In this document: piece after piece, positions 1 through 64,000 of the stretch | How positions within the stretch are numbered: the first letter of the stretch is position 1 | Layout: every line of letters begins with the position of its first letter | DNA from: Rariglobus hedericola | Lineage (GTDB): Bacteria > Verrucomicrobiota > Verrucomicrobiia > Opitutales > Opitutaceae | Length of the DNA stretch: 64,000 nucleotides | Reading direction: 5' to 3' | NCBI RefSeq assembly: GCF_007559335.1 | Contig: NZ_VMBG01000001.1 | Location: 1,860,001-1,924,000, forward strand | Translations under genes and position numbers: made by a program | Notes under the pieces: model-generated | Told to the model about the DNA's origin: nothing | Databases searched by the model: none | What the model saw: only the letters and a program-made list of their open reading frames with translations

Positions 1-390
1 AACGCCGCCCGCGATGCCGGCCTCAAGATCGGCCTCGCTTCCAACTCCACTCACGCTCACGTCGAGGGCCACCTCGCGCATCGCGGCATGCTAAAGCTTT
101 TTGATTTCATCGCGTGTCGCGACGATGTCGCCATCGGCAAACCCGAGCCCGACGTCTACCTCGCCGCTTTGCGCGGACTAGGCGTGGATGCGAACGAGGC
201 CGTCGCTTTCGAAGACTCGGTGCCCGGCCATGTCGCCGCCCATCGCGCCGGTCTGCGCGTCGTCGTCGTGCCGAACCCTTCGACGCGTCACTGCGAATTC
301 CCGTATGGGGGTATCATACTCGAATCACTCGCCGATATTTCGCTGAAAAGCCTGACAGATATTCTCAACCGCGACTCGCAGGGTCGGTAA
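1..390 (+). CDS. HAD-family phosphatase (beta-phosphoglucomutase-like), C-terminal part
   Basis: The reading frame is open from the first base of the window, so the N-terminus and the DxD nucleophile motif lie outside. The visible part has HAD motif II (ASNS near residue 15), motif III lysine in a GKPEPDVYLAA stretch, and motif IV (FEDSVPG) followed by HRAGL, the order typical of beta-phosphoglucomutase-like haloacid dehalogenases that dephosphorylate or isomerise small sugar phosphates in the cytoplasm. The substrate cannot be told from this part. The 3' end overlaps the end of the convergent glpD gene by 26 bp. Confidence 0.85.
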   Translation, partial: NAARDAGLKIGLASNSTHAHVEGHLAHRGMLKLFDFIACRDDVAIGKPEPDVYLAALRGLGVDANEAVAFEDSVPGHVAAHRAGLRVVVVPNPSTRHCEFPYGGIILESLADISLKSLTDILNRDSQGR

Positions 391-1924
391 ACACATAGCC
401 CCGGGCCAGCCCTGTGTAAGCGGAAACCTGCGCCCGCTCCCACGCCGCATCGCGACCCAGTTCGCGTGCGAGCAACCCGGCCACCACCGGCGCGGCCTCG
501 ATCGAGGCACATGCATTGAGCAACAAGGCGCGCGTCCGCCGCGCCAGCACATCTTCCACCGTGCGCGCCATTTCGCGCCTCGCGTGCCAGACCACCTCGA
601 CCTTGCGAAATGAAAACGCCGGATGCACCCGCTCGCTCAACTCCGTCTCTGCGCCAGCCAACTCGTGGATCGCGGCCGCATCGGAACCATAAACATCTGA
701 CGCCGACTCCATCCAACCGTGCACCTTCAAATCCGCCGTGTGGCTTTCGCGTCGGGGCCAGCCCGCCGACACTTCCGCGTGATTGATGACGTCTTCGCCC
801 ATCTTGCGATAAGTTGTCCACTTCCCGCCGGTGATGGTCAGCAATCCGCCCGCACTGTTCACAATAGTGTGATCGCGTGATAACGAAGCGGTGCGCCCCG
901 TGCCCGCCATCTTCACCAGCGGCCGTAGTCCTGCATACACACTGAGCACGTCCGCGTCTGATGGATCCGTCGTGAGATACTTGCGGGCGTGCTCCATGAC
1001 AAATGCCCGCTCTTCATCCAGTGCGCGCGGTTCAATCGAGGCATGAGGCACTGGCGTATCCGTCGTGCCCACGATCACGCAATCATGCCACGGCACCGCA
1101 AACAACACGCGCCCGTCAGCAGTCTTCGGCACCATCAACGCCGCTTCTCCCGGCAAAAACCGGCGAGGCAAAACCACGTGAATGCCTTGGCTCGCCGTTA
1201 CCAGGGGCACCGCCGCAGCCTCATCCAGTTTCCTCAGTTCATCGACAAACACACCCGTCGCATTGATGATGATTCGGGCGTTCACCGTGAACTCCGCACC
1301 GGTTTCTTCATCGCACACCTCAACTCCGGTAATCCGTCCCGACTCCTTAATAAAACCGGTGCACGCACAATAATTCACCAGCACCGCGCCTTGATCAGCC
1401 GCCGTCTGCGCCAGATTGATCGCCAGTCGCGCATCATCGAACTGGCCGTCATGATAAACGACCCCGCCCACCAATCCCGCAGGCTCCACCGTGGGCAGGA
1501 GCCGCAACGCTTCCGCGCGATCCACCCGGCGCGAAGCCCCCAGATTCAGCTCGCCCGCCAGACAATCGTAAGCGGTGAGTCCGGTGCCATAGAAAAACCG
1601 GTTCCATCGCGTATAGCTTGGAATCACGAACGCCTGATTACGCGCCAGATGCGGCGCGTTGCGCAAAAGCCGGCCGCGTTCCCGCAACGCATCGCGCACA
1701 AGCGAAATGTTGCCCTGCTTCAAATAACGCACGCCTCCGTGCACCAGCTTGGTTGATCGGCTGGAGGTGCCTTTCGCGAAATCACTCCGCTCGATCAACG
1801 CAACCCGGTAACCACGTGTCGCCGCCTCGACTGCCGCGCCCAAGCCCGTCGCTCCTCCACCGATAATGAGAACATCAAACGCATCCGTCGCGCGCAGTTG
1901 ATCGAGCATCGGTGCGCGTTGCAT
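365..1924 (-). CDS. glpD: FAD-dependent glycerol-3-phosphate dehydrogenase
   Basis: Oxidises sn-glycerol 3-phosphate to dihydroxyacetone phosphate at the membrane and passes electrons to quinone. A GGGATGLG Rossmann motif for FAD lies near residue 20, followed by TSSRSTKLVHGGVRYL, a signature of GlpD, and by a late GGKWTTYRKM segment. Length (about 519 aa) is normal for the family. I chose the ATG at 1924 over a TTG at 1930 because GGAGG lies 7 nt upstream of it, one of the few clear Shine-Dalgarno sites in the window. The site is inside the end of the upstream glycerophosphodiesterase gene, so the two are probably translationally linked: diester to glycerol phosphate to DHAP. Confidence 0.93.
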   Translation of the reverse strand: MQRAPMLDQLRATDAFDVLIIGGGATGLGAAVEAATRGYRVALIERSDFAKGTSSRSTKLVHGGVRYLKQGNISLVRDALRERGRLLRNAPHLARNQAFVIPSYTRWNRFFYGTGLTAYDCLAGELNLGASRRVDRAEALRLLPTVEPAGLVGGVVYHDGQFDDARLAINLAQTAADQGAVLVNYCACTGFIKESGRITGVEVCDEETGAEFTVNARIIINATGVFVDELRKLDEAAAVPLVTASQGIHVVLPRRFLPGEAALMVPKTADGRVLFAVPWHDCVIVGTTDTPVPHASIEPRALDEERAFVMEHARKYLTTDPSDADVLSVYAGLRPLVKMAGTGRTASLSRDHTIVNSAGGLLTITGGKWTTYRKMGEDVINHAEVSAGWPRRESHTADLKVHGWMESASDVYGSDAAAIHELAGAETELSERVHPAFSFRKVEVVWHARREMARTVEDVLARRTRALLLNACASIEAAPVVAGLLARELGRDAAWERAQVSAYTGLARGYVFTDPASRG

Positions 1925-1926
1925 GA

Positions 1927-2670
1927 TCAAGCCTCCGCCAGTTGATTCCGCAACCAGCCAGGGCGGTCGGTCGTGATGCTCACCACCCCCGCTTGCGCGA
2001 GTTCACAGGCACGGCGCGGGTCGTTCACCGTCCACACATGCAACTGCAATCCATGCGTCCGCAGCCGGTCAACCAGCCGCGCATCGATCGCCCAGCCGGC
2101 GCTCACATCGAGCCCATCAAAGCCGCTGACCTGGCACAATGCGATCCACTCGGGCAGCCGCTCGGGCGCACCTTCAGGCGTATCCAACAACAGCAGTGCG
2201 CGGCAACCAGGTAGCGCGTGTTTTGCATCCAGCAGCGCAGTCGCATCAAAGCTGATCAACACCATGGCCGACGCCGCGAGGGCAGAACGTTCCGCCACTT
2301 TCTTCAAGGCCGGCACGAGCCCGGGCGTTTCCTTGAGTTCGATGAAAATCTTCTTCCCCGCCGGCACCGTGGCCAGCACCGCGGCCAGCGTCGGCACGCG
2401 TTCGCCCCGATAGGCCGCCGCTTTCCAGATGCCCGCATCGAGCCCCTGAATGTCGGCAAGCGTCAGTTCATCCACCCGCGCATCGCGTCCAGTCGTCCGC
2501 AAAAGCGTGGGGTCATGGATCGCCACCACTTCGCCGTCCTGCGTGAGGTGCACATCGATCTCCACAGCATCGGCATTTTGCGCCCAGCCCAAATTGACAG
2601 ACGCCAGCGTATTTTCCGGGGCCTCGTGCGAGGCGCCGCGATGCGCAACAATTTCAACCGTGGAGTTCAT
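1927..2670 (-). CDS. Glycerophosphodiester phosphodiesterase
   Basis: Hydrolyses glycerophosphodiesters from phospholipid turnover to sn-glycerol 3-phosphate plus an alcohol. The N-terminus shows VAHRGAS and ENT, followed by EIDVHLTQDGEVVAIHD, which holds the Glu, Asp and His residues that bind metal and catalyse in the GDPD TIM barrel. An in-frame start at 2736 exists, but it would overlap the upstream exonuclease gene and add residues before the HRG motif, so I prefer the ATG at 2670. No signal peptide is visible, so a cytoplasmic UgpQ-like role is likely. The product feeds the adjacent glpD. Confidence 0.9.
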   Translation of the reverse strand: MNSTVEIVAHRGASHEAPENTLASVNLGWAQNADAVEIDVHLTQDGEVVAIHDPTLLRTTGRDARVDELTLADIQGLDAGIWKAAAYRGERVPTLAAVLATVPAGKKIFIELKETPGLVPALKKVAERSALAASAMVLISFDATALLDAKHALPGCRALLLLDTPEGAPERLPEWIALCQVSGFDGLDVSAGWAIDARLVDRLRTHGLQLHVWTVNDPRRACELAQAGVVSITTDRPGWLRNQLAEA

Positions 2671-2692
2671 TATACGGCCAGACACCAACGGC

Positions 2693-3358
2693 TCAAAAAA
2701 GTCCGCCTTGGCGCAACGCATCGCGTTTTTCTCCATCCAACGTGCTCATTTCCAGCAACCACCCGCAGGTTTGTGTCGCCAGTGCGGGCTCCTCCGCGAG
2801 TCGCGCGAGCAGCAATGCCCCGGCAAGCGCGTCATACAACGCGCAGTGGTAATGACGTCGGTCCGCCGGACAATGCGTGGCTGCGAGCGCATCGAGGCGT
2901 GGCTGCAACGCAAAGGCCGCCACCACGTCGGCCAGTTTCGCCGACGCGAGCGATGGATAAAATTGCGGATACAACCGTCCCGTATCCACCCACGGCCCCC
3001 AGTCGGTCGCGACCGCCCCCGGACGCGCGAAATCCGGCGAGGTGCGCGGATAAGGCCAGACGGATTTGATCAACGTATTTTCAGCGTTGGCAAAATGCGC
3101 GGCCAGCGGAGCAGTTTCCCGCCAGTGCGCGAACTTCTCGAAATCATCGGAGAACGGCGCGTGCCCCGCAACCGTCGCGGCATCTAGCCCGTGAACCGCC
3201 GCATCTTCCGTGCGCACGCGTCCCGTCGCCCTGCACAGCCGTGTGTGCGTTTCCAGGATCTCAGCCCCTCGCAAAGTAACCACGCCGTATTCGAGGATGC
3301 CGGACGCGATGCTTCCCTCAAAATCCACAAAATGAATGAGCTGGTCGGTCCAAGACAT
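2693..3358 (-). CDS. DEDD-type 3'-5' exonuclease domain protein
   Basis: A 221-aa protein with the DnaQ/RNase T fold pattern. Asp12 and Glu14 in FVDFEG form ExoI; a VHGLD stretch follows near residue 55; a late HYHCALYDALAGA segment supplies the His and Asp of ExoIII. It should remove nucleotides from 3' ends of DNA or RNA with two metal ions. There is no polymerase fusion and no GIY-YIG domain, so it could be a proofreading-like, RNase T-like or oligonucleotide exonuclease. Its ATG lies inside a 15-bp sequence that is repeated at the start of the divergent neighbour. Confidence 0.75.
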   Translation of the reverse strand: MSWTDQLIHFVDFEGSIASGILEYGVVTLRGAEILETHTRLCRATGRVRTEDAAVHGLDAATVAGHAPFSDDFEKFAHWRETAPLAAHFANAENTLIKSVWPYPRTSPDFARPGAVATDWGPWVDTGRLYPQFYPSLASAKLADVVAAFALQPRLDALAATHCPADRRHYHCALYDALAGALLLARLAEEPALATQTCGWLLEMSTLDGEKRDALRQGGLF

Positions 3359-3490
3359 CGTGGATCAAGAAACACACGAACCACCCGAAATCCAAACATT
3401 ACTCCACATCGCCCGCCTACCTGCCCTCGGCATCGGGAGGCTTTTTTCGTGTGTTTCGCACGTTTCGTGGTTTCTAAGACATCGTGGATC
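3352..3490. repeat. Miniature inverted-repeat element with 15-bp flanking duplication
   Basis: AAGACATCGTGGATC occurs at 3352-3366 and again, identically, at 3476-3490. The 109 bp between begin with AGAAACACACGAA (from 3368) and end with the inverse of AGAAACCACGAA, a terminal inverted repeat of about 12 bp with one indel. The right half is a degenerate tandem of TTTCGTG units. The left copy of the duplication contains the exonuclease ATG (minus strand), the right copy the GTG of the HisN-like gene. This looks like a non-autonomous insertion with target duplication; I see no coding capacity in it. Confidence 0.6.
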
Positions 3491-4248
3491 TTACGCCTTA
3501 CCGCACGTTTTTGAATGAACTCGCCATCCAAAGCGGGGAATTCATCCGTCCCTACTTTGCCAATCCCGCGCTGGCGGTAGAAATCAAGTCCGACGACTCA
3601 CCCGTCACCGCCGCCGACAAAGGCGCGGAGCAACTCCTGCGCGCGTTGATCGCCAAAAAATTCCCCTCGCATGGCATCATCGGCGAAGAGTTCGGCGAAG
3701 ACCGGCCCGATGCCGAGTTCACTTGGGTCCTCGACCCGATCGACGGCACGAAGTCCTTCATCACCGGCGTGCCGCTCTGGGGCACTCTCATCGCGCTTTT
3801 GCACAACGGCCAACCGGTGCTCGGCGCCATCCACCAGCCGATTCTCAATCAGCTGATGATCGGCGACAACACGACCACCACGCTCAACGGCCGGCCCGTG
3901 CGCGTGCGTGACTGCGCCCGTATCGAAGAAGCCACTCTGCTCACCAGCGATATCTACAACCCCGCCAAATACCAGAATGGGGCCGCCTACGAGGCCTTCG
4001 CCCGCCGGGCACGCATCACCCGCACCTGGGCGGATTGCTACGGCTACCTGTTGTTGTCGGCCGGCTTTGCCGACATCGCGGTCGATCCGATCATGAATCT
4101 CTGGGATCTCGCCGCCGTGGTGCCCGTGGTGCGCGGCGCCGGCGGCGTCATCACCGACTGGCAGGGCGGCGATCCGATGAAAGGCACCTCGACCGTCGCC
4201 ACCTGCCCGTCGCTTCATGCCGCGACGATCGCGGCCCTCAATCCCTGA
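3484..4248 (+). CDS. Histidinol-phosphatase-like / inositol monophosphatase family protein
   Basis: A 254-aa metal-dependent phosphatase of the IMPase fold. GEEFGE (metal-binding Glu), LDPIDGTKSFITG (the DPxDGT motif) and NLWDLAAVVPVVRGAGG (the late WD motif) are all present in order. The TKSF and WADCYGYLLLSAG forms resemble HisN-type histidinol-phosphatases, so dephosphorylation of histidinol phosphate is likely, though other sugar or nucleotide phosphates are possible. The start is GTG: an in-frame stop at 3475 excludes anything earlier, and no ribosome binding site is seen. The stop codon directly abuts the convergent DUF2059 gene with no gap. Confidence 0.82.
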   Translation: MDLTPYRTFLNELAIQSGEFIRPYFANPALAVEIKSDDSPVTAADKGAEQLLRALIAKKFPSHGIIGEEFGEDRPDAEFTWVLDPIDGTKSFITGVPLWGTLIALLHNGQPVLGAIHQPILNQLMIGDNTTTTLNGRPVRVRDCARIEEATLLTSDIYNPAKYQNGAAYEAFARRARITRTWADCYGYLLLSAGFADIAVDPIMNLWDLAAVVPVVRGAGGVITDWQGGDPMKGTSTVATCPSLHAATIAALNP

Positions 4249-5025
4249 TCACGGGCTCACCACCGGCGTAGCCTGCGCGGCAGCTTCGGCGGCGGCTGCT
4301 TTCTTTTTTGCAGCCTGCTGCTTCGTAAACTCGGCCGTCATCGGGCCGATTTTGGCCATGCCCGCCATCATGCGCGGCATCATGACTTCCATGGTCTTTT
4401 TTTGCACGTCCGGCTGCTTGTCGATCATCGCCTGACCGGCCGGTGTGCCGTAAAAATCGCCCAGTCCCTTCAACTCGGACTTGGTGAAGACGTCGCTGTA
4501 GATTTGCGCGATCTCGATCTTCATTTCCTCCGGCTTCATCTCCGCAAAAATCATATCCATGACCTTGGCTTGGAACTCGGCCACATCCGCCGAATCGGCG
4601 CCTTTCATTTTTCCGGTCATGGACTTCGTCATTTCGATGACAGACCTCTTTTGCTGTTCGATGATTTTCCCGAACATTTCCTCGAACTTCATTTTATTCA
4701 AAACCTCTTCAGCATCGGCCAGCGTCGCCTTGGTGTCGGCTGCGCCGATAGTGCTCGATGAGAGTTTCAAAACCGTTTCGCGTCCGTCTTTGACCAACAC
4801 GATGGCATCTTGAGCTGCGCGGTATTCGCTCAGCGTCCAGCCGGAAAACTTGCCGCCCACGCCGATCCAAGCCGTATCACCGCCAGGAATCGCCAAGGCG
4901 AACCGTCGGTCCGTCCCGGTGGCGAGCATGCCCCTCAACTCGGGGATCACTGGTTCTGCCGCTGACAACGCGGAGACTAACCCTAAAAAGCAAAACAAGG
5001 CGCGCCAACGGGGTAGTTTTGACAT
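4249..5025 (-). CDS. DUF2059-type secreted protein
   Basis: A 258-aa protein with a signal peptide (about residues 1-22, ending LVSALSAA). Residues about 30-95 form a short beta-rich segment (WIGVGGKFSGWTLSEY, then VLVKDGRETVLKL) that resembles the small periplasmic domain of GspC/PulC-like proteins. Residues about 105-235 are helical, with YSDVFTKSELKGLGDFYGTPAGQAM, the characteristic DUF2059 stretch. The tail is Ala/Lys rich. Function is unknown; DUF2059 proteins are envelope-associated. A weak GGTGG lies just before the ATG. Confidence 0.7.
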   Translation of the reverse strand: MSKLPRWRALFCFLGLVSALSAAEPVIPELRGMLATGTDRRFALAIPGGDTAWIGVGGKFSGWTLSEYRAAQDAIVLVKDGRETVLKLSSSTIGAADTKATLADAEEVLNKMKFEEMFGKIIEQQKRSVIEMTKSMTGKMKGADSADVAEFQAKVMDMIFAEMKPEEMKIEIAQIYSDVFTKSELKGLGDFYGTPAGQAMIDKQPDVQKKTMEVMMPRMMAGMAKIGPMTAEFTKQQAAKKKAAAAEAAAQATPVVSP

Positions 5026-5186
5026 GAAACCACCGTGAATTACGCCTAAAAGAAAGCAATCCGGCGCATCCCGTGCCGTCGCACAGGCTCGCTCCGTGAT
5101 TAATTCGCATCAAATCCACCAAGGACTTGCATCAAGCCAATCCAATTCTTTTTCATAGGGATAGCTTATTTTATCCGCCCGCCGCC

Positions 5187-5930
5187 ATGAACCCTTCTTC
5201 CTGCTCGATCATTTTCAAAGCCTTGGCACTCGCCGCCCTGTTGACAGCCTTCACAGCCCACGCCGAGAGCTTCACGCTGAACGACAAGCAAGGCCGCTCC
5301 ATCAAAGCCGATGTGATCGAAGTCACCGGCGATCAGGTGAAAATCAAACGTGACGACGGCCAGACGTTTAATGTTTCGCTCTCCACACTCGCCGCAGACG
5401 ATCAGACAAAACTGAAGGCTTGGGCTGAGAAGGAATCCAAAAAATCGCTACCTCCCGGCGCACTTCAAGTGGAACTGAGCCGAGGCAATTTCAAAACCAT
5501 CAAGGTTGACAGCGATGTCACCCTGGTCGGGGGAGAGATCGTCAAAAACGGCCGCACGACCACCGAAGAGAAATGGGGTTATGCCGTCACGATCATCAAC
5601 AAGACCTCAAAGCCCATCGACAACCTGCGGACGGAATACCGGCTTTTTGCGACTGTGGACAACGTCCATGTGAAGGAAAAAGAAGGCCTGAAAAAGAAAG
5701 CCTACCAGAGCCAGATTGAAAACATCCCGGAGCTTGGCCGCACCGTCTTCCGCACGGAAACAATCTCCGCCTTGAAAATGAAATACAACGGCAACATCGT
5801 CTCGGCAAAGACCGGTGACAGCAACAGCCGCGAAACCCTCACTGGCATCTGGATGCGCATTTATCTTGGTGACGAGCTCGTCTACGAAGCTGCCATGCCG
5901 GAAAAATTACGCACCACTGAAAAATGGTGA
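5187..5930 (+). CDS. Secreted SHD1-like domain protein (first of a tandem pair)
   Basis: A 247-aa protein with a signal peptide (cleavage about AHA-ES near residue 24). Right after it comes a domain like SLA1 homology domain 1 (FTLNDKQGRSIKADVIEV, KIKRDDGQTFNVSLSTLAADD), a small beta-rich module often found in secreted proteins of Planctomycetes and Verrucomicrobia. The rest, about residues 90-245, is a beta-rich domain of unknown function (WGYAVTIINKTSKPI). The ATG at 5187 is chosen because it begins the signal peptide; an in-frame start at 5127 adds an unlikely leader. The next gene encodes a paralogue 18 nt downstream. Confidence 0.7.
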   Translation: MNPSSCSIIFKALALAALLTAFTAHAESFTLNDKQGRSIKADVIEVTGDQVKIKRDDGQTFNVSLSTLAADDQTKLKAWAEKESKKSLPPGALQVELSRGNFKTIKVDSDVTLVGGEIVKNGRTTTEEKWGYAVTIINKTSKPIDNLRTEYRLFATVDNVHVKEKEGLKKKAYQSQIENIPELGRTVFRTETISALKMKYNGNIVSAKTGDSNSRETLTGIWMRIYLGDELVYEAAMPEKLRTTEKW

Positions 5931-5948
5931 GCCAGACATCCTGAGACT

Positions 5949-6686
5949 ATGTATATCCGGCGCTTATCCCTCGTTGCACTGGCCGCTGTTCTCACCAGCT
6001 CGCTCTTTGCTGAAATCTTCACCCTAACCGACAAGCAGGGTCGGTCGATCACGGCCGACGTGTTGTCCGTGGAAGACGATAAAGCGCGGATCAAGCGCTC
6101 CGACGGACAACAATTTGACCTGTCGCTCTCGCTGCTCACCGATGAAGATCAGAAAAAACTGAATGAGTGGGATGCCCTAGAAGATGCGAAGCCCAAGCCG
6201 ATTCCGGCCAACGCCATCGAAGTCATCACCAGCCGCGCAAAGTTCAGCTCCAACAAAGTCGAAACAACCGAGACCTATCAGGAACAGGTATTCCGCAGTG
6301 ACGGAATGGGAGGCGGGAGAACCGTCATGGAGACCCGCACCCGTATCCTCGTCACCACTACGGAACAATGGGGCTACAGTGTCACCGTGACCAATCGGCT
6401 GCTCGGCCCTCTCACGGGGCTTCGCGCCGAATACGCGCTGTTTACCAACAGCAATAACCCCACTCGCGGCGCTTCAGGCCCCTTGGCTATCGGCACGCTC
6501 AAGAGTCGCGGCAATATCATTCTCAAAACCACCTCTGTTCCGCTCGTTAAGTCCGCCTACAAAGGCACCAGTCCCAAACCGGCCGGTGGACAGCTTTATG
6601 GTATCTGGGTGCGGGTTTATCGAGGTGACGAACTCATCCACGAAAGTTCTTCCCCTGACACGCTCCGAACCAAAGCGACTTGGTAA
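5949..6686 (+). CDS. Secreted SHD1-like domain protein (second of a tandem pair)
   Basis: A 245-aa protein with the same layout as its upstream neighbour: signal peptide (about residues 1-20), SHD1-like module (FTLTDKQGRSITADVLSV, RSDGQQFDLSLSLLTDED), then a beta-rich C-terminal domain with the shared phrases WGYSVTVTN, LRAEYALF, YGIWVRVYRGDELIHE and SPDTLRTKATW. The similarity over the whole length points to tandem gene duplication. The two genes are 18 nt apart and followed by a strong terminator, so they form a two-gene operon. Function is not known. Confidence 0.7.
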   Translation: MYIRRLSLVALAAVLTSSLFAEIFTLTDKQGRSITADVLSVEDDKARIKRSDGQQFDLSLSLLTDEDQKKLNEWDALEDAKPKPIPANAIEVITSRAKFSSNKVETTETYQEQVFRSDGMGGGRTVMETRTRILVTTTEQWGYSVTVTNRLLGPLTGLRAEYALFTNSNNPTRGASGPLAIGTLKSRGNIILKTTSVPLVKSAYKGTSPKPAGGQLYGIWVRVYRGDELIHESSSPDTLRTKATW

Positions 6687-6769
6687 TTCCAGATAGCTAG
6701 ACGGGGCTGAGACGCGGCCAACCATCACGCACACCTCACGCACCCGTCTTTACTTTCAACAAACTGCAC

Positions 6770-6803
6770 AAAAAACGGCGTCCTTTCGGCACGCCGTTTT
6801 TTT
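6770..6803. terminator. Rho-independent terminator, probably bidirectional
   Basis: A perfect stem AAAAAACGGCGT / ACGCCGTTTTTT encloses a 9-nt loop. A-run and T-run on the two sides let it serve both the SHD1 pair (plus) and queF (minus), which converge here. Confidence 0.85.
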
Positions 6804-6841
6804 GTGCGCCTGAACGCAGGAAAGCAAAAAGATCCGATCGT

Positions 6842-7225
6842 TTAGCGACTAGCTTTCTTCGATGATTTTTTCACCGGAGCGGCTTTGTAGTCAGCCGTCA
6901 CGACCGAGGAAAAACCACCGCGCGCCTTGAAGTCGGCGATGATCGTGAGCGAACGCGGCTTGAGCACTTTGCCGAGGTCATCGCAGATCTTGTTGGTCGC
7001 ACCCTCGAAGAAGATGCCTTCGTTGCGATAGGCGTGAAAATAGAGCTTCAGCGACTTCAGCTCGACGCAGGTTTTATCAGCCACGTAGCGCACCGTGATG
7101 GTCGCGAAATCAGGATGCCCCGTCATCGGGCACATCGACGTGAATTCGTGATGCGTATGCGCGATGATAAAATCGCGATGCGGTGCGGGATTCGGAAAGG
7201 TTTCGAGGATCTTCAGGTCGGCCAT
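6842..7225 (-). CDS. queF: NADPH-dependent 7-cyano-7-deazaguanine reductase
   Basis: Reduces preQ0 to preQ1 in queuosine tRNA modification. At 127 aa it is the short, unimodular QueF type. Catalytic Cys32 lies in FTSMCPMTGHPDF, with Asp39 as the general acid, and the QueF motif VELKSLKLYFHAYRNEGIFFE follows at about residues 55-75. The C-terminus carries a Lys/Ser-rich tail (KKSSKKASR) beyond the folded domain. No other queuosine genes are nearby. The ATG is preceded by ACC and has no clear ribosome binding site. Confidence 0.95.
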   Translation of the reverse strand: MADLKILETFPNPAPHRDFIIAHTHHEFTSMCPMTGHPDFATITVRYVADKTCVELKSLKLYFHAYRNEGIFFEGATNKICDDLGKVLKPRSLTIIADFKARGGFSSVVTADYKAAPVKKSSKKASR

Positions 7226-7229
7226 GGTC

Positions 7230-7362
7230 GGAAGACAGAATACAGAGGACGGTAAACGGCAAGACGAAGCAAAATTTCCATCCGTCTACCGTCTTTTCTG
7301 TCCTCCGTTCTCAGTCCTCTGCCCTCTGTATTCTGTCCTCCGTCCTCCGTATTCCGTCCTCC
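7230..7362. repeat. Pyrimidine-rich dispersed repeat, inverted-pair copy
   Basis: Between queF and the RNase Y gene, 7282-7362 is a degenerate tandem of CTGTCCTCCGT-like units. The left end (7230-7252) is the inverse complement of the same unit and matches the right end over about 20 of 23 positions, with only A/G differences, so the whole 133 bp can fold into a long hairpin. The same repeat occurs without an inverted partner at 21757-21818 and 58155-58215. Confidence 0.65.
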
Positions 7363-7365
7363 GCC

Positions 7366-8976
7366 TTAAGTCGCCGTCTCCGTAAAGCGCGACTCACGGA
7401 TCACCGTGACCTTGATCGTGCTCGGATACTGCAGCTCCGACTCGATGCGCAGGCGAAGTTCCTTGGCGATGTCATGCGCCTGTTCGTCAGTGACACTCTG
7501 CGGGTTGACTACCACGCGGACCTCACGACCCGCCTGAATGGCGTAGGCTTGATGCACGCCGTGGATGGACATCGCCAGTTTCTCCAGGCGATCGAGACGC
7601 TGGATGTAGCCGGTCATCGACTCGGCGCGTGCGCCCGGGCGCACGGCGGAAACCGTGTCGGCCAGAATCACCAGGCCCGCGTAAACCGTCTCGGGCTTCA
7701 CCTCTTCATGGTGCGCGGCAATCGCGTTCACCACAATCGGGGTCTCGCCATAACGCTTCACCAAGGCCGCACCGATGGAGGCGTGGCTGCCCTCATAGTC
7801 GCCCTCGACCGCCTTGCCGATGTCATGCAACAGGCCGGCGCGTTTCGCGAGATTCGGATCGAGCCCGGTCTCACTGGCCAGCATCGAACAGAGGAACCCC
7901 ACCTCGATGGAGTGATCCAGAGCGTTCTGCGTGTAAGAGAAACGGTATTTGAGGCGGCCGAGCACCTTGATGATTTCGGGATGCAGGCCGTTGATACCGA
8001 GCTTTTGCAGCGCATCTTCACCGGACTGCTGGACGTTGAGCTCAACGTCTTCCTTGGCGCGGGCGTAAAACTCTTCAATGGATGCCGGGTGAATGCGACC
8101 GTCTTTGACCAACCCTTCCAAGGCGATGCGGGCGATTTCACGGCGCACGGGATCAAAGGACGAGATGAGCACCATCTGCGGTGATTCATCGATCAGCAGC
8201 GTCACCCCCGTGGTGGCCTCGAAGGACTTAATGTTGCGACCTTCGCGGCCGATGATGCGGCCCTTCATCTCCTCGCTGGGCAACTGCACGATCGTTGCCG
8301 TGATGTCGTTGTTGGGCTTCGAGGCGAGCCGCTGCATCGCGGTGATCAGGATGCGCTTGGCCTCGTTGTTCAGATCCTGTTCCGAACGATCCAGAATCTG
8401 GTGGCGCATCGCGCGCAACTCGTCCTGACACTCCAGCTGAACTTCTTCGCGGAGGGCTCGCTTGATCTCCTCGGCATCCATCTGGGAAACGCCTTCAAGG
8501 CGTTTGCGGAGGGACTTCGAAAGGGTGCGGATGGCGTCGCGGGCCTGTGTGATGGCGGAGTTTTCGCGGGCGAGGCGCTCGGCCTTTTGCTCCATTTGGT
8601 AATCGAGCAGACCCAGGGATTCCTCGTGCGCGCGGATTTCGCGCAACTTCACTTCACTCTCGATTTCGCGACGGTCGAGTTCGCGGTTCACCTCGGCCCG
8701 CTTGGCCACAAGTTCCTCCTCGGCGTGTTGCTTGATCTCTTGGGTGGCCACGGCGGCTTCGCGACGGGCGACCTCCATCATCTCGGCGGCGCGGTCAACG
8801 GCGGAGGTGCGCGTGTGCCGGGTGATCAACCACACGGCCAGGAAACCGGCGCTCACGCCGATGGTAATCGCCGCCGCAAGCGTCCACCACGTCGGGTCGG
8901 CTGCGGCCAGTAGGTTAACGTAAATATCGGGACCGGCTGAATTCAAGGAAGCCGGATGGTGCGGGTCAGCGGCCAA
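7366..8976 (-). CDS. rny: Ribonuclease Y
   Basis: Endoribonuclease that starts mRNA decay at the membrane. The 536-aa protein has the full family layout: one N-terminal membrane helix (about residues 33-52), a long charged coiled coil (about 60-205), a KH RNA-binding domain with IIGREGRNIKSFE (about 230-245) and an HD phosphohydrolase domain with LLHDIGKAVEGDYEGSH. The start appears to be TTG at 8976, since no ATG precedes the membrane segment and GGGG lies upstream. RNase G is also encoded in this window, so the organism carries both decay nucleases. Confidence 0.95.
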   Translation of the reverse strand: MAADPHHPASLNSAGPDIYVNLLAAADPTWWTLAAAITIGVSAGFLAVWLITRHTRTSAVDRAAEMMEVARREAAVATQEIKQHAEEELVAKRAEVNRELDRREIESEVKLREIRAHEESLGLLDYQMEQKAERLARENSAITQARDAIRTLSKSLRKRLEGVSQMDAEEIKRALREEVQLECQDELRAMRHQILDRSEQDLNNEAKRILITAMQRLASKPNNDITATIVQLPSEEMKGRIIGREGRNIKSFEATTGVTLLIDESPQMVLISSFDPVRREIARIALEGLVKDGRIHPASIEEFYARAKEDVELNVQQSGEDALQKLGINGLHPEIIKVLGRLKYRFSYTQNALDHSIEVGFLCSMLASETGLDPNLAKRAGLLHDIGKAVEGDYEGSHASIGAALVKRYGETPIVVNAIAAHHEEVKPETVYAGLVILADTVSAVRPGARAESMTGYIQRLDRLEKLAMSIHGVHQAYAIQAGREVRVVVNPQSVTDEQAHDIAKELRLRIESELQYPSTIKVTVIRESRFTETAT

Positions 8977-9132
8977 AGTTCAACCCCGCAATGCCAATGC
9001 GTCTCAGCACCGCCGGCATGCCGGTTCGCGTGTCGGGGTGGCCTTGATCGGCCTGTTTTCGGAAAACCGCCTTCCAGACCTTTCGTCCACCACCTACGGC
9101 ACCGTTGCTTCGCCCGTTTCCGCATGACCACG

Positions 9133-9163
9133 GTTTTACGGGTAAACCTCGGGCACAATTGTG
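9133..9163 (+). promoter_or_regulatory. Candidate LacI-type operator upstream of the dehydrogenase gene
   Basis: GTTTTACGGGTAAACC at 9133-9148 is a near palindrome and one of four matches to GTTTACGnGTAAwCC in the window, all in the same orientation relative to a downstream gene. It ends 57 nt before the ATG at 9206. A second perfect palindrome, CACAATTGTG, follows at 9154-9163. The presumed binder is the LacI protein at 10283; this is inference. Confidence 0.55.
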
Positions 9164-9205
9164 ACCTGCCCCTGTTTAGGATGCCCATAGGGCACCCCTT
9201 TTTTC

Positions 9206-10198
9206 ATGCACCAAGGCCTTATCATCCTCGATTCGCACGCCTACGAACGGATCTATGGGCAGGAGCATCTGGAGGCGATCTCCAGTCGCGTGCGCCTGCT
9301 GGCCAAACCCATGACCCGGGACGAAGCCCTCAGCCGCCCGGATCTGTTGGCGCAGGCGGATGTTATTTTTTCCGGATGGGGGGCGCCCAAGATGGATGTC
9401 GCCTTTCTCGCGACGGCACAGCGGTTGAAGGCCGTGTTTTATGGCGCGGGCAGCATTCGCTACTTCACCAGCGACGAGTTCTGGGCGCGCGACATCGCCG
9501 TCTCCAGCGCCTATGCGATGAACGCCGTGCCCGTGGCCGAATATACGCTGGCGACCATTCTGCTCAGCCTGAAAAACTACTGGTTTCACGCCGGCGAGAT
9601 CAAACGCCTCGGCCGCCTCACCGAACGCATCCCCTGCGCCGGCGCCTACGGCAGCAAGATCGGACTCATCTCCCTCGGCATGATTGGACGCCTGGTCCGT
9701 GACCGTCTGCGCGCCTTCGATCTGGAGGTCCTGGCCTATGATCCCTACGTGACCTCCGACGAGGCCGACCGTCTCGGCGTCGAACTGGTTTCACTCGATG
9801 ATATTTTCCGTCAATGCGACGTGGTCAGCTTGCACACGCCTTGGCTCAAGGAAACCGAGGGCATGATCCAAGGCCGCCACTTCGAACTGATGAAACCTCG
9901 AGCCAGCTTCATCAACACCGCCCGCGGCGCGGTCATTCGCGAAAACGAGATGTGCGAGGTGCTGCAACGCCGCCCCGATCTCACCGCCTTGCTCGACGTC
10001 ATCTGGCCTGAGCCCCCCGCTCCAGACTCCCTGTTGTTTTCCCTGCCCAACATCATCCTCACTCCGCACATCGCCGGCTCGCGGGATCGTGAATGCCGGC
10101 GCATGGGCCGCCTGATGATCGATGAATTCGACCGCTGGAACCGCGGCGAAAAACTTCAGTGGGCCATCTCCGAGGAAAAATCCCTCACCCTCGCTTGA
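9206..10198 (+). CDS. D-isomer-specific 2-hydroxyacid dehydrogenase family protein
   Basis: A 330-aa NAD(P)-dependent oxidoreductase that should interconvert a D-2-hydroxyacid and its 2-keto acid. The N-terminal half is the substrate domain. The dinucleotide motif is the variant GLISLGMIG (about residues 153-161), lacking the usual GxGxxG glycines at the first positions. The catalytic Arg is in INTARGAVI, a Glu in a DVIWPEPP segment and the catalytic His in ILTPHIAGS. Substrate is unknown; the adjacent LacI gene 84 nt downstream suggests a sugar-acid role. A candidate operator lies upstream. Confidence 0.85.
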   Translation: MHQGLIILDSHAYERIYGQEHLEAISSRVRLLAKPMTRDEALSRPDLLAQADVIFSGWGAPKMDVAFLATAQRLKAVFYGAGSIRYFTSDEFWARDIAVSSAYAMNAVPVAEYTLATILLSLKNYWFHAGEIKRLGRLTERIPCAGAYGSKIGLISLGMIGRLVRDRLRAFDLEVLAYDPYVTSDEADRLGVELVSLDDIFRQCDVVSLHTPWLKETEGMIQGRHFELMKPRASFINTARGAVIRENEMCEVLQRRPDLTALLDVIWPEPPAPDSLLFSLPNIILTPHIAGSRDRECRRMGRLMIDEFDRWNRGEKLQWAISEEKSLTLA

Positions 10199-10282
10199 GC
10201 CGGACAGCCCCGCGCACCGTGCCCGCGGATCGTTGACAGGACCCCGACCGCAACCAGCCTCGCCTCAACGTCACCCCACGCC

Positions 10283-11398
10283 ATGTCCTCAAACAACCCC
10301 AGCACCGCTCTCACCATGAGCGAACTGGCCAAGGTCGCCGGGGTCTCGAAGATGACCGTCTCCCTCGCCCTGCGGGGTAACGAAAAAATCTCAGCCGCCA
10401 CCCGCGAACGCATCCGCGCCCTCGCCGATAAAATGGGCTACCGGCCGAATCCGCTCGTGCAGACGCTCATGGCCAACCTGCGCTCCTCGCGCCCCGCCAA
10501 CTATCACTCGACCATCGCCTGGGTCACCGCCTTCCCCACCCGTGACGGCTGGTCCAAGCACTGGGTGCATAAACTTTATCATCAAGGCGCCGTCGCCCGC
10601 GCCGCCGCCCTCGGCTACAAGATCGAAACCTTCTGGGCCCTCGCCCCGCGCATGAACGGCGCCGCACTCACCCGCATGCTCCGTGCGCGCGGCATCCGTG
10701 GTCTGGTCATCCCCCCGGTCGCCGATCCCGGCACTCGTCTCGATATCGACTGGGCGCATTTTTCCTGCGCGACCATCGGCTACAGCTTCACCGAGCCCCG
10801 CCTCCACCGCGCCGCGGCGAACCTTCGCGAAGGCATGACGCGCGCCCTCACCGAATGTCTCCAACGCGGCTTTAAACGCATCGGTTTCGCCCTTCCCGCC
10901 AACACCGATGCCCGCGTGAACCACAGCTGGCTGGCCGGCTACCTCGCCTGGCAGCAGTTCATCCCCGCCAAAGACCGCCTGCCTGTGCTGCTCGCCCCGG
11001 ACCGGCTCGAAGACCTGCTGCCCAAATGGCTCGGCGCGCACCGCCCCGATGTCATCATCAGCCCGAATTTCGAGTTCCTCAAATGGTTGCCTTCGCTGGG
11101 TAAACGCATCCCTGAAGACATCAGTCTGGTCACCCTTAGTTATCCCGACGCCGAAGATGCCTCCATCGCGCACATCAGCGGAATCAATCAAAACAACGTC
11201 ACCATCGGCGAAGCCGCCGTGGATCTGGTCGTATCACAACTCCAGCACAACGACGCCGGCATTCCCGCCCACCCCCGCGTCATGCTGATCGACGGCTTCT
11301 GGAACGAAGGCGCCACCCTCGCGACCACAGCCAAAGAACCGGCTGTGCGTCTGATCAAGCCCGCAGGTCGCAAGCGCACCAAAAACAATGCACTCTGA
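10283..11398 (+). CDS. LacI-family transcriptional regulator
   Basis: A 371-aa regulator with an N-terminal LacI helix-turn-helix (MSELAKVAGVSKMTVSLALRG, about residues 12-33) and hinge (MGYRPNPLV), followed by a periplasmic-binding-protein-like effector domain. The inner segment matches a subtype common in Opitutaceae, with W and RMLRARGIRGLVIPP phrases that also occur in the regulators at 25240 and 63170. It likely forms an operon with the upstream dehydrogenase. It is the best candidate to bind the GTTTACGnGTAAwCC sites because one lies at the head of its own operon. Confidence 0.9.
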   Translation: MSSNNPSTALTMSELAKVAGVSKMTVSLALRGNEKISAATRERIRALADKMGYRPNPLVQTLMANLRSSRPANYHSTIAWVTAFPTRDGWSKHWVHKLYHQGAVARAAALGYKIETFWALAPRMNGAALTRMLRARGIRGLVIPPVADPGTRLDIDWAHFSCATIGYSFTEPRLHRAAANLREGMTRALTECLQRGFKRIGFALPANTDARVNHSWLAGYLAWQQFIPAKDRLPVLLAPDRLEDLLPKWLGAHRPDVIISPNFEFLKWLPSLGKRIPEDISLVTLSYPDAEDASIAHISGINQNNVTIGEAAVDLVVSQLQHNDAGIPAHPRVMLIDGFWNEGATLATTAKEPAVRLIKPAGRKRTKNNAL

Positions 11399-11407
11399 GT
11401 AACGTGC

Positions 11408-12529
11408 TCAGACTGCGTAAGCGCGCCGTTTGCGCCGCGCCGCCACCCAACCCAGCGAAAGCGCACCGACGAACGCCGCATAAGTCGTCGGCTCGGGAAT
11501 GGCGGAAATGGCCAGAAAGCCGTTGGAATCGATCGTCGCCGCCAGACCGTTGATGGTGATCTGTCCAAGTTGCGTCACCGTGAGGCCGTTGGAATTCGTG
11601 CCGATCTTGATACTGTCCACGCCAGCGTCGAAATTGATAAAGCTCAGGCCAATGGATGGGTCCCACGCCACGCCACTGCTGTCACTGAAAACCAACGCCG
11701 ATGCAGCAGATCCGAGATCAATGACCGAGGCAGCGGTCAAGACGCTGAGCGTCCCCAATGTCTCGCTGAAACCGGCGGTCGCAAACGTGCCGCCCGACAT
11801 GACCAGATTGCTGGCATCGGCGATACGATTGTTATTCCCCAAGGTCAGCGTGCCGGAAGAAACCGTGGTCGCGCCCGTGTAGGAATTATTGCCGAGCATG
11901 TTCACGTTGTAGGAACCGCTCACGGTGATTCCGCCCAGACCGGAAACGATTCCCGTGCCGGTGTTGCCCAAAGTAATGGTATTCGTGCCGGCTCCGTTGA
12001 ACGTGATCCCCGCGTTGTTGGTGATGATGCTCGAGATGATCGTCGAGTTGGCGTTCGGTGAGCTGGTATTGACCGTCGACGTGACGGTGAGTGCATCGGT
12101 CACCGTAAAAGCGACGGAAATCGTGGTCGTGCCCGCACTATTGTTGCTTTTTGCGAGCACGATGGTCGGCAGTGCATTGCTGCTGTTTTTGACAAAATCG
12201 AGGCTGTTACCTGCTACGCTAAAATTTTGGCCGTTTGAATTGCTCGAGGTGTTGTTGATGCTGAGCTTGTTCAACTGAAAACCAGCGCCCAAGTTGTTGG
12301 TCGTAACCATACGCTGACCGGTAGCCGCAGTGAAAAAAAGCTCATTGTCCAAGCTACTGGAAGGGGTGGCTGAAGTCCAAGCACCCGCCGACCAATTGGT
12401 CACACCGGTCGCGGTATAGGTGTAGTCCGTAGCCTGCGCCGATGGCGTAACCAGCAGGGCGAGCGACATCGCTATGGCGGGGAGGACGAACGCGACCGAA
12501 GAAATCAACGGGGTATTGAGAGCTTTCAT
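11408..12529 (-). CDS. PEP-CTERM protein with beta-strand repeat passenger
   Basis: A secreted 373-aa protein. Signal peptide at about residues 1-33 (ending TPSAQA). The body is Ser/Thr/Asn-rich beta-strand sequence, with NSYTGATTVSSGTLTLG, a classical autotransporter-associated repeat. The C-terminus is a PEP-CTERM sorting signal: AISAIPEPTTYAAF, a hydrophobic stretch and a basic tail (RRKRR). It should be exported and processed by an exosortase not present in the window. The ATG at 12529 begins the signal peptide; the longer frame from 12592 has no signal. A palindromic operator lies 73 nt upstream, inside the end of the preceding gene. Confidence 0.8.
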   Translation of the reverse strand: MKALNTPLISSVAFVLPAIAMSLALLVTPSAQATDYTYTATGVTNWSAGAWTSATPSSSLDNELFFTAATGQRMVTTNNLGAGFQLNKLSINNTSSNSNGQNFSVAGNSLDFVKNSSNALPTIVLAKSNNSAGTTTISVAFTVTDALTVTSTVNTSSPNANSTIISSIITNNAGITFNGAGTNTITLGNTGTGIVSGLGGITVSGSYNVNMLGNNSYTGATTVSSGTLTLGNNNRIADASNLVMSGGTFATAGFSETLGTLSVLTAASVIDLGSAASALVFSDSSGVAWDPSIGLSFINFDAGVDSIKIGTNSNGLTVTQLGQITINGLAATIDSNGFLAISAIPEPTTYAAFVGALSLGWVAARRKRRAYAV

Positions 12530-12588
12530 GGGGAAAAGGGGTAGCCAACGCAGGGGTTTCACCGAGCAAAGATCTCTAAGGGTAAAAT

Positions 12589-13383
12589 TCAACGGATGCG
12601 GGGGTTTACCCGTAAACCTGAAACTCCCGCCACCAAGTCCTGTGCCGGCGCCTGGGGCTCGATTTCCACGCGATCCCTCAACAGCACCATTTCCGCACGG
12701 CCCGGGCGCATCGGATCATCGATCAAAAATACCAGCACCCGCAGCCCTGCCGTCATCGGGAGACCCGTAGATCGTAGTTTTTTCCACGCACCGGCTTCGT
12801 CACGACGCGCCAGCTTGAACGGCAGCAACCGGTTTTCCTCTGGCAGACTCGCTGGCACCACTTGATCCCGGCCCGGCGCGACCTCAAAGGCTTGCACGCC
12901 CACCGAACCACCGAGGCTCATCCGCGAATAGTTGAGCAAGCGCACCGACTGGCCTGGGAACACCGGGTAACTGTCGTCGATCACCATGACTCGGATCGCC
13001 GATTCTCCCGCGGCCGGCCGGGCATTTTTTCCAAACACCAGCAGCGCCCGCGTCATTCCTTCCGGGATAATCGCCGTTGCCACCGGCACCTCGACCGGCT
13101 TGCCCTCGCGCTGCACGGTGCGTGTGAAAACCAACTCGCCAGCCCCCTCCAGCGGCAACGCCTGCGACCGGTCGCGCCACGGGATCTGCACCGGTTTGAG
13201 TTTCTTTTTGTGCGTGTAATTAAGCACCAGCTCTTCGTCCGGATCGAAGACATCCCAGGCCAGCGCCGTGAACCGGATTTCCGGCTTGGGCGCGACTGGA
13301 ACGGGCTCTTGCGCCTTGGTCACGAGGACGGACACCGCCATTAAGAACGGATAAAACAAAAGGTAAAAACGAGACGGTTTCAT
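12589..13383 (-). CDS. Secreted protein, partner of the Verru_Chthon-like cassette
   Basis: A 264-aa protein of unknown function with a signal peptide (about residues 1-24, ending VTKA). It appears to be mostly beta strand, with phrases such as VFDPDEELVLNYTHKKK and VRLLNYSRMSLGG. The ATG overlaps the stop codon of the upstream large pseudopilin-like gene, so the two are translationally coupled and probably act together in the envelope. I prefer this ATG over an in-frame start at 13404. The last codons contain the palindromic operator for the next gene. Confidence 0.6.
   Translation of the reverse strand: MKPSRFYLLFYPFLMAVSVLVTKAQEPVPVAPKPEIRFTALAWDVFDPDEELVLNYTHKKKLKPVQIPWRDRSQALPLEGAGELVFTRTVQREGKPVEVPVATAIIPEGMTRALLVFGKNARPAAGESAIRVMVIDDSYPVFPGQSVRLLNYSRMSLGGSVGVQAFEVAPGRDQVVPASLPEENRLLPFKLARRDEAGAWKKLRSTGLPMTAGLRVLVFLIDDPMRPGRAEMVLLRDRVEIEPQAPAQDLVAGVSGLRVNPRIR
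12603..12618 (-). promoter_or_regulatory. Candidate LacI-type operator embedded in coding sequence
   Basis: GGTTTACCCGTAAACC has perfect 7-bp arms (GGTTTAC/GTAAACC) around 2 nt. Read on the minus strand it matches GTTTACGnGTAAwCC exactly and lies 73 nt before the PEP-CTERM start. It also encodes residues near the C-terminus of the upstream gene. Confidence 0.55.
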
Positions 13384-16300
13384 ATTTCGCCGGGGCCGAG
13401 CCACCTGAATTGAGTGATGATAAATTTGCGGCCAAAGGCCTTGCTGTTCGCACCGAGTGCCGCGGCATCGATTCGCAATTCCGCAGCCTCGCCGCCCACA
13501 AACTCAGGCAGCCGTTGCACAACCGCCTCGCACCAGGCACGTCCGGAAATCTCACCCGTCGCCGGATTGCGCGTCTCACCATAAGTGCGCACGCGAAACG
13601 TGTCCGAACGGGCCGACATCGCCGGCGCGAGCGGTGTGAGCAAGTCGCTTTGCAGCAGGAAACCCGGCGCACCTGCCGAGCGTAATTTCCCGCGCGCCGC
13701 GTCGGGATTATCTGCAATGCTGAAAGCCGTCGGCACGATCCTGGAGATGTTTAGTCCCGGCAGATCAGTCAGGCCGGGTCCGCCCGAGGCGGGCTTGTCG
13801 GTATTGATCACCGTATCGATCGCCGCTTGCACGACCCCCATCTGGTTAAGCGTATCGGTCGAAGGCTTGGACAGATCGCGATTCATGAACTCGGCCAGAC
13901 TGCGCGCCGGGCGTCCACGCGCCTTGATGCCATCCACGATCTTCGCGGCGAGTTGCTTAAGCTGCGCACCGCTCAACCGGCGATAACCGGTCCATTCATT
14001 CATATCGCCCGAAACTTCCGTCGGATCGGCTTCATGAAAATTACGCAGCCGAGGGAAGGGCCGCACAGCATTGTCCGTGCGATTGCCCGACTGCGTCGCA
14101 TAGGCATAATCCGCTGCCTGCACGCTGCCGAGAAACGCCGACCACGCCTCAACCGAAGTCGAGTTGATGTTGAATGCGCCGTCGATCATCAGACGCGCCG
14201 CGGCGAGTTGATAACCCGCTTCGCCCTCCAACGATGTGAGGGAATTCGAGGCACCTGCCGGATCGTGAAACCGCAAACGCGAGTTGGGTAAATTCGCCGG
14301 ACGCGCCGCCAGGGATGTCGGCAACGAGGAAACAAAAAACCGGTCCCACAGCGCCTCGTTGAGCGCATAGCCGTAATCGGGCGAACCCGCCGGATAAAAG
14401 ATGGAGGCAAAACTATTGCCGAGCGGATAAGCGGGGTGTTTGCCATCGACGCCCCAATTGACCTGTCCGAGCCGTCCAAGAGAAACAACTTCCTCATTAG
14501 CACGCAGCACGTCGAAGAGAATGGAGTAATTGGAGCCATCGGCGCTCTCCATCGAACCGCCCCAGAAGCCGAGCGTGCTTGCGCCGGCCTGCTCATAGTC
14601 GATATCCGAATAACCGGATCCGTTCAGAAGTTGCACCGCATAATGGGCCACGTCATCCCGGCCGCCAAGCCGTTGCGAGATGATCGCGCGAGGATTGCCA
14701 TCGATTAGAAACCGGGCACCCGACACCGTATCGGTGGGCGCTGTGCCTGTCTCCCCCTGTGTGATCATGTTGGTGTTGGGATAAGCCAGCAGATTCAGCT
14801 CCGCATGCCTCAGCGTGTAGCGAAGCGTGCGCATCTGTCGGGCTGCACCCGCCGCACCGGTTCCCAACAACGCGGTCACATTCTTCGGGCTGGCGTTGGT
14901 CCCGTAGAGATAACTCGAAGCGGTTTGAATATAACGTGCAGTGGTCGATGGCACGGCGACCGTTGTCGCAGTCGCTGCTCCAAGTGAAAGGCTGATGCGG
15001 GGATGATCCGCCGGGATTTTCGACCACTGGATGCTGGTGGTGTCGCGCAAGGCTGGATCATAACCCGTGGGCACCGCCGTGCCGGTCTCCAAGTAAGCCC
15101 GGTTGGTGGTCAAACCTGGGGCGAGATTAAAGACTCCGTCATTAACCTGAAAACTTCCCGTCGCCGGCAACGAATAGACACGAACCTCACCGGGGCCAAA
15201 ACTGTCCGTGATGTTAAATGACATCCGCCGGTCCCCGCTGCCTGGATTGACCGCCACCAACCCGCCCGTGCCCGCCGACAGAAAATGATCCATGGATGGA
15301 TGCGCCGGCAGGCTTCCCTGCGTCATCCTGAACGTCAGGTGCGAGTCGCTGGTCACCGACGACTGATAGGTCACGCTGTAAGTGGCCGCATTCAACGTCA
15401 CGTTGTAAGGATTCATGAGAACCACCACCGGACGTATCATGATGCGGTAGGTGCGGCCCACGTCGTCCACATCGAGACCGTAGCCGAGCTCAAGCAGCGT
15501 CACGACCGGCATGATTGCGTGACCGCTTGTGGACGGAATCGTGATGCCGTTACGAGTGACCGCAACCAGCGGAGCCGCAACGGGGCTCATCGCGGAGCCT
15601 CCAGCCGGCACACGGGTATTTGTCCACGCGCGCACCTCGCTCCACGTTGGTGCATGGGGCTCGCCACTGTTGGTTCCGCCACTGGATATATTGGAAGGAG
15701 TCCAAGTCCCCGTGAGCGCAGTGCGTCCGTAAGGTCCGGGGGTTGGCAGTGTGAACACCGCGACATCCTCACCGATTTCGCTGGTTCCAATTGCCGCCGT
15801 GGGCGGAGCCGCCAGCCCGCGCGTCAGGTCGCGGCGCAAACCACCGCGCAGGGTATCTGCCAGCACGCCCTGCCCCACCGAGGTCAAGTCATGGAAATAT
15901 CCCCCCGTCTGCTTGCGTCCATCGACACCGGCCAGATCTGCGTGCAACAAGGGCAGTTGATCAAGCGACAATACGCTCTCTCTTAAAGCGTCAAACGCCA
16001 CAGTCGGGTTGGCGAAAGCTGTCTGATAAGCAGTCCCGACGAGCAGCGTTGCATCAGGTTTCGGCGCAGCTTCGCGCCGGTAAGCCGCCTCGACCGCGGT
16101 GTTGGCAGCGCTGCGATACGGATCAGACAAATTGACCCTGGCCTTCACGCCTTCATCACCCACCCACCAGGCATAAGCGCCAATGGTCACATCGGCGCCT
16201 GCGGAGCCAGCTCCCGGCACCAGACTGGGCGCAGCCTTGATCAAGCTCTTCGCAAGACGCACGCCCATATCGGACGGATATACACTCGTATCCGAAATAT

Positions 16301-16829
16301 CGTTACCGACTGATTTCTTTACAAGCCACACCGCGTCATTGTTGGTTGCAGGCACAACCACGGCCGGCGTCACCGGCGTCAACGCCGTTCCGTTAGTCTC
16401 ATTGCCGCTCACCAACCACGCGAGTGGTGTGTTAGAAGACGGGGCAACCGCATGCGTCGGATTGGCGGCACTGGCAGGACGCGAGTCCCACACGCCCGTC
16501 CACAACGGGTTGCCTGTATTCGCCGTCTGAATATCCGCCCGCGCAGTCACGCGTTGGTCGGGACCCGCATATTTCTGCAACTGGCCGACAGCGAGATTGA
16601 GGGCGAAGAGCGCGTTTGCCCTCGCCTGGGCCAGCTGCGTGTTGTTCGCAGCCACCTGGGTTTCCACACGCGTCAACGACGCCAGCGACACCAGCAGCAA
16701 CACGAGAAATGCGAGTAGAGTAATCGTGATCAACAACGCGAACCCGTCACGACTTGCGGATGCGCGCAGCCGGCGGCGAACGGGAAGACTCGGGGTGGAG
16801 CGACGGGACACTGAGAAAGGAGAAGGCAC
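13380..16829 (-). CDS. Verru_Chthon cassette protein A-like large pseudopilin
   Basis: A 1149-aa protein. After a basic N-terminus comes a type IV prepilin-like segment, DGFALLITITLLAFLVLLLVS (positions about 28-48), in which the Glu expected at position 5 of prepilins is replaced. It is followed by LTRVETQVAANNTQLAQARANALFALNLAVGQLQKYAGPD, the hallmark of the Verru_Chthon cassette A family of large envelope proteins in Verrucomicrobia. The rest is a long beta-rich region of unknown fold. Full cassettes usually also have B, C and D prepilin genes; here only this gene and one coupled partner are seen. The start is GTG; a later start is possible. Confidence 0.7.
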   Translation of the reverse strand: MPSPFSVSRRSTPSLPVRRRLRASASRDGFALLITITLLAFLVLLLVSLASLTRVETQVAANNTQLAQARANALFALNLAVGQLQKYAGPDQRVTARADIQTANTGNPLWTGVWDSRPASAANPTHAVAPSSNTPLAWLVSGNETNGTALTPVTPAVVVPATNNDAVWLVKKSVGNDISDTSVYPSDMGVRLAKSLIKAAPSLVPGAGSAGADVTIGAYAWWVGDEGVKARVNLSDPYRSAANTAVEAAYRREAAPKPDATLLVGTAYQTAFANPTVAFDALRESVLSLDQLPLLHADLAGVDGRKQTGGYFHDLTSVGQGVLADTLRGGLRRDLTRGLAAPPTAAIGTSEIGEDVAVFTLPTPGPYGRTALTGTWTPSNISSGGTNSGEPHAPTWSEVRAWTNTRVPAGGSAMSPVAAPLVAVTRNGITIPSTSGHAIMPVVTLLELGYGLDVDDVGRTYRIMIRPVVVLMNPYNVTLNAATYSVTYQSSVTSDSHLTFRMTQGSLPAHPSMDHFLSAGTGGLVAVNPGSGDRRMSFNITDSFGPGEVRVYSLPATGSFQVNDGVFNLAPGLTTNRAYLETGTAVPTGYDPALRDTTSIQWSKIPADHPRISLSLGAATATTVAVPSTTARYIQTASSYLYGTNASPKNVTALLGTGAAGAARQMRTLRYTLRHAELNLLAYPNTNMITQGETGTAPTDTVSGARFLIDGNPRAIISQRLGGRDDVAHYAVQLLNGSGYSDIDYEQAGASTLGFWGGSMESADGSNYSILFDVLRANEEVVSLGRLGQVNWGVDGKHPAYPLGNSFASIFYPAGSPDYGYALNEALWDRFFVSSLPTSLAARPANLPNSRLRFHDPAGASNSLTSLEGEAGYQLAAARLMIDGAFNINSTSVEAWSAFLGSVQAADYAYATQSGNRTDNAVRPFPRLRNFHEADPTEVSGDMNEWTGYRRLSGAQLKQLAAKIVDGIKARGRPARSLAEFMNRDLSKPSTDTLNQMGVVQAAIDTVINTDKPASGGPGLTDLPGLNISRIVPTAFSIADNPDAARGKLRSAGAPGFLLQSDLLTPLAPAMSARSDTFRVRTYGETRNPATGEISGRAWCEAVVQRLPEFVGGEAAELRIDAAALGANSKAFGRKFIITQFRWLGPGEI

Positions 16830-16913
16830 TGTATCCGGGGTGGGATTTCGCTGCTGTCAGCGGGAGTGCCTGCAACTCATCGCATCAGAAAATCATTCGC
16901 AAACGAACCAAAA

Positions 16914-16928
16914 GTTTACGCGTAATCC
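16914..16928 (+). promoter_or_regulatory. Candidate LacI-type operator upstream of the lyase gene
   Basis: GTTTACGCGTAATCC, with the central CG typical of LacI operators, lies 67 nt before the ATG at 16996 and between two divergent genes. Confidence 0.5.
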
Positions 16929-16995
16929 AAACCGGTCTTTGCTGTCCTTTAGTTGCACCTGCAACGTCCGCCGCTGTTCCCCGTTCCCTTTACCC

Positions 16996-18894
16996 ATGAA
17001 CCAAACCCTACCCTGCTGGCGGCGCGGCTTGCTCCTCGCCACTCTCTGCCTCGGCGCCACCGCGCTCGTCGCCCAAACTGCAAATCTGGTTAAAAACCCG
17101 ACGTTCACCGATGCCGACGGCGACGGTGACCCCGATGGCTGGAAGGCCTACCCTCCCGGCAACGGCGACACCCTCGTCCTCGCCTCCAAAGCCGGCGGCG
17201 GCCTTGTATTCAAAGATAATGACAAGAACAACGGCCTCGGTCTCGAGCAGTGGATCGCCGTCAAGGAAGGCCACCGCTACACCGCCTCCGCCACCGTCTC
17301 CGGCACCGGCGCGGTTAATCTCAATCTCATCTTCGCGCCGAACATCCCCAACCGCCCCGGCGACCTGAGCAAAGTTAAACTCGCCGAGAAGTCCGTCCGG
17401 GCCGAAGCCGGCAAGACCAGCGAGGTCATCGCCGTCGCCCCCGCCGGAGCCAAATGGATGAAAGTCTGGCTCTACTACCCGAAGATCGGCACCACCGATG
17501 TCGTCGTTGAAAGCATCGCATTGTCCGCCACGGACGCACCGGTGATTGACACGACCGCCGCCGCTCCCGCCGCGTCTGCCGCGACGCCGTCGCCGGCAGC
17601 CGTAGCCCCCGCCGCTGTCTCCGCATCCGTCGGCCCCGCGCCCGCAGGCAACCTGCTCAAAAACGCCACCTTCACCGATGCCGACGGCGACCGCACTCCC
17701 GACGGCTGGAATCCCTACCCTCCCGGCAACGGCGACACGCTCGTCCTCGCCCCCGCCCCCGGCGGCGGACTTGTATTCAAGGATAATGACAAAAACGCCG
17801 GTCTGGGCCTGGAACAGTGGGTGCCTGTCCAGGAAGGCTTGCGCTACACCGCGTCCGCCACGGTTTCCGGCAGCGGAGGTGTCGGTCTTAATCTCATCTT
17901 CGCGCCGAAGATCCCCAACAAGCCGGGCGATCTGAAGTCCATCCAGCTGTCCGACAAATCCAGCCATGCCGCCGCCGGCAAAACGACCCAGACCATCGGA
18001 GTCGCCCCCGCCGGCGCCAAGTGGGTCAAGGTCTGGCTCTATTGCCCGAAGATCGGCGTCGCCGATGTCGTCGTAAACCAGATCTCCCTCACCGCCGATG
18101 CGCCGGCCGCAGGCTCGGCTGCCCCTGTCGCCGCTCCCGTGGTTGCCAAACCGCTTCCCGCAGGCCTGGCCTCGGTGATTGATTTCGAAACTGGCGACCT
18201 TTCCCAAGGCCACCAAGGCAAGGCCGAAGGCGGCGACGTGACCGTCATCACTGCCGCCGAGGGTCCCGTCCGCGAAGGCAAATACTCCGCCAAGATCGCC
18301 ATCAAGGCCGACAAACATCGCGCCGAGGTCCCCGGCTACCGCTCCGATGCCTACGGCGTCGCCCGCTACGGCTGGAGCATTTATATCCCAAAGGAATTCG
18401 ATGCGCAGACCTTCTTCAGCATCATCACCCAGTGGCACAGCTGGGGCAGCGGACGCGAGTCCCCCAAGGACGGCGGTCCTCCCACCTGCATAACCATCTC
18501 CAAGGGCAAACTTCACTTGAAGCTTCTCGCCCAAGGCGACGACGGCTGGACGAGCAAGGCCACCTACATCGATATATGCGACGTGGACGAGATGCGCGGC
18601 CGCTGGAACGACTTTGTCATGGAGGTCAACTGGCAGGGCCCCGGCAAGGGCGGCTGGCTCAAGCTCTACAAGGACGGCAAGCTCGCCATCGATTTCAAGG
18701 GCACGACTTGGTATGACGACAAGGACAAGGGCCCTTACTTCAAGTTCGGCACCTACAAGGGCGGCGGCAAATGGCGCGGCACCGAGGAGGGCGCCATCCT
18801 TTACGTCGACTCCGCCCGCATGGCCCTCGGCGAATCTTCGACCTACAAAATGGTCGATCCCGCCGCCTACGCCCCCAAGCCCGTCAAAGAATAA
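16996..18894 (+). CDS. Secreted polysaccharide lyase (heparin lyase I / PL20-like) with two binding modules
   Basis: A 632-aa secreted enzyme. Signal peptide at residues 1-27. Two modules of about 150 residues start at about 29 and 219 with the same opening (NLVKNPTFTDADGDGDPDGW and a close copy), each rich in Asp like a calcium-binding start and each ending VKVWLYxPKIGxxDVVV; they look like carbohydrate-binding modules joined by an Ala/Pro linker. The C-terminal 240 residues (from about VIDFETGDLS) have ITQWHSWG, WNDFVMEVNWQ and GGWLKLYKDGKL, the pattern of heparin lyase I-like and PL20 glucuronan lyase folds. Beta-elimination of a uronic acid polymer is likely; substrate unknown. Confidence 0.8.
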   Translation: MNQTLPCWRRGLLLATLCLGATALVAQTANLVKNPTFTDADGDGDPDGWKAYPPGNGDTLVLASKAGGGLVFKDNDKNNGLGLEQWIAVKEGHRYTASATVSGTGAVNLNLIFAPNIPNRPGDLSKVKLAEKSVRAEAGKTSEVIAVAPAGAKWMKVWLYYPKIGTTDVVVESIALSATDAPVIDTTAAAPAASAATPSPAAVAPAAVSASVGPAPAGNLLKNATFTDADGDRTPDGWNPYPPGNGDTLVLAPAPGGGLVFKDNDKNAGLGLEQWVPVQEGLRYTASATVSGSGGVGLNLIFAPKIPNKPGDLKSIQLSDKSSHAAAGKTTQTIGVAPAGAKWVKVWLYCPKIGVADVVVNQISLTADAPAAGSAAPVAAPVVAKPLPAGLASVIDFETGDLSQGHQGKAEGGDVTVITAAEGPVREGKYSAKIAIKADKHRAEVPGYRSDAYGVARYGWSIYIPKEFDAQTFFSIITQWHSWGSGRESPKDGGPPTCITISKGKLHLKLLAQGDDGWTSKATYIDICDVDEMRGRWNDFVMEVNWQGPGKGGWLKLYKDGKLAIDFKGTTWYDDKDKGPYFKFGTYKGGGKWRGTEEGAILYVDSARMALGESSTYKMVDPAAYAPKPVKE

Positions 18895-18917
18895 ACCCTC
18901 ACGGTTCCCTTCCTCGC

Positions 18918-18957
18918 AAACGCGCGCAACGTTCTCCGTTGCGCGCGTTTTTTGTTT
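18918..18957. terminator. Rho-independent terminator
   Basis: A perfect 14-bp stem AAACGCGCGCAACG / CGTTGCGCGCGTTT with a 5-nt loop, flanked by T-rich sequence. It lies between the convergent lyase and AraC genes and can serve both. Confidence 0.9.
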
Positions 18958-19786
18958 ATCCCAACAACCGCACCCTCCGCCGATACGTTGCCGGCGGCAC
19001 TTGATACTCCCGCCGATACATGCGGGAAAAGTGATACTCGTCATAAAACCCGCAGCGCTCCGCCACGACCTTGAGCGGGAGATCCGTTGTCCGTAGCAGC
19101 AACTCCGCGTGCGCCGTCCTCGCGCGCACCAAAAACCGATGCGGCGGCAAACCCGCCTGCTCCGCAAACAGCCGTCGGAAATGCACCGGCGACAATCCCA
19201 GCCGCCGAGCCTCCGCCACTTCGTCAAACGGCACAGCCGGCTTTGCCTTCACACGCGCCGCCAGCCGGCTTAACGCCTGAGCACGCAGATCCGGCGCCGT
19301 CGTCGCCTCCGGCTCATGCAGGTCGAGCAATACATCCTGCAAAACCGCCAGCGCGCGATCCGGTCTTTCTCTGCCGAGCCATCCGATCATGCGCTCGAAT
19401 TTCTCCTTCACCGCCTCCGGTTCCGCCGGCAATCGCCAGCCCCGGGTCCTCGCCGGCGGCAGCAGTCCGCTCTTTCTCCACTCCTCGGCGCGCTTCCCCG
19501 CAAAACACACATAGTAGTGATTCCAGCCCGATCGCTCGCGGTTGCCATACGTGAAACGCGGCCCCGGCTCCGTCCACCACATCACCGGGCGCGTGAACAC
19601 CTGCTCCTCCCCGTCTCCGCAGCGATATTTCACCGTGCCCGTGTGCGCATAGTTCAACGCCACATAATCTGGAAACACCTTGTCGATCCACACCGTGAAA
19701 TCAGGCAGGTGGTTGAACAGGGTGAACCGGAAATCTTTTCCCCCAAGGAAGATCAAATTGTGCATGGGATTCAGTTTTCCATCCAT
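18956..19786 (-). CDS. AraC-family transcriptional regulator
   Basis: A 276-aa regulator. The N-terminal part is a cupin-like effector domain (phrases DYVALNYAHTGTVKYRCGDG and WWTEPGPRFTYG). The C-terminal about 100 residues are the double helix-turn-helix, with LSPVHFRRLFAEQAGLPPHRFL and VAERCGFYDEYHFSRMYRRE. I prefer the ATG at 19786 to a TTG at 19795. It is divergent from a Gfo/Idh dehydrogenase gene with a perfect palindrome in between, so it probably controls that operon in response to a sugar. Confidence 0.88.
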   Translation of the reverse strand: MDGKLNPMHNLIFLGGKDFRFTLFNHLPDFTVWIDKVFPDYVALNYAHTGTVKYRCGDGEEQVFTRPVMWWTEPGPRFTYGNRERSGWNHYYVCFAGKRAEEWRKSGLLPPARTRGWRLPAEPEAVKEKFERMIGWLGRERPDRALAVLQDVLLDLHEPEATTAPDLRAQALSRLAARVKAKPAVPFDEVAEARRLGLSPVHFRRLFAEQAGLPPHRFLVRARTAHAELLLRTTDLPLKVVAERCGFYDEYHFSRMYRREYQVPPATYRRRVRLLG

Positions 19787-19803
19787 TTTAACCAATGAAT
19801 TTA

Positions 19804-19820
19804 TGCGCTAGGATAGCGCA
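19804..19820. promoter_or_regulatory. Perfect palindrome between divergent regulator and dehydrogenase genes
   Basis: TGCGCTAGGATAGCGCA has two perfect 7-bp arms around GGA. It ends 3 nt before the ATG at 19824, over the usual ribosome-binding position, so protein bound here (or an mRNA hairpin) could block expression of the dehydrogenase operon. Confidence 0.5.
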
Positions 19821-19823
19821 ACC

Positions 19824-20912
19824 ATGAGTGAAACGTCTATCCCGGAAAAACCGCTTGTCCGCATCGCCCTCATCGGACTCGGTGCCGTCGGCCAGCAGCA
19901 CCTCGACTCCGCAACGAAACTGATCGACGGCGTCATCACCGTCGTTTGCGACGCCCGCGTCGAGGTCGCCGAATCCACCGCCACGGCACACAACATCCCT
20001 CGATGGACCGCCTCCGCCGACGACGTGCTCGCCGATCCCGACGTGGACGCCGTTTTGCTCGCCCTGCCCACCGGCATCCGCACGCCCCTCGCCATCGCCG
20101 CGCTCCACGCCGGCAAACACATCCTGATCGAGAAACCCGTCGCCATGAACGCCGCCGAGGTCCGCTCGATCCTCGACGCGCAAGGCGACCGCATCGCCGC
20201 CTGCTGCTCCTCACGCCTCCGCTACTTCTCTTCGGCACGCGCCGCCCGTGACCATGTGGCCAGCGGTGCCCTCGGCCCGATACGCGCCATCACCTGCCGC
20301 GTGATCGCCCCCGCCGGCGCCCCACCTGCCAAAACTCCTCCCGCGTGGCGCCTCAGCCGCGCCCTCAACGGCGGCGGCATCCTCGTCAACTGGGGTAGTT
20401 ACGACCTCGACTACCTCCTTGGTATCCTCGGTTTTGATTTCGAACCCACGCACGTCCTCGCCCGCACGTGGCAAACCCCGCCGCCTTTCTCCCACTACCC
20501 CGCGCCCGGCTCCGACGCCGAGACGCACGTCGTGGCCACCATCGGTTTCACCAACGGCGCCGTCCTCCACTACGAACGGGCCGAGTGCGCCATCGAAGCC
20601 GAATCCCGCAGCTGGCGCATTTCCGGCGACCACGGTGCCCTCATCCTTCAGATGGCACCGAGCAAAGGAGCCGTCGTGCAAATCAGCGAACCCGACCCCG
20701 CACGCGGCACCGTCACCCGCACGCTCTGGGAAGGCGACGAATCCGGCTGGGCCACGTTCAACGACGGCCCCCTCCTCGATTTCGCCACGGCCATCCGCCA
20801 AAACCGACCTCCCCTCACCAGCCTGCGCGACTCCCTCCTCATCGCCCGCCTCACCGAAGGCATTTACCGCTCCGCCGACACCGGCCGACCCGTTTCGTTC
20901 TCAGATCTGTAG
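19824..20912 (+). CDS. Gfo/Idh/MocA-family oxidoreductase
   Basis: A 362-aa NAD(P)-dependent sugar or inositol dehydrogenase. The Rossmann motif is IALIGLGAVGQQHL at about residues 12-25 and the catalytic lysine sits in IEKPVAMN. The C-terminal half is the beta-sheet substrate domain. It leads an operon with a sugar isomerase and probably an EamA transporter; the set could take up and rearrange an uncommon sugar. The gene starts directly after the palindrome at 19804-19820 and is divergent from an AraC gene. Confidence 0.9.
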   Translation: MSETSIPEKPLVRIALIGLGAVGQQHLDSATKLIDGVITVVCDARVEVAESTATAHNIPRWTASADDVLADPDVDAVLLALPTGIRTPLAIAALHAGKHILIEKPVAMNAAEVRSILDAQGDRIAACCSSRLRYFSSARAARDHVASGALGPIRAITCRVIAPAGAPPAKTPPAWRLSRALNGGGILVNWGSYDLDYLLGILGFDFEPTHVLARTWQTPPPFSHYPAPGSDAETHVVATIGFTNGAVLHYERAECAIEAESRSWRISGDHGALILQMAPSKGAVVQISEPDPARGTVTRTLWEGDESGWATFNDGPLLDFATAIRQNRPPLTSLRDSLLIARLTEGIYRSADTGRPVSFSDL

Positions 20913-20955
20913 TCCTACTCTGTCTACGCACTACTCGCTACTCACTACTTCAGCC

Positions 20956-21756
20956 ATGCTCTACTCCTTCATGTCCTTCAGCTCCACCCAGCTGAACCTC
21001 ACCGACACCCTCGCCCTCGCCAAGCGCCTCGGCTACGACGCCATCGAACCGCGCCCGGGCTGGGACCACCGCCACGGTATCGAGCTTTCAACTACGCCCT
21101 CCGAACGCGCAGCCATCCGCCGCCAGATCACCGACTCCGGCATCGCCGTCGCCTGCCTCGCTCCCGGCCTTCGCTTCGCCAACCCCGCAACCGCCTCGCA
21201 ACAACTCGCCGAAGCCTCCGCCTACATCGATCTCGCTGCCGACATCGGCGCCCCGCTCCTCCGCGTCTTCGGCGGCGAACTCGGCGCCGGCATCGACCGC
21301 GACACCGCCATCGTCAACGTCGCCGACGCCCTTCGTTCCCTCGTCCCTCAAGCCCGCGCCCGCGGCGTGAAAATCTGTATGGAAACCCACGACGCCTGGA
21401 CCAACCCCGACCACGTCGCCGCCGTCCTCGAACGCGTCAATGACCCGCACGTCCGCGCCGTCTGGGACGTCATGCACCCGCTCCGCGCCTCCGGCTGGTC
21501 GATCCGCGACGCTTTCGATCGACTCCGCCCGTGGATCGAACACGTCCACATCCACGACGGCACCTTCGAAAAATCCAAACTCGAATTCGCCCCCATCGGC
21601 CGCGGACTCTACGACATCCCCGCCGTCTTCGCCTGCCTCGCCGAGATGAACTACACCGGATACCTGAGCGGCGAATGGATCAATTGCGACGACACCATCG
21701 ACCTAGCTACCGAACTAGCCGCCATGAAATCCCTCGAATCAGCCGCCCGCGCCTGA
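20956..21756 (+). CDS. Sugar phosphate isomerase/epimerase (xylose isomerase-like TIM barrel)
   Basis: A 266-aa TIM-barrel protein of the AP endonuclease 2 / xylose isomerase-like group. Metal and active-site segments are visible: ICMETHDAW, VWDVMHP, IEHVHIHDGTF and LSGEWIN. It likely isomerises or epimerises a keto sugar or inositol derivative together with the upstream dehydrogenase. The ATG at 20956 is chosen because the frame upstream has no matching sequence. The 43-nt gap before it is a run of degenerate CTACTCACTA units. Confidence 0.85.
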   Translation: MLYSFMSFSSTQLNLTDTLALAKRLGYDAIEPRPGWDHRHGIELSTTPSERAAIRRQITDSGIAVACLAPGLRFANPATASQQLAEASAYIDLAADIGAPLLRVFGGELGAGIDRDTAIVNVADALRSLVPQARARGVKICMETHDAWTNPDHVAAVLERVNDPHVRAVWDVMHPLRASGWSIRDAFDRLRPWIEHVHIHDGTFEKSKLEFAPIGRGLYDIPAVFACLAEMNYTGYLSGEWINCDDTIDLATELAAMKSLESAARA

Positions 21757-21818
21757 TTCCGTATTCTGTTCTCTGTTCTCTGTCCTCTGTATTCCGTCTT
21801 CCGTCCCCGTCCTCCGCC
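21757..21818 (+). repeat. Pyrimidine-rich dispersed repeat, copy 2
   Basis: A degenerate tandem of CTGTCCTCTGTATTCCGT-like units starts directly after the isomerase stop codon and ends 4 nt before the transporter ATG, filling the whole gap. It matches the repeat near rny and the one at 58155. Confidence 0.65.
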
Positions 21819-21822
21819 GCCC

Positions 21823-22701
21823 ATGCCCGCCCATCTCCTGTTCCCTGTCGCCGCCAGTATCGCCTACGTCTTCGCGATGCTGGCCTTCAAGCGCTCGGGC
21901 AACTGGGGCGTCGGCGTGTGGCGCACCGCGTTCGTCTCCAATATCGCCATCGGTCTCGCCTTCGCCCCGTTCTGGCTGCTCGGCGGACACGACCAGCCCG
22001 TCACTCAACTCTGGCAACCGCTCCTCGTCGCCCTGCTTTTTCTCTTCGGCCAGATCTTCACTTTTCTCTCACTCCATTACGGCGATGTCTCCGTCGGCAC
22101 GCCCGTCATGGGCCTGAAAATCATCCTCGTCGCCCTCGGCAGCGCACTGCTCCTGCCCGACCCCATTCCGCTTAAATGGTGGATCGCCGCCTTCCTCAGC
22201 ACCGCCGCGATCATCCTTCTCAGTCGCGGAGAATCACGTCCGCGTCATGCCGTCGGGCGCACCGTGCTCGCCGCTGCGCTTGCCGCCACGAGCTTCGCGC
22301 TCTTCGACGTCCTCATCCAAAAATGGTCGCCGGCCTGGGGCGTGGGTCGCTTCCTCCCGCTCACCTGCGGCGCGGTGGCGGTGCTTTCGTTCGGCTTCAT
22401 CCCGTTGTTCAACGCCCCGCTGAGCGCCATCCCACGTCCCGCCTGGCGCTGGCTCGGCGGCGGCAGCCTCCTGCTCGCCCTGCAATCCTCCCTTTTTGTC
22501 TACGCGATCGGCGCCTTCGGTGATGCCACCGTGATGAACATCGTCTATTCATCCCGCGGACTCTGGAGCGTCGTTGCCGTGTGGCTGATCGGCCACTGGT
22601 TCGCCAACGAAGAGCAAACCCTCGCCCCCGCGATTCTGCGCAGCCGTCTTATAGGCGCGATGCTCATCCTGGCCGCAATCGCCCTCGTGGTGCTTCGATA
22701 A
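21823..22701 (+). CDS. EamA/DMT-family transporter
   Basis: A 292-aa membrane protein with about ten hydrophobic helices in two repeats, the drug/metabolite transporter layout. Typical features are the small-residue-rich first helices and SLHYGDVSVGTPVMGLK in the middle of repeat one, and a similar SSLFVYAIGAFGDATVMN in repeat two. It could carry a sugar or metabolite for the upstream dehydrogenase and isomerase; direction and substrate are unknown. Confidence 0.8.
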   Translation: MPAHLLFPVAASIAYVFAMLAFKRSGNWGVGVWRTAFVSNIAIGLAFAPFWLLGGHDQPVTQLWQPLLVALLFLFGQIFTFLSLHYGDVSVGTPVMGLKIILVALGSALLLPDPIPLKWWIAAFLSTAAIILLSRGESRPRHAVGRTVLAAALAATSFALFDVLIQKWSPAWGVGRFLPLTCGAVAVLSFGFIPLFNAPLSAIPRPAWRWLGGGSLLLALQSSLFVYAIGAFGDATVMNIVYSSRGLWSVVAVWLIGHWFANEEQTLAPAILRSRLIGAMLILAAIALVVLR

Positions 22702-22713
22702 AAACGGGGTTCA

Positions 22714-22728
22714 GTTTACGAGTAATCC
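22714..22728 (+). promoter_or_regulatory. Candidate LacI-type operator upstream of the TPR and solute-binding operon
   Basis: GTTTACGAGTAATCC is the fourth match to the shared motif. It lies 114 nt before the ATG at 22843 and just after the end of the transporter gene. Confidence 0.5.
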
Positions 22729-22842
22729 GCAGCCGCCTTTGCAGGTCGCCACGGCGAATCTAAGTTCCTCGGAAAATGACTTCACATGAAGGCGCATGCG
22801 GTAGCTTGACCCGCCGCACGCCTTCGCGGTCTCATTCACCTT

Positions 22843-23661
22843 ATGCCCCGCCGGTTACTACCCCTTGCCCTCGGCTTGCTTTGCGCACTCCCGCTTGCAG
22901 CCTACGAAAAATCCGCCGCCCCCGATCCCTGGCAGTCCGCGCTCACGTTTGATTACAACGTCGCGGCGGAACGCTTTCAAAAGCTTCACCAAGCCTCGCC
23001 CAAGGATGCGCGCATCGCCATCGCCTACGCCTCGAGCCTGCTCGTCAAACAACCTCGCACCGAATCCAACATCCAGTCCGCGCGCGATCTCTTGATCAGC
23101 GCCCGTGAAAACGCGCCCGCTTCATCCGAGGACGCCATTCTCGCCCTTTACCTGCTCGCCCGCGTCGAGCTCGATCACCTCGATCCCGCTCAACCGGAAT
23201 CCGCCCGCAAGCACTTCGACCAACTCCGCCGCGAACATCCCGCGCATCCACTCGCCGACCACGCCGCCGTCGAGCTCGCCTACCTCGCCGCCTATCCCGA
23301 GTCCGGTGCGGATGTCACCGCGATCCCCGCCATCCAAAAACTCCTCGATTCCGTGAAGGACTCCGGAGCCGCCCGCGACCTGCATTCGCTGCTCGCCTCC
23401 CTTTATCTGCGCGAATCAAAGGATCCCGCCTCGGCCCTTCCTCATTACGTCGCCGCGCGCGCTATCGGCTATGAGCAACCGCTCCGCGATGCCGACATCG
23501 ATCTCACCATCGCCAACCTCGCCCGCGAAACCGGTGACCTTGCCCTCGCTCGCAAACACTACGCCGCCTTCCTCGCCGCCACGCCCCGTGATGTCCGCGC
23601 CAGCACGGTCCGCGGAATCCTCGCCTCCCTCGACGCAACCCCGGCCCCTTCCATCCGATGA
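22843..23661 (+). CDS. Secreted TPR-like protein
   Basis: A 272-aa protein with a signal peptide (about residues 1-19, ending PLAAY). The rest is alpha-helical with TPR-like repeats: AAERFQKLHQASPKDARIAIAYA, ALPHYVAARAIGYEQP and ALARKHYAAFLAATPRD. Such proteins are scaffolds for protein contacts. Its stop overlaps the ATG of the solute-binding protein gene, so both are made together and may act as a complex at the outer face of the inner membrane. No enzyme motif is seen. Confidence 0.7.
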   Translation: MPRRLLPLALGLLCALPLAAYEKSAAPDPWQSALTFDYNVAAERFQKLHQASPKDARIAIAYASSLLVKQPRTESNIQSARDLLISARENAPASSEDAILALYLLARVELDHLDPAQPESARKHFDQLRREHPAHPLADHAAVELAYLAAYPESGADVTAIPAIQKLLDSVKDSGAARDLHSLLASLYLRESKDPASALPHYVAARAIGYEQPLRDADIDLTIANLARETGDLALARKHYAAFLAATPRDVRASTVRGILASLDATPAPSIR

Positions 23662-25229
23662 ACCGCTTCCGCAACCTCATCGCCGTGGTCGTCCTGCTCG
23701 GCGCCTTCGCCTACTCCGCCTGGCACGTCCTCACCCATCGCCGCACCGAAAACGCCTCCGGCAAGATCACCATCCGCGTCGGCCACTGGCTGCTCCACGC
23801 CGGCATGCGCGAGGCGTTTGACGAAGCCGCCGCCGAATACTCCAAGCTCCACCCCGACGTATCCATCGAACAGATACCCGTTCCCATCCGCGCCTGGCCG
23901 TCGTGGATGCGCACCCAGTTGATCGGCGGCACCGCCCCGGACATCACCGGCATGCTCGGCGCCAACGAAGACATCGCCGTCCGCTATTTCATCCCCCTCA
24001 CCGACGAACTTCGTCCGCCCAACCCCTACAACGCCGGCACCTCCCTCGCCGGCGTGCCTTGGGTCAACACCTTCGTCGATGGCATGACCGCCATGCGAAA
24101 CCTCACGCCGACTTCGGGTGATATCCATAGCGTCAATCTCCAGATCAACACCCTGCGTCTTTACTACAACAAGCCGCTCCTCAAAGAAATCACCGGCAGC
24201 GACGAACCGCCCGCCGACTACGCCACGTTGCGGAAACTCGAAGGCCAGGTCGCCCGTTACAATGAGAAGAATGGCCGCCGTCTCGTGCCTATCGCCTCCT
24301 GCGGTCCTTATTCGCAATACCTCTTCGAGCGCCTGCTGCCTTCGCAGACCCAGCAACTCTCGATCGATCTCAGCCCTTCCCGCAACTTTGCCATCCAGCC
24401 GGTCGAACTCGCGCGACTGGTGCTCGCAGGGAAACTCTCCTACCGGAACACGCCCGAACTCCACTCCAGCATCAATCTGCTGCACGACGTGGGCGCGTTG
24501 ATGAGCCCCGGCTATGCCTCACGCCAGCGTGACGATGCCTTGTTCGATTTTCTCCAGTCCAAGGCCGTCATGATTTGCGCCGGCAGTTGGGACTACGCGG
24601 TCTTTGAACGTGATGGCGATTTCCCCGTCGGCATCATGCCCGTGGTGCTACCCGCGAAAGACGATCCCGAATACGGCCGCTTTGTCCTCGGTCTCGCCTC
24701 CGAGGCCAACGGCACGCCCGAGGCCACCCTCGGCGTTGTTCGCTCCAGTAAACATCCCGAAGTCGCCCTCGATTTTCTGCGTTTCCTCACCAGCCGCGGC
24801 ATCGCTCAAAAATTCTCCGACTTGAGCCTGCGCACGTCCGCAATCGCCGATGTCGTTCCGCCCGCACAAGCCGCCGCGCTCGCCCCGCGTCTCGAAGGCG
24901 CGATCAACGGCTTCACGCCCGATTTCAATTATTTCGGCGGCAGCAACGCCAACCGCATTTTCAAAAACAACCTCTACCGTCTCGACGGCCCGAACGGCAG
25001 CACCGAAGACTTCGTCACCACCCTTGATGCAGAACTCCCGAAGGCCCTGAAGCAGGACGCCGGCATCCACCTCACGCGCGTTCACCGTGACATCCAGCGC
25101 CTCGACGCCCACCTCGGCCTGTTGCTCACGCAACCCGAAGCCGAGCGCGAGCAGACGTGGACGCGCCTCATGGAAACCCGTCACGCGCGTCAGAACGAAT
25201 ACCTCGTCTACCTTCCGCTGGCCAAGTGA
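23658..25229 (+). CDS. Extracellular solute-binding protein, family 1, membrane-anchored
   Basis: A 523-aa protein with an N-terminal hydrophobic segment (about residues 7-25) without a lipobox or clear cleavage site, so it may stay anchored. Residues about 36-430 follow the family 1 sugar-binding protein pattern (AAAEYSKLHPDVSIEQIPVP, IGGTAPDITGM, KAVMICAGSWD, FVLGLASEANG). About 100 C-terminal residues are a charged helical extension not usual for the family. No permease or ATPase genes are near, so it depends on components elsewhere or is a sensor. Coupled by ATGA overlap to the TPR gene. Confidence 0.82.
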   Translation: MNRFRNLIAVVVLLGAFAYSAWHVLTHRRTENASGKITIRVGHWLLHAGMREAFDEAAAEYSKLHPDVSIEQIPVPIRAWPSWMRTQLIGGTAPDITGMLGANEDIAVRYFIPLTDELRPPNPYNAGTSLAGVPWVNTFVDGMTAMRNLTPTSGDIHSVNLQINTLRLYYNKPLLKEITGSDEPPADYATLRKLEGQVARYNEKNGRRLVPIASCGPYSQYLFERLLPSQTQQLSIDLSPSRNFAIQPVELARLVLAGKLSYRNTPELHSSINLLHDVGALMSPGYASRQRDDALFDFLQSKAVMICAGSWDYAVFERDGDFPVGIMPVVLPAKDDPEYGRFVLGLASEANGTPEATLGVVRSSKHPEVALDFLRFLTSRGIAQKFSDLSLRTSAIADVVPPAQAAALAPRLEGAINGFTPDFNYFGGSNANRIFKNNLYRLDGPNGSTEDFVTTLDAELPKALKQDAGIHLTRVHRDIQRLDAHLGLLLTQPEAEREQTWTRLMETRHARQNEYLVYLPLAK

Positions 25230-25239
25230 CCGCCGGCGG

Positions 25240-26238
25240 TCACTCCCGCCATTCGCCCTCGAGCAGCAGCGTTTTTGGCCGCTCCGGCACACCGCGTTCG
25301 TTGCGATGAAGCTGCGCCACGACCAGATCCACCGCGCCCGCCGCAACCAGGTCCTCGCGCATGTCCATTCCCGGCATTCCCGTTGATGACGCCCCCAGCG
25401 ACACGATGCTGCGCAGCGTTTTGATTCCAGCCAACTCCCGGCTGAATTCCGCCGGCGGCGTAACCACAAAAATCAACGCATCGGCCTTCACCTTCGCGAT
25501 CCACGTGCGCAACGCGGCTCCGCTTGCCGGCAATCCAAACCTCGTCATGCCCAACGCCTGTTCAGGCAACGGATGATTCGTCAGAAACGCCGCCTGATGC
25601 ACCCCGTGAATGCGCCGGTGATGCGGTTCGTGCAACACCACTGCCGGCCGCAAACATCCGGCCAACCTCAGCTTCTCCATCGCCGTCCACATGCTGCGGT
25701 AATGATAATGCCCCGCCCGGTGCAGCGACGGATGAAACTCCGAGTTCCCGATGATCGCCGCCGCGAAGCATCCCCAGTTCCAGTCCACCGTCACCTCCAT
25801 GTCTCTCAACGGTGCCGAGAACACCACGCCGGTGATCCCGCGCGTAACCAGAATTTTCTCCAGCCGCGCCTCCGTCATTCCACCGTCGTGCAACCAAAAT
25901 TCATCCAACGCACAGCCCAGTTCCTCGGCGCGGCGTTTTGCCCCCGCCAGACTCGCTTGGCAAAATCCCTCGCGTCGCGTGTCAGCCCGCGTCGCACTCA
26001 CCCAGACAAACGCCAGCCTCTCCCGGTCCGGCGCACCCTTCGCTCGCCGGATGCGCGCCATAAGCGACCCCATCCGCAAATCCGCGCGGTAACCGAGCCG
26101 CTCCGCCACCGCCTTCACGCGCTCCGCCGTCGCCGCTTTCACGAGCGGACTTCCCCGCATCGCCAGCGACGCCGTGGACAACGCCACGCCCGCCTCGCGC
26201 GCCACTTTCACCAATGAACTCGTCTGAATTTGAGCCAT
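25240..26238 (-). CDS. LacI-family transcriptional regulator
   Basis: A 332-aa regulator with an N-terminal helix-turn-helix (SLVKVAREAGVALSTASLAMRG) and hinge (LGYRADLRMG), then an effector-binding domain. I chose the ATG at 26238, where the helix-turn-helix begins; the frame from 26301 adds a leader with no motif. It sits 78 bp from the divergent unknown gene at 26317, and its 3' end faces the solute-binding protein gene, so either operon could be its target. Confidence 0.87.
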   Translation of the reverse strand: MAQIQTSSLVKVAREAGVALSTASLAMRGSPLVKAATAERVKAVAERLGYRADLRMGSLMARIRRAKGAPDRERLAFVWVSATRADTRREGFCQASLAGAKRRAEELGCALDEFWLHDGGMTEARLEKILVTRGITGVVFSAPLRDMEVTVDWNWGCFAAAIIGNSEFHPSLHRAGHYHYRSMWTAMEKLRLAGCLRPAVVLHEPHHRRIHGVHQAAFLTNHPLPEQALGMTRFGLPASGAALRTWIAKVKADALIFVVTPPAEFSRELAGIKTLRSIVSLGASSTGMPGMDMREDLVAAGAVDLVVAQLHRNERGVPERPKTLLLEGEWRE

Positions 26239-26316
26239 AAAATCGAACGGTTTCGATTTCAGGCGCATTGGCCCGAACGCGCCAGTCTTTAGTTTCTCCA
26301 TCGCAGTTCACTTCCC

Positions 26317-27723
26317 ATGAAAAAATCCTCCTCCGCCCCGCACCCCACCCTTCCGCCAAACGTCAGCGGTGTCATCCCCGCCTTTGCCCAGGTCGCCGAC
26401 TTCGGTCCCGCCCGCAGCGAGATTGGCATCGGCTGTCTCATGCCTTGGCTGGGCAAGCTCTACATCCTCAATTACGTCTCGCACCGCAAACAGACCGGCA
26501 CCGGCACCGGTCTCCGAGTCATCGACGAAAACTTCCAGATGTCTCGCCACCCCGCCGGCGTGGACGGCACCTACGCCAACCGCTTCGTCCACGACCAGTC
26601 CAGCCAGCTCATCATCGGTCCGCACGTCATCGACACGAAACACAAGGTCCGCACCGTCAAAGAGCTCACCGAAATCCGTCTCTGCGGCACCGCCACGCAC
26701 CTCACCGATCCGAAGAACCTCGTCTACATGCTCGGCATGGAAGGCGAGCTGTTCGAACTCAACGTCCGCACGCTGAAGGTAAAACACCTCTTCGATCTCA
26801 CCAAGGAACTCGGCACGCCCGGCGAGATGAGCTGCCACTTCAAAGATTGTTATACCGAGGGTGGACGTCTCGTCGTCGCCAACAACGACTACAGCGAGCC
26901 CGACTTCCTCGGCAAACAGACCGAAGGCACCCTCGCCGAATTCGACGGCGTCAAATGGACCGTCATCGAGCGCAAACCCTACGTCGGTCTCGGCGGACTC
27001 GGACCCTACGGAAACAACATCTTCGCGACCGGCTGGGACCGCGCGTCCGCCATCCTCAAGGTCTTCACCGGCGGTGACAAAAAGTGGACCACCTACCGCC
27101 TGCCAAAAGCCTCCCACTGCTGGGAGCACAAGTGGCAGACCGAGTGGCCGCGCATCCGCTCCACCGAGCACGAGCGTCTGCTCATGGATCACCACGGCAT
27201 GTTCTACGAACTCTCGCCTTGGGCCTTCGGCAATCGCATCTGGGGCATTCGCCCGATTTCGACACACCTCTGGGTGCACGGCGATTTCTGCTCGTGGAAG
27301 GGCATGCTCATCATCGGCGGCGACAACACCAGCCACGAGAGCGGCGGAAACCTCCAGTGCGCCGAGCCGCAATCCGGCCTCTGGTTCGGCAAGACCGACG
27401 ACCTCTGGAAACTCGGTAAGCCCAAAGGCTGGGGCGGCCCGTGGTGGGAGACGCCCGTCAAAGCCAACGAGCCCAGCGATCCTTACCTGATGACCGGCTT
27501 CGACCAGAAGTGCGTGCACCTCTCGCACGACGCGAAAAAACCCGTCGCCATCACCATCGAAGTGGACGCCCTCGGCCACGGAAAATTCCACCCGTGGCGC
27601 ACGATCGACGTCGCCGCCAACGCCTCCGAAGTCGTGACCTTCCCTCCCGGCTTTAGCGCCCACTGGGTCCGCGTCGTGGCCAACAAATCCTGCAACGCCA
27701 CCGCCCACTTCCACTACACCTGA
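26317..27723 (+). CDS. Conserved-looking protein of unknown function, beta-rich
   Basis: A 468-aa protein that I cannot assign to a named family. No signal peptide or membrane segment is seen. The sequence is rich in Trp, Gly and beta-strand patterns (IGCLMPWLGKLYILNYVSH, LVYMLGMEGELFELNVRTL, GGLGPYGNNIFATGWDRAS, FCSWKGMLIIGGDNTSHES), which resembles a beta-propeller followed by a small C-terminal beta domain (FHPWRTIDV). It is divergent from a LacI gene and followed by a terminator and a beta-galactosidase, so a role in sugar metabolism is likely but not shown. Confidence 0.5.
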   Translation: MKKSSSAPHPTLPPNVSGVIPAFAQVADFGPARSEIGIGCLMPWLGKLYILNYVSHRKQTGTGTGLRVIDENFQMSRHPAGVDGTYANRFVHDQSSQLIIGPHVIDTKHKVRTVKELTEIRLCGTATHLTDPKNLVYMLGMEGELFELNVRTLKVKHLFDLTKELGTPGEMSCHFKDCYTEGGRLVVANNDYSEPDFLGKQTEGTLAEFDGVKWTVIERKPYVGLGGLGPYGNNIFATGWDRASAILKVFTGGDKKWTTYRLPKASHCWEHKWQTEWPRIRSTEHERLLMDHHGMFYELSPWAFGNRIWGIRPISTHLWVHGDFCSWKGMLIIGGDNTSHESGGNLQCAEPQSGLWFGKTDDLWKLGKPKGWGGPWWETPVKANEPSDPYLMTGFDQKCVHLSHDAKKPVAITIEVDALGHGKFHPWRTIDVAANASEVVTFPPGFSAHWVRVVANKSCNATAHFHYT

Positions 27724-27740
27724 TCTGGTTAAGGCCATCG

Positions 27741-31122
<3,382 letters not shown>

Positions 31123-31138
31123 TCCGCCGTCCCGCACG

Positions 31139-31198
31139 CCGCAGGTGCGGCCGGTCTTCCTGGCAACGGGAAGGGCCGGCCGCACCTGCGGTTTTTTT
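31139..31198 (+). terminator. Long rho-independent terminator
   Basis: A perfect 16-bp stem CCGCAGGTGCGGCCGG / CCGGCCGCACCTGCGG with an inner CTTCC/GGAAG stem, followed by seven T. It ends the beta-galactosidase transcript. Confidence 0.9.
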
Positions 31199-31265
31199 GC
31201 GCTTAAACCACGACGTATCGCAGTCCGCCGTTGCGCCGCTCTGTTCAACGCCTTTCTTCTGACCC

Positions 31266-32501
31266 GTGGCCGGCACCCTGCGCACTCCCCTCGAACTTCT
31301 CGGCGTCTTTAAAACGACGACCCGGGTCCGCTTCGACTGGATCACGCCGCTGGCCGTGGCCGCCCTCAGTGCGATCGGCGTCGCCTTTATATATAGCGCG
31401 CAATTCACCACCGCTCAGAACAACTGGATCACGCAGCTCGTCTGGTTGGCGGCGGGTGCGATGCTCTATATCGCGGTCTCCCTCATCGACTACCGTTTCT
31501 GGCTGAGTTTCTCCCACTGGTTCTATGTGGCCTGTATCGTCGCGCTATTGCTCGTGCTGCTACCCGGCGTGGGCACGGAACGTTATGGAGCCCAACGCTG
31601 GCTGGATTTCGGGTTCTTCGCGTTTCAACCGTCGGAGCCGACCAAAGCCGCCGTGCTGCTGGTCACCGCCGGCATCCTCGTCCGGTCCAAGGTCGGCACC
31701 ATCGCGCAATCGCTCGGGACGCTGGGTAAATTGGCACTTGCTGCGGGTTTGCCCATCTTCCTTATCCTTCTGCAACCCGATATTAAATCGGCGATTGTGC
31801 TGCCTCCCGTGATCTTCTCGATGCTCTATGTCTCCAAGCTGTCCACCCGCTTTTTCGCGGCGGCACTCGGTGCGTTTCTCATCCTGATGAGCATCGTGAC
31901 GTTCGATTGCATTCGTTACGTCAGATTCATGGAGACCAACAACTTGTCCTACACGAACGACAAGGGGAAATTCGAGCCGCACACCTTCGTTCCGCTGCAC
32001 GATTATCAGCGCAACCGCATCATCTCCTTCGCCATGCCCGACAAGATCGACCCCACGGGCGCGGGCTGGAATCTGACGCAGTCGCGCATCTCGGTGGGTT
32101 CCGGAGGATTGACCGGCAAGGGCTGGACGCTGGGCACACAGGCCCAGCTCGGCTACCTGCCCCGCGCCGTGGCGCACAACGACTTTATTTTCCCGGTTAT
32201 CGCCGAGGAAAAAGGATTTTTGGGAAGTGTTACAGTTTTGGGTTTGTTTGGTATAGTGATGTTCAACGGCATACGCATTGCGGGCCTGTCGAGAGACCGG
32301 TTCGGCACTTTGATCGCCATAGGCGTTACAGTGCTCTTCGCCGTGCACGTCTTCGTTAACATCGCGATGACCATCGGACTCGTGCCCATCACGGGCATAC
32401 CGCTTCCCTTTATCAGCTACGGTGGCTCCTTTGTGCTGAGTTGCTGCTTGCTGCAAGGACTGGTTCAAAGCGTCTATCGCTTCCGCAAGGACTTCACATG
32501 A
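31266..32501 (+). CDS. rodA: Rod-shape SEDS peptidoglycan polymerase
   Basis: A 411-aa SEDS-family membrane protein with about ten helices that polymerises glycan strands for side-wall growth together with a class B PBP. Family motifs: YGAQRWLDFGFFAFQPSEPTK, the catalytic Asp in AHNDFIFPVIAEEKGF, and the final TGIPLPFISYGGS. RodA rather than FtsW is supported by the short N-terminus and by the next gene being rng, an arrangement common beside mre clusters. The start is GTG preceded by CCC; no ribosome binding site is seen. Confidence 0.92.
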   Translation: MAGTLRTPLELLGVFKTTTRVRFDWITPLAVAALSAIGVAFIYSAQFTTAQNNWITQLVWLAAGAMLYIAVSLIDYRFWLSFSHWFYVACIVALLLVLLPGVGTERYGAQRWLDFGFFAFQPSEPTKAAVLLVTAGILVRSKVGTIAQSLGTLGKLALAAGLPIFLILLQPDIKSAIVLPPVIFSMLYVSKLSTRFFAAALGAFLILMSIVTFDCIRYVRFMETNNLSYTNDKGKFEPHTFVPLHDYQRNRIISFAMPDKIDPTGAGWNLTQSRISVGSGGLTGKGWTLGTQAQLGYLPRAVAHNDFIFPVIAEEKGFLGSVTVLGLFGIVMFNGIRIAGLSRDRFGTLIAIGVTVLFAVHVFVNIAMTIGLVPITGIPLPFISYGGSFVLSCCLLQGLVQSVYRFRKDFT

Positions 32502-32603
32502 AACTGAAGCCTGGATTCGATATGGACCGCTCTGCCGGAATTTCCTGCGCCGCAACTTTCGCCCACGGGTGCCCCGTCCACCACAACCAGGACCCTACCC
32601 ACC

Positions 32604-34355
<1,752 letters not shown>

Positions 34356-34377
34356 GCATTTTGTAGTAACAGGGCAC

Positions 34378-34415
34378 AAAAGGGCCGGCGTCTTTTCAGA
34401 CGCCGGCCCTTTTTT
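34378..34415. terminator. Rho-independent terminator, probably bidirectional
   Basis: AAAAGGGCCGGCGTC / GACGCCGGCCCTTTT with a TTTTCA loop, then more T. It lies between the convergent rng and Gfo/Idh genes. Confidence 0.9.
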
Positions 34416-34434
34416 GTGCACGCTAACACAGGTC

Positions 34435-35445
34435 CTAGCCGTGCCGGCTGGCGATGACGCCGTCGGTCGCCTGTCGGGCGATCTCCACCACGCGCTGGCC
34501 TTCCTCGCCCGTGGTCAGCAACGCGGACGCCCCGCTTTCCAGCGCGCGCGCCCATTCTTCATACATGCCCTCAAAGTTCTTCTCCGGCGCGAACGGGAAC
34601 TCCTGAAGGCCGTCCCCCGTCTCCATGGTGAAACGTTCCGTCTCCCGATTATAGCGGATCACGCCTCCCGTGCCGATCAGTTCATAGGTGAACTCGGACC
34701 GGTTGTTTTTCGCGGTGTGGTGATAGGAGTAGCTGATTTCCACGACCGTGTGCGCACCGTTCTCGTGATCGAGATGCACCCACATGTGATCGGGCGCCTC
34801 GTAGTCGTCCACCCACGCACCGTGCGCGTTGAAGGAACGCACCGGCGAGCCCAGCCAAAAACCGGCGAGATCGATCTGGTGCGTGCCGCAATCCACCATC
34901 GGCCCGCCTTCGAGCATGCGGTCCTCGCGCCGCTTCTGGATGATCCGGTTTCCGGCTGCATCCGTAGTGAACTTGCCATGAAGCGACCAGTTGTAGATCA
35001 GGCGCAGCGAGCGAACCTTCCCGATGGCCCCGTCACGCACCAATTCGCGAATCTTAAGCGCGCACGGACTGAACCGGTAACAAAATCCTGAATACAGCGA
35101 CGCGCTGGCCGTCTTCATCGCAGCTATCATCTCCTCGGCCTCGGTCCGGTTAGTCGCAAGCGGTTTTTCGCAGAGCACGGGCAATCCATGCGCAGCCGCG
35201 TGGAGCACGTTGGCGTGATGGCACGGCGCGGGCGAGGTGATGCTCACACCATCGAGCCCGCATTTGAAAAATGCCTCCTCGTCGGTGAATCCATGTGGAA
35301 TCCCAAACTTCTCCTGCGTCCGACGCAGGTTGTCTTCGTTCGGGTCGAAGACCGCGTGCAAGATCAGTCCCGGCACCGCCTGGATCGCGGGAATATGTCC
35401 ATACTGGGCGACCATGCCGCAGCCCATCAGTCCGATGCGTTTCAT
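34435..35445 (-). CDS. Gfo/Idh/MocA-family oxidoreductase
   Basis: A 336-aa NAD(P)-dependent dehydrogenase. The Rossmann motif RIGLMGCGMVAQYGH begins at residue 3 with the ATG at 35445, which is why that start is preferred over 35493. The catalytic lysine is in CEKPLATN and the second-domain segment MVDCGTHQIDLAGFWLG is typical for the family. It follows the sialate O-acetylesterase gene on the same strand (44 nt gap), so the two may handle a related sugar. Confidence 0.9.
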   Translation of the reverse strand: MKRIGLMGCGMVAQYGHIPAIQAVPGLILHAVFDPNEDNLRRTQEKFGIPHGFTDEEAFFKCGLDGVSITSPAPCHHANVLHAAAHGLPVLCEKPLATNRTEAEEMIAAMKTASASLYSGFCYRFSPCALKIRELVRDGAIGKVRSLRLIYNWSLHGKFTTDAAGNRIIQKRREDRMLEGGPMVDCGTHQIDLAGFWLGSPVRSFNAHGAWVDDYEAPDHMWVHLDHENGAHTVVEISYSYHHTAKNNRSEFTYELIGTGGVIRYNRETERFTMETGDGLQEFPFAPEKNFEGMYEEWARALESGASALLTTGEEGQRVVEIARQATDGVIASRHG

Positions 35446-35489
35446 TGTTTTGAAAGGTAGAAAAACTTGGTCCTCACAGTCGATCCGGT

Positions 35490-37058
35490 TCACGGATCTG
35501 TTCTGAATGGCGCGGCCGGAAGATTCGCCGTGTTGACGAGGGTGTTCTTGGGATCGTTGCGCCAGGCGTAGCGCACATAAACAGGCGGCGTCACTCCGGC
35601 GGGCGCGGTCACCAGCACGGTTCCCGCCGTGGCGTTTTCGATGCGCGCCGTGGCTGCACTGAAGACCTTGTCCTTGCCCGCAACTTCGAAACCAAGAACC
35701 GATTCCTTGTCGGCTGCGTTGGAGTTTTTAAGTCCGCCGGCCACGTCTTTGAAGTGAACGCGCACACGACCGGATGCGCCGGCGTTGAGTTCAACCTTCG
35801 CGAAGATCGGACCGGAATCGACAACGTCCTTTTGGCCGTAGGTGCGGTGAAGCGCGAGCAAGGCGAGACGACGGCCGACATCCAATTTGTTCTTCGGGTG
35901 AATGTCCGTGGAATCGCCGATGTCGATGGCGAGCGCCTGGCCGGTTTTCGGCACGGACAGGGTCTGCGTCTGCGCCTCGCGCATGGTGGGAATACCCAGT
36001 CCGTCCGGATCACCGTTGGCGCCCCAGCTGGCGAGCTGCACCCAGTAAAACGGCAATTCCCCTCCGGCAAATACCTCGCGCCAGCCCGCGATCAGCGACG
36101 GGAAGAACGTGCGGTATTGGTTCGCACCCGCGTTGGTCTCGCCCTGATACCAGATGAAGCCACGCAACGCATAAGGCACCACCGGATGAATCATCGCGTT
36201 GTAGGAACCGGAGGGAACGTTCTTGTGGCCGGGACCGAACGGGAATCGCGGGCCCGGTTTGTTGAAGCGCTCGCCGGCTTTCGCCGCGGCGGCCTTGGCT
36301 TCGTCCCACGCGGCTTTTTCCGCGTCGTAGCGCGCTTTGTTCGCGGGGAAATCCGCAGTCTTGGTTTTCCACGCCTTGATCGCACCGGGACCGTTGGGAT
36401 CGGCGGCGAGCGAGGCAGGCGTCATAAAGGGCTCGATCGGCGAACCACTCCACGCGGCGTTAATGATGCCGACCGGGACGTTGAGTTTTTGGTGGAGATC
36501 GCGCGCAAAGTAATACGCCACCGCGCTGAAATCACCGACGGTGGCCGGAGTGCAGACGCGCCATGCTCCCTTCCCTGTTTCCTGAGGTGTCTCGGCCGAC
36601 ACCGGCGGCATCTTGAGCTCGCGGATTTGCGGATAATTGGCCGCCGCCACTTCGGCCACCGCGTTGGTGATGAAGTAGCCCCAACCACCGAGCCCGCCCA
36701 TGCCGAGTTCCATGTTGGACTGGCCGGACGCGAGCCACACTTCGCCCACGAGAATGTCGTTAAGCTTAATGGTGTTCTTTCCGACAAACGTGAGCGTGGC
36801 CGGTTGCGCCGACGCGGGAATCGCGGGCAGATCGACACGCCAGCGACCATCCGCACCCGCCACCGCCGTGGCCGTGCGCGACGTAGTGCCGGAGTAGGTC
36901 ACTGTGATTTTTTCACCCACCGCCGCTCGGCCCCACACCGGAATCGCGCGGCCTTGCTGAAGCACCGCGTGGTCTTGAAACGGCACCGCCGGAGTGACGT
37001 CCGCACGCACCAAAGCACCCAGACACAAAAAGAGTAACCAACCCGAGGGGTAACGCAT
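35490..37058 (-). CDS. Sialate O-acetylesterase family protein
   Basis: A 522-aa secreted SGNH-type esterase that removes O-acetyl groups from sugars. Signal peptide at about residues 1-19. The catalytic Ser is in WLASGQSNMELG; a second family block is GFIWYQGETNAG; an immunoglobulin-like beta domain precedes the catalytic core and another small one follows it. The family acts on sialic acid or on acetylated plant glycans; in this setting removal of acetyl groups from hemicellulose or pectin is as likely as sialate. Confidence 0.87.
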   Translation of the reverse strand: MRYPSGWLLFLCLGALVRADVTPAVPFQDHAVLQQGRAIPVWGRAAVGEKITVTYSGTTSRTATAVAGADGRWRVDLPAIPASAQPATLTFVGKNTIKLNDILVGEVWLASGQSNMELGMGGLGGWGYFITNAVAEVAAANYPQIRELKMPPVSAETPQETGKGAWRVCTPATVGDFSAVAYYFARDLHQKLNVPVGIINAAWSGSPIEPFMTPASLAADPNGPGAIKAWKTKTADFPANKARYDAEKAAWDEAKAAAAKAGERFNKPGPRFPFGPGHKNVPSGSYNAMIHPVVPYALRGFIWYQGETNAGANQYRTFFPSLIAGWREVFAGGELPFYWVQLASWGANGDPDGLGIPTMREAQTQTLSVPKTGQALAIDIGDSTDIHPKNKLDVGRRLALLALHRTYGQKDVVDSGPIFAKVELNAGASGRVRVHFKDVAGGLKNSNAADKESVLGFEVAGKDKVFSAATARIENATAGTVLVTAPAGVTPPVYVRYAWRNDPKNTLVNTANLPAAPFRTDP

Positions 37059-37132
37059 GAGGGTGTGAGTTCAGACTTAACCCACGTCCCCGCCAATCGT
37101 GACGACGCCAAAAGCCTTGGATTCTCAGCCTA

Positions 37133-37160
37133 TTGATCGGGCAAATTTACGTGATAAAAT
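37133..37160 (+). promoter_or_regulatory. Candidate sigma-70 promoter for the GH74-like gene
   Basis: TTGATC and TAAAAT are separated by 16 nt in an AT-rich island. A TTTACGTGATAAA near-palindrome overlaps the -10 box. Two copies of CCCGCCA(A)TCGTGACG lie on either side, at about 37089 and 37224. Confidence 0.45.
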
Positions 37161-37310
37161 CGCGAGTCCCCGCCTGCGGTTGAGGCCTTCTGCAGACGGC
37201 CTGATGCAAGGGATAAGCCTTGCTGGCATCTACCCCCGCCATCGTGACGCCTGCATCCCCTGTGCCGACAACCTGGCTCCGGGCGAATGCCAAAAGGGCC
37301 CCAAATACCC

Positions 37311-40300
37311 ATGAAATTGCCAGATACCCACGGGCCCGCGGTCCCGAAAAAAATCCGCCGTCTCGCCACCTTGTCCTCGCTTTGCTTCGCGCTAGCCGGA
37401 TGGGGCGTTTCCACCGCCCACGCCCTCACCGGCACGATCAACAGCAACGCCGCCGACGCCGCGGTCAACGACCTTGCCGGCGTCACCAGCGTCTCCGGAG
37501 CGACCTCGACCTTTTGCAAGGTCGGCAACAGTTCGGCTGACGCCACCCAGCTCGGCGTCGTCCATGTGTTCGAAATTCCCGCAGCTCTTCTGAGCGATCC
37601 CACGCAGCAGTTCGACACCGCAACCTACAGCGCGCGTCTCGTCTCGCTCGCTTCCTCCACACGCAACGCCGATCTCTACGGACTCGGCTATCGCACCAGC
37701 CCCACCGTGCTCGCCAGCGATTCCTACGTGGGCGCTCTCGACGGCTCCGCCACACTGCTCAAGGACAACTTCCTCGTGCCCGGCATGAGCGCCAGCATCC
37801 AAACCGTCTCCAACACCACCTTGGTTGCCTATTTGAACACGCAGCTCTTCGCCGCCCGCGCCGCCGGCGCGACGTCCGCCTACGTGTTTTTCCGCACGAG
37901 CCCCGAATCCACCGCCGGCAACTGGCAATGGTTCCAACTCGGCATGGTTGAAGGCGGCGGTTCCAGCATCCCCACGCTCGCTTACTCAAGCTCCACCATT
38001 CCCGCTCCGGCCTGGGTGCCGATTCCGCTCGGCGGCGGCGGCTGGGTGACCGGCCTCATCTGTGACGCCACCGGCACCGACATCTATTGCCGGACCGACA
38101 ACGGCGGCGCGTTCCGCTGGGTGCCGTCGACCGGCGAATGGATTTCGATCACCGACACCATTGTCCCGGTCACCACGGTCAATTCCGCCGACCTGATGGG
38201 CATCGCCGGACTCGCGATCGATCCCGCCAATTCCAACAACCTCTACGTCGCCGCCGGCGGTGCGACCTCAAGTGTGCTCCACGGCATCTACGCCTCCACC
38301 GACAAAGGCGCGACATGGACCGCCATCAATTCCTCGATCGTCGTCGCGGGCAACGAGGTCCCCAAGGCCTTCGGCGAACGCCTTCAGGTTGATCCCAATA
38401 ACTCCAACATCCTCTGGTATGGCTCGACTCAAGACGGCCTCCAAAAGGGCGTGAAGTCCGGATCCACCTGGACGTGGACGCAGATTCCCGCGACCTCCGT
38501 GCCTTTCGGCGCAGTGCCTTCCGGCAGCAAGGCCGGCGTCTCGTTCGTCGCCTTCGATAAAAACGGCGGCAGCCCGATCATGTATGTCGGCGTGTATGAC
38601 AGCACGGTCGGCGGCACCACCGGCGGCGTCTACCAGAGCACCGACAGCGGCGTCACGTGGTCCAAAGTCTCCGGCGTCACCCTCTCCACACCCGCCCGCG
38701 GCGAAGTCGCCGCCAATGGCACACTCTACGTGACCGCCAACGGTCTCGTCGCCAAGATGCCGCGCGGCGGCTCGCTCTCCGCGATCACCCCGCTCGCCGC
38801 CACCAACTACCGCGCCCTCGCCGTCGATCCCAACGACTCCAGCGGCAACACCGTTTACATGGGTCTCTCCAGCGGCGGTTCCAACAGCAAAATCTGGCGC
38901 ACCGCCGACGGCGGCGCCACGTGGTCCACCCAGTCCACCAACTTTAACAATGCGCTCTCCATCGCTGCGCAGGAACCCGACGGCACGCCCAGCGTGATCG
39001 GCTACTGGTTCGGAGCGATCTCCGACCTGCTCGTGCGTCCGGGTAACTCCAGCGAACTCTGGGCCGGCGATTTCTTCGGCGTCGCCCGCAGCCAGAACGC
39101 CCAGCTCCTCGGCGGCCCCACCGGCAATCAAGCCATCTGGTATCGTCTCCAAAAAAACCAAGAGCAGACGATTTCCAGCACGCTCCGCAACGCGCCCACC
39201 GGTCCTGAACTCATGGCCGGCCTGATCGATGTCGGCGGCTTCCGCTACAACGATATCTCGCACCGTCCTTACGGATCCTACGGCAACGCGATGAAGAACC
39301 CGATCGATTGCGCCAATGTCACCGGTCTCGATTTCAGCGAGTCCAACAACGCCATCTGGGCGCGCGTCAGCACCAACAACACCGCCGGCGGTTCCACCTA
39401 CTACGGCACCGGTTCCTACACCCGCGACGGTGGACTCAACTGGACCGCCTTCGGCGAGATCGACCGCAAGCAGATCACGATGGGCGCCGCCGGCTGGCAG
39501 ACGTGGGACCTCACCACCTACCTCGCCACGCAAAAGGCCAAAGGCATCAACACGGTCACGCTACTCATCAGCACCGACCAAAATTCCTCCCGCAGCACCA
39601 GCGTGGTGAATTTCGCCTCCAAGGAAAACGCCACCACCACGATCCGTCCTTACCTGCTCGTCAACGGCGCGACTTCGCTCGCGCCATCTCACGACGCCCA
39701 GGTTTACGCCAACACGCCGACCACCGCCGATACCAACACCACGGGCAACATCGGGGTTTCGTTCTCCTACGCCTACCTCACCGCCGATCAACGCTTCAGC
39801 TATCTAAAGTTTGATCTCAGCGGCGTCAGCACGATCACCTCCGCCGTGCTGAATCTCTACCGCCAGTCCGGCACTCCGGTCGGAGTGATCTACCCGGTAG
39901 GCATCTACGCGTGCGCCAACACCACGTGGACCGAGACTGCGGTCACTTGGAACACCCGTCCTTATCCCTACGCGAGCGGTATCGGCGAACCCAATGTTTC
40001 CGGTCGCTACCTCACCGCCGCCGGACAAAACCTCAGCGGCGGTCGTATCGCGATCTCCGGCACCAATCCCAGCCAGCTGGTGTGGCTGCCGTTCAAAGGC
40101 CTCAGCTCGACTCCGCACTACAGCAACGACTGCGGCGTCACTTGGTCGCCCGCCGCCGGACTTCCCTCGAACATCAACGGCACCATCGATAAATCCAACC
40201 CCGGCTACACCATCCAGCAACTGGCCGCCGACCGCCTGAACGGAAACTTCTACCTCGCGCTCTTCGGCGGGGGCGGCAGCGGCAACCACGGCATCTATCG

Positions 40301-40748
40301 CAGCACAGACGGCGGCGCCAACTGGTCGCTGGCCGGCACGGTCGCGGCGGGCACCTACAACGTCTATCGCGCGCAAATCATGGCCGCTCCCCAAGCCAAC
40401 GATATCTGGGTGTGCGACGACGGCGTGGCCGGCTCCACCGCCGGCGGTCTCTGGCGCTCCACCAACGGCGGCACCACGTGGTCCGCCAAACTGCCCAACA
40501 TCACCGCGGTCGGACTGGTTTCCTTCGGCAAGCCGCCCGTCGGTTCGTCCTACCTGTATTCCGTGTATTTCTACGGATACTACAACGGCGTGAAAGGCAT
40601 CTACCGCTCCGACAACTACGGATCCACCTGGGTCGCGATGCCCACGTTGCCCACCGATGCCAACATCCAAGGCCTCGCCGGAGACCGCCAGACGCCCGCC
40701 AGCGTCTTCATCGGCACCGGCGGTCGCGGCATGTTCCAAGGCCAGTAA
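37311..40748 (+). CDS. GH74-like beta-propeller protein with inserted permuted CBM96-like domain
   Basis: A secreted 1145-aa protein. Signal peptide to about residue 39. Residues about 40-230 form a beta-rich module (VFEIPAALL, WQWFQLGM). From about residue 235 there are repeated propeller motifs with Asp-box-like forms (STDKGATWTAI, STDSGVTWSKV, TADGGATWSTQ, STDGGANWSLA), the twin-propeller pattern of GH74 xyloglucanases. The blade that ends RDGGLNWTAF (about 714) is interrupted by about 190 residues and resumes at GGRIAISG (about 910). The inserted part matches the CBM96/DNRLRE family in permuted order. Activity on xyloglucan is likely but catalytic Asp residues were not identified. An in-frame start at 37287 is possible. 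Confidence 0.78.
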   Translation: MKLPDTHGPAVPKKIRRLATLSSLCFALAGWGVSTAHALTGTINSNAADAAVNDLAGVTSVSGATSTFCKVGNSSADATQLGVVHVFEIPAALLSDPTQQFDTATYSARLVSLASSTRNADLYGLGYRTSPTVLASDSYVGALDGSATLLKDNFLVPGMSASIQTVSNTTLVAYLNTQLFAARAAGATSAYVFFRTSPESTAGNWQWFQLGMVEGGGSSIPTLAYSSSTIPAPAWVPIPLGGGGWVTGLICDATGTDIYCRTDNGGAFRWVPSTGEWISITDTIVPVTTVNSADLMGIAGLAIDPANSNNLYVAAGGATSSVLHGIYASTDKGATWTAINSSIVVAGNEVPKAFGERLQVDPNNSNILWYGSTQDGLQKGVKSGSTWTWTQIPATSVPFGAVPSGSKAGVSFVAFDKNGGSPIMYVGVYDSTVGGTTGGVYQSTDSGVTWSKVSGVTLSTPARGEVAANGTLYVTANGLVAKMPRGGSLSAITPLAATNYRALAVDPNDSSGNTVYMGLSSGGSNSKIWRTADGGATWSTQSTNFNNALSIAAQEPDGTPSVIGYWFGAISDLLVRPGNSSELWAGDFFGVARSQNAQLLGGPTGNQAIWYRLQKNQEQTISSTLRNAPTGPELMAGLIDVGGFRYNDISHRPYGSYGNAMKNPIDCANVTGLDFSESNNAIWARVSTNNTAGGSTYYGTGSYTRDGGLNWTAFGEIDRKQITMGAAGWQTWDLTTYLATQKAKGINTVTLLISTDQNSSRSTSVVNFASKENATTTIRPYLLVNGATSLAPSHDAQVYANTPTTADTNTTGNIGVSFSYAYLTADQRFSYLKFDLSGVSTITSAVLNLYRQSGTPVGVIYPVGIYACANTTWTETAVTWNTRPYPYASGIGEPNVSGRYLTAAGQNLSGGRIAISGTNPSQLVWLPFKGLSSTPHYSNDCGVTWSPAAGLPSNINGTIDKSNPGYTIQQLAADRLNGNFYLALFGGGGSGNHGIYRSTDGGANWSLAGTVAAGTYNVYRAQIMAAPQANDIWVCDDGVAGSTAGGLWRSTNGGTTWSAKLPNITAVGLVSFGKPPVGSSYLYSVYFYGYYNGVKGIYRSDNYGSTWVAMPTLPTDANIQGLAGDRQTPASVFIGTGGRGMFQGQ
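39456..40031 (+). other. Inserted, circularly permuted CBM96/DNRLRE-like domain within the GH74-like protein
   Basis: Residues about 716-907. The order seen is WQTWDLTTYL (Asp733), FASKENATTTIRPYLLV (to about 783), then SHDAQVY (Asp795), SYLKFDLSGV (about 830) and TTWTETAVTWNTRP (about 873). In the family the DAxV and LKFDLS blocks normally come first and the WDLT and RPxLxV blocks last, so the two halves are swapped. Confidence 0.65.
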
Positions 40749-40798
40749 AAAACGAGAATCAATCGCTTCAGCTGAGCCATAAATTCAGCCTGTAAACG

Positions 40799-40829
40799 AG
40801 CCCGGGGATCTAAAGTCCCCGGGCTTTTT
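40799..40829 (+). terminator. Rho-independent terminator
   Basis: AGCCCGGGGA / TCCCCGGGCT stem with a 7-nt loop, then TTTT. It ends the GH74-like transcript. Confidence 0.85.
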
Positions 40830-40867
40830 CGCGCATCGATCTTCATGCCGCCCGACCTTTTCCGAAA

Positions 40868-40944
40868 CTTCGCGTCCTTCGCTCCCTTCGCGAGACAACT
40901 TCCGGAATTCAGAGTTCAGAGTGGGTCTCGCGAAGGACGCGAAG
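40868..40944. repeat. Degenerate CTTCGCG-unit inverted repeat
   Basis: 40868-40896 is CTTCGCGTCCTTCGC followed by TCCCTTCGC and GAGAC; 40925-40944 is the inverse complement, GTCTCGCGAAGGACGCGAAG. The left arm carries one extra 9-nt unit. It lies between two terminators in the 315-bp gap between convergent genes; I see no other content there. Confidence 0.6.
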
Positions 40945-41008
40945 ACGGCAGCAGGTTCGAACCAACGGGAACGAAACGACCTCCTCGCATCAAGATACCC
41001 GGCCAATA

Positions 41009-41050
41009 AAAAAGGCGTCCGGAAAACCCCTCGGTCTCCCAGACGTCTTT
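41009..41050 (-). terminator. Rho-independent terminator for the large PEP-CTERM gene
   Basis: On the minus strand AAGACGTCTGG pairs with CCGGACGCCTT (two G-U pairs) and is followed by TTTTT. Confidence 0.65.
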
Positions 41051-41063
41051 GCTTCAAAAAAAC

Positions 41064-44009
41064 TCAGCCGCGACGCTTGCGATTGCGCAAGGTTGCACCC
41101 GCGAGCGCAAAGGCACCGGCCATCAACGCATAAGTGGAGGGCTCGGGAACGGCCGAAACACTGAGAGTGCCATTCGACTCGGTGAAGGTGAAGGCGAGTC
41201 CTGCATTGCTGCCTGTCCAGACTCCGCCGGCATTGGAGAACGTCGGAGTGTAGGTGCCCGTCATGACCACGCTCGTGAAACCCGAAGTGTAGGTGCCGCC
41301 GGCACTGAAGAGCTGGAAGCTTTCCCCGCCCACCAATCCGGCAAGACCGGTGGTGTTGATGTTCAGGGTCCCGTTAAATGTCACAGCTCCCGATACGACC
41401 ACTTGGTCAAAGTCTGTGCCCGCCACCGGCGCGCCACCGTTGCGGCTGACGATTTCCAGGTTGGACGTGCTGGCCGAGCCCAGTGCAAGCGCACCCGTGA
41501 TGTTGACGATGCCGGCGCTGTTGCCGGGAGCCAGGACACCGTTGACCGTGACCACCTTGCTACCGCCGATGTTCACCGTGCCGTAGCCCGACAGGGTCTG
41601 GCTGGCGCCAAAGGCAAAGCTGCTCTTTGCGGTGAGATCCAGCGTGCCTTGCGAACCCGATGTGCCAAGGTTGATGACCGTGCTGTTGGCGATAGTTCCG
41701 CTCGACCCCAAGGCCAGCGTGCCGGCCGAGATCGTGGTGGTTCCCGTGTAGGTGTTCGCCCGGGTGAGCGTCTGGGTGCCGCTGCCAGTCTTGGTCAGGC
41801 CGCCTCCGGTTCCCGAGATAACGCCATCATACGTGGTGCTCGTATTATTGCCGCCGGTGGTCAGGGTCGCCGCACCGAGCGTGACATTGCCGCCGTTTGC
41901 TCCACCACCGGCCAATGAGCCGATCGCATTGTTGAACCCGGTGATATCCAGGATAACGCCCGCCGTGTTGGACAAGGTCACCGCCGAGTTGGAGCCAAAC
42001 GCATTGGTTGCCCGGCCGGCCTTGAGCGTGCCGCCGCTGACAGTCGTCACACCTTGGTAGAGATTGTTACCGGTCACCAACATCAAGCCGGCGCCCGACT
42101 TGACCAGGCTTCCATTGGCGCCAGATGTGGTCACAGCTCCACTAAAAAGCAGATCTACCTCGGCGGCACCGTCCGCCACTTGGAATCCGAAATTGGTCCG
42201 GGTGTTTCCCGAAACGACCGCGGTGGAGGAACTGGCATTAATGATGAACGTATTATTGAATCCGTTTCCGGCGACGTTGGGAGCAAAAGATCCGCCGGTC
42301 ATGTTGATCGCGGTATTGTTGACGACGAGCTGATTGCCACCGGTGGCCGCGCCGCCAAAAATAAAAATTCCGCTATTAATGTTCTGCGCTCCCCCGCCGA
42401 AATTCACGGTTCCGTTGCTGTAAATCGTAACGCTTTTGTTGGCGTTAAGGCCAACGATCAAACTGTTGTTCGTGAAAGAAGCAGTGGCTCCTCCCCCAAC
42501 CGCGCCCACCACCAGATTGCCATCAACGGCGCCGGCCACCGTTGCGGTCACGGCGCCTTCATGGATGATGGTATTTCCGGTGAAGGTGTTGTTGGCTCCC
42601 AGTGTCAGCGCGCCCGAGCCGGTCTTGATCAGCGTCAGCGCTCCGGTGTTGTCGGCGATGATGGAGTTGATCGTGATGGCGTTGCTTCCGGCGTTGACGT
42701 AAAAATTAGCCGCTGCCGTGCCTTGTTGCTGGATCAATCCTCCGCCCGAAATGGTCAACAGGCCGGAACCCGCATTCAAAATGCCGTTGGTTTCCAAGTT
42801 GAAAGTCCCCAGTGCCAAAGTCGTCGCACCACCGGTGTAACGGAGCGAATTCATGTTACGCGTGGCGGTGAGAGCGGACGCTCCGCCCAGCGTATTATTC
42901 GCCGTGGCTCCGCTGGCCCAGAGCGTTTCGGCGGATGCCGCGATATTGGCCGCAAGGACATTTCCGTTTGCATCATAGACGGCATAGTCCGTCTGCGACG
43001 TGCTGCTGATGCCTACAGTCGCCCAAGGTCCGATGATCTGCCCGGTGGCGGTCGCGGTGGCGCCCGTCACCACGATTTGGTTGGTGCCCGTGTTCAGACC
43101 ACCACCCGCTCCAAAGGCAACGGTCGATGTCCCGGTCTGCGTGAGGCCGCCCAGCGTCAGCACCTGCGTGCCGCCCTCGTTGGCATGGGTCGAAACGATT
43201 TTCAACTGGCCGCTGGTCAAGGCGACCGCGCCAAGCGTTTCCGCATAAGCCGTGGCGCCACCGCTGGTGTTGGTCACGGTGATGCTGCCACCATTGGAGG
43301 TGATCGCCGCGCTGTCGTTCACCCGGTTCAGCGCAGCCTCCCCGCCGCTGGTATTGGCGAGCGTGATGTTGCCGCCATTGAGCGTAACAGCCGAGGTGCT
43401 CACCAAAGCCTGATTGTTGGCGGAGAGTGACAGGGTCGTGCCGTTGCCGATCGTGGTTGCGCCCGACCACCCGGCGGTCGAAGTGCCGTTGAGATTCAAT
43501 GTGCCCGCCGTGAAAACACCCGCGCTGTCGCTCGAACGACTGAGCGAAACGCTGCCCGTGCCGCCGACCGCGCCCGTGATGGTTGCCGCGGCGACACCGC
43601 CCAAATCGATCGCGCTGTCAGAACCGAAGGTCAACGCGTTGACGCTGGCGTCGAGCATGTAGCCGGTCGTCCTGAACTGCAGTCCGCCGACGGTGATAGG
43701 AGCGGTGAGTGAAACCGTTCCTGCCGTCGGGCCCCAAAAAACGGCCGTGTTGGTTCCATTGGTCCAAGTGGTATCGATCGTGCCGGAACCGGACCACCAA
43801 TTGCCAAGCAAAGTATCCCAGTTGCCAGAGCCTCCCAGTCCCGTGCCTGCCGTAATGCTGTTGCCGGTGCCAGCCGCATCGCTGTCCCAATAAAGCGACG
43901 CCGCATGAACGAACGGTGAAGATGAAAAAGCGGAGAGAACGGCGAGGCCTAAAACGGACGCAGACTTAAACGGGCGAAGACGCATGCGATGGCAATGGAG
44001 TGCTTTCAT
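41064..44009 (-). CDS. Large PEP-CTERM protein with autotransporter-associated beta-strand repeats
   Basis: A 981-aa secreted surface protein. Signal peptide at about residues 1-37 (ending PFVHA). The body is low-complexity Gly/Asn/Thr/Ser beta-helix with several passenger-associated repeats, for example LIKTGSGALTLGANNTFTG and GGLTKTGSGTQTLTRANTYTG. The C-terminus is a PEP-CTERM signal: SAVPEPSTYALMAG, a hydrophobic helix and RNRKRRG. It has no outer-membrane barrel, so export is by the exosortase route. The ATG at 44009 starts the signal peptide; the frame is open to 44168 but without a signal. A perfect 18-bp palindrome lies 119 nt upstream. Confidence 0.85.
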   Translation of the reverse strand: MKALHCHRMRLRPFKSASVLGLAVLSAFSSSPFVHAASLYWDSDAAGTGNSITAGTGLGGSGNWDTLLGNWWSGSGTIDTTWTNGTNTAVFWGPTAGTVSLTAPITVGGLQFRTTGYMLDASVNALTFGSDSAIDLGGVAAATITGAVGGTGSVSLSRSSDSAGVFTAGTLNLNGTSTAGWSGATTIGNGTTLSLSANNQALVSTSAVTLNGGNITLANTSGGEAALNRVNDSAAITSNGGSITVTNTSGGATAYAETLGAVALTSGQLKIVSTHANEGGTQVLTLGGLTQTGTSTVAFGAGGGLNTGTNQIVVTGATATATGQIIGPWATVGISSTSQTDYAVYDANGNVLAANIAASAETLWASGATANNTLGGASALTATRNMNSLRYTGGATTLALGTFNLETNGILNAGSGLLTISGGGLIQQQGTAAANFYVNAGSNAITINSIIADNTGALTLIKTGSGALTLGANNTFTGNTIIHEGAVTATVAGAVDGNLVVGAVGGGATASFTNNSLIVGLNANKSVTIYSNGTVNFGGGAQNINSGIFIFGGAATGGNQLVVNNTAINMTGGSFAPNVAGNGFNNTFIINASSSTAVVSGNTRTNFGFQVADGAAEVDLLFSGAVTTSGANGSLVKSGAGLMLVTGNNLYQGVTTVSGGTLKAGRATNAFGSNSAVTLSNTAGVILDITGFNNAIGSLAGGGANGGNVTLGAATLTTGGNNTSTTYDGVISGTGGGLTKTGSGTQTLTRANTYTGTTTISAGTLALGSSGTIANSTVINLGTSGSQGTLDLTAKSSFAFGASQTLSGYGTVNIGGSKVVTVNGVLAPGNSAGIVNITGALALGSASTSNLEIVSRNGGAPVAGTDFDQVVVSGAVTFNGTLNINTTGLAGLVGGESFQLFSAGGTYTSGFTSVVMTGTYTPTFSNAGGVWTGSNAGLAFTFTESNGTLSVSAVPEPSTYALMAGAFALAGATLRNRKRRG

Positions 44010-44128
44010 GATTTTACGACGTTGAGGTAGGGGCGGGTAACGAGCACGGAGCTCACTTATACGCCAACCCAGTGCCTCTCCGTCCGGAAAGCACCACGGC
44101 GAAGCAACTCGTCGCGGCGTTTCTAATA

Positions 44129-44146
44129 AAATTGACCGGTCAATTT
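44129..44146. promoter_or_regulatory. Perfect 18-bp palindromic operator candidate
   Basis: AAATTGACCGGTCAATTT is its own inverse complement, with the central CG typical for LacI-type operators. It lies between the large PEP-CTERM gene it precedes and the regulator gene that ends 23 nt away. Confidence 0.6.
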
Positions 44147-44168
44147 CCCGGCCTCGCCACCCATGCAC

Positions 44169-46022
44169 TCAGCCCTTGCGTGGCTTGACGATCGTGACCG
44201 CCAGCATCCCCAGCGTGGTCGGCACCGTCGGATCGGCAGTGATTTCCAGATGCGTGACCAGCCGCTTCGGAAACGGATTGATCCACTCTAACGTGTAGAG
44301 AAACACATGGCGTTTAACCGGGCCGTCGCCGTCGTCCAGCAAGGGAACCATGCGCGAATGCGGAAAGTCCACATGGGGGAAATCCGACCACCAGTCTTGG
44401 ATGTTCGCGTTCGCCGCCGCCGCGGTTTCAGCGAGGTGCTCGTCATTTTTTTGCCGGCCGAGACCGACCAGCGGCACCGTGCCCAGCGGTCCCTTCGCGC
44501 CGTGAAACGTGTAGCGGGCAAACGGCTCCAACGGCTTCGCATAACCACAGCCATGCAAAATATAAACCGCTTCCACGTGAACCCCGATCGGGATGCACAG
44601 TTTGCCGGGCAACGTGCGCGCATTCCCCGTTTGATTGATCGCCGAACGAAAAACCACCGCCCCCATGTCGGTGCGTTTTGAACCGCCGAGAATCTCAAAC
44701 GGCACGCCGTGAATTTCCCGCTTACCCGAAGGCAGACTGAGCAAAGGCAGATCGCCCAGCCACCCGCGTCGGAATCGCAGCGGACGATTGGCGAACGGCC
44801 GCAGATCAACCGAGGCAAAACGCGGACGCTCCGCCAGCGACGCCTTCGCCGCGAGTGAATACGGACGTCGGATCGCTTGCTCCAAGTCCGCCAAAGACTC
44901 GCGCACGCCCGCCGGTGTAACCGGTTCGCTGCCCACCGTGTCGGCGACCGGCCGGGCAACACCCGCCCGCGCAGCCGTGGACTCCCGCAGCTGGAGGCGC
45001 GGCATCACCTGCAAGACGGCCGGAGGTGGCAACACGCCGACCCGCTCAATCATTCGCATTTCGCGTTGCAACAGATCGAAGGTCATCTCGATCCAGAGCG
45101 TCATGTCGATGCTGGCGGAGGTGATCCGCGGCTGCACCGTTTGCAGACTTGGCGCGTTGCCCACTGCGAAAATCGAGAGGCCGTCCGGCACGCGACGTCC
45201 CTTGCGCGCCAATTCTCCCAACAGCCGTTGCAACTCGCTCCGGTGACTGATGCGCACCACCAGCCCGGTGACCGCCCGCCACTCGCCCGCCAAGACATCC
45301 GACAAGGCATCAACATCGGACCGGCTGCTCAGCCAGGAAAAATCATGGCGAATGCGGTCGTTCGAACTCTCCCGCTGATTATCCGCGCAACACCGGCGCC
45401 AACAGGCTCTCACCGCACTGTCATCCTCGCACACCAGCGCCAGCTCCTGATGCCCCAAACCCGTCAGATGCTTCACTCCCAATTCAATGCCATGCTCCAC
45501 GCTACCCGTGATGGAGGACAACTCATCGCCCACCCGTGAATTGCTCACGACCGGAATGCCATGCTTCGCCAACTGCCGCGCCGCCGGCACCCAAGATTCC
45601 TGGCCGGGCGCGGAAGGCGGATCGCAGATCACTCCGCCCACTCCCGACCGGTCGAGTTGATAAAGCAGCGCCGCCGCTTCCTCGGTGGATTCCCATGTAT
45701 GCACCGTTAAATCGATCTGACGATCGCGCGCGATGCGCCGATACGCAGCCAGATATTCCGAACGCCGCGATACCACCAGATGGCAGGCCGGCCGAACGGG
45801 CACACGCACGGCTCCGGCTAGAAAATTCTTGTAGCCCTGCCGCTCCACGCGTCCTTCCGCAATGCAGAGCGCCATCGCGCGGTTGAGCGCATAAAGGCTC
45901 ACATCCAGAGTGCGCGCGAGGCTGCGTTCGGACGGCAGCCGGTCGCCCGCCTTGACGTGTGCAGCCACGATCCAGTCGGTCAGGCGTTTGGTTGCTTCGG
46001 TCGCGAGTTGGGCGGTTGCCAT
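44169..46022 (-). CDS. GntR-type HTH / LacI-type sensor regulator fused to a C-terminal beta-rich domain
   Basis: A 617-aa regulator of unusual length. Residues about 5-70 are a GntR winged helix (VKAGDRLPSERSLARTLDVS, then AEGRVERQG). Residues about 78-350 follow a LacI/periplasmic-binding effector domain (GVGGVICDPP, KHLTGLGHQELALVCEDD, PRITSASIDMTLW), ending PRLQLREST as these domains usually do. After a linker, residues about 390-617 are an extra domain with GVPFEILGG, LCIPIGVHVEAVYILHGCGYA, NIQDWW and LEWINPFP, a pattern I associate with beta-sandwich domains in secreted planctomycete and verrucomicrobial glycan proteins. It has no signal peptide, so it acts in the cytoplasm. Likely targets are the PEP-CTERM gene downstream and the divergent hydrolase at 46306. 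Confidence 0.75.
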   Translation of the reverse strand: MATAQLATEATKRLTDWIVAAHVKAGDRLPSERSLARTLDVSLYALNRAMALCIAEGRVERQGYKNFLAGAVRVPVRPACHLVVSRRSEYLAAYRRIARDRQIDLTVHTWESTEEAAALLYQLDRSGVGGVICDPPSAPGQESWVPAARQLAKHGIPVVSNSRVGDELSSITGSVEHGIELGVKHLTGLGHQELALVCEDDSAVRACWRRCCADNQRESSNDRIRHDFSWLSSRSDVDALSDVLAGEWRAVTGLVVRISHRSELQRLLGELARKGRRVPDGLSIFAVGNAPSLQTVQPRITSASIDMTLWIEMTFDLLQREMRMIERVGVLPPPAVLQVMPRLQLRESTAARAGVARPVADTVGSEPVTPAGVRESLADLEQAIRRPYSLAAKASLAERPRFASVDLRPFANRPLRFRRGWLGDLPLLSLPSGKREIHGVPFEILGGSKRTDMGAVVFRSAINQTGNARTLPGKLCIPIGVHVEAVYILHGCGYAKPLEPFARYTFHGAKGPLGTVPLVGLGRQKNDEHLAETAAAANANIQDWWSDFPHVDFPHSRMVPLLDDGDGPVKRHVFLYTLEWINPFPKRLVTHLEITADPTVPTTLGMLAVTIVKPRKG

Positions 46023-46305
46023 TCGATGAAGGGGTAAAAACTACACAGGCTTACAATCCGTGTTTACTGCGAGAAACTCATCATCCGTCGCAACTCAAAT
46101 GTCATTGGAACCCGGCAGGACACGTCCAATGCCCCACTCCATCGCCCACGCAAAGGCTGTTCCCACTCTTCGCTCTTCGTAAGGCGTCCGCATGCATGGC
46201 CTCGCTGATCACGCTCGTCGCCACGAAGAAACGAAATGATCCCTTTTCAGCCCGCGCCCGCGCCGAGGTTGCCACGACGGGCCGTGACGGATTTGCTCGG
46301 CCGAT

Positions 46306-48984
46306 ATGCGATGGATACCCCTCTTCGTGATGTTGGTGGCGTGGGTGAGCCCGGTTTTTTCAGCGTGGGTCTGGGTCGAGGGCGAGCAGGCGACCCGGAC
46401 CAATATCGGCCGGCATCCGTGGTATGCGGGACAGGTCAAAACAGACCAGTTGTCAGGCGGAAATTTTCTGGCCCATTTCGATGCGGATAAAGCGGGCGAG
46501 GCGACCTACGAGGTGCAGATAGCGGAAGCCGGCACTTACACGCTGTGGCTGCGGGCCAACCCCGTGCAAAGCTCGATGACCTGTTCGATCGACGGCGCGG
46601 CTCCGGTGCCGGTTGATTTCAAACGAAACCAAAGCGGCAACACCAACATCGCCGCCAACGATGCGCCGGATCTTCGTTTTCTGGCCTGGTGCGAGGTCGG
46701 TCAATTCCCACTCAAGGCCGGCCCGCACAGCCTGCGTTTTGTGATGAACAGCGCCAACAGTCACCACGGGGCGATCGATTGTTTTGTGCTCACGACCGAA
46801 CCCTTTGCGCCGAATGGCCTCATGAAGCCCGATCAACTCGCCGCTTACACCAAGGAACTGGCCGCCGCCAACGCCGGTTGGATTCCGTGGATCGCCAAGC
46901 CCGACGACTTCAAGGCGAGTGCGATCGACCTTCGTTTTCTCAACGAAACGTTCGCCGGTGAAAACGGCCGGATCATCGCACGCGGCGAACAGTTCATTCA
47001 TGCCGCGAACGGACAACCGGTGCGATTTTGGGGCGTGAACGGCCCGCCTCACGATATGGCGGGAGCCGATCTGGAGACGTGTGCACGCATGATGGCCAAG
47101 CATGGCGTGAACCTGGTTCGCATCCACGGGGCGCTGTTTGACGCGAAGACCGGCGCGATCCAGCCGGACGAAATCAAGCGGCGCCAGGCCGTCGTCGCGG
47201 CCATGGGCAAGGAAGGCATCTACTCGCTGCTCTCGATTTACTTCCCCTTGTGGATGACTCCGGAAAACGGGCCCGGCTGGCGCGAGGGTTACGACGGAAA
47301 ACAGCATCCGTTCGCGTTGCTCTACTTTGAGCCCGGGTTTCAGGCGCTGTATCAAAGCTGGTGGCGCGAGTTGTTGATCCAGCCCGATGCCAGCGGAAAG
47401 CGGTTGGTGGACGATCCGGCGATCATGGCGCTGGAACTGGTGAACGAAGATTCGTTCTTTTTCTGGACGTTTAAATACGACGCCGTGCCCGCTCCGCAGA
47501 TGCGCAAGCTGGAAGCCTTGTTCGGTGACTGGGCGAAACGAAAGCACGGCTCGCTGGAAAAGGCCCTCGCCGCGTGGAACGGGCTGCGCGACGAACACGA
47601 CGATGTGGCCGGCGGTCGTTTGGGTTTTCGTCCGCTCTACGAGATGTTTACGCGCAAAACTCCACGTGACCAGGATACCGCGGCGTTCCTCCTGGAGACA
47701 CAGCGTAAATTTTATGCGGACACGGTGAGCTTTCTGCGCGGGCTCGGTTACAAAGGCATGATCACGGCTTCGAACTGGATCACCGCCAACGACGACGTTC
47801 TGGGCCCTCTGGAAAAATTCAGCTACATGCCGGGCGACTTCGTGGATCACCACGGCTACTTCGGCAGCAATCACCGCGGCAACGAATCGGCGTGGTCGAT
47901 TCGCACGGGACACACCTATTCAGACGTGAGCGCATTGCGGTTCGATGCGGAGAAGCCGGGCGCGTCCAGGCAGTTTCGGCATCCCGCGATGGACCCGATG
48001 TATAACGGTCGGCCCTCGACGATCTCCGAGACTACGTGGAACCGGCCGAACCGGTATCGCGGGGAGGCACCGTTGTTTTACGCAGTCTATGGCGCGTTGC
48101 AGGACACGGATGCCGTCATGCACTTCGCCCTCGATAGCGGCACGTGGAGCGTGAAGCCGGGATTCTTCATGCAACCGTGGACGCTGATGTCGCCCACGCA
48201 GATGGGACAGTTTCCCGCCGCCGCCCTGATTTATCGGCAGGGATTGATCAGGACAGGCGACCTGATGGCCGACCTGCCGCTGAAACTCACGGATGCGTTG
48301 GCGTTGAAAGGTTCGAAACTGGTGCAACAGGCCAACCTCGACGAACTGCGCAAGACCGACGTGAAGAAGGCCGGCGGTGAATCCGCCGACACCGGTATCG
48401 ACCCGCTGATCCACTGGGTCGGACGCACCAATATCCGCATCGACGACAAAGGCGGCCCCGCAGTGATCAAGGACACGGCGCCGTTTATTGATCGTGGTGC
48501 GCAGACGGTGTTGAGCTCCACGCGCGAGGTGAAACTGGATTATGGCAAAGGCGTGCTCTATCTCAACGCACCCGCCGCTCAAGGGGTCAGCGGCAACCTC
48601 AAGCTCGCGGGCTCGGTGGCGTTGCGCGACATCGTGATGGAGTCGGAGTTGGAGCTGGGACAGATCGTGGCGGTATCGCTGGACGGACGTCCGTTGGCGG
48701 AGTCGGGTAAAATTTTGGTGCAAGCAATGACCGAGGAAAAGCCGACGGATTTCGCCACCGAGCCAGCCAGTGACGGCGTGAAGCGTATCACTAACCTCGG
48801 TCACGATCCCTGGTTGATTCGGGAGATTCAGGGAACGCTGCGCTTCAAACGGACAGACGCAGCCCGGCTCAAGGTGACGGCCCTGGACATCAACGGTTAT
48901 CCGCTCGCTGTCCGCGGCGCGACAACTACGGCCGATCAATTCAAGCTCCTGCCCGGAGTGGTGTATTACCTGATTGAGAGGTAA
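46306..48984 (+). CDS. Secreted GH5-like (clan GH-A) glycoside hydrolase
   Basis: An 892-aa enzyme with a signal peptide (about residues 1-20). Residues about 21-165 form a beta-sandwich like CBM35-type modules (VWVEGEQATRTNIG, AGTYTLWLRAN, GPHSLRFVMN). The TIM barrel begins about residue 205, with VRFWGVN, HGVNLVRIHG, a likely acid/base Glu in MALELVNEDSFF and a candidate nucleophile Glu in TISETTWNRP. The C-terminal part is beta-rich. Family membership within clan GH-A is uncertain. It is divergent from the GntR/LacI fusion gene across a 283-bp gap that contains CATTGGA and TCCAATG 15 nt apart (46103-46131) and nothing else I can name. Confidence 0.72.
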   Translation: MRWIPLFVMLVAWVSPVFSAWVWVEGEQATRTNIGRHPWYAGQVKTDQLSGGNFLAHFDADKAGEATYEVQIAEAGTYTLWLRANPVQSSMTCSIDGAAPVPVDFKRNQSGNTNIAANDAPDLRFLAWCEVGQFPLKAGPHSLRFVMNSANSHHGAIDCFVLTTEPFAPNGLMKPDQLAAYTKELAAANAGWIPWIAKPDDFKASAIDLRFLNETFAGENGRIIARGEQFIHAANGQPVRFWGVNGPPHDMAGADLETCARMMAKHGVNLVRIHGALFDAKTGAIQPDEIKRRQAVVAAMGKEGIYSLLSIYFPLWMTPENGPGWREGYDGKQHPFALLYFEPGFQALYQSWWRELLIQPDASGKRLVDDPAIMALELVNEDSFFFWTFKYDAVPAPQMRKLEALFGDWAKRKHGSLEKALAAWNGLRDEHDDVAGGRLGFRPLYEMFTRKTPRDQDTAAFLLETQRKFYADTVSFLRGLGYKGMITASNWITANDDVLGPLEKFSYMPGDFVDHHGYFGSNHRGNESAWSIRTGHTYSDVSALRFDAEKPGASRQFRHPAMDPMYNGRPSTISETTWNRPNRYRGEAPLFYAVYGALQDTDAVMHFALDSGTWSVKPGFFMQPWTLMSPTQMGQFPAAALIYRQGLIRTGDLMADLPLKLTDALALKGSKLVQQANLDELRKTDVKKAGGESADTGIDPLIHWVGRTNIRIDDKGGPAVIKDTAPFIDRGAQTVLSSTREVKLDYGKGVLYLNAPAAQGVSGNLKLAGSVALRDIVMESELELGQIVAVSLDGRPLAESGKILVQAMTEEKPTDFATEPASDGVKRITNLGHDPWLIREIQGTLRFKRTDAARLKVTALDINGYPLAVRGATTTADQFKLLPGVVYYLIER

Positions 48985-49134
48985 CAGCTCGGCCGCGAAG
49001 TGCCGATAATCGTGCCCGGCCTTCGAGGCCGACAAGCGACGATTCTTCCGATCAACGGCTACGACCGCAGGATCTTTTCAATCGCCTTACCCTTCGCCAA
49101 CTCGACCGCATCCTGTTTTTTATTCATTACCGCA

Positions 49135-50001
49135 TCACGCCACGCTGCCCGTCACTCGATCCGCCGTCGCCGGCCGGCCCCAGAACTTTCGATACTGGTT
49201 CGAAAAATACAGCGGATCCGCATGTCCCGTCTCCGCCGCGATCTGCTTCATCGGCATCGCGGTCTCCTGCACCAGATACCGCGCCCGGCGCAGACGCAGG
49301 CGCGCCAACATCGCCTGCACGGTTTCACCGGTCTCGCGCTTGAACAGCAGCCTGAAGTGATTCGGGCTCATCCCCACGGTCCGATAAAACGCCTCCAACG
49401 CGTCCACCTCCGCAAAATGCCGTTCCAACCAGTTCACCGAACGCGCCACCTCCGGATGCACAGCCTTCCCGCGCATTGACTCGCCTTCCTCCGCCTGTGC
49501 CTCGCTCCAGAATCGCGCCAGGCATGCCTTCAACTCGCCTTCCATCCACAACGCCGTCGCGCGCTCAGCGAGGTCACCCGCCGTTTTGCGCATACCCTCA
49601 AACGCCGCCACTTCTCCGCGCATTTCCTTCGGGCGACGCCAGCATAGCACCGCCGGCAGCGTCACCGTTCCCGACGAAAATGCGCACCACAACAGCCTGC
49701 ATCCTTCCGGCCCTTTCGGCACCGTCCACTCGCGCCGCGACCAAGCCGGCACAAACACCTGCGTCCCTTCCGTCAGCCGTCGTTTCAATCCTTCCACCGT
49801 ATAATCCATCGCTCCTTTCTGGATGAGGATAAACCGGTGCGTCACGATCACCTCGTCGGGTGTCACCCAGCGCCCGGCGAACACCCGGCTACTGAATTCG
49901 GTCACCTGCAAAGGCGCACGCAAAAGCGCCTGCAAGACATCCAGCCGGTTGATGGCTTCACTCATGAGTCTGATCACACCTGAATCGTTTGTTTTGTCCA
50001 T
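49135..50001 (-). CDS. AraC-family transcriptional regulator
   Basis: A 288-aa regulator. The N-terminal part is a cupin-like sensor (VTHRFILIQKGAMDYTVEG) and the C-terminal about 100 residues the AraC double helix-turn-helix (MSPNHFRRLFKRETGETVQAML-like segment and IAAETGHADPLYFSNQYRKFWG). The ATG at 50001 is preferred over a GTG at 50022 because GGAG lies upstream of it. It is divergent from the two FAD oxidoreductase genes and probably controls them. The 150-bp gap on its 3' side holds no clear gene, only a short frame of 22 codons (49059-49127). Confidence 0.85.
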   Translation of the reverse strand: MDKTNDSGVIRLMSEAINRLDVLQALLRAPLQVTEFSSRVFAGRWVTPDEVIVTHRFILIQKGAMDYTVEGLKRRLTEGTQVFVPAWSRREWTVPKGPEGCRLLWCAFSSGTVTLPAVLCWRRPKEMRGEVAAFEGMRKTAGDLAERATALWMEGELKACLARFWSEAQAEEGESMRGKAVHPEVARSVNWLERHFAEVDALEAFYRTVGMSPNHFRLLFKRETGETVQAMLARLRLRRARYLVQETAMPMKQIAAETGHADPLYFSNQYRKFWGRPATADRVTGSVA

Positions 50002-50080
50002 GATATGATTTCTTTGCTCCACTACTCCCGACTTTCACCCGCATGCGCCACGGACATCGTTGTCTCCACCCCGCCGGACC

Positions 50081-51436
50081 ATGCCTCTCCTCATTCACGA
50101 ACCCGCACGTGCCACATCCGTCTGCCATGAGGCCGACCTCTGCGTCGTCGGCGGTTCCTGCACCGGCGTTTTCGCCGCCGTTCGCGCCGCCCGACTCGGC
50201 CTCTCCGTCGCCATTATCGAGCAAAATACCCTCCTCGGCGGCATGGCCGTTGCCGCTCAGGTCAACGAGTGGCACTCCGTCAGCGACACCTCCGGCACGG
50301 TTCCCATCATCGGCGGACTCACCCGCGAGGTCGTCGAACGCCTTCGCAAACGCGGCGTGCTCCAAGAGCTTCATCCCGTTTATCGCGGACAATTCCGCTT
50401 CAACAGCGCCGAGCTTGCCATCGAACTCGACGAACTGATCCGCGAACACCGCATCCGCGTCTTCCTCGCCGCCCGCTGCGTCGCCGCCACCCGTGACGGA
50501 GCACGCGTCACGTCCGTGATCATCGAAGACCGTTCCGGACGCCGTGCGATCACCGCCCCGCTCTTCATCGACGCTTCCGGCGACGGCAACCTCCTCCGCC
50601 ACGCCGGCTTCGCCGCCGAAAAACCCGCCGTCCTCCAACCGGTAAACCTTCAGGCCATCGTCGCCGGCACCTCCACCCCCGACGGTTCCGTCCCTTGGCC
50701 CGACCTCGAGCCGCTCCTCGCTACGCACAACTACCCCGCCGCCAACAGCCGCCCGTGGCATTTCCCCGTCCCCGGAGCACCCGCCCTCACCAACCTCTTC
50801 GGCGCCCGCCTCAACGGCATCGACGCCAGCGACGCCGACGCCTACACCGCCGCGCTCGTTGAAGGACGTCGGCTGCACCGCGCCTATCTCGACATTCTCC
50901 GCACACATTCCGCCGACCTTCATCCCGTCATCGTCGCCTGGGCCCACGCCCTCGGCGTCCGCGAAACGTGGCACGCCCGCTGTCACCACCGCCTCACCGG
51001 CGACGAAATCCTCCGCGGCCAACCCTTCGCCGATTCCATCGCCCAAGGCACCTACCCCGTGGACATTCACTCGACCGAAGGCACCGTGCTGCGCTACCTC
51101 GACGGACGTGAAGAAGTCGTCGCCAAGGACGGCTCGCACGCCTGGCATCGCTGGCAACCCGACAACGCCCCCGTCCCCGCATGCTACCACATCCCCTACC
51201 GCACGCTGCTTCCCCTCGAAGCCGAAAATCTCCTCGTCGCCGGCCGCCTCTTGGATGCCGACCGCGAGGCCTTTGGCGGCGTGCGCGTGATGGTGAACAT
51301 GAACCAGACCGGCGAAGCCGCCGGTGTCGCCGCCGCCCTCGCCCACCGCACCGGCACGACCTTTCCGCAACTCAACCCGTCCCTCATCCGCGCCGAACTC
51401 AACGCCGGCGGCTCCCTCCTTCTTCCCGTCTCATGA
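50081..51436 (+). CDS. FAD-dependent oxidoreductase (FAD_oxidored family), first of a tandem pair
   Basis: A 451-aa flavoprotein. The FAD-binding start is DLCVVGGSCTGVFAAVRAARLG (about residues 19-40), with Cys in place of a usual glycine region, then the acidic EQNTLLGGMA stretch, and a late GRLLDADREAFGGVRVMVNM segment. This family includes proteins often labelled xanthan lyase in error; the true substrate is unknown. The stop overlaps the start of the paralogue downstream. The gene is divergent from an AraC regulator. Confidence 0.85.
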   Translation: MPLLIHEPARATSVCHEADLCVVGGSCTGVFAAVRAARLGLSVAIIEQNTLLGGMAVAAQVNEWHSVSDTSGTVPIIGGLTREVVERLRKRGVLQELHPVYRGQFRFNSAELAIELDELIREHRIRVFLAARCVAATRDGARVTSVIIEDRSGRRAITAPLFIDASGDGNLLRHAGFAAEKPAVLQPVNLQAIVAGTSTPDGSVPWPDLEPLLATHNYPAANSRPWHFPVPGAPALTNLFGARLNGIDASDADAYTAALVEGRRLHRAYLDILRTHSADLHPVIVAWAHALGVRETWHARCHHRLTGDEILRGQPFADSIAQGTYPVDIHSTEGTVLRYLDGREEVVAKDGSHAWHRWQPDNAPVPACYHIPYRTLLPLEAENLLVAGRLLDADREAFGGVRVMVNMNQTGEAAGVAAALAHRTGTTFPQLNPSLIRAELNAGGSLLLPVS

Positions 51437-52785
51437 ACACCCTCCACGAACCTGCTCGCGATCTTCCCGTCATTCATGAAGCCGATGTCTGCGTCCTCGG
51501 CGGCAGTTGCACCGGCCTCTTCGCCGCCATTCGCGCGGCCCGCCTCGGCGCGCGCGTCGTTATCGTCGAAAAAGACAACTGCTTCGGCGGCGTCGCCACC
51601 ACCGCGATGGTCAACGTCTGGCACTCGCTCCACGACACCGAGGGCAAAAAACAGATCATCGCCGGCCTCACCGAGGAAACCATGAACCGCCTCGACCGCC
51701 GCGGAGCCGTCAAACGCCACGAGCTCACCAACCCGTCGCGCGGCTTCACCTTCAACTCCGAGGAACTCAAAATCGAACTCGACGAGCTCGCCCGCGAAGC
51801 CGGCATCAAAATCTATCTCCACACCCAGTTCGCCGCCCCTGCCCCGCTCCGCGATTCCTCCGGACGCCTTGAAGCCGTCTTCGTTGAAAACAAATCCGGT
51901 CGCGGCGCCATCCGTGCCCGCGTCTTCATTGACGCCACAGGTGACGCCGATCTGGCCGCGCGGCTGGGCTGCGAAACTTACTTCGCCAACCACCTCCAGC
52001 CTGCCACCGCCTGCGCCCGTTTCGCCGGCTGGGGCACCCTCAGCGAATCAGACGTAGGCGCACTCATCCGCGAACACGGTCCCGCGTATGGCCTGCCGCC
52101 CACGTTTTCCTGGGGCAACTACGTGCCCAATTCTGATGTCTACATGCTCGCCGCCACGCGCATCCACGGCATCAATCCCGCAAACGCCGACGACCTTACC
52201 CACGGCGAAATCGAGGGCCGCCGCCAGGTCCGCGCCATCGCCGACATCCTTCGCGCCCACGCTCCCGGCTGCCGCCTTTCCCTTGAAGCCCTGCCCTCGC
52301 GCCTTGGCATCCGCGAATCCCGCCACATTCGGTCACCGTATCAACTCACCGGAGACGACGTGCTCTCCGGCCATGAGTTCGACGACGCTATCGCCCAAGG
52401 CAGCTACCGCGTCGATGTCCACCACCAGGACAAGCCCGGCATCACCCTCCGCTACCTAGATGGCACTGAAGAATTCCACCAGCCTGGCGTCGCTTCCACC
52501 CGCAGCCGCTGGCGTCCCGAGACCGCGGTCAACCCCACGTATTACCAAATCCCCTACCGCACTCTTCTCCCGCTCAACGGTCCCGACAACGTCATCGTCG
52601 CCGGCCGCATGCTCGATGTTGATCCGGTCGCCCACGCCGCCGTGCGCGTGATGGTCAACATGAACCAGACCGGTGAAGCCGCCGGCGTCGCCGCCGTGCT
52701 CGCACTCGAAACCAACCAACCCCTCCGCGCCCTCAACGTCGCCACCCTCCGCGCCCGCCTCATCGCCGGCGGCTCGGCACTTTGA
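51433..52785 (+). CDS. FAD-dependent oxidoreductase (FAD_oxidored family), second of a tandem pair
   Basis: A 450-aa paralogue of the upstream protein with the same openings (NTLHEPARDLPVIHEADV and VLGGSCTGLFAAIRAARLG), the VEKDNCFGG acidic segment and the same late block GRMLDVDPVAHAAVRVMVNM. The ATG overlaps the upstream stop as ATGA, so the pair is translationally coupled. Two coupled paralogues suggest a heteromer or successive oxidation of related substrates. The 3' end overlaps the convergent AraC gene by 26 bp. Confidence 0.85.
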   Translation: MNTLHEPARDLPVIHEADVCVLGGSCTGLFAAIRAARLGARVVIVEKDNCFGGVATTAMVNVWHSLHDTEGKKQIIAGLTEETMNRLDRRGAVKRHELTNPSRGFTFNSEELKIELDELAREAGIKIYLHTQFAAPAPLRDSSGRLEAVFVENKSGRGAIRARVFIDATGDADLAARLGCETYFANHLQPATACARFAGWGTLSESDVGALIREHGPAYGLPPTFSWGNYVPNSDVYMLAATRIHGINPANADDLTHGEIEGRRQVRAIADILRAHAPGCRLSLEALPSRLGIRESRHIRSPYQLTGDDVLSGHEFDDAIAQGSYRVDVHHQDKPGITLRYLDGTEEFHQPGVASTRSRWRPETAVNPTYYQIPYRTLLPLNGPDNVIVAGRMLDVDPVAHAAVRVMVNMNQTGEAAGVAAVLALETNQPLRALNVATLRARLIAGGSAL

Positions 52786-53677
52786 GCGGACTCGTTTCTT
52801 GGGCTGGCTTGATTTTTGTCCGCCACGCCCGCGGTGATACTCCGACGCGCTTTGTGAACCAGTTCGCAAAATGCGGAGGTGAGCTGAAGCCGAGTTCAAA
52901 GCTCACTTCCTTGATCGGCAACGTGCTGTCTTTGAGGGTCTGTTGCGCCAATTCCACCCGCCGATACTCGTAGTATTGAAACGGAGAGATCCCTTGGTCG
53001 GCACGAAAAAGACGCCCCAGCTGGTTGATTCCCAAGCCGCAGCGTTTTGCAAGTTTGGCCTCTGAAAACTTTGTGCGCATCGGATGATCTTCGATCCAGA
53101 TAAGCGCCTTGGTCACCCGTGCATCGCGCCGGCTCGCCGCCTCGGGTTTTTCACCTTCCGCCTGCATCGTTTCGACGTAACAGCCCAGCCAATGCATGAA
53201 CGCCGCCTCGATGCGGAAGTTGTCCACCATGCTTAGCCGGCTTCGAACCACAAAGACCGTTCCCGGCGCAGACACGCGGTCGAATTCCTTCACCAATTTA
53301 TGTGCCGCCTGTTGAAGCTTCGTTGAATCGCCCGTCTTCACCACGACATCGCGCCGGCGGGCGAACAGCGGTTTACCTCCACGCAAACGCAGGTGAAAGC
53401 GCAGCGACATCAATCGCGTCCCCGCCGTGAAATGCTGGCTGCCGTTGGCCGCGCGCAACAACAGCCATTCACCCGCGCGGGCATTCACCACGCCACCGCG
53501 CGGATAGGTGACGGTTACTTCGCCTTCCTCGATAAACCAAGCGACGGTTTCGTCCTCTGCGGCGGTGGTTTCCATATCCAGAAACTCCTGGGTAAGAGTC
53601 CGTTCGTTGGCCCAAACCAAACGAGGCTGAAGCCCGTAAAAATCCAACGTGAACCGGTTGGCGTGCTGTCTTGGCAT
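52760..53677 (-). CDS. AraC-family transcriptional regulator
   Basis: A 305-aa regulator with a cupin-like N-terminal sensor (EEGEVTVTYPRGGVVNARAGEW) and a C-terminal double helix-turn-helix (LAKRCGLGINQLGRLFRADQ and VSFELGFSSPPHFANWFTKRVG). It is divergent from the PEP-CTERM gene at 53769 and convergent with the second FAD oxidoreductase gene. An inverted repeat in the divergent gap may be its binding site. Confidence 0.88.
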   Translation of the reverse strand: MPRQHANRFTLDFYGLQPRLVWANERTLTQEFLDMETTAAEDETVAWFIEEGEVTVTYPRGGVVNARAGEWLLLRAANGSQHFTAGTRLMSLRFHLRLRGGKPLFARRRDVVVKTGDSTKLQQAAHKLVKEFDRVSAPGTVFVVRSRLSMVDNFRIEAAFMHWLGCYVETMQAEGEKPEAASRRDARVTKALIWIEDHPMRTKFSEAKLAKRCGLGINQLGRLFRADQGISPFQYYEYRRVELAQQTLKDSTLPIKEVSFELGFSSPPHFANWFTKRVGVSPRAWRTKIKPAQETSPLKVPSRRR

Positions 53678-53699
53678 GAAAGGATTCTGTAAGTTTTAA

Positions 53700-53765
53700 G
53701 TAACTTTCAGCAAGCCTCTAAACTTTCGCCAGACGACCTCATTGGTAACCTAGCTCCAAAGTTAC
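53700..53765. promoter_or_regulatory. Spaced inverted repeat between AraC and PEP-CTERM genes
   Basis: GTAACTTT (53700-53707) and AAAGTTAC (53758-53765) are perfect inverse copies 50 nt apart; related AAGTTTTAAGT and AAACTTTCG lie nearby. The second copy ends 3 nt before the ATG at 53769. Confidence 0.35.
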
Positions 53766-53768
53766 CCC

Positions 53769-54599
53769 ATGAAAAACTCCATCATCACCTCCGTGCTTGT
53801 CGGCGCCCTTGGCCTCGTTGTCGCCCCTTCCGCTTCTGCCATCGTTCTCATGTTGGATTTCGGCGCCAACCCCAATGGTGCGCCCACCGGAAACACCGCC
53901 GACGCCAGTCCCTATCACACCGTAGCCGGAGCGGGATTCACCGATACCTCTTGGAATCAAGTCCGCTTGGCCGACATCAATTCCGGCTTGGTCTATAGCA
54001 ACAACACAGCCGCCACCGGCGTCAGCGTAAACCTAGGCCGTAACTCGACGACGGACACCATCATCAACCTCTCGTCGCAGCCCGTCTCCGAGCTGGCAGG
54101 CAGCGCCACCACCACGGGTGTTTACGCCGGCAATTCTGCAGCCCGCGACGGCATCTTCGGCACCACCACCACCAATCCCCGCATCGGCCTCCAGGTCGGC
54201 GGACTTACCGCGGGCACCTACGATGTCTATATCACGGCGCGCAATACCAACACGGGTGACGGTCAAGCTGCCTACGATCAAATCATCTACGCCGGTTCAT
54301 CCGCATCTGGAAACTTCAACTTCGGAAGCTACTCCAACTCGACTTTAACCTACCCCGGCAGCAGCTCACAGACGACGACCTTTGTATCCTCGTGGGTTGC
54401 GGGCGAAAACTACGTGAAGCTGACCGTCTCGGTCGCATCCGGAGAATACCTTAACATCGCTGTCGCTGGCGATGGCACCAACCGCGGTTTCCTCAATTCC
54501 GTGCAGATCGTCTCGGCCATTCCCGAGCCTTCCACCTACGCCGCGATCGGCGGTCTCACCGTCCTCGGTCTCGCCACGCTTCGCCGCCGTCGCGACTGA
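53769..54599 (+). CDS. PEP-CTERM sorting domain protein
   Basis: A secreted 276-aa protein. Signal peptide at about residues 1-24 (ending SASA). The body is one beta-rich domain, with LMLDFGANPNG at the start and AGTYDVYITARNTNTGDG and GENYVKLTVSVASGEYLNIAVAG later, resembling a galactose-binding-like fold. The C-terminus is SAIPEPSTYAAIGG, a hydrophobic stretch and LRRRRD, a PEP-CTERM signal. A weak hairpin (TCCGTCACTCGACGGA) follows the stop. It sits in the degradation locus and may be a surface binding protein. Confidence 0.82.
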   Translation: MKNSIITSVLVGALGLVVAPSASAIVLMLDFGANPNGAPTGNTADASPYHTVAGAGFTDTSWNQVRLADINSGLVYSNNTAATGVSVNLGRNSTTDTIINLSSQPVSELAGSATTTGVYAGNSAARDGIFGTTTTNPRIGLQVGGLTAGTYDVYITARNTNTGDGQAAYDQIIYAGSSASGNFNFGSYSNSTLTYPGSSSQTTTFVSSWVAGENYVKLTVSVASGEYLNIAVAGDGTNRGFLNSVQIVSAIPEPSTYAAIGGLTVLGLATLRRRRD

Positions 54600-54744
54600 T
54601 CATTCCGTCACTCGACGGATATAAATTTGTCCGGCCGCGCAGACGACGGCGGTCCTTTACTCACACGCCCACGCACGATGTTCAGACCATCGATGCAGAC
54701 GTCCCGTGTGTTCGCCCTCTCTCTTTAATATCAATCATAGCCCC

Positions 54745-56706
54745 ATGCTTTCACGCCGCCACTTAGTCCATTCGTTGCTGTTCGTCCTCGCGGCGCTGGC
54801 CCTTCCGTTCGCCGCCTCCGCCCAACTGGCACTCCCGTCCACCGCGGAAGCTATCGCCACGATCCGCACCGAGAAAAACGCCGTCGCCACCCTCGACACC
54901 TCCACCGGCCAACCCGCGCTCCGCGTCGAACTTCCCGCCGACTCCGGCTATCCCGGTGTCAACTTCCCGCTCGCGTCGTCCCCGCTTGATCTCTCCGCGT
55001 TCAACGCGATCGAGCTTGAGGTGAGCAACATCAGCCAGACTCGCGTGCGTCTGCATCTCCGCGTGGACAACCCCGGCGACTGGAAAAGTTCTCCGTGGAA
55101 TACCGAGCGCGCCATGCTCGCTCCCGGTGAAACCAAAACCATCCGTCTCTTCTTCGGCCTGAGCCAGGGCCAACCCGCCTACGCCTTGGACCCGAAACGC
55201 ATCAGCGGCATCAAACTGTTCGCCGACGCCCCCAAGCAGACCAATGCAACGCTCCTCATCAAGCGTCTCGCCGCCGTCACCGCCCAGCCGCCCGTTCCTC
55301 CACCCGCCGCCAACGCCACTCCGGCCGCACCCCGCCCCTCCACGTCTGCGCTGCCCGAGACCAACAGCCAGTTCTCCCCGCCTATCTCCGGCGAACTCGT
55401 TGATCTGAAATCCCCCGACGCTCTCGCCAAACTCAAATTCAACCACGCCTCCGGCACGATCGCCGACGGCAAACTCACCGTAGCTTTCGCCACCACCAGC
55501 AGTTATCCCAATCTCTACATTCTGATCCCCAAGGACGGCCTCGACCTGACTGCTTTCGCGGGCATCGAGCTCACCGCCACCAACACCGGAACCGCGGCCG
55601 CCGTCACCAATCTGCGCGTTGAAAACCGCCCCAACGCCCGCGCCGACGAGCTCGGTCAGAAGCCGTGGAACACCGAGAAGCTCACCATCAAGCCCGGCGA
55701 AACCGTCCCCCTCCGCCTCACCTTCGGCCAGAACAACGGCTCGCCCGGCTACGATCTCCACGCCGGCCGCGTCTCCGCCATCCAGCTGTTCCTGATCAAC
55801 CCCAAGCCCGGCACCACCCTCGTCCTCTCCGACATCAAGGGCTGGGGCAGCGCGAGCGACCGCAGCGTCAACACTGTCCTCACCAAACCCGCCGATCGCA
55901 CCATCCCGGTCACTCCGCCCTCCTGGATCGGACAACGTCCGCCCGTGGACGGGGACTGGGTGCGGACGCTCGACGAAAATTTCGATGGTGAAAAACTGAA
56001 CGACAAACTCTGGACGCCCAGCTTCCCGTGGGACGGCCTTCAGCCCGGCCAGCTCCAGCGTTATTCCGCCGAGAACGTCACCGTCTCCGGCGGCCAGGCC
56101 AGCTTCAAGGCCGAGAAACGCCGCGGCCATCACAACGATGACCCCGCCCGCCCCGCCCGTGATTACACGTCCGGCATCATCCAGAGTTACGACAAGTTCA
56201 CCCAGCTTTACGGTTACATGGAGTCGCGTATCAAGCTTCCCACTACACGTGGACTCTGGCCCGCCTTCTGGACCATGCCCGACCGCGGCGCCGCCTCCGG
56301 CCTGAACATCTGGCAGCGTCGCAGCACCAGCAAAGGCGCCATGGAAATCGACATCATGGAGCACCTCTGCGAATGGGGCCCCGGCCGCCACAACGCCGCC
56401 ATCCACTGGGACGACTACGGTGAGAACCACAAGGCCTGGGGCACCGGCATCTTCTACGGTCCCACGCCCGACGGCTGGCATGTCTTCGGTCTGCTCTGGG
56501 AACCCGGAAAACTCACCTGGTTCATCGACGGAAAAAAGGCTGCCGAGTGGGAAAACGAACGCGTCTCCGTCGTCCCCGCCTACATCAAGCTCAACATCCA
56601 GATCGGCGGCTGGGCCACCAAGAACGTCGATGACGCCAAGCTCCCCGATTACATGACCGTGGACTACGTGCGCGTCTGGCAACTCCGCGACCGCCTGAAG
56701 AATTAA
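54745..56706 (+). CDS. Glycoside hydrolase family 16 with two N-terminal beta-sandwich modules
   Basis: A secreted 653-aa enzyme. Signal peptide at about residues 1-28 (ending ASAQ). Two related modules follow (about 30-185 and 215-385), sharing SAFNAIELEVSN/TAFAGIELTATN, PWNTE and PGETxxxRLxFG. The catalytic jelly roll (about 415-653) has WVRTLDENFDG, GLWPAFWTMPDRG and the GH16 signature MEIDIMEHL, whose two Glu are nucleophile and acid/base. GH16 enzymes cut beta-1,3 or beta-1,4 glucans and galactans. The specificity is not clear; agarase, porphyranase or laminarinase are all possible. The ATG at 54745 starts the signal peptide. It leads an operon with FAD oxidoreductase, GH16 and GH39 genes. 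Confidence 0.88.
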   Translation: MLSRRHLVHSLLFVLAALALPFAASAQLALPSTAEAIATIRTEKNAVATLDTSTGQPALRVELPADSGYPGVNFPLASSPLDLSAFNAIELEVSNISQTRVRLHLRVDNPGDWKSSPWNTERAMLAPGETKTIRLFFGLSQGQPAYALDPKRISGIKLFADAPKQTNATLLIKRLAAVTAQPPVPPPAANATPAAPRPSTSALPETNSQFSPPISGELVDLKSPDALAKLKFNHASGTIADGKLTVAFATTSSYPNLYILIPKDGLDLTAFAGIELTATNTGTAAAVTNLRVENRPNARADELGQKPWNTEKLTIKPGETVPLRLTFGQNNGSPGYDLHAGRVSAIQLFLINPKPGTTLVLSDIKGWGSASDRSVNTVLTKPADRTIPVTPPSWIGQRPPVDGDWVRTLDENFDGEKLNDKLWTPSFPWDGLQPGQLQRYSAENVTVSGGQASFKAEKRRGHHNDDPARPARDYTSGIIQSYDKFTQLYGYMESRIKLPTTRGLWPAFWTMPDRGAASGLNIWQRRSTSKGAMEIDIMEHLCEWGPGRHNAAIHWDDYGENHKAWGTGIFYGPTPDGWHVFGLLWEPGKLTWFIDGKKAAEWENERVSVVPAYIKLNIQIGGWATKNVDDAKLPDYMTVDYVRVWQLRDRLKN

Positions 56707-56756
56707 CCACAGCACCCGGCATCAGCCACTGATCGAACCAACTTTACCTATCTGCC

Positions 56757-58061
56757 ATGAATCAAAATTCCCGTTTTTATGAAGAGCCCGCGCGCAGCCT
56801 GCCCGTCATCGCCGAGTGCGATGTCCTGGTGATCGGTGGCGGTCCCGGCGGTATCGGTGCCGCCGTCGCCGCCGCCCGCAATGGCGCCAAAACCATCCTC
56901 GTCGAACGCTTCGGTTCCTTCGGCGGAACTTGGACCGCCGGACTGCTCAGCGCCATCATGCCCTATCCGTTTGTGAAGGGCCTCTTCCTCGAACTGGTCG
57001 AGCGTTGGACCCAGGCCGGCGGTTGGAACACGTGGGGCGATAAATACGGCGCCGGTGGCAGCTACGACAGCGAGGCCGCCAAGGTCGTCTTGGATCGTTT
57101 CATCGTCGATGCCGGCATCACCCCGTTTTTCTTCGCGCAAGCCACCGCGGTCATCCGCGAGGGTTCGCGTCTCACCGGCGTCATCATCGAATCCAAGGAA
57201 GGCCGCCAGGTCATCCGCGCCAAGATGATCATCGACTCCTCCGGTGACGGTGACGTGTCCGCCCTCGCCGGTGTTCCCGTTGAGCAAGGCCGCGCCGGTG
57301 ACGGCGCCGTGCAGCCGATGAGCATGCTGTTTAAGATGACCGGTGTGGACGACGAGGCGCTCGAGGCTTACCGCAAGATCGACCTACAGCTCACCACCGA
57401 GTGGCAGGCCGCCAAGGCCCGCGGCGAGGTCACCGTCCCGCGCGAAGACGTGCTCCTCGGACGCAACCCGCGTGCCGGCGAATGGAATTTTAACACCACG
57501 CGTATCGTCAACAAGGACGGCACCAAGCTGCGCGATGTCACCGACGCCATGATCGAGGGTCGCCGCCAGGTCTTCGAGGTCGCCGCCTTCCTGCGCAAAC
57601 GCATCCCCGGCTTCGCCAACGCCGTCGTTTCCGAAACCGCCCCGCACATCGGCGTCCGCGAAACCCGCCGCGTTCGCTGCGACTACACCATCACCGCCGA
57701 CGACATCATGGGCGTCCTGCCCGTCGAAGACTGCATCGCCCGTGGCAACTGGTTCATCGACATCCACAGCCCCACCGGCGAGGGCACCGAGCGCGCCCAC
57801 CCGCCTGCGGGCAGTTGGTATGAGATTCCCTACCGCAGCATCCGCGCACAGGGCCTCGACAATCTCCTCGTCGCTTCGCGTTGCATCGACAGCAGCCACG
57901 AGGCCCACGCCGCCATTCGTATTACTCCGCAGGTCATGGCCATCGGCGAAGGCGCCGGCACCGCCGCCGCCCTCGCCGTCGCCCAAGGCCACTGCGACAC
58001 GCGTCAGGTCGATGTGAAACTCCTGCGCGACACGCTGCGCACCAAAGGCGCGTTCGTCTGA
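56757..58061 (+). CDS. FAD-dependent oxidoreductase (FAD_oxidored family), third paralogue
   Basis: A 434-aa flavoprotein with the FAD start CDVLVIGGGPGGIGAAVAAARNG (about residues 21-43), LVERFGSFGGTWTAGL, and a late ASRCIDSSHEAHAAIRITPQ block. It is more distant from the tandem pair at 50081-52785 and has the classical GGGPGG loop. It lies between two GH16 genes, so it probably oxidises a sugar or sugar derivative released from the polysaccharide. A terminator follows the gene. Confidence 0.85.
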   Translation: MNQNSRFYEEPARSLPVIAECDVLVIGGGPGGIGAAVAAARNGAKTILVERFGSFGGTWTAGLLSAIMPYPFVKGLFLELVERWTQAGGWNTWGDKYGAGGSYDSEAAKVVLDRFIVDAGITPFFFAQATAVIREGSRLTGVIIESKEGRQVIRAKMIIDSSGDGDVSALAGVPVEQGRAGDGAVQPMSMLFKMTGVDDEALEAYRKIDLQLTTEWQAAKARGEVTVPREDVLLGRNPRAGEWNFNTTRIVNKDGTKLRDVTDAMIEGRRQVFEVAAFLRKRIPGFANAVVSETAPHIGVRETRRVRCDYTITADDIMGVLPVEDCIARGNWFIDIHSPTGEGTERAHPPAGSWYEIPYRSIRAQGLDNLLVASRCIDSSHEAHAAIRITPQVMAIGEGAGTAAALAVAQGHCDTRQVDVKLLRDTLRTKGAFV

Positions 58062-58080
58062 GTTCGCCGGCGATTTTCGG

Positions 58081-58113
58081 CCGCTCCACGGCTCACACCC
58101 GCGGAGCGGTTTT
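58081..58113 (+). terminator. Rho-independent terminator
   Basis: CCGCTCCACGG / CCGCGGAGCGG stem with one mismatch, a 7-nt loop and TTTT. It separates the FAD gene from the next GH16 gene, which would then need its own promoter or read-through. Confidence 0.75.
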
Positions 58114-58135
58114 CCTTACAGTTTACCCTACCCCC

Positions 58136-60685
58136 ATGAATACCCCTCCCCCCCGTCTACTCCGCCTTCAGTCCGTCTTCCGCCCTCTGTCCTCCGTCCT
58201 CTGTCTTCTGCTGGCTTCCGTGCTCCACGCCCAACCCACCCCGCCGATTCCCGGCACGTGGACACTTACTTTCCAAGACGAGTTCGACGGCACCGCCCTC
58301 GACGGTTCCAAGTGGAAACTTGGCCAGGGTGACGCCGGCATCGAGGGCCCCGGCGGCAACAACCCCGCCAACACCACCGTCGGCGGCGGAAAACTCACTC
58401 TTCGCGCGTCCACCGATCCGGTCGTTTTCGCCGGCACCAATTTCGCCTACTCCACCGGCGAGATCTCCAGTTACATGCGCTTCAAGCAGACCGGCGGCTA
58501 TCTCGAGGCCCGCATGCGTTGGGATCAGGCCACCGGCCTCTGGCCCGCGTTTTGGGTCATGCCCGAACGCGATGGCTACGGCACCAAGGAGTGGTTCAGC
58601 CGCGCCTTCCTCAAATTCAACCTCGCCGGCTCCGGCGTCTCGTCGATCACCAGCGCAAAGCTGCGCATCAAGACCATCGTTGTCGGCAACAGCTCGTCCA
58701 ACCCCAACAACCTCCAGACTCTCGCCGTCACCGACGATTCTTGGACCGAGACCGGCATCAACTGGAACAACCAGCCCGCGCTCAACCCGCTCCACCTCGA
58801 CCACAAGTGGGGCTTCAATTCCGCCGCCGGCGACATCGTAGAGATCGACGTCACCGCCTGGGCGCAGGCCCAGCTCGCCGGCGACGGCGTCATGTCCGTC
58901 GCCCTCTCCGACGAATTCCGCCGCGCCCGCGCCATGCGTTTCCACAGTCGCAACGCCGTCAACGCCGCCGACCGCCCCGTCCTCGTCATCAACGGCTCCG
59001 TAAATGTCGCCCCCGCCGCCGACGCCGCCGTCAAATGGGGTTCGTATTCGTCCACCAACTACGGCAGCAATGCCGAGCTCGAAGTCCGCACCGACTACGC
59101 CCAGTCCCCCAACAACAGCACCACTGCCGACGGCGGCATGGAGCTCGACATCATGGAAGCGCTCGGTGTCTGGGGTAAAAACGTCGCCTCCCACGCGATC
59201 CACTGGGACGGCTATGGCGCCAGCCAGCAGTCCCGCGGCTGGGGCCCCGTGCCCGCCCTCAACACCGACACCACCTACCGCACTTACGGCTGCTACTGGG
59301 TGCCCGGCGAACTCATCGAATTCTACGTCGATGGCGTAAAGACCGGCTCTTACACTGACTCCCGCGTGATGACCGTGCCCGGCTACCTCATCCTCTCGCT
59401 CCAGCTCGGCGGCTGGGATGCCAATAACGTCACCTCCGCCATCCACAACAAGACCGTCGATGTCGATTACGTGCGCGTCTGGTCCGGCACCAAGAGCACC
59501 CCGGCGATACCCTCCGCCACCTCCCGCGCCGCCAACGGTGCCATCTCCTTCGGCACCGACTACTCCGTCTATTCCGCGCAGCCCAACGCCACCGGCCAGG
59601 TCACCATCGCCGACGGCGGCGCCGCTGTCACCGTCCACAAGGACTCTTGGTGGAAATTCCCGCTCAATTACACCGTCACCCCCGACACCGTGATCGAGGT
59701 TACTGTCGAATCCGCCGCCCCTGGCGAGATCATCGCCTTCGGCCTTGAGAACAACGACAGCCATACCGACGCCAAACGCCTCTTCCACTTCGCCGGCTCG
59801 CAGGTCTGGACCGGTGCGTGGACCGACTTCAAAGACTACGTCTCCGCCTCCGGCCCCAAGACCTACCTCATCCCCGTCGGCCAGTTCTACACCGGCGCGA
59901 TGACCCACCTCGCCATCGCCAATGACAACGACGCCGGCAACAAGGCCGTCGCCGCCCGCTACTCCAACGTGCGTATCCACGAGGGACTACAATCCGTCAA
60001 CTTCACCTCCGTCGAGGGCTACGCCAACGGCACGTTGCACAACCAGCCCGCCTCCGCCCCCGCCTGGCAGCTCGTGTCGGGCTCCGGCAGCTTCAACATC
60101 AACCTCGCCTCCGGTCTCACCGTAAACACCGCCCAGACCACCGCTCAAAACGCCGTCTGGCAGACACCCGTCAGCTACACCGCCACGCCTTCGCGCACCA
60201 CCGTGATGGACTTCGGGTTCACCCAGTCGGCCGCCACCGGAGGCACCGCCACCATCGTCTCCCTCGGGCACTTCTACAACGCCACCTCAGCCACCACCAA
60301 CCTGCGCGCTTACTTCGGCCGGGCCTCCGGCACCGACGCCTACCGCATCGGTTTTTATCAAAACAACGGCTCACCCGCGACCAGCCTCACCGCCAACGTC
60401 GCTGGCTCCGCCCTCGGCCTCAACTCCACCGGCGGTGACAATGTCTCGGCTCCGCTCCAACTAAGCTTCACACTCAATCGCGGGGCCACTTTCTCCGACT
60501 GGACCGCGACGGTCACACTCAAAAACCTTACCTCGGGCTCGACGGTGGCGACGCTCAACGTCCCCGCATTCATCACTTCCGCCACGTTCTTCAGCGACAC
60601 TTCGCTCTACCCATCGATCTCCAGCGAATCCATCCAGAGCACCGCGCTCAGCCAGTTCGCCATCACCGGCTACACCTCGCCCTGA
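58136..60685 (+). CDS. Glycoside hydrolase family 16 with inserted permuted CBM96-like domain
   Basis: A secreted 849-aa enzyme. Signal peptide at about residues 1-33, its core encoded by a dispersed repeat. The GH16 domain starts with WTLTFQDEFDG (about 42) and reaches GLWPAFWVMPERDG (about 135-148). It is then interrupted by about 178 residues and resumes with the catalytic motif MELDIMEALG (Glu336, Glu341), HWDGYG and VDYVRVWSG (about 440). Residues about 460-620 and 620-849 are two further beta-rich modules, probably carbohydrate binding. No PEP-CTERM signal is present. The start at 58136 is the first ATG that begins a signal peptide; CCC precedes it. The GH39 gene follows after 12 nt. 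Confidence 0.85.
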   Translation: MNTPPPRLLRLQSVFRPLSSVLCLLLASVLHAQPTPPIPGTWTLTFQDEFDGTALDGSKWKLGQGDAGIEGPGGNNPANTTVGGGKLTLRASTDPVVFAGTNFAYSTGEISSYMRFKQTGGYLEARMRWDQATGLWPAFWVMPERDGYGTKEWFSRAFLKFNLAGSGVSSITSAKLRIKTIVVGNSSSNPNNLQTLAVTDDSWTETGINWNNQPALNPLHLDHKWGFNSAAGDIVEIDVTAWAQAQLAGDGVMSVALSDEFRRARAMRFHSRNAVNAADRPVLVINGSVNVAPAADAAVKWGSYSSTNYGSNAELEVRTDYAQSPNNSTTADGGMELDIMEALGVWGKNVASHAIHWDGYGASQQSRGWGPVPALNTDTTYRTYGCYWVPGELIEFYVDGVKTGSYTDSRVMTVPGYLILSLQLGGWDANNVTSAIHNKTVDVDYVRVWSGTKSTPAIPSATSRAANGAISFGTDYSVYSAQPNATGQVTIADGGAAVTVHKDSWWKFPLNYTVTPDTVIEVTVESAAPGEIIAFGLENNDSHTDAKRLFHFAGSQVWTGAWTDFKDYVSASGPKTYLIPVGQFYTGAMTHLAIANDNDAGNKAVAARYSNVRIHEGLQSVNFTSVEGYANGTLHNQPASAPAWQLVSGSGSFNINLASGLTVNTAQTTAQNAVWQTPVSYTATPSRTTVMDFGFTQSAATGGTATIVSLGHFYNATSATTNLRAYFGRASGTDAYRIGFYQNNGSPATSLTANVAGSALGLNSTGGDNVSAPLQLSFTLNRGATFSDWTATVTLKNLTSGSTVATLNVPAFITSATFFSDTSLYPSISSESIQSTALSQFAITGYTSP
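58155..58215 (+). repeat. Pyrimidine-rich dispersed repeat, copy 3, in the coding sequence of a signal peptide
   Basis: CCGTCTTCCGCCCTCTGTCC and following units match the repeats at 7282-7362 and 21757-21818. Here they are translated as residues about 7-27 of the GH16 protein, including its hydrophobic core. Confidence 0.6.
58583..59119 (+). other. Inserted, circularly permuted CBM96/DNRLRE-like domain within the GH16 catalytic domain
   Basis: Residues about 150-328. The order is SRAFLKFNLAG (155-165), DSWTETGINWNNQP (about 202-215), VEIDVTAWA (Asp238), RPVLVING (about 280), then ADAAVKWGSYSSTNYGS (Asp296) and ELEVRTD (about 313). In the family the DAxV and TNYGS block is N-terminal, so here it has moved to the C-terminal end. 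Confidence 0.7.
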
Positions 60686-60697
60686 TTTTCACGCACC

Positions 60698-62185
60698 ATG
60701 CCCGCCACCGTCATCGATCTCCAATCGTCCTCCCTTCCCCTCGACCGCTTCTTCCAGCGCGGCATCGGCTCCTGCCATGCCTACCTCACGTTGCGCGAGG
60801 ATTACCGCGAGCACGTGCGCCTCGCCCAGCGCGAGATCGGTTTCGGTGGCGTGCGTTTCCACGGCATTTTCAACGACTACGTCGGCGTCGTTCATCCCGG
60901 TGGTGAAGACCCCGATGGCGGCCCGCGTCTCAACTTCCAAAACGTCACCAAAATCTACGAGTTCTTCGTCGCCCAAGGCATGAAGCCCTTCGTCGAGCTC
61001 GGCTTCATGCCCGCCCGGCTCGCCAGCGGCACGCAGACAATTTTTGACTACCGCGCCAACGTCACACCGCCCAAGGACTACGCCCAATGGAGCCGCCTCG
61101 TCCGCCGCTTCACTCAACATCTCGTCAACCATTTCGGTATCGAAGAAGTCCTCACCTGGCACTTCGAAGTCTGGAACGAACCCGACTTGATCGGCGCCTT
61201 CTGGACCGGCACGCAGGGCGACTATTTTCAACTCTACGCCGAATCCGTCCGCGCCGTGAAGTCCGTTGACGCACGCCTGCGCGTCGGCGGTCCCGCCACC
61301 TCCAAAACCATGTGGGTGCCCGATCTCCTTGCTTACTGCAAAGAGCACAACCTGCCCCTCGATTTTATCTCCACGCATCACTACTGCGTGGACGCCGATC
61401 TCGTCCAAGGCGTGCCCGACGGGCCCATGCATTACCGCGGTGTCGGCGCGATGCGCCGCGACATCGAACGCGTGCGTTCCCAGATCGCCGCCTCGGCTTT
61501 CCCCAACGCAGAACTCCACTTCACCGAGTGGAACACCTGCCCCGCCCACGAAGATGTTTACGGCAAAGACTCCCTCTTCACCGCCGTGTTCGCTCTGCAA
61601 AATCTCAAAGACGTTTCCGGTCTCGTTGACTCCTACATGTGGTGGACCGTCAGCGACATTTTCGAGGAAACCGGCCTGAGCGCCCTGCCCTTCACCGGCA
61701 AATATGGACTCGTGAACATCCACGGCATCAAAAAGCCCGTCTTCCACGCCTACCGCTGGCTCGCCGGTATGCACGACACCGAACTCCCGCTCGATCACGC
61801 CTCCGCCCGCGCCACCGTTTCCTCCTCCGGCGATGTGCGTGTCCTCGCGTGGAATCTCCCCGAGGTCGAGGAAACCGATCTCGGCGGCGGCGACTGGCAC
61901 GTGAGCGGCGAACTCCGCCACGACACGTTCGCCCTGCGCGGTCTGCGCCCCGGACGTTATCGCATCCGCATTTATCAAGTCGATGCCACCCAGGGCGACG
62001 CCTTGGGAGCCTGGCGCTCCGCCGGTTCGCCCGCCTATCCCACGCCCGCGCAACTCGCCGCTCTCCAAGCCGGCGCCGAACCCGCCCTCCTCAGCGACGA
62101 AACCCTTGATCTCACCGGCGAGTTCAGCCTCTCGCTCGCCTTCGCCCCCTGCGCCTTCGCCTGCGCCGATCTGGAGCGCGTCTAA
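60698..62185 (+). CDS. Glycoside hydrolase family 39 (beta-xylosidase-like)
   Basis: A 495-aa retaining glycosidase. TIM-barrel motifs: FGGVRFHGIFNDYVGV, FVELGFMPA, acid/base Glu161 in FEVWNEPD, FISTHHY, and nucleophile Glu277 in HFTEWN. A C-terminal beta domain (about 385-495) follows, as in GH39 beta-xylosidases. There is no signal peptide, so it acts on imported oligosaccharides. It is 12 nt downstream of the GH16 gene and thus in the same operon: extracellular cutting by GH16, then intracellular trimming. Alpha-iduronidase-like activity is a less likely alternative. Confidence 0.88.
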   Translation: MPATVIDLQSSSLPLDRFFQRGIGSCHAYLTLREDYREHVRLAQREIGFGGVRFHGIFNDYVGVVHPGGEDPDGGPRLNFQNVTKIYEFFVAQGMKPFVELGFMPARLASGTQTIFDYRANVTPPKDYAQWSRLVRRFTQHLVNHFGIEEVLTWHFEVWNEPDLIGAFWTGTQGDYFQLYAESVRAVKSVDARLRVGGPATSKTMWVPDLLAYCKEHNLPLDFISTHHYCVDADLVQGVPDGPMHYRGVGAMRRDIERVRSQIAASAFPNAELHFTEWNTCPAHEDVYGKDSLFTAVFALQNLKDVSGLVDSYMWWTVSDIFEETGLSALPFTGKYGLVNIHGIKKPVFHAYRWLAGMHDTELPLDHASARATVSSSGDVRVLAWNLPEVEETDLGGGDWHVSGELRHDTFALRGLRPGRYRIRIYQVDATQGDALGAWRSAGSPAYPTPAQLAALQAGAEPALLSDETLDLTGEFSLSLAFAPCAFACADLERV

Positions 62186-62188
62186 ACC

Positions 62189-62926
62189 TTACCGTCCCGC
62201 CAGCAGCGCGTAGATCAACACCGCGCCCGCCACCGACACATTGAGCGACTCCACGCGGCCGCTGCCGGGAATCGTCACGAGTCGCGTGCATGCGCGCTCC
62301 ACATCGGCCGCGAGTCCGTGCTCCTCATTGCCGAGCACGACCGCCACCGGCTTGGCCGGTCCGGCCAGCAACACCGGCTTGCCGCCGCGCGCCGCCGCGC
62401 CCGCCACGTCGTAACCGGCCGCCGCGAGTTCGCGCATGAGTTTCGCCAGATCCGGCGTGCGCCACACCTCGACTTGCTCGAGTCCGCCTTCCGACACACG
62501 AAACGCCGCCTCGCCCGGCAGAGCCGCCTGCGGATGCGCCGGGATCACAATATTTTCGACGCCAAAAAACGCCGCCGTCCGCGCGATCGCCCCGAGGTTG
62601 TGCGCGTTGCCAATCCGGTCGAGCAACACGAGCGGAGTCCGCTTGGCCGCCCAATTCGCCACCGTGCGCGCATCCGGTGCGCGCAGCTTGGGAGCATCGA
62701 TCACCGCCACAATGCCGCCGTGGTGGATGCTGCCCGCAATTTTCTCCAACTCCGCCGCCGGAACGCAGCGATACACTTTTCGCCCCGCCGCGAGCGCCTT
62801 GCAGATCACGCCCACCTTGCGTCCCGTAGCCTCGTCGAAGAACAGCCGCTTGATCGACGCCGGGTCCTTCTCGAAACGCGACCGCACCGCCACCAGACCG
62901 CAAAGATTAAGCTCGGGAGATTTCAC
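62189..62926 (-). CDS. TrmH/SpoU-family RNA 2'-O-methyltransferase
   Basis: A SAM-dependent methyltransferase for tRNA or rRNA ribose, about 245 aa. An N-terminal substrate-binding domain (LCGLVAVRSRFEKDPASIK) precedes the knotted SPOUT domain with its three motifs: DRIGNAHNLGAIARTAAFFG, VVLGNEEHGL and IPGSGRVESLNVSVA. The frame is open to a GTG at 62992, but those 22 extra residues have no family match, so I take the GTG at 62926; the start is uncertain. The exact RNA target cannot be told. The gene converges on GH39 with a 3-bp gap. Confidence 0.85.
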   Translation of the reverse strand: MKSPELNLCGLVAVRSRFEKDPASIKRLFFDEATGRKVGVICKALAAGRKVYRCVPAAELEKIAGSIHHGGIVAVIDAPKLRAPDARTVANWAAKRTPLVLLDRIGNAHNLGAIARTAAFFGVENIVIPAHPQAALPGEAAFRVSEGGLEQVEVWRTPDLAKLMRELAAAGYDVAGAAARGGKPVLLAGPAKPVAVVLGNEEHGLAADVERACTRLVTIPGSGRVESLNVSVAGAVLIYALLAGR

Positions 62927-62979
62927 TGCCCGATGCTGACAAATAGGTTCGCCCGTTGTCGAGCGAACCTCCGGTTCAA

Positions 62980-63078
62980 TCACGGCACCCACTTCACGTC
63001 ATCGAAGAAAAACTGTCCGCTGCCGCGCTCCGAGCCAATCGCCGCGCGATCCAATTTATTGTAATTCAAGATCGTCGC
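62980..63078 (-). pseudogene. Possible C-terminal remnant of a secreted carbohydrate-binding protein
   Basis: One frame ends ERGSGQFFFDDVKWVP and stop, which resembles the last strands of LamG, CBM or lyase-type beta-sandwich domains (FYFDDV endings). About 32 residues look protein-like; upstream the frame continues without start or recognisable sequence. It could be the degraded end of a lost gene or chance. Confidence 0.3.
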
Positions 63079-63169
63079 CCCCGCTCGGCCCTTGCATTCA
63101 ACACAGGAGCCCTCTTTCAGTAGCCGCCGGGCTTCCGTCACCCCATCCTCAGGATCGTTCGCACCGCCC

Positions 63170-64000
63170 ATGCCCCGCCGCATCACTCTTCGAGACATCG
63201 CCATCAAAGCCGATGTTGATATTTCGACCGTCAGCCGCGCTCTGCACAACAGCGCCAGCGTCCACTTAGAGACTCGCGCTCAAATCCAAAAAATTGCGAC
63301 GGACCTCGGCTACCGACCCGATCCCGCCTTGTCGGCGCTGGCTGCTTATCGGAAGAGCCTGCAACCCTCCTCGTCCTATCAGTCCACACTCGCCTGGCTG
63401 GACAACTGGCCCCTGCGCGGCGCGATGCGGGAAATCCAGTCGTTCAACGAATATTTCCTCGGCGCAACCGAACGAGCCAACCGCTACGGCTACAAACTCG
63501 AGGAGTTTTTTCTGCGGGGAAAAGACATGACGCCCGCCCGCATGGGTTCCATTCTGCGCGCACGAAATATCCAAGGCATCATCGTTCCTCCGCAACAGCA
63601 CGACGGAGGGAAGCTGGACTTTGATTTCACTCATTTTTCAGCCGTCGCGCTCGGCTACAGCCTGCGACCCGCCCTGCTGCACGTGGTCACCAACCACCAG
63701 TTTCTCTCCATCACGCTGGTCGTAAAAAAACTTCGCGACCTCGGCTACCGTCGCATCGCGCTCTACCTCTACGCCGATTGGGATAAAAAGGTAAACGAGG
63801 GCTACAGCACCGGCTTTTTATCCGCGCAAAAAAACCTTCCCGCGAAGGACCGCATCCCCGCCTACCTCTATGAAGGCAGCGAGTCGGTCGCGGAAGAAAT
63901 CATCGCCGCCAAATTCCGGGACTGGTTCACCCGCGCCCGTCCGGAAGTCATCATCACCCAGGGCCTCTACCCCGAGATCGTCAACTGGCTCAAGCCTCTG
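63170..64000 (+). CDS. LacI-family transcriptional regulator, 3' end outside the window
   Basis: The first 277 residues of a LacI regulator; the frame is open to the last base. The helix-turn-helix is TLRDIAIKADVDISTVSRAL (about residues 6-25), followed by the hinge LGYRPDPALSAL. The effector domain starts with LAWLDNWP and has ERANRYGYKLEEFFLRGKD and MGSILRARNIQGIIVPP, the Opitutaceae-type pattern shared with the regulator at 10283. The ATG at 63170 is preceded by CCC and fits the usual distance to the helix-turn-helix. Targets probably lie downstream, out of view. Confidence 0.9.
   Translation, partial: MPRRITLRDIAIKADVDISTVSRALHNSASVHLETRAQIQKIATDLGYRPDPALSALAAYRKSLQPSSSYQSTLAWLDNWPLRGAMREIQSFNEYFLGATERANRYGYKLEEFFLRGKDMTPARMGSILRARNIQGIIVPPQQHDGGKLDFDFTHFSAVALGYSLRPALLHVVTNHQFLSITLVVKKLRDLGYRRIALYLYADWDKKVNEGYSTGFLSAQKNLPAKDRIPAYLYEGSESVAEEIIAAKFRDWFTRARPEVIITQGLYPEIVNWLKPL

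Follow-up and report, generated by a model that had tools for sequence, protein, structure and literature searches.

We found that a GH16 beta-glycanase encoded in the window (the whole stretch of 64,000 nucleotides of Rariglobus hedericola DNA analysed here) carries, within its catalytic domain, one complete, circularly permuted beta-sandwich of the CBM96 type. The data show the order and completeness of the insert, its conservation and single origin, and an intact fold of the host. A first-pass annotation of this DNA had proposed the permutation from the sequence; that reading is supported, and the phenomenon is broader than proposed, with a second, differently cut permutant in the same 64-kb window. 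The best overall explanation, which we regard as fairly probable, is that a permuted CBM96 originating in a tandem array was spliced into a GH16 loop, where it extends the catalytic cleft.

Host enzyme and gene neighbourhood

The gene product is a predicted secreted GH16 enzyme (Table 1). Its open reading frame spans 57881–60685; translation probably begins at the ATG at 58136, giving a Sec-type signal sequence at the N-terminus (MNTPPP...). The GH16 profile (PF00722) matches the protein in two stretches flanking the insert (47.3 bits, cut-off 22), with WPAFWV at 58541 and the MELDIME catalytic strand at 59138–59158, and no Pfam family matched the C-terminal tail. Orthologues with 84–89% identity occur in Opitutaceae bacterium UBA4094, an RX2 metagenome-assembled genome (MAG), and a Rariglobus MAG, and a genome-collection scan for close relatives of the gene gave matches in Opitutaceae only. 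The gene is surrounded by three FAD-dependent oxidoreductase genes, an AraC regulator, an insert-free GH16 gene, and a GH39 gene. Between positions 50060 and 58061, the three oxidoreductase genes (FAD_oxidored, PF12831) are interleaved with two GH16 genes next to the regulator and GH39, an arrangement that looks like a polysaccharide-use cluster in which oxidoreductases recur.

Table 1. Positions of the features in the window.
Feature	Position	Strand	Description
Whole gene	58136..60685	+	849 aa; signal sequence, interrupted GH16, uncharacterised C-terminal region; based on the open reading frame and its translation
GH16 catalytic domain, N-terminal half	58220..58603	+	Ends in host loop WPAFWVMPERDGYGTKEWFSR; aligned to uninserted relatives, fold match from model residue 13
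CBM96 insert, first piece	58604..58999	+	Canonical C-terminal part, about three quarters (AFLKF...VLVINGS); profile about 37–161
CBM96 insert, second piece	59000..59116	+	Canonical N-terminal block (VNVAPAADAAV...TNYGS...LEVRTDYAQSPN); profile 2–31
Right half of host loop (STTADGG) and GH16 C-terminal half	59117..59485	+	Pfam GH16 stretch, residues 333–446
C-terminal region after GH16	59486..60682	+	About 399 aa
Neighbouring GH16 without insert	54706..56706	+	Displays uninserted loop WPAFWTMPDRGAASGLNIWQRRSTSKGAMEIDIME
BNR/GH74-like propeller with permuted CBM96	37248..40745	+	
Permuted CBM96 in propeller	39459..40037	+	Cut at profile about 97–104; C-terminal part first, then N-terminal; conserved in relatives

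Rotated domain order of the insert

The insert lies between WPAFWVMPER and MELDIME, and comparison with uninserted relatives places its flush limits at about 58604–59116 (171 residues). The first-pass annotation had described an interruption of about 178 residues by a CBM96/DNRLRE domain; the domain assignment agrees with the Pfam and NCBIfam matches, but its limits (58583–59119) took in some of the host loop. In native order, the insert scored 101.7 bits against Pfam CBM96 (PF24517; cut-off 26), with the match split in two: residues 155–287 corresponded to profile positions 39–163, and the N-terminal block came after them. With the last block put first, the match became a single stretch over profile positions 4–163, scoring 110.9 bits compared to 106.7 bits summed over the two native stretches. 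The NCBIfam DNRLRE model (NF033679) also matched the insert, with 77.2 bits rotated and 75.1 bits native. Using an independent canonical profile built on 14 CBM96 domains taken from other phyla, we scored all 185 rotations of the insert, the best of which, joined between LVINGS and VNVAP, reached 113.3 bits (profile 2–161), compared to 98.2 bits (37–161) in native order. A better match after rotation, which had been suggested as the test of permutation, was therefore obtained with both the Pfam and the canonical profile.

The collinear CBM96 order is absent: the insert runs through profile positions 37–161 and then 2–31, with the N-terminal block last instead of first as originally noticed, and is therefore a circular permutant of CBM96 and not an ordinary member. 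The profile is covered once, no part is duplicated, and in total length the insert corresponds to one domain. We regard the CBM96 permutation in GH16 as virtually certain.

The distance from WPAFW to the catalytic Glu is 21–53 residues in ordinary GH16 domains and about 200 residues with the insert, so the alternative raised earlier, an ordinary GH16 loop shared by many homologues, does not apply. Uninserted loops follow the consensus WPAFWxMPDRGxxxGxxWxR-xSTxxGGMEIDIME and inserted loops WPAFWxMPDRGxYGxxxxxR-[CBM]-xTxTFxGGMEIDIME, with both loop halves retained. The left joint (WPAFW to LKF) has a constant length in 26 of the 27 insert-bearing genes described below, and the right-hand joint is variable in length and has low pLDDT.

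Structural models

The AF2 model of residues 24–454 (pLDDT 84.6, pTM 0.71) was computed from an alignment in which the first CBM strand was misaligned in 13 fragment rows. In a comparison with VIA-align, the GH16 beta-jelly-roll was recovered across the interruption (Z 28.7 to 6XQH over 230 residues, rmsd 2.3, model residues 13–429), and the model thus shows the host fold to be intact despite the insert. Modelled alone, the insert reached a pLDDT of 83.5 and a pTM of 0.82. Its best structural match was 8WAB (Z 14.2, model residues 5–143 on chain residues 48–186), followed by 7VBO (Z 12.3, 134 residues, rmsd 2.5, model residues 5–141 on chain residues 31–179), with the third-ranked match at Z 9.1. 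Strands 148–155 and 169–173 of the insert model have no sequential partner in 8WAB or 7VBO. As expected of a permutant, the alignment covers the C-terminal part only, and the last two predicted strands appear to replace the canonical first strands.

Distribution and evolution of the inserted GH16 genes

The same insert, at the same site and with the same cut, was found in 27 GH16 genes from at least six families of the phylum. Full-length members occur in at least 9 of 373 genomes of the order and at least 7 of 388 genomes of the phylum (families f1, f11, f20, f29, f47, and f79), both tallies being lower bounds because few candidates were scored per genome. Every member read has the identical insertion point, the identical cut, and the ExDxxE catalytic motif, which is intact in 27/27 members, as the first-pass annotation had stated for the window enzyme. 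In phylogenetic trees, the 27 inserts form one clade (99), as do the 27 GH16 cores (99), which points to a single insertion followed by inheritance with duplication; on these trees, a single origin of the permuted insert in GH16 is highly probable. The insert is under purifying selection, with dN/dS values of 0.12–0.24 against three orthologues, not far off those of the GH16 part (0.11–0.12).

Genomes of the same genus contain the orthologue and several full-length paralogues of 46–53% identity. The permuted-insert genes have multiplied in these genomes (L091/L022, L092, L093, and L094), with up to five copies in G074, and often stand beside uninserted GH16 genes. One GH16 protein with the permuted insert (L110, G277:C4) also has, further downstream, a CBM96 in canonical order (protein residues 178–346 and 499–651, respectively).

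A differently cut CBM96 in a propeller enzyme

A second permuted CBM96 lies in the product of the gene at 37248–40745, which has BNR/Sortilin-like matches and carries what we take, by our own reading, to be GH74-type motifs. Its cut lies after the WNxRP loop, unlike that of the GH16 insert. Three further paralogues in the genome (L132:3324–4064, L133:2196–3002, and L133:6005–6781) contain the same permuted CBM96, at the same blade position in 4/4 copies, and the permutant is also present in relatives from other families of the phylum. The gain on rotation was 28 bits for the window insert and only 6 bits for one of the L133 inserts. Since the propeller permutants form a clade separate from the GH16 inserts (94), the tree argues for an independent second permutation of CBM96, which we consider very probable.

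Origin of the permutation

The rotated order could in principle be imitated by two half-decayed CBM96 domains, the end of one and the start of the next, lying in the loop with no single domain among them. Such a pair would give the same order of profile parts, but it is hard to reconcile with a profile covered once and nothing duplicated, with the single compact and confident model of the insert, and with purifying selection on a segment kept in at least six families, and we reject it as very improbable. An assembly or binning artefact has a negligible chance of being correct: several of the relatives are MAGs, but the same arrangement recurs in independent assemblies, including the single-contig genomes G287 and G710, and an order conserved in 27 related genes is due neither to chance nor to misassembly. 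For the permuted single domain, the likeliest route, which we hold with moderate confidence, begins in a head-to-tail CBM96 array, from which a piece one repeat long would have been copied out of phase into the GH16 loop of an ancestral member of the phylum. A one-repeat piece taken out of phase from a tandem array is a circular permutant by construction, and the propeller permutant would represent a separate event in another phase. A suitable array exists in the genome itself, where a BNR-propeller protein (L095/L139, G000:C1:359160–360161) has at its end two canonical CBM96 copies, arranged head to tail and almost without a linker. The permuted-propeller model matches this tandem pair across the repeat boundary (positions 26–188, 129 bits), and the GH16 insert likewise aligns across the boundary with 33.5% identity. 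Against a tandem origin, the canonical domains closest to the GH16 inserts in the tree come as pairs spaced by FN3-like segments and not as direct tandems. A rival route places the permutation after the insertion: a canonical CBM96 entered the loop and was duplicated in tandem there, after which the N-terminal part of the first copy and the C-terminal part of the last were lost. Circular permutations are known to arise by duplication, and the end product would be the same, but among the relatives fetched in a non-exhaustive survey none of the GH16 proteins had a CBM96 in canonical or duplicated form at this position, and we treat this route as a less probable contender. No intermediate forms toward the permuted GH16 insert were found among the relatives surveyed.

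Cut site and the catalytic cleft

As the first-pass annotation had suggested, the insert should adjoin the active-site cleft, given that the loop before the GH16 catalytic strand borders the cleft on the side of the negative subsites (PMC6827312). In TM6-N4, K27 and R36 are among the groove residues, and S30, K31, S33, and D34 lie along the groove wall between the two (PMC9971899). Mapped onto the window insert, K27 corresponds to the R of LEVR, and R36 coincides with or is adjacent to the R of SRAFLKF, so that the cut falls between the two equivalents, in the canonical hairpin of 7VBO-type CBM96, and the tip of the groove hairpin is replaced by the GH16 active-site loop. The K27 position holds R in the window protein and K or R in about half of the members. 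In the window protein, as in many inserts, the R36 equivalent is one residue off register, and some inserts lack it; the groove may thus have another ligand or none.

The new ends of the insert connect with the loop halves that immediately precede the GH16 catalytic strand. We propose that the groove hairpin and the active-site loop would thereby become one structure. With its hairpin opened and spliced into a loop bordering the negative subsites, the CBM groove would probably form a rigid extension of the catalytic cleft, as opposed to a flexibly tethered anchor. It could then grip a long polysaccharide chain on its non-reducing side, with a gain in affinity or processivity. We put the chance that the groove extends the cleft at about even; the pTM of only 0.71 for the full model and the variable, low-pLDDT right-hand joint weigh against it. 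It is also conceivable, and in our judgement rather unlikely, that the insert is purely structural or targeting, stabilising the loop or adhering to cell wall or matrix with no part in the cleft. The shifted or absent R36 in many inserts speaks for such a role, as does the existence of many CBM96/DNRLRE domains without a known ligand (PMC9971899); the insertion into a loop bordering the negative subsites, the left joint of fixed length in 26/27, and the basic residue kept at the K27 position in about half of the members speak against it.

Comparison with known systems

CBMs are usually viewed as appended modules on linkers. A permuted CBM set flush beside an active site would escape that description, and linear domain annotation misreads such enzymes as a split GH16 with partial CBM96 matches. 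Together, the GH16 and GH74-like propeller enzymes of this one genome provide at least two independent cases. A tentative generalisation is that Verrucomicrobiota enzymes repeatedly recruit CBM96 permutants into catalytic loops, each cut at the CBM loop facing the host active site, with permutation acting as a natural groove-to-cleft fusion. Two cuts of CBM96 in one genome allow the selection of groove orientation by permutation to be tested.

The insert shares a common profile (PF24517, NF033679), the beta-sandwich, the DDSWTE landmark, and a basic residue at the K27 position with TM6-N4 of the alginate lyase Dp0100 (7VBO), an alginate binder in which R36 is essential (PMC9971899). Compared to TM6-N4, its strand order is rotated, its groove hairpin is opened and fused to the host, and it lies inside the catalytic domain and is not appended to it. 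Its best structural match, 8WAB, is the chondroitin sulfate-binding CBM of a chondroitinase, in canonical order and solved as a separate module. Other GH16 enzymes, such as the laminarinases 6XQH and 3ILN, have the same fold and ExDxxE motif, whereas in the window enzyme the loop before the catalytic strand carries a 171-residue domain; known variation at this loop consists of length changes only, for example in xyloglucan endo-hydrolases (PMC6827312).

The first-pass annotation regarded this architecture as undescribed, and in the papers searched we found no GH16 enzyme with a circularly permuted or inserted CBM, but natural permutation between CBM families is known from CBM36 and CBM60 (Montanier et al. 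2010, as cited in PMC4725902). That case resembles ours, as far as this secondary account goes, in being a natural circular permutation of a CBM and differs in the families concerned. To our knowledge, the CBM36/CBM60 permutation is not inserted inside a catalytic domain. Natural CBM permutation and domain insertion are therefore both known, and what we did not find described is a permuted CBM set flush into a catalytic loop, in two independent cases that are cut differently. MalS of GH13_19 (PMC10223318) is a naturally permuted glycoside hydrolase with a CBM, but there the enzyme's own domain order is permuted and no CBM is inserted. The engineered CP90 of RoCBM21, a permuted CBM that folds and for which improved binding is mentioned (PMC3511584), is man-made, unlike the insert described here, which would be a natural counterpart of the engineers' goal of a binding domain rigidly integrated with the cleft.
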